Part shown: piece by piece, positions 1-23,275 of the stretch
Numbering within the stretch: position 1 is the first letter of the stretch
Layout of the letters: every line of letters starts with the position of its first letter
IMG/VR virus record: IMGVR_UViG_3300023220_000234
Coordinates: 1-23,275 of that record
Length of the DNA stretch: 23,275 nucleotides
Strand: one strand, 5' to 3'
DNA from: a virus
Program-made: the position numbers and the translations under genes
Notes under the pieces: generated by a model
Database searches by the model: none
Seen by the model: only the letters and a program-made list of their open reading frames with translations
What the model was told of the DNA's origin: nothing

Positions 1-333
1 ATCAGAGAAATCGATTGTGTTGCCTATGAGTTGATCGATTGGAATATCAAAAGCCAGTCCTGGCGTGAAATGTATCTGGGAATGATCGCAATTATTCAGG
101 CCACCTGTCATAATCGACGTATCGAGAGCCGCGGCTATTCTGTCAAAGATATCAAGCTCGCAGCAACCGGCCAGGCAAAGGCCGACAAGCCCGAAATGGT
201 GCGCACAGCTCGTCTAATGTGGCCGGATCAGCAAATAATCGATGATAATCAGGCAGATGCACTATGGGTGCTATATGTCTGCATGCGGGATCTAGATATA
301 GCGGTCAAAAAACATCCGGAAATGTTGATTTAG
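1..333 (+). CDS. RuvC-like Holliday junction resolvase, 5'-truncated
   Basis: The reading frame is open from the first base of the window, so the true start lies upstream and 110 C-terminal residues remain. Near the cut end the segment DCVAYEL carries a Glu in the setting of the second RuvC catalytic acid. A central stretch ATGQAKADKPEM resembles the conserved G-x-A-x-K region of phage RuvC-like resolvases. The C-terminus has DDNQADALWVL, the acidic last motif (D-N-x-A-D-A-L) that binds metal in this superfamily. Such enzymes cut four-way junctions or branched replication intermediates, which suits late phage DNA processing before packaging. The gene ends just before a non-coding element and two replication genes, so it probably closes an upstream replication/recombination group. 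The family call is by motif only. The first catalytic Asp is outside the window and cannot be checked. Confidence 0.8.
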   Translation: MREIDCVAYELIDWNIKSQSWREMYLGMIAIIQATCHNRRIESRGYSVKDIKLAATGQAKADKPEMVRTARLMWPDQQIIDDNQADALWVLYVCMRDLDIAVKKHPEMLI

Positions 334-371
334 GGCTTGCGAGACTATGAAATTATGCTATTTTTACAACA

Positions 372-483
372 TGCAAGGTCTCAAATCGATAGCAGTCATT
401 CGTGCAACCCGCCCCTATTCTCATTGTTTGTGGATAGTTCGAGACCTTGCAGTCTTGCGGGTTGCACTAATGGTTTTTATCGA
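372..483. repeat. Two interlocked inverted repeats (possible pseudoknot or origin/operator)
   Basis: The 153-base gap between the resolvase stop and the next start holds two perfect 11-bp inverted repeats in the order A-B-A'-B'. Arm A (TGCAAGGTCTC, 372-382) pairs with A' (441-451). Arm B (GTGCAACCCGC, 402-412) pairs with B' (457-467). The B pair extends after one mismatch by CATT/AATG (397-400 with 469-472) and again by TCGATA/TATCGA (386-391 with 478-483). All four arms contain TGCAA or its complement TTGCA, so they could also be related protein-binding half-sites. In RNA the interlocked order would form a pseudoknot ending about 20 bases before the ATG at 487. In DNA it could be an operator or part of an origin, given the replication genes next door. 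The function is not established. Confidence 0.75.
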
Positions 484-486
484 CTG

Positions 487-1227
487 ATGGCGAAAAAGAA
501 ATTAGATAAATCGCCCGCGTTTCAGCTTTACCCAAAAGAATGGCTTGCCTGTTCTACCGTCATGAGAATGACCCCACGCCAGGAGGGTGGCTATATTAGG
601 CTTATTTGCCTCGACTGGCAGGATGATGGAATTCTTGATGACCGCACGGTTATTGCGTACCTTTCCCGGCTTAATGATGACGAGCTTGATTTACTACTTG
701 GCAAATTTATAGCACACCCAAAAAAAGCGGATTATTTAACGCACCCAAGAGTACAAAAAGAGAGACGAAAACAGAAAGAAAATCGCCGCAAAAAATCAGC
801 GTCTGGTAAGAAGGGCGCAGAAAAGAGGTGGTCAAAAGACCCTCAAACTCCTGATAATCAAGGTGCTTACGAAGCCTCAAAAGGGGATGGCGATGCCAAT
901 GGCGATGCTAAAAAAGTGCCATTGGCAAACGATGGCTCTTCTATTGCTATTACTTCTACTGCTACTATTGCTATTGATAAAGAGAATAAGAAGAAGGGTC
1001 GCAAGCTCCCCACTCTGGCTGAATGGCTGGATTACGCAAAAGAACGGGGCTACCCATCTGACGACGCAGAATCAGCATTCGATCATTATGAAGCCAACGG
1101 CTGGAAGCAGAGTAAAGGCAATCTGATTAAAAGCTGGAAAGCCGCGCTACGAACTTGTCACGGCTTTTACAAAAATAGAAACCCTCAACAAAATACAAAC
1201 GATGACCAATCAAGACTCAACTTCTGA
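487..1227 (+). CDS. DUF1376-like phage replication protein
   Basis: This 246-residue protein begins MAKKKLDKSPAFQLYPKEW and continues with a Trp/Leu-rich segment (about 11-70) in which MTPRQEGGYIRLICLDWQ is typical of DUF1376 (YdaU-like) proteins. These are often encoded just before a DnaC-type loader in phages and are thought to take part in replication initiation. A basic stretch at about residues 92-115 (KERRKQKENRRKKSASGKKG) and a low-complexity Ser/Thr/Ile/Ala linker around 150-165 separate the head from a C-terminal WLDYAKERGY...W..W segment, which resembles DNA-binding tails of phage replication proteins. A longer frame reaches back to a TTG at 337, but that would cover the inverted-repeat element with an unconvincing sequence, so I use ATG 487. 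No Shine-Dalgarno precedes it. The 3' end overlaps the loader gene by 26 bases, suggesting coupled translation. Confidence 0.75.
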   Translation: MAKKKLDKSPAFQLYPKEWLACSTVMRMTPRQEGGYIRLICLDWQDDGILDDRTVIAYLSRLNDDELDLLLGKFIAHPKKADYLTHPRVQKERRKQKENRRKKSASGKKGAEKRWSKDPQTPDNQGAYEASKGDGDANGDAKKVPLANDGSSIAITSTATIAIDKENKKKGRKLPTLAEWLDYAKERGYPSDDAESAFDHYEANGWKQSKGNLIKSWKAALRTCHGFYKNRNPQQNTNDDQSRLNF

Positions 1228-2038
1228 CATATCATATTTAGAGCGCCAGCGCGTATCTGAAGCAACCGGCTTCGATATTCAGCAGCAATTGGCTAATCGT
1301 TCTAAAATGGAAAATCGCATGGTCGGAGCCTGGGATGGATCTAGACGGTGGGAGTACCCGTTATGCCGGGTATGCGGAGAAACAATAAAAGATATATTGG
1401 TAGTCAAATTTGAGCTTTGGGAGAACCCATTTGAAGTGACGCAAACCGTATGCGATAATTGTAAGCAGTTAGTCGATGACCATTATGAATCAACGGTAAA
1501 GACAAAATGGGATACGAAATGCCCGTTAATATATAGAAAAATAATTCAGTCATGGGATAAGTCGATAGACCATATCAACGTTGAAGCATCCAAAAAGGTC
1601 ACGGCATGGGAATATCAAAACAGGGGCATGTATCTTTATGGTTCATCTGGAAAAGGCAAGACAACGGCAATATGGAAATTATATCAACGCATCGAAGATA
1701 CGCATGGGTTTGTCCCGGTAGTGATCAACTCAGTCCCGCTTGCTCGCATATTAGCTAAACAGGCAAAAGACTTAGGTTCGCCTGACGCATGGCTTTGTAA
1801 TTGTCGCGTATTAATTATAGATGATTTCGGTAAAGAGAAAATGACTACGAGCTTTGCCGCGATGATATATGAGCTAATCAATTATCGATATGAGCAGTTT
1901 AAGCCGATTATATTGACCTCTAAATTTGATTCTAAAAACTTACTGCAACGCTTTAGCAATTCATCAAATGATTCACTCGGCTTCGATATATGCCGTAGGA
2001 TCAGCGATGTTTGCGAACCGATAAACTTCGATAAATAA
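1202..2038 (+). CDS. DnaC/IstB-like AAA+ helicase loader with zinc-binding N-terminus
   Basis: This 278-residue ATPase has a clear Walker A motif (GSSGKGKT, residues 147-154) and a Walker B motif (VLIIDDF, about 203-209), the arrangement of DnaC/DnaI/IstB-type loaders that place the replicative helicase on single-stranded DNA. The N-terminal part carries a CxxC...CxxC set (Cys55, Cys58, Cys84, Cys87) that probably binds zinc, as in phage relatives where it is thought to contact helicase or DNA. The C-terminal ICRRISDVCEPINF is where AAA+ sensor-type arginines are expected. It sits directly after, and overlaps, the DUF1376-like gene, the usual pairing of initiator-like protein and loader. No Shine-Dalgarno is visible; the start lies in an A-rich run. 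The helicase and polymerase genes are not in this window. Confidence 0.88.
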   Translation: MTNQDSTSDISYLERQRVSEATGFDIQQQLANRSKMENRMVGAWDGSRRWEYPLCRVCGETIKDILVVKFELWENPFEVTQTVCDNCKQLVDDHYESTVKTKWDTKCPLIYRKIIQSWDKSIDHINVEASKKVTAWEYQNRGMYLYGSSGKGKTTAIWKLYQRIEDTHGFVPVVINSVPLARILAKQAKDLGSPDAWLCNCRVLIIDDFGKEKMTTSFAAMIYELINYRYEQFKPIILTSKFDSKNLLQRFSNSSNDSLGFDICRRISDVCEPINFDK

Positions 2039-2053
2039 TTAACCTGAAATAAT

Positions 2054-2308
2054 ATGAGTAATATACCGACAAGAAAAGAAAATCCCGACGGCCTGCATAA
2101 GCGGTACATCGTCAAAAAAAGAAACAGGTCACCTATTAACCCAAAAGCAGAATATTTTGTTTTAAGGGTGGATGTATACGGATCAGATATCGATTATGTA
2201 AACGCATGTCGCAAAGCCGTGATGGCTTATGCTGATGCAATTGAAAAACACATACCAAAACTTGCGGCAGAATTAAGGGAACGATATTCACAACAGCTCC
2301 CATTCTAG
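2054..2308 (+). CDS. Small conserved phage-type hypothetical protein (84 aa)
   Basis: The product has no catalytic motif I can name. Its layout, an N-terminal NPDGLHKRYIVKK segment, then a PKAEYFVLRVDVYG strand region, then a helical ACRKAVMAYADAIEKHIPKLA segment ending in LRERY, resembles a small protein family common in phages and mobile elements. It is a plausible compact alpha/beta fold with a charged C-terminal helix. It follows the loader gene after 15 bases, so it is probably co-transcribed with the replication pair. The start has no Shine-Dalgarno; instead there is the A/T-rich spacer TTAACCTGAAATAAT, nearly repeated before the next gene. Its function is unknown. Confidence 0.7.
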   Translation: MSNIPTRKENPDGLHKRYIVKKRNRSPINPKAEYFVLRVDVYGSDIDYVNACRKAVMAYADAIEKHIPKLAAELRERYSQQLPF

Positions 2309-2343
2309 CTAACCGATAATATTAACCTCAAATAAATAATAAT

Positions 2344-2835
2344 ATGAATACATACGACTTAAGCGATACCGATATTAAGCAACACGAAGCAGTTGCTAAA
2401 GCGTTTATAGATGACAAACGCAAAGCGGCTATCAAACGAGAGCTTCAAAGCTTAGTTGACGATGAATTGTTCAACTTAGAGGATTACGCAGCAAGCCATA
2501 TTTCAGGAGTTGCCGCACAGAGAGCTGTTGATTTCATAACAAAAGTTCTTAACGGTGAAGAAAAAGCGGCGGCTGCTATATTTGGACGCGGGGATTCATC
2601 CCGTTATAGAAGTATAAGCCTTACAGATTGTGATGGCGAACCTTGGGCATGCTTAATTCATGGTGCGCTGTTTGAATCGGGCGAAATTAAATTGCGAAGA
2701 AAGCTTGTAGAGGCACACGCCGATTTACTTAGAAACGAAAGAATCAAAGACCTTGAGTCTATTGTGGATGGCCTAGAGCGGCAAGTAAGGAAAACTGAAT
2801 CAGATTTAGAAGAATGCAGGGGGCGAATACGATGA
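2344..2835 (+). CDS. Hypothetical protein with C-terminal coiled coil (163 aa)
   Basis: I do not recognise a family. The first half is helical and rich in Lys, Glu and Asp (DDKRKAAIKRELQSLVDDELFNLEDY). A central Gly/Ser segment (FGRGDSSRYRSISLTDCDGE) follows. The last 45 residues (LVEAHADLLRNERIKDLES onwards) have the heptad spacing of a coiled coil, so it probably oligomerises or binds a partner. It is preceded by an A/T-rich spacer related to the one before the previous gene, with AATAAT immediately before the ATG. Its stop overlaps the next start (ATGA at 2832-2835), so the two genes are probably translationally coupled. It belongs to the run of small early genes after the replication pair. 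Confidence 0.65.
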   Translation: MNTYDLSDTDIKQHEAVAKAFIDDKRKAAIKRELQSLVDDELFNLEDYAASHISGVAAQRAVDFITKVLNGEEKAAAAIFGRGDSSRYRSISLTDCDGEPWACLIHGALFESGEIKLRRKLVEAHADLLRNERIKDLESIVDGLERQVRKTESDLEECRGRIR

Positions 2836-3125
2836 ACCAAGTTTGCCCACACACTAGCACCGAGTATTCCGAAACCGAACATGAGATCGAGCACGAAATG
2901 GACACGCCAGTCTTTTCTATAGCAGTGATCACGTTTACCGCAATATGGTCACGCGACTATGAAGACGGAGAATATAAGCCCGCCGAATTCGACCGGGCTG
3001 AAAACATTGAATGGGAAGTATTAGACCAGGACGGCGGCAACCCGCCTATTGATCTGACGAAAGACGAGGTCGATGACATTATAGAAAAGCAAGTCAGCGA
3101 AGGATATATCACGTCGAACGACTAG
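2832..3125 (+). CDS. Acidic hypothetical protein (97 aa)
   Basis: This is a strongly acidic product rich in Glu and Asp from end to end, with one hydrophobic stretch (VFSIAVITFTAIW, about residues 26-38) too short and too flanked by charge to call a membrane span. Highly acidic small phage proteins are sometimes DNA mimics or inhibitors of host nucleases, but nothing here proves that role. I chose ATG 2832 over ATG 2814 because a good Shine-Dalgarno (AGGGGG, about 2817-2822) sits at suitable distance, and because 2832 forms an ATGA overlap with the preceding stop. This is one of few early genes with a recognisable ribosome binding site. Confidence 0.65.
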   Translation: MNQVCPHTSTEYSETEHEIEHEMDTPVFSIAVITFTAIWSRDYEDGEYKPAEFDRAENIEWEVLDQDGGNPPIDLTKDEVDDIIEKQVSEGYITSND

Positions 3126-3153
3126 CATTATAATAATCAATGAAAATAAAACT

Positions 3154-3417
3154 ATGGGATTAGAAAACAAAGAATGGCCTGACGAAAACGGCGAAAAACA
3201 AACTTGGAGTCGAAATGTTCACACTGGGGTAGATTCGAGGGGATGGACTTCAGAGATACGTAAAGACAGAGTTGAGGTTCTGGCTATAGCAGGCGAATGG
3301 GCTATGGTAATATCAGATAAAAGCATGGCTGGCGATTTCGGATTGAGCGGCCCTCCCGCAGGCTACCACTCCCCAGATAAACCATTTGTAATTGCGGCGT
3401 ACCAACTAACCGATTAA
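3154..3417 (+). CDS. Hypothetical protein (87 aa)
   Basis: The product is a small soluble protein with no recognised domain. Tryptophans are well spread (WPDENGEKQTW, GWTSEI, GEWAMVI), and the alternating hydrophobic stretches RVEVLAIAGEWAMVIS and FVIAAYQLTD suggest a small beta-rich fold. It starts after a spacer without Shine-Dalgarno that ends in AAAACT just before the ATG; the next gene has AAACT in the same place. It lies in the early small-gene run and is probably co-transcribed with its neighbours. Function unknown. Confidence 0.6.
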   Translation: MGLENKEWPDENGEKQTWSRNVHTGVDSRGWTSEIRKDRVEVLAIAGEWAMVISDKSMAGDFGLSGPPAGYHSPDKPFVIAAYQLTD

Positions 3418-3436
3418 CCCAAACCAAAATCAAACT

Positions 3437-3697
3437 ATGAAAATACAACACTTAGCCATACTGACGCTTATCGTCCTACTGTTCATCAATCTCGCAATCG
3501 ATGTTCTGCTTTTTATGAAGCTGCATGGCACCGACTATCGCGTGATGATTAACGAAGCAGCAATGCTAGAGAATATAAGTTGCATAGCACAGATGCAGAA
3601 CGACCACGACGACCACAGCCATGTCGAAATCATGGTATGGGACAATAAAGCCGAGGAAGCCATCCTCTATCCTGACAGCTACATAATTCACGATTAA
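3437..3697 (+). CDS. Single-span membrane protein (86 aa)
   Basis: Residues about 5-28 (LAILTLIVLLFINLAIDVLL) form one hydrophobic span after a short MKIQH start, followed by a soluble domain of about 55 residues rich in His and Asp (NDHDDHSHVEIMVWD). The span could be an uncleaved signal anchor placing the C-terminal domain in the periplasm. The His/Asp cluster could bind metal, but this is only suggestive. A lysis or superinfection-exclusion role is possible for a phage membrane protein of this size, with no direct evidence. The gene follows the spacer ATTAACCCAAACCAAA without a Shine-Dalgarno. Confidence 0.6.
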   Translation: MKIQHLAILTLIVLLFINLAIDVLLFMKLHGTDYRVMINEAAMLENISCIAQMQNDHDDHSHVEIMVWDNKAEEAILYPDSYIIHD

Positions 3698-3713
3698 CAT
3701 TAATCATCATAAT

Positions 3714-4064
3714 ATGGAAACAAACCTATACTATTACAAAGCGTATGTGACTGGGGTTTATGACGGGGACACTATAACTTGTGACCTCTCGCTTGGCCTC
3801 TACATGTGGAAGAAGGACCAAAAGATCCGGCTCTATGGCATCAATACGCCAGAGATTCGAGGCGGTACGGATGAATCAAAAGCCAAAGGCATCGAGGCGC
3901 GTGATTTTTTGCGCAGACGGATATTGAATAAAATGGTAATCATCCAAACGCACAAAGATAAGTCCGGTAAATATGGGCGGTTGCTTGGCATCGTTTGGAA
4001 GGGCAGCGTTAATATGAATCAAAGGCTCATTGAAAAAGGGCACGCTGTAGAATATTTGCTATGA
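3714..4064 (+). CDS. Staphylococcal nuclease-like (SNase) endonuclease
   Basis: This 116-residue protein matches the thermonuclease (SNase/TNase) fold in size and motifs. VYDGDTI (residues 15-21) supplies a calcium-binding Asp19. IRLYGINTPEI (38-48) supplies Arg39 and Glu47, the counterparts of the catalytic Arg35 and Glu43. GKYGRLLG (85-92) supplies Arg89, the counterpart of Arg87. Asn44 stands where the staphylococcal enzyme has the metal ligand Asp40; such changes occur in phage members. The likely role is hydrolysis of DNA or RNA, for example in host nucleic acid turnover. No signal peptide is present, so it acts in the cytoplasm unless released by lysis. The stop overlaps the next start (ATGA at 4061-4064). 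Confidence 0.88.
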   Translation: METNLYYYKAYVTGVYDGDTITCDLSLGLYMWKKDQKIRLYGINTPEIRGGTDESKAKGIEARDFLRRRILNKMVIIQTHKDKSGKYGRLLGIVWKGSVNMNQRLIEKGHAVEYLL

Positions 4065-4312
4065 AATTAACCGTTAAATGTGATAGCTGCGGGAAAGAGG
4101 GCAAAGCTGAAGATTTTACGAGTGATTATGACGGCATAGACCGTTGTAAAAAATGTCACCTTGAAAGTGAAATATATGGCCTGGAACGAGATATTAAAGC
4201 GAAGGAAAAGTGGCTTAAAGAAACTCACTTAAAAAAGCTTCAAGAACTAAAGGCAGGGCTTGCGAAAAAATCATTAGCATTGGAACACCATAATTCAATT
4301 AATAAGCCATGA
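4061..4312 (+). CDS. Small zinc-binding protein with coiled-coil tail (83 aa)
   Basis: The N-terminus has a four-Cys site: CDSC at residues 7-10 and CKKC at 29-32, separated by an acidic loop. This is a typical small zinc ribbon or knuckle. Residues about 35-75 are a charged, Lys/Glu/Leu-rich helix (LERDIKAKEKWLKETHLKKL) likely to form a coiled coil. Such proteins may act as adaptors or regulators, but no specific function can be assigned. Its start overlaps the nuclease stop and its stop overlaps the next start (ATGA at 4309-4312), so it lies inside a translationally coupled chain. Confidence 0.65.
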   Translation: MKLTVKCDSCGKEGKAEDFTSDYDGIDRCKKCHLESEIYGLERDIKAKEKWLKETHLKKLQELKAGLAKKSLALEHHNSINKP

Positions 4313-4602
4313 ATAACGAGCTCGAGCAATTTATAGATATTGATGAGATCGTTAGCATTTTAAATATGACTCGACAAAACCCTCAAATCACGTTACGAAT
4401 GCGTCGACACACCTACCACATAACAGCCGAGAGCCGAAAGCAAAGCTATGCCCACGCACTACCGCAAGGATCCACCACAACCCCACGACTTTGCCAACAA
4501 AGTCATAACAGCGCTCCTGGCATGCATATTCGTATGTCTGGGCTTAGGAGCTATCTACTTGCTATATCTGGCATGCTCTCAAAGCGCGATATGGCTATTT
4601 GA
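4309..4602 (+). CDS. Doubtful hypothetical ORF, partly overlapped by a membrane-protein gene
   Basis: The ATG overlaps the preceding stop as ATGA, which favours translation of at least the first 45 codons (MNNELEQFIDIDEIVSILNM and on). From about 4450 the frame becomes Ser/Thr/Gln/Arg-rich and unstructured, while another frame of the same bases (4448-4624) gives a credible membrane protein. Three readings are possible: two genes genuinely overlapping by 155 bases, a short gene whose 3' part is fortuitously open, or a sequence frameshift or +1 slip between about 4421 and 4447 joining this N-terminus to the membrane segment. I cannot choose between them from sequence alone. Confidence 0.35.
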   Translation: MNNELEQFIDIDEIVSILNMTRQNPQITLRMRRHTYHITAESRKQSYAHALPQGSTTTPRLCQQSHNSAPGMHIRMSGLRSYLLAISGMLSKRDMAI

Positions 4603-4624
4603 CTTATTCAACGCTAACCAGTAA
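4448..4624 (+). CDS. Small membrane protein, one to two spans (58 aa)
   Basis: Reading from ATG 4448 gives a 58-residue product beginning MPTHYRKDPPQPHDF. A long hydrophobic stretch follows (about residues 17-45, VITALLACIFVCLGLGAIYL then LYLACS), and the protein ends IWLFDLFNANQ before TAA. A charged, Pro-rich head followed by a continuous hydrophobic segment is unlikely to arise by chance in an out-of-frame reading, so I consider this more probably real than the competing frame. A stop in this frame at 4421 limits how far upstream it could begin, and no clear Shine-Dalgarno is present. A holin-like or other membrane role is possible but unsupported. Confidence 0.5.
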   Translation: MPTHYRKDPPQPHDFANKVITALLACIFVCLGLGAIYLLYLACSQSAIWLFDLFNANQ

Positions 4625-4635
4625 TATACGAAATT

Positions 4636-4821
4636 ATGAGCACAGAAACTATAACTCCCATACAAGCATTAAAATATGAAGTGGCCGCCTCGTGGTGGGT
4701 CCCATACATATCAATCGAGTGGATCCAGAACTTAGCAGCAAAATACTATGCCCGTAAAGTCAACCGCAAGATAACCAGAATAATGCGAAGGGATAAGATT
4801 TTAAGGGGGCTGAGATCATGA
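4636..4821 (+). CDS. Small basic hypothetical protein (61 aa)
   Basis: This short product has a Trp-containing N-terminal half (ASWWVPYISIEWIQNLAAKY) and a very basic C-terminal third (RKVNRKITRIMRRDKILRGL), suggesting contact with nucleic acid or an acidic surface. No family is recognised. The first 12 bases, ATGAGCACAGAA, are identical to the start of three other genes in the window (4818, 6616, 9761), although the rest of the proteins are unrelated. It overlaps the next gene by ATGA (4818-4821). The start has no Shine-Dalgarno. Confidence 0.55.
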   Translation: MSTETITPIQALKYEVAASWWVPYISIEWIQNLAAKYYARKVNRKITRIMRRDKILRGLRS

Positions 4822-5066
4822 GCACAGAAACAAAACTTATTCCAGTCATACACTCCAGGGGACGGCATGCTTGCGGAGAGGTGGCATTTTATGCAAGACG
4901 AGAGATCCCGGAAAACGACAGAATGCTTGCACGCGACTTTGAGCATACCAATGGGGGCGATTTTCTTGAAAACGAGCAAGTAAGGTGCGATAATTGCCGA
5001 GCTATCGCCATGAGTATTTTTCCAAAGACAGAAAACGGTGAAATAACATACATATTCCACGCATGA
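4818..5066 (+). CDS. Hypothetical protein with possible zinc site (82 aa)
   Basis: The product contains Cys19 next to His17 (RHACGEVAFYARREI) and a later CDNC at residues 57-60, a spacing that could form a Cys/His zinc site linking two short strands. The rest is mixed alpha/beta with many acidic residues and no known motif. A purine-rich stretch (TAAGGGGG, about 4802-4809) lies somewhat far upstream of the ATG and may be its ribosome binding site. The start shares the 12-base MSTE beginning with three other genes. ATGA overlaps at both ends (4818 and 5063) place it in a coupled chain leading to the Tat-signal gene. Confidence 0.6.
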   Translation: MSTETKLIPVIHSRGRHACGEVAFYARREIPENDRMLARDFEHTNGGDFLENEQVRCDNCRAIAMSIFPKTENGEITYIFHA

Positions 5067-5311
5067 GCACCACACGCAGACAATTCTTAAAAGCGATTCT
5101 ACCCGCAAGCGTAGCTATACCGGCTATTGTTGCTGCTCAGCCTGCGCCTCGGGAATGGATATACGGACGGATATACGGACGCTCGGGAGCTTTAGACTGC
5201 CTTGAGGATATGAGGGCTGTTAATAATACCCGAAGGCACACCCTCTGTTTAATCAATCAACTGGATCCCAAGATGAATGGCCTTTACTATCTGCCCGAGA
5301 ATATCTCCTAA
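5063..5311 (+). CDS. Tat-signal small exported protein A (82 aa)
   Basis: The N-terminus is a textbook twin-arginine signal: TRRQFLK at residues 4-10 matches S/T-R-R-x-F-L-K, followed by a moderately hydrophobic, Ala/Pro-rich stretch (about 11-25). A plausible signal peptidase site follows Ala25 (VAA before QPAP). The mature part would be only about 57 residues, without cofactor or catalytic motifs I can name; it has two Cys (about residues 46 and 62) that could form a disulfide outside the cytoplasm. An exact 12-base tandem repeat at 5157-5180 duplicates IYGR. Tat export implies delivery in folded form to the periplasm or outer face. The gene starts with an ATGA overlap and lies immediately before the terminase small subunit. 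Its role is unknown. Confidence 0.7.
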   Translation: MSTTRRQFLKAILPASVAIPAIVAAQPAPREWIYGRIYGRSGALDCLEDMRAVNNTRRHTLCLINQLDPKMNGLYYLPENIS

Positions 5312-5315
5312 GTCA

Positions 5316-5777
5316 GTGGCTAAGAAGCTCTCAACACAACATTCTAAGTTCTGCCTATTGATGGCAGGGGGTAACATCAATCAGACCATGGCGTATATGG
5401 AATGTTATCCTGATAGCACGTATGATTCTGCAAGGAGATCTGCAAGCGACCTCTTGACAAATCCTGACATAGAACCTGAGATACAACGAGTTAAGAATCT
5501 AACTGAGACCAGTAAGGTAATGAGTCGCACTGAAAAGAGAGAATTTTTAGCCGATGTGAAGCGTACTGCAGTAGGTGATATCGATGAATCCAGCCCATTA
5601 GCTCAAGAGGTCATTAGAACGGTAACGACACACAGGGACGGCGAGACAAGCGAAAGGAAACAGATTAAAATGATGGGCAAGCAAGCTGCAATCGACATCG
5701 ACAACAAAATGCAAGGTCATTACGAGCCAGATGTGATCGAGCACAATATTAATATAACGTGGGGAGAGGGGAAATGA
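5316..5777 (+). CDS. Terminase small subunit (Terminase_2-like)
   Basis: The 153-residue product has the layout of Terminase_2-type small subunits. An N-terminal helix-turn-helix-like region comes first (LMAGGNINQTMAYMECYPDS then ARRSASDLLTNPDIEPEIQ, about residues 14-60). Then comes TEKREFLADVKRTAVGDI, and near the C-terminus the KQAAIDIDNKMQGHYEPD segment common in this family. It recognises viral DNA and, as a ring, regulates the large subunit during packaging. I prefer GTG 5316 because it begins just after the Tat gene stop at 5311. An in-frame ATG at 5277 would add 13 residues and overlap that gene by 35 bases. Unusually, the large subunit gene is about 1.9 kb further on, with eight small genes between. 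Confidence 0.82.
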   Translation: MAKKLSTQHSKFCLLMAGGNINQTMAYMECYPDSTYDSARRSASDLLTNPDIEPEIQRVKNLTETSKVMSRTEKREFLADVKRTAVGDIDESSPLAQEVIRTVTTHRDGETSERKQIKMMGKQAAIDIDNKMQGHYEPDVIEHNINITWGEGK

Positions 5778-5778
5778 T

Positions 5779-6063
5779 ATGAATGAGATGATACGGCCAT
5801 TGCTCGAAAGGGTTTTCAATATATTACGCGAAAAGGGCTTGATCCCGCCACTATGGATTCCGCGTCATGGCGGGAGGACGTTCCGAACCACTGGCGACTC
5901 ATTAGACAAGATCCCGGCAGCATACTTTGAGCACAGGCTCGATAAGAGAATCGGCCTTGAATATTCGGGGATTCAAATCCCACTAGACGAAACTATCTCT
6001 CCGGTCTTCTTCGAGGAGTTAAGGCAAGCAGAGATATCGTGTTACTTACTAACATGCTCCTAG
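5779..6063 (+). CDS. Hypothetical protein (94 aa)
   Basis: No family is recognised. The N-terminal helix (IRPLLERVFNILREKGL) is followed by a Pro/Trp/His-rich turn (PPLWIPRHGG) and by charged, mixed secondary structure, suggesting a small soluble protein. A strong Shine-Dalgarno (GGAGAGGGG, about 5762-5770) precedes the ATG, and the gene begins two bases after the terminase small-subunit stop, so it is probably expressed with it. The end overlaps the next gene whichever of that gene's starts is used. A packaging-related role is only an inference from position. Confidence 0.6.
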   Translation: MNEMIRPLLERVFNILREKGLIPPLWIPRHGGRTFRTTGDSLDKIPAAYFEHRLDKRIGLEYSGIQIPLDETISPVFFEELRQAEISCYLLTCS

Positions 6064-6284
6064 ACACAAACCCAGCCCACCCGCAATTCGTAGCGCATGA
6101 TACACTGCCTAATGGCTTCGAGGTAAAAACCATATTGAACGCAGACGGCGGCTGTTTTAAGACTTTGGTATTAAGCCCTGGGCATTTCACTGAGACAGTC
6201 TGCTACAGAGTATGCCGCAACAAAGCGTTGAACGCGCACCAGAAAATGGTGGACAAATATACCTTTCTGCATTGGACTGAGTGA
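6054..6284 (+). CDS. Hypothetical protein (76 aa)
   Basis: The sequence DTNPAHPQFVAHDTLPNGFE followed by KTILNADGGCFKTLVLSPG reads like a compact beta-rich domain. I do not recognise its family. ATG 6054 is taken as the start because it begins MLLDTNP just before the well-formed region. An in-frame GTG at 6039 would add five residues and has a purine-rich GAGATA sequence just upstream. The start overlaps the preceding gene by 10 to 25 bases. Three Cys residues are present but not in a clear metal-binding spacing. Confidence 0.55.
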   Translation: MLLDTNPAHPQFVAHDTLPNGFEVKTILNADGGCFKTLVLSPGHFTETVCYRVCRNKALNAHQKMVDKYTFLHWTE

Positions 6285-6307
6285 AACAATAAACCGAGGG
6301 TAAAATT

Positions 6308-6619
6308 ATGAGTGATTGGAAAGCAGGAGATAAGGCACTGTGCGTGAATGATGACGGTCTGTTCAGGGAGCCTTTTAACGGGGATATCGTGGTTAAGGGC
6401 ATAACTTATTTAGTCGAAGGGGTTGACCCCTTCCCCCACCAAGACGCGGGGCTGTTTATATCGGGAGTTGAGGCCTATTGGCATAACACGCGAACTTCTT
6501 TTACTGCCAGCCGTTTCCGTAAGGTCGTCTCTCGCAGCGAGAGGCAGACACAATACAAGGAAGCAACGAACATACTTCTAAGCAGCAACGTACAGCCAAG
6601 AGTAGGATTTAAACCATGA
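6308..6619 (+). CDS. Small beta-barrel-like conserved phage hypothetical (103 aa)
   Basis: The pattern W-K-A-G-D-K-A-L-C-V near the start, then GDIVVKGITYLVEGV, then GLFISGVEAYW and ASRFRKVV near residue 75 matches a widespread type of small phage protein in which three or four strands end in an ASRFR-x-V signature. By analogy it is likely a small SH3-like or beta-barrel domain; no biochemical role is established. The last 25 residues are a polar tail. It has a recognisable Shine-Dalgarno (GAGGG, about 6297-6301) and overlaps the next gene by ATGA (6616-6619). Confidence 0.65.
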   Translation: MSDWKAGDKALCVNDDGLFREPFNGDIVVKGITYLVEGVDPFPHQDAGLFISGVEAYWHNTRTSFTASRFRKVVSRSERQTQYKEATNILLSSNVQPRVGFKP

Positions 6620-6825
6620 GCACAGAAGCAGACACTTGCCCTAATTGCGAGACTCCCAGCTTAAGGGAGACAATCACGACCTTGTCCTGCCGTGAATGCG
6701 GCTGGGTGGACGGTAACGAACTCGACTCCATGCCAGGTGAAGCATGCGCGGCACCAGCTCGGTCTCAACCTAAATGGTGGCATTTTTGGAGAATGAGAGA
6801 TACTTGGGGCTGGGAGAATTGGTGA
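6616..6825 (+). CDS. Zinc-ribbon small protein (69 aa)
   Basis: The product carries CPNC at residues 8-11 and CREC at 25-28, a canonical zinc ribbon, followed by an acidic linker and a Trp-rich C-terminus (PKWWHFWRMRDTWGWENW) with seven Trp in the last 18 residues. The Trp-rich tail could associate with a membrane surface or bind a partner, which is inference only. It shares the 12-base start ATGAGCACAGAA with three other genes. A Shine-Dalgarno (AGTAGGA) precedes the ATG. It is encoded between two other very small genes in the terminase interval. Confidence 0.65.
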   Translation: MSTEADTCPNCETPSLRETITTLSCRECGWVDGNELDSMPGEACAAPARSQPKWWHFWRMRDTWGWENW

Positions 6826-6826
6826 T

Positions 6827-7036
6827 ATGTTTGGATTAACCAAGGAACAGCTCAAGGCATGGGAGAATGATCTCAGGCAATGTCTGCCCGATTTCCTGCA
6901 CAGACAGAAATTGAAGCTCATGCCGCAACTATGCCCTCCTTGCCGTGGCATTAATGTCATTGTGCACCGCCATGTAGAACCTGGCGAGATAGTGCCGATA
7001 TGCCATAAATGTAAATCAATGTATTTGGAGCCCTGA
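6827..7036 (+). CDS. Small zinc-binding protein (69 aa)
   Basis: After an N-terminal helical half (LTKEQLKAWENDLRQCLPDF) the protein has CPPC at residues 36-39 and CHKC at 59-62 around a short beta region (GINVIVHRHV), a likely zinc ribbon. It follows the previous zinc-ribbon gene after one base, so two unrelated small zinc proteins are encoded back to back. There is a GGAG-type sequence at moderate distance from the ATG. Function unknown; a DNA-binding or adaptor role would be typical of this size class. Confidence 0.62.
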   Translation: MFGLTKEQLKAWENDLRQCLPDFLHRQKLKLMPQLCPPCRGINVIVHRHVEPGEIVPICHKCKSMYLEP

Positions 7037-7037
7037 T

Positions 7038-7166
7038 ATGGCAAGCAGCATAGAATCAGCCAAGAGGATAGTCAAAAGCCGCAGGAAGCGTAAGCGTTCC
7101 AAGTCAAGCGGGAGCACTAATGTGCGGGCTAAGGCGACAGGGACTAGTAGATCGAGAGGGTATTGA
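7038..7166 (+). CDS. Very small, highly basic protein (42 aa)
   Basis: ATG 7038 follows the preceding stop by one base and has a TTGGAG Shine-Dalgarno nine bases upstream. The 42-residue product (MASSIESAKRIVKSRRKRKR, then a Ser/Gly/Thr/Arg tail ending SRSRGY) has about one third Lys and Arg and no hydrophobic core, so it is probably disordered and binds nucleic acid or an acidic protein. Its last bases overlap the region just ahead of the second Tat-signal gene. Its short length makes chance possible, but the spacing and ribosome binding site favour a real gene. Confidence 0.5.
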   Translation: MASSIESAKRIVKSRRKRKRSKSSGSTNVRAKATGTSRSRGY

Positions 7167-7168
7167 TT

Positions 7169-7507
7169 ATGGATAGAAGGGATTTTTTAAAGGGTGCCAC
7201 AGCGGCATTTGGTCTGACTGCTCTTGGCATCTCAGCGGCTACGGGCATCAAGGAAACCATAGGAATGCGAGTGCGAATGAACGTAATGCCCAGAATGAAC
7301 CATTCCTTGTACATCCGCACTATATGTAGGGTCAAAGGCAAGAGATATGATTTTGCTCAGATAGTTGACGAATGGGACATGGACGACATTGAAGGCATTA
7401 AGTCTCATTTCGAGGATATGGCGCGGCATGCCATGGAAAAGACTTTTGGCATAACGAATCTAAAGTTTAATTATCCAGAGAATACAACCAAAGGTATCCC
7501 GACATGA
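7169..7507 (+). CDS. Tat-signal small exported protein B (112 aa)
   Basis: From ATG 7169, which follows a GAGAGGG Shine-Dalgarno by eight bases, the product begins MDRRDFLKGATAAFGLTALG. This is a second complete twin-arginine signal (RRDFLK at residues 3-8) with a short Ala/Gly-rich h-region to about residue 24 and a possible cleavage after SAA. The mature part of about 88 residues contains MNHSLYIRTICRVKGKRYDF, an acidic helix (VDEWDMDDIEGIKSHFEDMA) and a C-terminal YPENTTKGIP. No known domain is recognised, and the sequence is unrelated to the Tat protein at 5063. An upstream in-frame TTG at 7163 would add two residues. The stop overlaps the next start (ATGA at 7504-7507). It would be exported folded; its role is unknown. 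Confidence 0.72.
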   Translation: MDRRDFLKGATAAFGLTALGISAATGIKETIGMRVRMNVMPRMNHSLYIRTICRVKGKRYDFAQIVDEWDMDDIEGIKSHFEDMARHAMEKTFGITNLKFNYPENTTKGIPT

Positions 7508-7698
7508 GCAGAATCGAGGGAATCAATAAGCGCATAGCCAAGTACAGGCTATCGAGTAATCCGAAAAAGAATATACTGGCCAGGCGTAAGCGCATGGAGC
7601 CGCAGCATGAGAATGCGTGCACTGTCAAATCACGCTTCTATCGCAGGAATGTGACGTACAAGATCATGGCTAACAAGTATTGCTTGGTAAGTGCCTGA
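7504..7698 (+). CDS. Small basic hypothetical protein (64 aa)
   Basis: The protein is rich in Lys and Arg throughout (INKRIAKYRLSSNPKKNILA, RRKRMEP, SRFYRRN) with only two Cys and no clear domain, suggesting a nucleic-acid-binding or RNA-associated role. It starts in an ATGA overlap with the Tat gene, with AAAGG upstream, and overlaps the terminase large-subunit start by eight bases. Position directly before terL might hint at a packaging accessory, but this is inference only. Confidence 0.55.
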   Translation: MSRIEGINKRIAKYRLSSNPKKNILARRKRMEPQHENACTVKSRFYRRNVTYKIMANKYCLVSA

Positions 7699-9061
7699 TA
7701 TCAACATAGAGATAAACCCGCGCAAGGCGTTCAGGGGCTACCTGCTACGGCACCAGAACAATATACGCTGGGCAGCCATGATGGCGCATAGACGTTCGGG
7801 AAAGAGTTTTGCTGGTACCCAGGACTTAGGATCTTGCGGACTGACACACCAGCGCAAAAATATGAAGCTGGCACCGCTCAGATATGGGTACGTGGCTCCT
7901 ACTCAGCAGCAAGCCAAAGACATTATCTGGGGATATTTCGAGGAGTTCTTTAGCCCGATCCCAGGAGTCAAGTTCAACCAGTCAGAGCTGCATGTCACGC
8001 TACCGACTAGAGCACGCATACGATTATACTCAGGCGAGAACTATGAGCGTATGCGCGGCATATACCTGGACGGGGTCGTGATTGACGAGATCGATGATAT
8101 AGATCCAGTGGCATGGCCTACGGTAATCAGGCCGACACTCTCAGATTATCGGGGATGGGCATCATTTATCGGCACGACCAAAGGAAAAGGGGCGCTGTAT
8201 CAATTTCTCATGGAGGCTCAGAAGCGGGAAGATTGGTTTGACCTACTCCTTAAAGCCTCAGAGTCAGGCATCATACCGCAAGACGAGCTGGACGAAATCC
8301 GCAGAGATCCAGCTATGACCGAGGAAATGTACTTGCAGGAGTATGAGTGCGACTGGAATGTAGCGACGCCTGGAGCCATATATCTTGATGATGTGGAGAA
8401 GGCACGCAAACAAGGCCGGATCAATGACAACATATTTCACCATGAGGGTCTGCCGGTATACAGCTCGTTTGATATCGGCTTACCGACTAATACTAAATGT
8501 TGGATATTCCAGCCAATAGGGGATAAGATCAACTATCTTGCAGCACTCACAGGTGACAAAACACTCAATACGCCAGCCAAGTGGGCAGCTCTACTGACGC
8601 GACTATCCAATGAAAAAGGATGGAGCTTTGGCTGTCACTTCCTCCCGCATGATGGTGAGACCGTATGGCTGCCCTCATTCAAGGAAGCAGGCTTGAATAA
8701 TTCAGAGGTCATGCCACGGCCATCTAGTGAGTGGGACGATATCAACGAAGCTAAGCGTATGTTCAACCGCATCCACATAAATGAGAAAGAATGTGAAATG
8801 GGTATCATGGCGCTTGAGCATTGGAAGACCACGGAGGTACGCAAGAAAGGATATTTCACGAATAAGCCAGAGCATTTCTGGTCAAGTCATTGGTGCAAAG
8901 CTTTCGCATTATCAGCATGGGCAATCGCCTGCGGTCGCACAGTCAATAAGGCTGGACAATCCAGGAAGCCTAGACGTAATAGTAGTGTGAAGGTTGATAT
9001 GGGTCCTACTCGGGGAGCTAAATCCGGTGGGCGTAAGAGAAAGATTAATGTTATAATATAA
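7691..9061 (+). CDS. Terminase large subunit
   Basis: This 456-residue protein is the packaging motor ATPase and headful or site-specific nuclease. The ATPase half has Walker A AHRRSGKS (residues 32-39), a YGYVAPTQQQAKDI segment (about 65-78), Walker B GVVIDE (128-133) and the coupling motif SFIGTTKGKG (158-167). The RNase H-like nuclease half has FDIG (Asp261) and PHDGE (Asp321), expected for the first two metal ligands. The usual third acidic residue, in SHxADAxR-type sequences, appears as SHWCKAFALSAW with Lys403 in its place. The C-terminal tail is strongly basic. The start is GTG 7691, overlapping the previous gene by eight bases. The motor docks on the portal encoded at 10751. Confidence 0.93.
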   Translation: MPDINIEINPRKAFRGYLLRHQNNIRWAAMMAHRRSGKSFAGTQDLGSCGLTHQRKNMKLAPLRYGYVAPTQQQAKDIIWGYFEEFFSPIPGVKFNQSELHVTLPTRARIRLYSGENYERMRGIYLDGVVIDEIDDIDPVAWPTVIRPTLSDYRGWASFIGTTKGKGALYQFLMEAQKREDWFDLLLKASESGIIPQDELDEIRRDPAMTEEMYLQEYECDWNVATPGAIYLDDVEKARKQGRINDNIFHHEGLPVYSSFDIGLPTNTKCWIFQPIGDKINYLAALTGDKTLNTPAKWAALLTRLSNEKGWSFGCHFLPHDGETVWLPSFKEAGLNNSEVMPRPSSEWDDINEAKRMFNRIHINEKECEMGIMALEHWKTTEVRKKGYFTNKPEHFWSSHWCKAFALSAWAIACGRTVNKAGQSRKPRRNSSVKVDMGPTRGAKSGGRKRKINVII

Positions 9062-9274
9062 GATAGTCTTGTCTTGCCTTGCCTCCAATAAGACCATTGT
9101 GTCGATACGCGGCCAGCACAGAGGAGCCAGTAGTTTAAAGCATAAAGAACATTACCGGCATTATGATCGGTAAAAGTGGGGGTAGAGTCAGAAGTCCCTC
9201 GTGGACGGGAAACCTGAAGTGCTGGAATGAGGCAATTTTTTGCATGATTAACGTAATAATATGAGGGTGAAAAT
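9062..9274. other. Non-coding gap with paired segments
   Basis: No convincing gene fills these 213 bases. A seven-base pair, CCAGCAC at 9113-9119 and GTGCTGG at 9219-9225, encloses about 100 bases that contain two local hairpins: TTACCG/CGGTAA (9152-9157 with 9168-9173) and GTCC/GGAC (9194-9197 with 9203-9206). The start of the gap is a pyrimidine-rich GTCTTGTCTTGCCTTGCC. This could be a folded RNA, a transcription or processing site, or a packaging site beside terL. No U-run terminator is apparent. A 33-codon reading frame at 9163-9264 is too short and atypical to call. Confidence 0.4.
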
Positions 9275-9607
9275 ATGGGTAAGGAAGGATTAAATTACAG
9301 CGGGGTCGTGATTGATGAGATGTCGCAGATACAGAAGACAATGAGCGTTGAGCTTACGGTGAGATTTGGCATGAAAGAGCCTGTTCGGGTCGCGGTACCT
9401 GTCGATATGGAGCTGTGGGGCATAGCCCCCTTGCCAAGAAATAGGGAGATATTATGGGAGATCGACGCCCAAAGGGAGGCAGCCAACATGCGCATGAAGC
9501 GAGATACGATATGCAAACTCATAAGTCGCCAGCTCGCTCACCAGATACTGGAGATCATAGAAAGCCGTGACCCTCATAACGGGTATTATCCTGACAGTAA
9601 TGAGTGA
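9275..9607 (+). CDS. Hypothetical protein (110 aa) sharing a short segment with TerL
   Basis: The product is mixed alpha/beta with a beta region (VELTVRFGMKEPVRVAVPVD) and a C-terminal helical segment (REAANMRMKRDTICKLISRQ and on). No family is recognised. Near the start, bases 9301-9321 match bases 8071-8091 of terL at 20 of 21 positions in the same codon phase, so both proteins contain GVVIDE; here the rest of an ATPase is absent. A GAGGG Shine-Dalgarno lies upstream of ATG 9275. It begins the small-gene run between terL and the portal and overlaps the next gene by eight bases. Confidence 0.65.
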   Translation: MGKEGLNYSGVVIDEMSQIQKTMSVELTVRFGMKEPVRVAVPVDMELWGIAPLPRNREILWEIDAQREAANMRMKRDTICKLISRQLAHQILEIIESRDPHNGYYPDSNE

Positions 9608-9764
9608 GGTACTCATTCCAGAGGCGCATATGAAGGAGATAGAGGCCGAGGCTCAGAGGCATGCAGATCGATGCTACCCAGATGTCCCGCAATTCAGACG
9701 TAAGCGAGAGAGAATCAAAGCGTGGCAGATATTTCAGGAAATGCGGAGGCTGAAGTATCCATGA
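9600..9764 (+). CDS. Small charged helical protein (54 aa)
   Basis: From ATG 9600 the product is mostly one or two charged helices (HMKEIEAEAQRHADRCYPDV then FRRKRERIKAWQIFQEMRRL). It overlaps the previous gene's end by eight bases and the next gene's start by ATGA (9761-9764). Upstream in-frame starts exist but would deepen the overlap. Function unknown. Its small size and coupling suggest an accessory role, and I would not exclude that it is only a reading frame within a translated transcript. Confidence 0.5.
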   Translation: MSEVLIPEAHMKEIEAEAQRHADRCYPDVPQFRRKRERIKAWQIFQEMRRLKYP

Positions 9765-10141
9765 GCACAGAAGAAGCTCCATACGGATATTGCCCAGAAT
9801 GCGGGGCTAAAGGCATTTCAAGAGAACGCCGAATAGACGGCTATGATATTTGCGCTAATCGCCATAAGTATAAATCTAAACATGCTACGGAAGACCCGAC
9901 AAGCAGGCCATATCTGCAAGACCCATGCCAGAATGCTTTTCACAAAGAACCCCTTACTAAGCTCCCCGATACTACAAGAATCACGATAGATTTTACAGAC
10001 GGCCATCGCCGGTGTTATTGCGTCTCACAAATAACAGAGCGGCTCATTCAAGAAGGGGAGATGCTTTTATTCGAGACACAGCATCCAAATACAGGAAACG
10101 AAATCATGATAATATCATGCCGTAGGCCTGCTAAATGTTAG
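9761..10141 (+). CDS. Zinc-binding phage protein (126 aa)
   Basis: The N-terminus YGYCPECGAKGISRERRIDG then YDICANRH sets Cys11, Cys14, Cys31 and His35 as a likely zinc site. This CPECG...SRERRxDGxDxC arrangement is one I recognise from small phage proteins of unknown function. The C-terminal half (TRITIDFTDGHRRCYCVSQI then TERLIQEGEMLLFET) looks like a small beta-rich domain. ATG 9761 is preferred over an in-frame start at 9722 because it has the ATGA overlap and the 12-base start ATGAGCACAGAA shared with genes at 4636, 4818 and 6616. It overlaps the next gene by seven bases. Confidence 0.65.
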   Translation: MSTEEAPYGYCPECGAKGISRERRIDGYDICANRHKYKSKHATEDPTSRPYLQDPCQNAFHKEPLTKLPDTTRITIDFTDGHRRCYCVSQITERLIQEGEMLLFETQHPNTGNEIMIISCRRPAKC

Positions 10142-10581
10142 ACGAGCAAGACTCCCCACTCCTAGCCGACCATCCCATGGTCAGAAAAGCATACGACTAC
10201 TATCAGGACTGGGGAGAGAATCCATTTTGGCGATTCGTAGGCATGCACCAGTTTAATGGTGGGCACGTATTCTATGACGACGAATACTTTATTATGGGCA
10301 GAGCAGTCAACGCGTACGCACCCCGCGCAAAGATAACTAACCCCGAGTATCTCTTCCCAGAGAAAGACTGGAACTGCTGGTTTATATGGCTCTACGCGGG
10401 TGACGTTCAAAAAGCCTTTACAAATTTCCCTTTTTGGTTACCGTATTTTGCATATGAGCGTCGGGACAACCTTCATATCACGGAAATAGACAAGACAATG
10501 TTAAAACTTACAAGAAAGGTATACCGACATGGGAAGCGGACCAAAGCCCCCAGCTCAACAGCAAATATCTCCACCGGCTAG
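10135..10581 (+). CDS. Hypothetical protein rich in aromatic residues (148 aa)
   Basis: The product is full of Phe, Tyr and Trp (MVRKAYDYYQDWGENPFWRF, WNCWFIWLYAGD, FPFWLPYFAYERRDNLH), without a long uninterrupted hydrophobic span, so it is more likely a soluble or peripheral protein with a dense core. No family is recognised. ATG 10135 overlaps the preceding stop by seven bases. Its last 53 bases overlap the next gene in another frame, and its C-terminus (KRTKAPSSTANISTG) is polar and probably unstructured, which fits such an overlap. It is in the run of genes immediately upstream of the portal. Confidence 0.62.
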   Translation: MLDEQDSPLLADHPMVRKAYDYYQDWGENPFWRFVGMHQFNGGHVFYDDEYFIMGRAVNAYAPRAKITNPEYLFPEKDWNCWFIWLYAGDVQKAFTNFPFWLPYFAYERRDNLHITEIDKTMLKLTRKVYRHGKRTKAPSSTANISTG

Positions 10582-10750
10582 AGCGCCACGCGCTGGTGAT
10601 CCAGGGGAATCAGGCACAACACAGCGACGCACGCGCCTGAGAGCTCTATCCAGACTCGGGCCACGCGCAAGCATTATAGCTGGTGAAACAGGCGGCTTCC
10701 AGCCAGCCTCCACAGTAGCAAGACCTGGAGCCTCGGTATTAGGCGGTTAA
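10529..10750 (+). CDS. Small Pro/Gly/Arg-rich pre-portal protein (73 aa)
   Basis: The sequence MGSGPKPPAQQQISPPARAP, then QRRTRLRALSRLGPRASIIA, then GG..P...RPGASVLGG follows the layout of a short phage protein often encoded beside head genes: MGxGxKxP start, Arg-rich middle, RxSxIxxG motif and Gly/Leu end. The family has no settled function. An AAAGG Shine-Dalgarno (10515-10519) supports ATG 10529, even though it lies inside the previous gene by 53 bases. The portal gene starts at the base after its stop, so translation is probably coupled. Confidence 0.65.
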   Translation: MGSGPKPPAQQQISPPARAPRAGDPGESGTTQRRTRLRALSRLGPRASIIAGETGGFQPASTVARPGASVLGG

Positions 10751-12487
10751 GTGGCTGACACAGACAAAAAAAAGGAACGCTCAACCCCAGAGGCCATGAT
10801 TGATATGGTTATGGAGGAGTGGCGTCAGGGCAGCGCGGAGATTGAGACATGGAAGTCTCAGCCGTGGCAGGAGATTGCTGACTATGTCATGCCTCGCAAG
10901 AGCGAGATCAATACCAAAAAGACAGCCGGTGTAGATGGTTTCACAGATCAGATTTACGATACCACGGCTATTCATGCCAATACTACCCTGGCAGCCGGGC
11001 AAATGGACTTTCTCGTAGCTGGTAAGTGGTTCACCAATAGAGCGCCATTCGAGGACGCCAGCGACGCAGCTAAAGACTGGTATCGAAAGACCGGAGAGAA
11101 GATGATGGATGTGATCAACGGCTCAAACTTTGAAATGGAGATACATTCTTTCTTCAATATGCGAGGAGCATTCGGTACCTCACACTTTCACGTAGAAGAA
11201 GACGACGAAGAGGTCATATACTGCAAGAGCGAGGACATTGGCACCTATGTAATATTCGAGAATGCCCGTGGTATAGTCAATAAAGTGCTAGTGCTCAAGG
11301 AGTACACAGGCTCCCAGCTCTTGGAGGAGTACGGCGAAGTAGGCAAAAAGGGCAATAAAGGCGTATCGCTCAAACTTCGAGAGCGTGCCACCAAGAAAGG
11401 CAAGGATCAGAAAGAGGACAAAATCCAAGTAATCATTTGGGTGGGACCGCGACCAGGCAAGGATATCGATGTAAATAAGATCGACGCACTCAATATGCCA
11501 ATCCGGACACTACATGTTGCCATCGAAGGACGTAAAGGTGGCAGCAAAGGCGAGCTCCTCAGAGAGTCAGGCTATCCTGAAACAGCAACTATGGTAAGTC
11601 GCTGGGCTGAGTGGGGCGACAATGTATACGGGTATTGCCCATCGATCGAGGTGCTCTCCACTATACGACAAGCCAATTTCATAGAGGAGAATCTGGATAC
11701 TTTAGGCGAGGTCATGGTAAACCCGCGCATATTAGTTCCGTCCAATTTAGAGGGAGATGTCAGCTTGAGAGCAGGCGGCGTTACCATATACGACGAGGGC
11801 AACCAAGCCGCCAAGCCCGAGGAGTGGGCAACTAAGGGGCGTATTGACGTAGGTCAGGCCAGAATCGACTTTAAACGCAGCCAGATAAACCAAGCATTTT
11901 TCCAGGATCTATTCCAATTGCTAACTGGCCTCAGTGAGAGAGCACGCGAAAAGACGGCTTTCGAAGTAGCTAACATGCTGGCCGAAAAAGTAGGACGCTT
12001 CCACCCAACATTTACGCGACTCAATACAGAGTTCTCAAAGCCATTTCTTAATCGGGTATTTGGCATATGTTTCAGAGCGGGGATATTCCCGGATCCACCC
12101 GCAGACGTCCTGCGCCAGAACAAGCTTGGCGAAACTATCATTGAGACACCAAAAGTGGTATTCACTAGTAAAATGGCGATGTTACTTGCGGCGCGTAAAA
12201 ACAATGACTTTGTAGCCTTCCAGGCAATGGCTCAAGCACTAGCCCAAGGTGATCCGGGTGCTTTTGTTCGAGTGGTTAATATTGACAGGGCGATAGAATC
12301 AATGGCAGAAAATCAAGGAGTGGATAGTGAATTTTTAAATACCAAAGAGGAGAAAGAGGCGGTAGCAGCACAGCAACAGGCAGCAGCGCAGCAGCGACTA
12401 GCATTAGAGACAACCGAGGTGGCAGCGAAGGCAGCCGCTAATCTGGGCAGAGCTCCTGAGAAAATGCAGGATGCTATTAATATTTAA
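10751..12487 (+). CDS. Portal / head-to-tail connector protein (Head-tail_con-like)
   Basis: This 578-residue product has the length and layout of T7 gp8-type portals. An N-terminal helical region with W..IADYVMPRKSE is followed by the IYDTTAIHANTTLAAGQMDF signature (about residues 68-87). Then come KDWYRKTGEKMMDVINGSNF and the MRGAFGTSHFHVEED segment, central beta-rich wing regions, and the helical QINQAFFQDLFQLLTGLSER region (about 378-397). A Gln/Ala-rich tail ends the protein. Twelve copies form the ring through which DNA is packaged and ejected, docking TerL during assembly and the tail tubular A-like adaptor afterwards. The start is GTG 10751, directly after the preceding stop. The call is secure at family level. 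Confidence 0.92.
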   Translation: MADTDKKKERSTPEAMIDMVMEEWRQGSAEIETWKSQPWQEIADYVMPRKSEINTKKTAGVDGFTDQIYDTTAIHANTTLAAGQMDFLVAGKWFTNRAPFEDASDAAKDWYRKTGEKMMDVINGSNFEMEIHSFFNMRGAFGTSHFHVEEDDEEVIYCKSEDIGTYVIFENARGIVNKVLVLKEYTGSQLLEEYGEVGKKGNKGVSLKLRERATKKGKDQKEDKIQVIIWVGPRPGKDIDVNKIDALNMPIRTLHVAIEGRKGGSKGELLRESGYPETATMVSRWAEWGDNVYGYCPSIEVLSTIRQANFIEENLDTLGEVMVNPRILVPSNLEGDVSLRAGGVTIYDEGNQAAKPEEWATKGRIDVGQARIDFKRSQINQAFFQDLFQLLTGLSERAREKTAFEVANMLAEKVGRFHPTFTRLNTEFSKPFLNRVFGICFRAGIFPDPPADVLRQNKLGETIIETPKVVFTSKMAMLLAARKNNDFVAFQAMAQALAQGDPGAFVRVVNIDRAIESMAENQGVDSEFLNTKEEKEAVAAQQQAAAQQRLALETTEVAAKAAANLGRAPEKMQDAINI

Positions 12488-12489
12488 AT

Positions 12490-12813
12490 ATGAGCAAGGA
12501 ACTAACCGAATTACAAAGAAAACGACAGCAAGCAGAAGAAGAACTAAATAGAGCCTACCGCATAGTATTTGTAACCGAGAAGCCATCACAAACGGCACTA
12601 AAGGCGGCACGTAAGCGGGTAAGGCAGGATTTAGATGATATCATGCGAGCAATATCGTACTTGTCCGACAAAAACGGGGAGTATCCTGAGAGCGTTATCC
12701 ATCGAGGCCTTATCAATGAGGGAGGTCGTAAGATAGCTGAAGATATGCTCAAGAGAATTTCATCCAAGCCCGACTCGGGTATGGAAAAAAAGAAAATCAA
12801 AGTAACTAAATAA
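12490..12813 (+). CDS. Bbp19-like small helical phage protein (107 aa)
   Basis: The layout YRIVF followed by RVRQDLDDIMRAISY, and a later EGGRKIAEDMLKRI, resembles the Bbp19-like family found between portal and capsid genes in podoviruses. That comparison is by eye and tentative. The protein is predominantly helical and very charged, with an N-terminal coiled-coil-like LQRKRQQAEEELNRAY and a Lys-rich end. It begins two bases after the portal stop and ends 10 bases before the scaffold gene. It could be a head-assembly accessory; the family has no firm function. Confidence 0.55.
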   Translation: MSKELTELQRKRQQAEEELNRAYRIVFVTEKPSQTALKAARKRVRQDLDDIMRAISYLSDKNGEYPESVIHRGLINEGGRKIAEDMLKRISSKPDSGMEKKKIKVTK

Positions 12814-12823
12814 AGGTAATAAT

Positions 12824-13786
12824 ATGAGCGAAGACGACGGATCAATAATACCAGAAGCTGTAGCAGCGGCAGCTACACCACCAGAAGGCGACGGCACCGC
12901 GGCAGCAGCAGACGCCTCAGCATCTACAACCGCGGCAGCAGCGACAGTGCCAGCACAAGACTTCAGCATGTATGGCGAGAAAGGACTCAATGCTGGTATG
13001 GTCAAACTGCTAGGCGAGGGCGACGAACTGAAAGGGGCGAGATTCTTTTTAAAGAAATACGAGGGCGCAGACGACCCAAATGCCGAAGTATTGAAAGGTC
13101 TCAATAATCTGCAATACATAGCCAGCCAGAAAGCGTATATCAGGCCTCCGGACGATGCTCCGGATAATGTCAAAGAAGAGTTCGGCAAGCAGATGAAACT
13201 GCTAAACCAGACTCCAGAGAGCGCAGAAGGGTACAAATATAATGTCCGGCCGGAGGGCTTGGCAGAAGAGGTGCCGTGGAATCAGGAAGAAGCAAACCAG
13301 TACTCTGAGGTTTTGCACAAACATAATGCGTCTCCAGCATTAGCAGCAGAATTGATGGAGCTGTATAAGGGTGGCCTAGAGGGCATTCCGGCAGTCGTAG
13401 CTCAGGAAGAAGCGACACACAGAGAAGCGCAGATCGATATTCTCAGGAACGAGCACGGTGTAAACGCTGAAAAAGTCATTCAGGAAGCTACCAACGCAGC
13501 AAGCCTACTCGGAGTAAGCCCAGAAGAAACCAGCCGCATTGCCATGACAGCAGCGGGCGTCAACTTCCTTGCCAATCTTAAGACCATGATATCCAGCGAT
13601 ATCCTTAGTACGGCGAAAGCAGCAGGCTCTGTTAATGCGGGCGACGGCCAGAGTTGGTCAGAGAAGGCGATGGAATCATCCAAGCTGGCGACCGAGGCAA
13701 TGAAAGCCAATGATACCCAGGCCTATAACGCGCATTATGCCGATCAGGTGAAATACAATAAAATGGCAGCAGCCGCAAAAAGGTAA
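12824..13786 (+). CDS. Scaffolding protein
   Basis: The 320-residue product is acidic, with an Ala/Thr/Pro-rich disordered N-terminus (residues about 10-45) and a long helical body (KNARF-like ARFFLKKYEGADDP, EEFGKQMKLLNQTPESAEGY, ALAAELMELYKGGLEG). The end is Lys/Ala-rich (YADQVKYNKMAAAAKR), where scaffolds usually bind the coat protein. Such composition and the position between portal and major capsid gene are typical of T7 gp9-like podoviral scaffolds, which guide prohead assembly and then leave the shell. AAAGG at about 12812-12816, eight bases before the ATG, is the ribosome binding site. The assignment rests on composition and synteny. Confidence 0.82.
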   Translation: MSEDDGSIIPEAVAAAATPPEGDGTAAAADASASTTAAAATVPAQDFSMYGEKGLNAGMVKLLGEGDELKGARFFLKKYEGADDPNAEVLKGLNNLQYIASQKAYIRPPDDAPDNVKEEFGKQMKLLNQTPESAEGYKYNVRPEGLAEEVPWNQEEANQYSEVLHKHNASPALAAELMELYKGGLEGIPAVVAQEEATHREAQIDILRNEHGVNAEKVIQEATNAASLLGVSPEETSRIAMTAAGVNFLANLKTMISSDILSTAKAAGSVNAGDGQSWSEKAMESSKLATEAMKANDTQAYNAHYADQVKYNKMAAAAKR

Positions 13787-13789
13787 GCC

Positions 13790-14098
13790 ATGAAAGTATC
13801 AAAAGAGCCAGAATGTAAGGAGCACCCGCATATCAAAGTGAAGAAAAAGCTACCGGGCAAGAAAGCTATTAGCAAAGCTCAGAAGAGCATCGGCATGCTT
13901 TATAAGAACGTGACCTATGAGATACGTGAGGTTTCGGGTCACCAGCGAGTAATGGATAACCACAAATATACCGCTATCATTACCATTAAGGACACGAACC
14001 AGATAAAGCTGGCATTTCCCGTATGGCCCAAGGTCGAGGAAATGAGGCGCGAGTACAAGGCATGGAAGGCGCGAATGCCTAAGATGCCTAAAAATTAA
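13790..14098 (+). CDS. Basic hypothetical protein (102 aa)
   Basis: The product is Lys-rich (IKVKKKLPGKKAISKAQKSI) with a central beta-like region (NVTYEIREVSG, YTAIITIKDTNQIKLAFPV) and a basic C-terminal tail of KMPKMPKN. No family is recognised. It begins three bases after the scaffold stop and ends eight bases before the next gene. Being placed between scaffold and capsid genes suggests a head-related or moron function, without evidence for either. Confidence 0.6.
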   Translation: MKVSKEPECKEHPHIKVKKKLPGKKAISKAQKSIGMLYKNVTYEIREVSGHQRVMDNHKYTAIITIKDTNQIKLAFPVWPKVEEMRREYKAWKARMPKMPKN

Positions 14099-14105
14099 GC
14101 GTGAT

Positions 14106-14501
14106 ATGAAAGCGCAATACATGGATAGGCATGGGCTAGAGATTGGCGATTATGTTGCACGCATGGCAGTAGGAGCGCATGGCGATAACTTCAAATGCCA
14201 TGAGTTTTCATTTGGCAGGATTCGTGCCTTTCAAATGGAGAATGCCGAATCAAGGCCTGATGCTGCTCCGAAATTCGGCCTCGATGAATGGGTTGAGGTA
14301 TTGGTTATGCCGTACGATGACGAGATGGCCCCTGCGTGTGAGCGACCGTGGATCCAATGGGGGCCAGAAGAAATCATCAAGCTTTCTGGGTTTGAATACT
14401 TTTTAAGGGCGGTTATGTGGCCTTTCGTTAAGTTTATTTACAATAAGCCTTTAGATGGACGAAACACAGATCGAGTAAAGCAACAAGCAATCAAGACTTG
14501 A
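14106..14501 (+). CDS. Hypothetical protein (131 aa)
   Basis: The first half (MDRHGLEIGDYVARMAVGAH then CHEFSFGRIRAFQME) reads like a small beta-barrel with a GDYVA entry strand, followed by DEWVEVLVMPYDDE and IQWGPEEIIKLSGFEYFLRA. An amphipathic, aromatic segment near the end (FLRAVMWPFVKFIYNK) might touch a membrane or form a core helix. No family is recognised. It is separated from the capsid gene by the 187-base structured leader. The interruption of the usual scaffold-capsid order by two such genes may be a local insertion. Confidence 0.58.
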   Translation: MKAQYMDRHGLEIGDYVARMAVGAHGDNFKCHEFSFGRIRAFQMENAESRPDAAPKFGLDEWVEVLVMPYDDEMAPACERPWIQWGPEEIIKLSGFEYFLRAVMWPFVKFIYNKPLDGRNTDRVKQQAIKT

Positions 14502-14543
14502 CTAACCGGAAAAACTGCATACTGATTTAAAACATAGCTGATA

Positions 14544-14682
14544 CCTTTCCTATATTTGGTGAGCTGGCATAGCCAGAAACCTCCCCTCCTGGAAAGCAGC
14601 CAAAATCGCTAGCAATAGCATCTTGGCCGCACTGCGGACACCCAGGGATCACTACCAAATATAAACTCTTAAAGGAAAGGGG
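14544..14682 (+). promoter_or_regulatory. Structured 5' leader that can sequester the capsid ribosome binding site
   Basis: The gap before the major capsid gene can fold into a multibranched RNA. The outer stem pairs TATATTTGGT (14551-14560) with ACCAAATATA (14654-14663), 10 perfect pairs, and continues with CCTTTCC (14544-14550) pairing GGAAAGG (14674-14680), which is the capsid Shine-Dalgarno. Inside are hairpin CTGGC-ATA-GCCAG (14564-14576) and a stem TCCTGG/CCAGGG (14587-14592 with 14642-14647, one wobble). That stem encloses a GNRA-loop hairpin GCTA-GCAA-TAGC (14608-14619) and CCGC-ACT-GCGG (14627-14637). Such a fold suggests control of capsid translation, or a transcript-processing element. 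The pairing is seen in the sequence; the function and any ligand are inference. Confidence 0.65.
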
Positions 14683-14688
14683 ACAACG

Positions 14689-15618
14689 ATGTCCACAAAT
14701 TCACTCCCAGAGCATTTTACTGAGGATTACAAACAGAACTGGCTGCAACGCATCCAGCAATTCCCGTCATTACTAGCAGGAGCTGTACTTGACGACACGA
14801 TTGACGGTCATATCGCCCGTTACTCGTTTTTGGAAGCACAGGAAATGGACGACATCAACGTCCGTCACGGTGTTACTCAACGTAAAGACCAAGGGACTTT
14901 CATCCGCTGGATGAGATCCGAAAAGAAAACTCTAGCCAATCTACTCGATGAGTGGGATGACAAAGAGCTTGGTCGGCAATTAAGTCCAAAGGGCGGCATT
15001 ATCATGGGGCATGGCTTCGCGTATAACCGCAAAAAGGACTTACAGATCATCAAGGGCATGGAAGACCCTGCGATCACCGGAGAAGACCAAGCAACGCTTG
15101 TGCCTCTTCCTGCTTCGCAGCGTGTAGCCGTTTCCTTCAATCCAGGTGGCGCACCCACTGATTCAGGTCTCACATTCCCTAAGATTGCTGAAGCTCGTTT
15201 CATATTCAAAAACGCACCACTCGAATTGGATCGCACGAACGCATTCGCAGTTATCTCGCCTGCAACCGACAAGGATCTCGTCACTAACATTGAAGAGGCC
15301 CGTAATAAGGACTTTGCTAGTACCAAGATCATTGGTGAAGGCACAGTCGCAGGCGAATACTGGATGGGATTCAATTGGATCGTATCTACGTTGCTCACAG
15401 ATAATCCAGCCGCAGTAGGCGCTGGTGGACCTGTCACCGCTACGAATTGCCTATTCTGGCACAAGGATTACGTTTACTTTGGAGACGGCGAAAAGCGCTC
15501 TAATGTAGATATCCTTCCCGCTGAAAGCCACGCCGTTCAATGTCGCACACGCGCCCGCATGGGTGGAATGCGCCGTGAAGAAAAAGGCGTTGTTCTCGTT
15601 GAAACACTCGTACCTTAA
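14689..15618 (+). CDS. Major capsid protein
   Basis: This 309-residue protein follows portal and scaffold and resembles HK97-fold coat proteins of podoviruses that lack a cleaved N-terminal delta domain. Features include an N-terminal helical arm (EHFTEDYKQNWLQRIQQF), KKTLANLLDEWDDKELGRQL, a central MGHGFAYNRKKDLQIIKGM region, and a C-terminal MGFNWIVSTLL...NCLFWHKDYVYFGDGEK segment. It ends ARMGGMRREEKGVVLVETLV. It builds the icosahedral shell. A strong Shine-Dalgarno (GGAAAGGGG, 14674-14682) lies six bases before the ATG within the structured leader. Ile codons are ATC 12, ATT 5 and ATA 1, unlike neighbouring genes where ATA dominates, which suggests selection for high expression. Confidence 0.88.
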   Translation: MSTNSLPEHFTEDYKQNWLQRIQQFPSLLAGAVLDDTIDGHIARYSFLEAQEMDDINVRHGVTQRKDQGTFIRWMRSEKKTLANLLDEWDDKELGRQLSPKGGIIMGHGFAYNRKKDLQIIKGMEDPAITGEDQATLVPLPASQRVAVSFNPGGAPTDSGLTFPKIAEARFIFKNAPLELDRTNAFAVISPATDKDLVTNIEEARNKDFASTKIIGEGTVAGEYWMGFNWIVSTLLTDNPAAVGAGGPVTATNCLFWHKDYVYFGDGEKRSNVDILPAESHAVQCRTRARMGGMRREEKGVVLVETLVP

Positions 15619-15642
15619 AAAGTCAGAAAGGAATAAAACATT

Positions 15643-16098
15643 ATGGCAGATTTCAACTCAGACGTAGCAGTTAATCAAGTCGACCCGTCGGCCAAGAAAC
15701 TGAATAACACGCCTCAAACTGGTGGTAACGGCATCATGCTTGAATGCATATACACGATCCTCGCTACAGAAGTACTCGTAGTGAACGACCGTGTCCGCTT
15801 GTTCGAGCTCCCAGTCGGTTATCGTCCTAACTCGCCAGATTGTTCCATTGTGAACGACGGCGTAAACGGAACATCCGCAATCGTTCAAATTGGAACGGAT
15901 TCAAATCCTGACAGTATTGCCGACGCAATCGACATTACTGCCGCTGGAATTGATCGAGCTGATGTATCAGGCGACGAGGCAGAAGCACCAGCAACTTCAG
16001 CAGTGACAGAGTTCCTGTTTATGAAGTTCACGACTCTTACCGCCACTATGGTGACCGGCAAGAAGATCATCGTGCGTCTACCTTGTTCAAAGACTTAG
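15643..16098 (+). CDS. Possible minor capsid or decoration protein (151 aa)
   Basis: The gene lies directly after the major capsid gene with a good Shine-Dalgarno (AAAGGA, about 15627-15632) and shares its optimised codons: of 12 Ile codons, ATC 6, ATT 5 and ATA 1. The product has a polar N-terminal arm (residues 1-30), beta-rich segments (YTILATEVLVVNDRVRLFEL, SAIVQIGTD) and an acidic Ala/Glu loop before the final FLFMKFTTLTATMVTGKKII. Size, position and codon use suggest an abundant virion protein such as a capsid decoration or stabilising protein. Sequence alone does not identify the family. A strong terminator follows 17 bases after its stop. Confidence 0.62.
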   Translation: MADFNSDVAVNQVDPSAKKLNNTPQTGGNGIMLECIYTILATEVLVVNDRVRLFELPVGYRPNSPDCSIVNDGVNGTSAIVQIGTDSNPDSIADAIDITAAGIDRADVSGDEAEAPATSAVTEFLFMKFTTLTATMVTGKKIIVRLPCSKT

Positions 16099-16115
16099 TC
16101 CCACGCTCATAAACG

Positions 16116-16157
16116 TCCCGGTGGCAGGCAACCCTCGTCTGCTGCCGGGATACTTTT
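16116..16157 (+). terminator. Rho-independent terminator after the capsid genes
   Basis: A 12-bp stem, 16116-16127 (TCCCGGTGGCAG) with 16139-16150 (CTGCTGCCGGGA), contains two G-T/U wobble pairs and an 11-base loop, and is followed by TACTTTT. It lies between the capsid genes and the tail tubular genes. This matches the place of Tphi between T7 genes 10 and 11, where partial termination keeps tail proteins below capsid levels. No other terminator of comparable quality was found in the window. Confidence 0.85.
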
Positions 16158-16167
16158 AAAAAACTAA

Positions 16168-16794
16168 ATGTCAAGCGGCCCAACTCAGATAGCCAATTTA
16201 GCGCTGAATCATGTAGGCGAGCCGCCTATCACGGATCTCAACGACGATGATAACGCCACAGCCAATATCGTCCTAGTAGTATACGAGCCCGCTATCAGGG
16301 AAATGGGTAGAGATCACGAATGGAACTGCCTGAAAAGGAGACAGGATCTACCAATAGTTCTCCCAGCGCCACTCTTTGGCTTTAAGTTTCAATATGAACT
16401 CCCGGTAGAGCTTATCAGGCTATTGCGCCTCAATGGTCGAGACATACGCGAGAACACCTCTTTATTTGAGATAGAAGGACGACATCTTCTCACGCACGCA
16501 GATACAGCCAAAATACAATATATAGCCTTCGACCCCGACACTACCGTATACGACACCATGTTCAGAGAGGCGCTCGCAGTGCTCATAGCATCTAAGATAG
16601 CCATACAGCTCAGACAGGACGAGGCATTAGCAGCGAGACTATTTCAAACTTACAAGACCGTGCACCTGCCCGCAGCCCGTAAGGTAGATGGCAATGAGCG
16701 CAATGTTGCTCCGTATGATCCACGAGAACAGTCCCGCTGGCGTGACTCCAGAGTAGTTGGTACCAGGCAAGGTGGGATCAACGACAACATGTAA
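16168..16794 (+). CDS. Tail tubular protein A-like adaptor
   Basis: The 208-residue product has the T7 gp11-type layout: IANLALNHVGEPPITDLNDD near the start, ALxxVG-like entry, VYEPAIREMGRDHEWNCLKR (about residues 38-57), then YELPVELIRLLRLNGRDI and FREALAVLIASKIAIQL. It ends in an Arg/Gly-rich WRDSRVVGTRQGG. Twelve copies form the adaptor ring joining the portal to the nozzle. There is no Shine-Dalgarno; the start follows the A/T tail of the terminator. Ile codons are ATA 9, ATC 5 and ATT 0, contrasting with the capsid genes. The stop overlaps the next start at 16794. Confidence 0.88.
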   Translation: MSSGPTQIANLALNHVGEPPITDLNDDDNATANIVLVVYEPAIREMGRDHEWNCLKRRQDLPIVLPAPLFGFKFQYELPVELIRLLRLNGRDIRENTSLFEIEGRHLLTHADTAKIQYIAFDPDTTVYDTMFREALAVLIASKIAIQLRQDEALAARLFQTYKTVHLPAARKVDGNERNVAPYDPREQSRWRDSRVVGTRQGGINDNM

Positions 16795-19286
16795 TGCCAC
16801 CACCAAGAGGCACGTCACAAAAGAATATAATATCATTCGGAGCGGGTGAATGGTCACCAGACCTTGACGCTCGGGCAGATCAGCAAAAATATGACTCTGC
16901 CTGTAGAGAGCTGACCAATATGATAGTGCTGCCGTCTGGTCCTGCTGAGAGGCGACCCGGTCAGCAGTTCATAGGCATAGCTAAAGGGAAAAACCGGCTC
17001 ATAGGCTACAATTTCTCAGTCACAACCCGCTTTATATTAGAGCTCGGAGACCGCTATATGCGCTTCTGGAGCAATGGCGTACAGGTGGAAAACCCGCCTG
17101 GCACTCCGGTCGAGATCGTGACTCCATGGCTCGAAGCTGAGCTATTCGATATCCATTTTGTTCAAGTCAATGATATCGTATATCTTACACATCCAAATCA
17201 TGCGCCCCAGAAACTTACGCGCATAACAGATGTCAACTGGGTCATAGTAGACACGCCTTTTAACGAACCTCCATTTTTAGACGTTAATATCACAGCGACC
17301 ACATTGAGATCCACTGTTACCGCTTTAGGTGCTAATGGGCAAATGATTGCCGCCGGACCAGCTATACCATTCCAGGCAGGGCATGTAGGCAGCTTCTGGA
17401 AACTCACGCACCCACGGTCAGCCGGAGGGGTGGATATTAGCCTAGCTGCCACAAACAACTCTGCTAATCTGCTCGTTACGGGTACTTGGACATTCAGGAC
17501 AACCGGCACTTGGACGGGGACGGTACGCGTGCAGGAGTTTAATCCGGTTACAGGAGTATTTGACGACGTCCGGGTATTCGAGAGCAACAATGACAGCAAT
17601 TTCGATATAGAGGATATTCAGCCCATAGAAGCCACCTTTAGAATAAGCCATACCGCAGTATCAGGCACGGGCAGAGCATACCTGGACGTTCTCGATACGA
17701 CACGCTCAGGCATAGTCAAGGTGACAGGCTTCAATAGTGCTACCTCAGTCAATATCAACGTCATAAAGCAACTTGAGAGCACAGCGATAACGGACGTATG
17801 GAACGAGGGCTCATGGAGCGACGTCAGAGGATTCCCTCGCACTAACACGATTTTTGAACAGAGAATCATATACGGAGGCACCCTTGCCCAGCCGCAAACC
17901 CTATACGGATCTCGCACGGCTGACTACGAGGATTTCACACGCGGCACACTCGACGACGACGCCATAGTCTACACGATAGCTTCACTGGAGCAAAACCGCA
18001 TAGAGTGGATGTCTGGGCAGATCAAGCTACTCATAGGCACCGCTGGGGCAGAATGGACTTTTGGGGGAGATGTCGAGAAACCAGTCACGCCCTCCAATGT
18101 CACGATATTCAGGCAATCCACCTACGGCTCAAAACACCTCCAGGGTGTTATGATCAACGACGCTATATTGTTCGTCCAGCGCAATGGTCTCAGAGTGCGC
18201 CAAATGGTTGAGAGTGAGACCTCAGTCACAGCCAAGTTTGTATCTCCAGATTTAACCATATTGGCAGACCATATTACCGAAGGGGAGGTAATCCAGTCCG
18301 ATTACGCACAACAGCCATTCAGCACGCTCTGGATAGTCAACGGCATAGGCGAAATGATCGGCATGACCTATGAGCGGGATCAGGCGATATCAGGCTGGCA
18401 TCGACAAACCTCTCCTGGTGCCAATGGCTTCATAGAATCCATGGCTACCATATACGGGGATACTGCCAGGGGTGACGAAATATGGTTATCAGTCAAGCGC
18501 ACCATTAACGGAGCAGACGTTCGTTATATTGAGCGCTGGAACCCGTTTGACTGGAAGCTCAAGGAAGACGCTTTCTATGTTGATTCAGGAGTCACGATTG
18601 TGCTCCCGACGCATAGCAGCGGTAATCTTACTGCAGGTAAGTCATACCGAGTAATCGATAACAGCGGAGGCATGGACATGACTGCAGTAGGTGGACCGGC
18701 AGCTCCCAAAGTATTTGAGACTTTTCTGGCAACCTCCACGGCAACTCCTAATTACGGCACAGGCTCAGTCAGACAGGTAAGCGACGTATTTCCGCAGGCA
18801 GTCCCACACTTGCGCGGTGAAATCGTCCAGGCGCTCGGAGACGGGGCAGTCTTTGAGAATATGACAGTAACTGCAGACGGCACGATCACGCTCACGAATA
18901 ATGACATGGTGACAAAAGTCCATATCGGGCTCCAGTATGACTCCGTCGTTAAACCTATGAAGCTACAGGCAGACCCACGCTTAGGCGCATATATGGGTAC
19001 AGTGTCGAGGATACGCCAAATCGTTGTCAGGGTTCAGGATACTCTTGGATTCACATATTCTACGAATGTACTGGAAGCGGATAATGTGACAGTCAAAGAG
19101 GAGGTTGTCGCATTCAGGGCAACTAAAAACAAGTTTGACGAATCGCCACCGCTACGAACAGGCGACCTCAAGGTACCAGTTCAATCTCGACATGACTTCG
19201 ATGGTGATTTAACACTGTTCCAGAAACAGCCGTTACCATTCAAGGTCTTGGCAATTATTGTGAAACACGAAGTAACGGGGAATTGA
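16794..19286 (+). CDS. Tail tubular protein B-like nozzle protein
   Basis: This 830-residue protein begins with the hallmark FGAGEWSPDLDARADQQKYD, then CRELTNMIVLPSGPAERRPG, typical of gp12-like nozzle or tail stabilisation proteins of podoviruses. Next come IGYNFSVTTRFILELGDRYM (RF) and repeated beta-strand segments through the C-terminus (DVRGFPRTNTIFEQRIIYGG, ETSVTAKFVSPDLTILADHI). Six copies form the distal tail tube and the docking site for fibres. It starts in the stop codon of the adaptor gene and is followed at once by a small zinc-binding protein gene. I see no frameshift or missing segment. Confidence 0.88.
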   Translation: MPPPRGTSQKNIISFGAGEWSPDLDARADQQKYDSACRELTNMIVLPSGPAERRPGQQFIGIAKGKNRLIGYNFSVTTRFILELGDRYMRFWSNGVQVENPPGTPVEIVTPWLEAELFDIHFVQVNDIVYLTHPNHAPQKLTRITDVNWVIVDTPFNEPPFLDVNITATTLRSTVTALGANGQMIAAGPAIPFQAGHVGSFWKLTHPRSAGGVDISLAATNNSANLLVTGTWTFRTTGTWTGTVRVQEFNPVTGVFDDVRVFESNNDSNFDIEDIQPIEATFRISHTAVSGTGRAYLDVLDTTRSGIVKVTGFNSATSVNINVIKQLESTAITDVWNEGSWSDVRGFPRTNTIFEQRIIYGGTLAQPQTLYGSRTADYEDFTRGTLDDDAIVYTIASLEQNRIEWMSGQIKLLIGTAGAEWTFGGDVEKPVTPSNVTIFRQSTYGSKHLQGVMINDAILFVQRNGLRVRQMVESETSVTAKFVSPDLTILADHITEGEVIQSDYAQQPFSTLWIVNGIGEMIGMTYERDQAISGWHRQTSPGANGFIESMATIYGDTARGDEIWLSVKRTINGADVRYIERWNPFDWKLKEDAFYVDSGVTIVLPTHSSGNLTAGKSYRVIDNSGGMDMTAVGGPAAPKVFETFLATSTATPNYGTGSVRQVSDVFPQAVPHLRGEIVQALGDGAVFENMTVTADGTITLTNNDMVTKVHIGLQYDSVVKPMKLQADPRLGAYMGTVSRIRQIVVRVQDTLGFTYSTNVLEADNVTVKEEVVAFRATKNKFDESPPLRTGDLKVPVQSRHDFDGDLTLFQKQPLPFKVLAIIVKHEVTGN

Positions 19287-19288
19287 TT

Positions 19289-19549
19289 ATGAGCCAAGAA
19301 ATCGGAATATGTAGAAATTGCTTTGGAACTGTCATACAGAACAGGGAGGGCGACATTAACTGCGGGTGTGATAACCCCGATCCTTCAGATATAATAAATC
19401 CCGTATCTATTGAGATATTAAAGGCAATGCAAAATGGTATCAACATAGCCGAAGATAACCTTCGAAATCTGAAGGAAAGCAAACAGAAATTTGAACAAGA
19501 GATTAGAGACAGAAGTTGCTTAAAAACCCATGAAAACGCGAATCTTTGA
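19289..19549 (+). CDS. Small zinc-binding protein with coiled coil (86 aa)
   Basis: The N-terminus carries CRNC at residues 8-11 and CGC at 25-27, a likely small zinc knuckle, followed by NPDPSDIINPVSIEILKAMQ and a charged coiled-coil-like helix (AEDNLRNLKESKQKFEQEIR). ATG 19289 is preferred over TTG 19283 because of an upstream GGGG sequence (about 19277-19280) and the ATTGATTATG context also seen at the Tat gene start 7169. It overlaps the following gene by 20 bases. A small soluble zinc protein between nozzle and internal virion genes is not part of the T7 arrangement. Function unknown. Confidence 0.6.
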   Translation: MSQEIGICRNCFGTVIQNREGDINCGCDNPDPSDIINPVSIEILKAMQNGINIAEDNLRNLKESKQKFEQEIRDRSCLKTHENANL

Positions 19550-19949
19550 CCCAGAAGACTACCCGATAGTCAAGCAATGGTGGGAAGCCAATGGCCTCCC
19601 GGTATTTCCGCTTGCCTCATTATCACCAGCCGGATTCATGGCAGACGACGAGGACATGGATATAGCTGCCGTATGGGTATATATGGCAGTAGGCGTAGGT
19701 ATATGTTGGATGGGAGGATTTGTGTGGAACCCCGAAGCCTCAGACAGAAAGAAGGTAGAGGCATACCACGCACTCTCAGAAGTGGTCGAAAACTACGTGC
19801 AGGACAATAACTATGATATAGTGGTCGAGTCATACACCAATACTCAAACCAGTTTGATACGCTTAGCCCAGAAACGCGGAGCCATAATCAACCATACTTC
19901 AGAAACCCAACTTATCAAAGTGCTTAAGAAAAAGGAGAAAGTAGCATAA
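19530..19949 (+). CDS. GNAT-like (acyltransferase-fold) protein of the virion gene cluster
   Basis: The 139-residue product has the size and strand-helix pattern of a GNAT-fold protein: MKTRIFDPEDYPIVKQWWEA at the start, AAVWVYMAVGVGICWMGGFV as a central strand pair, and a later helix with SLIRLAQKRGAIINH. T7 gp13 and many podoviruses encode a similarly placed GNAT-like protein before the internal virion proteins. The acetyl-CoA loop (Q/RxxGxG/A) is not evident, so it may have lost catalysis and serve assembly. The hydrophobic strand segment could be mistaken for a membrane span. It overlaps its upstream neighbour by 20 bases and the next gene by one base. Confidence 0.68.
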   Translation: MKTRIFDPEDYPIVKQWWEANGLPVFPLASLSPAGFMADDEDMDIAAVWVYMAVGVGICWMGGFVWNPEASDRKKVEAYHALSEVVENYVQDNNYDIVVESYTNTQTSLIRLAQKRGAIINHTSETQLIKVLKKKEKVA

Positions 19950-20422
19950 TGCCTCCAGCCGCTGCCATAGGAGTTGCTCTAGCTGCTACCGCTATCGGTA
20001 CCGGGATAAAGGTATTTGGCGGGATACAGGAATCTAAGCAAATAAAAGCCACGGCTGAGTTCAATGCTAGGCAAAAAGAAAACGAGGCTATAACGGTCGA
20101 AGGTGAGCGTTCCGAAAACAATAGACGCACTCGCGTACGTAATCGTCGCCTATTAGGTGCGCAGCGGGCAAAGATAGGCGCAGCGGGCGTCACAGAGGAA
20201 GGCTCACCGCTAGAACTTATGGCAGCAACGGCAGGAGAGCTGGAGCTGGAAGTCTTGGATTTGAACCGTGAAGCAGAGTCTAGAAAGATACGGCTCAGAA
20301 ACGAAGCTGGCATTATCAGGTTTGAGGGCAAAAAGCAGGCCAAGGCAGCCAAAATAGGAGCTATAGGCAGCGGGATAGCAGGAGTTACCCGCATAGCGTC
20401 AATAATTCCGCAAGCAGTTTAG
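19949..20422 (+). CDS. Internal virion protein, gp14-like
   Basis: The 157-residue product has an Ala/Gly-rich hydrophobic N-terminus (about residues 4-27), then a charged helix ending RRTRVRNRRLLGAQRAKIGA, followed by the GVTEEGSPLELMAATAGELE segment characteristic of podoviral core or ejection proteins, and a C-terminal Ala/Ile/Gly-rich stretch. T7 gp14 and relatives are ejected into the outer membrane at the start of infection and help form the channel for DNA entry. A good Shine-Dalgarno (AAGGAGA, about 19931-19937) precedes the start. The family call is well supported by the conserved middle segment. Confidence 0.85.
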   Translation: MPPAAAIGVALAATAIGTGIKVFGGIQESKQIKATAEFNARQKENEAITVEGERSENNRRTRVRNRRLLGAQRAKIGAAGVTEEGSPLELMAATAGELELEVLDLNREAESRKIRLRNEAGIIRFEGKKQAKAAKIGAIGSGIAGVTRIASIIPQAV

Positions 20423-20426
20423 TAAA

Positions 20427-22034
20427 ATGGCTGAATTACGAGTAACAACAGGAGCGCCAAGTCTGACAAGGTCAACGAGCACAGCAGCGTTCCTAAGTGC
20501 TGGAGCCGCTAGTGCGCCCGCCCGCGCTCTTCAAGGGGTAGGCGGTCAGGTTGTTCAAGCGGGCGCTCAGGCACTTGAAACTGGGCGATTTTTCCAGGAG
20601 CTGAAACAAAGACAGATAAAATCAGATGACTGGAAACAGGAAAAAATCCTGGAAACCAGAATGGAGCAGACTGAGCAAGCGCTCATTCAAAGTAATACCG
20701 ATGGCAATACAGACGATTGGATCAAGAATTTCGATTCTGCATTCAAAGATTTTGGAGGAAAGGAGCTTACGAAAATGTCTCTTCCAGGGCAGGAAAAGCT
20801 CAAGGCTGATTTAGGATTCAACATTGAAAAGCTCAAAACAAAATGGATCACCAAGCAAAACGTACAGCAGCAGAGAGAAAAGGTGGCCATATTAAACACG
20901 AACATAGACAGTAAGGTAAACAGTTTCGATAAGGACGGCATAACCAATACCCTCCAGGGAGCATTTGAGGCAGGCGTTATCAGTGAAACGGCTATGCTGG
21001 AACGGCTTCCAAAGGATTTGCGTAATTCTGATATACAGCAAATAGAATCGATGATTGTTGATGATCCATGGAATGCTAAAGAAGTGCTTGAGAATCCAAA
21101 GGCAAACGGGCTTGAAAACCTTACGGCTATGGATATCAGGATCCGTGACAGAGAAGCACAAGAGCAAATCAATCGCTATAATGCTGAGCACTGGAAGACG
21201 GTCGATACCGCTCGAACATTGAAAGAAGCTACACCAACTCAGATTGAAGAGGCCGATGAACTCATACAGGAGCTTTTAGGCGAAGATAAAATGTCCGATG
21301 GGTTAAGGGCTCACTTGATAGAAGATATGTCCACTAAAAAGCAGGTCAAAACGGACTGGGGCGCGTTTAGGCCGCTGACGAAACAGGCAGAAGAATTAAA
21401 TCCAAATGATGAAGACCATACCGAGAAACTCGAAATATTTCATCGTAATCTCGGATTAGCCAATTTTGGAACAGATGCCAGAAGGGAAATTTTGAAGGTT
21501 AAAGAGGATACTCTCGAAGGCTTCGACACACCAGCACTCAAAAGTGTCAATGAAAGGCGTAAATTAGGGAGAGATCGTCTAGAGTTTGCAAAATTAGATG
21601 GCCAATTCGGGGATCTTTATGATTACGAGACTGAAAGAGTAGTGGGAACCGAAAAAGAATGGTTTACAACCAGCGAAGACAGTGAGGGCAAATTCCGGTT
21701 TCTAGGGGTGACCGTATTTCCAGAAAAAGAGGTCGATGTAAAAGAACAGGTTTTGATTGACCCAGACAGAACGGCTGGCTTCGGCAAAGGCTTCGACCCT
21801 CGCTCAGATACTTTTCAGAATGCTTCAAGGGTCGAAAGGCAGTTATCCGAGCAATTCGATAATTGGTTACAAAAAAATCCTGATGCCACAACGGCACAAA
21901 TTGAAAGTCAAATAGGCAGTCTGGTTCATAGAACCGCAATTAACGCCGGAGTAAATTCTATAAATTTGGCAAACCGACAACCTGCGGGCGATATATCAAT
22001 TAATGAAGCCCGCGCCATATTAGGGAAATTTTAG
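20427..22034 (+). CDS. Internal virion / ejection protein, gp15-like by position (535 aa)
   Basis: This protein is large, charged and predominantly helical, rich in Gln, Glu and Lys. Its N-terminal AFLSAGAASAPARALQGVGG then QVVQAGAQALETGRFFQELK is typical of podoviral internal virion proteins. A Trp-containing SEGKFRFLGVTVFPEKE lies near residue 420. It lies between a gp14-like protein and another long helical protein, so the place of T7 gp15 is a reasonable inference; direct sequence similarity is not visible. The T7 ortholog is ejected and spans the periplasm. It starts four bases after the previous stop without a clear Shine-Dalgarno. Its first four residues MAEL are also those of the next gene. 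Confidence 0.7.
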   Translation: MAELRVTTGAPSLTRSTSTAAFLSAGAASAPARALQGVGGQVVQAGAQALETGRFFQELKQRQIKSDDWKQEKILETRMEQTEQALIQSNTDGNTDDWIKNFDSAFKDFGGKELTKMSLPGQEKLKADLGFNIEKLKTKWITKQNVQQQREKVAILNTNIDSKVNSFDKDGITNTLQGAFEAGVISETAMLERLPKDLRNSDIQQIESMIVDDPWNAKEVLENPKANGLENLTAMDIRIRDREAQEQINRYNAEHWKTVDTARTLKEATPTQIEEADELIQELLGEDKMSDGLRAHLIEDMSTKKQVKTDWGAFRPLTKQAEELNPNDEDHTEKLEIFHRNLGLANFGTDARREILKVKEDTLEGFDTPALKSVNERRKLGRDRLEFAKLDGQFGDLYDYETERVVGTEKEWFTTSEDSEGKFRFLGVTVFPEKEVDVKEQVLIDPDRTAGFGKGFDPRSDTFQNASRVERQLSEQFDNWLQKNPDATTAQIESQIGSLVHRTAINAGVNSINLANRQPAGDISINEARAILGKF

Positions 22035-22036
22035 CA

Positions 22037-23275
22037 ATGGCTGAACTAGCATTACTAACCGATCAGGACGCCAAGAGTCTCTGGAACAATCTATCTGTTC
22101 TCGAAACTCCAGAGGAGAAGACCAAAGCGAAAGGGCTTTTAAACTCGTATATCGATAACAAGGAAAAGCTCAAGGAACCTCTGTTCATGGATTCAAAACC
22201 AGAGCTTTTCAATAAAGTGAACCAGGCAGAGTCTATGTTCTCTGATATCAATGACATAGGCGTAAAGCTCAATGATGAGGACAAGCGTAATCTTAACAAA
22301 TCAATCAGGATGGTGCCAGATAAAGGCGCTGCCGCTGCCCGCATAGCCAACACCCATTGGTTGGCAAATGAATACCGCATAACCCCCGCAGAAGCAAATG
22401 AGCAATATGAGACGCTTAGGCGCTCGTACGCGCAAAGACAATTTGGCGACGACCAGGTAGAAATAACCGACACAGATTTCTATGGCCGGGTAGGTGGAGT
22501 TATCAAAGACCGCAAGAAGCAACGCGGGTTCATTGATATAGCCACTCAGTCAGCTTATAAATCTGCCGCGTTGGGCATCCCCCAAAGTCAGGCGTTTTCA
22601 GATACGATTAGCAGGTTATTGGACGAAGATGGGTTCAATGGAAAAACAGGTGACGTGCATCACCAGGCATTTAATCAGGCATACGGTAACGCCACAGAGC
22701 AACTCGGAAAACATCGTGAGGCCTCAGAGAAACTATTTAACTTCATGGGTGCAAGTTTGGGGGCAGAAGGATTCGAGTCAGATTTATCACAGGAAGATGT
22801 CTTAAAGATTTTTGATAAAACGCCAATAGAAGATGTAGAAAGTATATTTTATATTATACAGGCAATGGCAGATGCCCGAGAGCAAGGTGACGAGAAGGAC
22901 GGGTTTTTCGGAGGATTGCAGAAGTCAGGAGAATCTTTATTCAGAGGCACAAAAGCAGTTGCGAACAATCTGATGGGATTCATCAGCGAGCAGAAGCTAT
23001 CCGCAGCATTAGATGGCAGCATAGTAAGGGTGCATAAGTCGGTAGATAGAGAATTTGACAGCAAAGAAGAAAGGCTCGACGCTCTCGTAAATGCCGCGAG
23101 GCCAGCCCGCCCGAAATCGACGGGGGCGATAGCAGAAGAGGACAGGGCTTTTCCGGATACAAGAGTTTTAACGAAAAAAGAAATATCAGAGATACAAGGC
23201 CATGCTAAAAAGCTGATACATCGCAAAGATATGGGGATAAAGCTAAACGCTCTGGCAGAAAACAAAATAGATCCG
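22037..23275 (+). CDS. Internal virion protein, gp16-like by position, 3'-truncated
   Basis: From ATG 22037 the frame stays open to the last base (413 codons), so the gene continues beyond the window. The visible part is helical and charged: LTDQDAKSLWNNLSVLETPE at the start, ANTHWLANEYRITPAEANEQ around residues 107-126, RVGGVIKDRKKQRGFIDIAT around 155-174, and a Gly/Phe-rich DGFFGGLQKSGESLFRG around 290. The size and position fit the large ejection protein of podoviruses (T7 gp16-like). No lysozyme or transglycosylase motif is recognisable in this part; it could be further downstream. The gene begins two bases after the preceding stop. Confidence 0.68.
   Translation, partial: MAELALLTDQDAKSLWNNLSVLETPEEKTKAKGLLNSYIDNKEKLKEPLFMDSKPELFNKVNQAESMFSDINDIGVKLNDEDKRNLNKSIRMVPDKGAAAARIANTHWLANEYRITPAEANEQYETLRRSYAQRQFGDDQVEITDTDFYGRVGGVIKDRKKQRGFIDIATQSAYKSAALGIPQSQAFSDTISRLLDEDGFNGKTGDVHHQAFNQAYGNATEQLGKHREASEKLFNFMGASLGAEGFESDLSQEDVLKIFDKTPIEDVESIFYIIQAMADAREQGDEKDGFFGGLQKSGESLFRGTKAVANNLMGFISEQKLSAALDGSIVRVHKSVDREFDSKEERLDALVNAARPARPKSTGAIAEEDRAFPDTRVLTKKEISEIQGHAKKLIHRKDMGIKLNALAENKIDP

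Follow-up and report, generated by a model that had tools for sequence, protein, structure and literature searches.

Why should the ribosome binding site of a phage major capsid gene be buried in RNA structure, and does this burial control translation? The question is raised by IMG/VR record IMGVR_UViG_3300023220_000234, a virus contig analyzed on one strand, 5′ to 3′, from position 1 to position 23,275 (this whole stretch of 23,275 nucleotides is referred to as the window). It carries a podophage head-and-tail block with the portal at 10751 and a capsid assembly (scaffold) gene at 12824..13786 (+). The latter was assigned by position and by synteny with locus L009 and annotated phages, while searches of PHROG and Pfam with it gave no matches. 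Two small genes lie between this presumed scaffold gene and the major capsid protein gene (14689..15618, +; PHROG phrog_3437 major head protein, E 3.3e-34), and a possible decoration protein and tail tubes A and B are encoded on its 3′ side. Between tail tube A and the gene that ends at 16098, a 15-pair hairpin followed by UACUUUU (16115-16151) probably acts as a terminator behind the capsid block. The small gene ending at 14501 is separated from the capsid start by 187 non-coding bases, and it is in this leader, directly upstream of the phrog_3437 gene, that the structure resides.

The original prediction placed here a multibranched RNA leader (14544-14682) able to mask the capsid Shine-Dalgarno (SD) sequence. 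Its outer stem of 7 + 10 pairs, its inner hairpins and its GCAA loop were all recovered, from sequence and by folding, where they had been proposed. In the modeled structure (all features on the + strand), the anti-SD CCUUUCC (14544..14550) pairs with the SD region GGAAAGG (14674..14680), which forms the 3′ strand of the outer stem, and a second outer helix joins UAUAUUUGGU (14551..14560) to ACCAAAUAUA (14654..14663). Enclosed are a triloop hairpin, CUGGC-AUA-GCCAG (14564..14576), seen in sequence and fold, and an inner hairpin, GC-A-GCCAA ... UUGGC-C-GC (14596..14630), with the GNRA tip GCUA-GCAA-UAGC at 14608-14619; the inner hairpins are one among several near-equal folds. A start-codon hairpin, GGACA-ACGA-UGUCC (14681..14694), is predicted to contribute to occlusion of the SD and start, and akin GAC/GUC hairpins occur at the capsid starts of L022, L053, L075, and L091. 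The minimum free energy of 14544-14682 was -45.6 kcal/mol (z -3.37), reached by 0 of 200 shuffles, and 14502-14700 folded with z -3.02, one of 200 shuffled controls being as good. Of 19 gene starts compared within the window, none had a lower z than the capsid start (-4.39) or a less accessible SD region (mean unpaired probability of 0.03), and in the free ensemble the unpaired probability of GGAAAGG was about 0. The long-range anti-SD:SD outer stem, a criterion that applies to the CCUUUCC and CUCCUU subgroups of leaders, is present in the window with p of 0.03 for the window alone. A hidden SD and an AU-rich outer helix would also suit an RNA thermometer, or a chance structure without function. 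The outer stem had a modeled probability of 0.998 at 37°C and still of 0.986 at 60°C; unmelted up to that temperature, the leader was not assigned to the thermometers and this reading was rejected. Chance is excluded for the family by covariation, synteny, and conserved promoter position, and we regard both readings as very improbable.

The closest relatives of the capsid protein came from three IMG/VR contigs (44% identity), whose leaders also end in an SD-hiding stem (CCCUUUUG/CAAAAGG and CCUUCGGUUCAA/UUGAACCGAAAGG). Searches with tail protein B and a capsid profile yielded up to 160 further loci, some of them being the same contigs. After named phages were added and near-copies removed, 100 capsid leaders of related podophages (about 100 non-redundant) were retained, with start codons assigned by script and with the loci related by descent. 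In a large part of these the pairing partner of the SD is a segment some 110-145 nt upstream, changes in the one being matched in the other, and wherever an anti-SD arm exists the SD-hiding stem is kept in different sequences (CCUUUCC/GGAAAGG, CUCCUU/AAGGAG, CGGUUCAA/UUGAACCG). SD masking, as originally claimed, is thus supported both by folding energy and by these relatives. The capsid starts of L025, L027, and L031 have no purine-rich SD; there CCUACUACAAUG pairs with an upstream GAGUAGG, so that the start region is masked even without an SD. Leaders L044-L065 and L115-L131 contain an extra stable hairpin between core and SD (GACCGACACCGCC..GGGGUUAGUC; AUCAGUUUCGACUGAU), whose sequence hardly varies within a subgroup. 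In part of the group the start codon pairs with the 5′ element (AGCAGACA/UGUCUGCU), which may be a by-product of conserved codons. Phage Piluca, an Acinetobacter contig, and Escherichia coli phage APEC encode a capsid of the same family, with only a short gap upstream of its gene; in these three neither such a leader nor the scaffold motif presented below was found. Leaderless phages (L016, L017, L187) have a scaffold of about 207-217 aa, as compared with 270-300 aa in leader-bearing phages, and the extra scaffold region possibly accompanies the RNA control.

The capsid search of bacterial genomes gave no confirmed relatives, the portal as query gave no matches, and an exact DNA pattern of the L001 core matched the same three contigs only. 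The original view that no named RNA family fits this leader holds against Rfam 15, in which the window had no match at the gathering threshold and nothing meaningful at a relaxed E-value; 11 relative loci returned only tRNA. L001 seemed to resemble cobalamin riboswitch elements, but this lead was abandoned for want of an Rfam match. The leader was unreported in the open-access literature that we searched.

As to its extent, the fold of 14544-14682 was confirmed but the 5′ limit was not, since the leader also includes TTGACT (14498-14503) and an element at 14537-14540. TTGACT (14498..14503, +), a -35-like element of a presumed capsid promoter, overlaps the stop codon of the ORF that precedes it. 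In 29 of 31 leaders TTGAC lies 37-52 nt (mostly 38-43) upstream of the 5′ element, with 0.027 occurrences expected per interval of this kind; in the analyzed sequence the distance is 39 nt, in agreement with the position of about 40 nt that marks the group. A -10 element may lie near 14519-14527, with a poor match to consensus. Because the position of TTGAC is conserved, the capsid leader is probably the 5′ end of a separate capsid transcript.

The original prediction had overlooked this promoter element, the recurring motif described below, and also a local hairpin that competes with the outer stem for the anti-SD. The 5′ element GCUG plus AUAC (14537..14544, +), of a pattern, GCNG-A[CU]A[AC], that is kept in relatives, provides the outer 5′ strand and the bulge of this hairpin. 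The competitor GGAAAG-CAGC (14591..14600, +) captures the last six bases of the anti-SD with GGAAAG (14591-14596) and the 5′ element with CAGC. The ten pairs formed between GCUG-AUAC-CUUUCC (14537-14550) and GGAAAG-CAGC (14591-14600) were equaled in 6 of 2000 shuffles. In growing-RNA calculations the local hairpin had a probability of 0.88-0.996 with the 3′ end at 14600-14630, then 0.60 at 14660 and 0.03 at 14665; the drop coincides with emergence of the second outer strand (14654..14663), to which the local hairpin yields. For the full-length leader the SD-hidden (OFF) fold was better by about 11 kcal/mol in the model, and forced folds that included the second motif copy gave -48.4 (OFF) and -40.7 (ON) kcal/mol. 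The start-codon hairpin is still closed in the ON fold. Five relatives modeled in the same way showed the same order, with an early hairpin (0.90-0.99) and a later SD stem (0.76-0.99). Elsewhere in the window, interleaved inverted repeats at 372-483 lie directly 5′ of the start (487) of a DUF1376/primosomal-like gene, in a region with a folding z of -3.6. The repeats 372-385/438-451 and 386-412/457-483 are mutually exclusive as a nested fold and might represent a pseudoknot or another bistable leader.

At their 5′ end, leaders of the CUCCUU group have the sequence GGCAG-ACAA-CUCC(loop)GGAG-C-CUGCC. It forms a local hairpin with the anti-SD inside, and pairing of the anti-SD with the SD is the alternative to this hairpin. 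The 3′ strands of this hairpin (CUGCC, CUGUC, CUGCUCCC, CUUCC) have a second, downstream partner (GGGCAG, GGACA, GGGAGCAG, GGAG) that closes the core domain. MAFFT alignments were out of register across subgroups; the short hairpin and permutation of partners were therefore used to assess covariation, in place of a covariance model of the whole leader. With 15 representatives and 5000 permutations of own versus foreign partners, foreign partners did as well as the own ones in 0 cases for the local hairpin, 16 for the core helix, and 100 for anti-SD:SD. In an 18-sequence alignment of the local hairpin 95.8% of cells were paired and five of eight pairs had changes on both sides; the alignment outscored all of 500 shuffles (0/500 as good) and all slid registers. 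Covariation in homologous leaders, the absence of which would have spoken against the original prediction, was thus found by both approaches. As the anti-SD also fits a local hairpin that covaries in relatives, we consider the leader bistable. The "switch" proposed earlier gains support from this competitor, which covaries and wins early in simulated transcription, and it stands as a predicted switch.

The covariation of the SD pairing, which points to control of initiation, also bears on the idea that the leader is an mRNA processing or stability element in the manner of the T7 gene 10 leader, for example an RNase III site. The stem would then be cut or protective, and cleavage would relieve the SD masking. 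Its long helices and its site before a highly expressed capsid gene with its own promoter agree with this idea, as does an RNase III site annotated elsewhere in phage epsilon15, yet RNase III does not need the specific bulge that recurs in these leaders. We hold a processing role to be improbable.

This bulge belongs to a motif present in one to three copies in many leaders: two helices of free sequence are interrupted by A[CU]A[AC] in one strand and by a lone C in the other. Its density was 4.4 per kb in the 100 leaders versus 0.10 in antisense and 0.125 in the rest of the loci, as measured on the same, phylogenetically related sequences to which the definition had been fitted. The motif class was present in 54 of 100 leaders, and the runner-up among 256 loop/opposite-base classes in 6. 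Across 60 representatives the base opposite the loop changes in concert with the first base of the loop: A/C was observed 35 times versus 1.6 expected and G/U 9 times versus 1.6. The remaining 14 base combinations had no comparable enrichment, the largest excess being that of U/C (5 versus 1.3). The two wobbles, A-C and G-U, are alike in shape, and our preferred reading of the motif is therefore a wobble pair (A-C or G-U) together with a 3-nt bulge, flanked by helices that vary in sequence. By hand inspection, G-U versions were found in VP5 and ZP6, and both versions in ct3Et533. The cultured Vibrio phage CKB-S2 has two copies, CGCAACGG-AUAA-UCA(UUUU)UGA-C-CCGUUGCG and GUCG-C-CC(GCAA)GG-AUAA-CGAC, and no anti-SD; Vibrio phage 1.182.O, likewise cultured, also has two. 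In Yersinia phage YeP5 both copies lie within the OFF (SD-hidden) domain, and in the CUCCUU group one copy lies within the ON hairpin. In L023 and L024 an extra copy, GUAGAAAG-C-CCCC(GAAA)GGGG-AUAC-CUUUCUGU, has the anti-SD as its 3′ helix strand. In Pelagibacter-type phages (L010-L015, L156-L180) the coding end of the small gene that precedes the capsid gene (peptide KTIRKNLT) contains a motif hairpin, AGUAAG-ACAA-UUC(..)GAA-C-CUUACU, some 140-160 nt upstream of the capsid start.

In the window the two motif copies have AUAC and ACAC bulges with no opposite base and so depart from the wobble-bulge definition. The second, CUUGG - CCGC(ACU)GCGG - ACAC - CCAGG (14622..14646, +), competes with the 14596..14630 hairpin and is compatible with both the ON and OFF states; 0 of 2000 shuffles had a copy as good, and none had both copies together. 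GCGG-ACACCC is kept in L001-L003, and the near relatives L003 and L042 have ACAC opposite C, plus a C.C mismatch. A pair of exclusive states, short stretches of conserved unpaired sequence, and tandem copies are also what would be expected of a small-molecule riboswitch, the motif serving as its tandem binding pocket. However, very little of the conserved sequence is unpaired, Rfam gave no riboswitch match, and the motif is confined to capsid and scaffold starts and is not found at metabolic genes; such a riboswitch seems to us quite improbable, even more so than a processing role.

The scaffold location emerged from the motif matches that lie outside the leaders. In 20 loci these fall into a single 100-nt bin that covers 1100-1200 nt upstream of the capsid start, nearly all other bins having 0 or 1 match; this bin is the start of the capsid-assembly (scaffold) gene. 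In HTVC010P the sequence ACAG-AUAA-CACAG(GAAA)CUGUG-C-CUGU is found at +11 of the capsid-assembly ORF. Relatives have CGCAG/CUGCG and CGGAG/CUCCG at the same site, indicative of compensatory changes; the CGCAG/CUGCG changes turn a valine codon into an alanine codon and keep the base pair. A scan of the scaffold start in the window (12824) was negative. In view of this and of motif copies without opposite base, the window is a divergent, not typical, member of the podophage capsid-leader RNA group, with which it has in common the site next to a phrog_3437 gene, the long-range stem, the competing local hairpin formed by 5′ element and anti-SD, and the TTGAC position. Indirect support for the "assembly feedback" of the original prediction comes from the recurrence of one RNA motif in capsid leaders and, in many relatives, at the scaffold start; the earlier interpretation as a whole is partly supported.

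The presence of one motif on two mRNAs suggests a trans-acting reader, and because the hosts range from SAR11 to Vibrio, a phage head protein would be more likely in this role than a host protein. The small gene between scaffold and capsid was not favored as regulator, as it occurs in Pelagibacter-type phages and not in all motif-bearing groups. A reader could be dispensed with if the leader were a passive kinetic timer that gives each new transcript a short ON period and then turns OFF, the motif being only architectural: in the models the ON-to-OFF order needs no ligand, and the OFF state is strongly favored. A timer leaves unexplained the specific loop with its A-C/G-U swap, the same motif at the scaffold start, and leaders such as that of CKB-S2, with two motif copies and no anti-SD. 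We therefore see it as unlikely, if less so than the other alternatives.

Our preferred explanation, in which we have moderate confidence, is a translational operator of capsid and scaffold genes, bistable in the capsid leader, that is read by a trans-acting factor, probably a phage protein. Computation provides its framework: predicted structures that covary and compete, a promoter element at a conserved place, and a motif that recurs and occupies two locations; binding by a protein, the identity of this protein and the choice between repression and activation are our inference. Transcription would start just upstream of 14537, and the first 65 nt would form the local hairpin holding the anti-SD, with the SD free (ON). 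As the rest of the leader emerges, the anti-SD would move into the long-range stem with the SD and translation would be shut (OFF). The factor, probably a head-assembly protein of the phage (scaffold or capsid), would bind the wobble-bulge motif and so coordinate translation of scaffold and capsid. In the CUCCUU group, binding to the copy in the ON hairpin would favor translation, while in YeP5 binding to copies in the SD-hidden domain would favor repression, so the factor may be a repressor or an activator. For the copy at the scaffold start, a block of initiation would be the simplest effect of binding. As OFF is favored by about 11 kcal/mol in the window, a ligand would need to act during transcription or be strong. 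More specifically, one head-assembly protein may read the motif on both scaffold and capsid mRNAs and so tie their translation together; we put this forward tentatively, as somewhat short of an even chance.

To our knowledge, there is as yet little explanation of how the amounts of scaffold and capsid, and the timing of their synthesis, are adjusted to each other in tailed phages. The leader design and the shared motif suggest an undescribed RNA control system for building phage heads, and an RNA element common to both genes would be a direct handle on the scaffold:capsid ratio and its timing. If true, RNA-based control of capsid stoichiometry would be widespread in dsDNA podophages, including phages of SAR11, Vibrio, and others. 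The RNA family, which Rfam lacks, would be one of abundant marine and freshwater phages; it would offer a naturally tunable SD switch for expression tools and provide a mechanism that can be tested in cultured phages, e.g., HTVC010P and Vibrio phages.

Several known systems resemble parts of this arrangement. In Salmonella phage P22 the scaffolding protein is reportedly under autogenous translational control, and there too a head-assembly gene of a dsDNA phage is controlled after transcription; P22 is not known to use an RNA motif, whereas here a defined motif lies at the scaffold start and in the capsid leader of relatives. The coat-protein operator hairpins of the ssRNA phages MS2 and PP7 are likewise small, lie at a translation start, and expose an unpaired element for recognition, in their case by the capsid protein. 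The present motif differs in its loop, in the unrelated capsid fold, in belonging to dsDNA phages, and in its tandem copies and long-range SD lock, its binding by a protein being presumed. With SD-sequestering riboswitches and ribosomal-protein leaders it shares an anti-SD common to two exclusive helices, but here phage capsid and scaffold genes are concerned, with no known ligand and no Rfam match. Finally, the T7 gene 10 leader also places a promoter and a structured leader directly before a podophage capsid gene; in the leaders described here, in contrast, the structure is predicted to hide the SD and covaries to do so.
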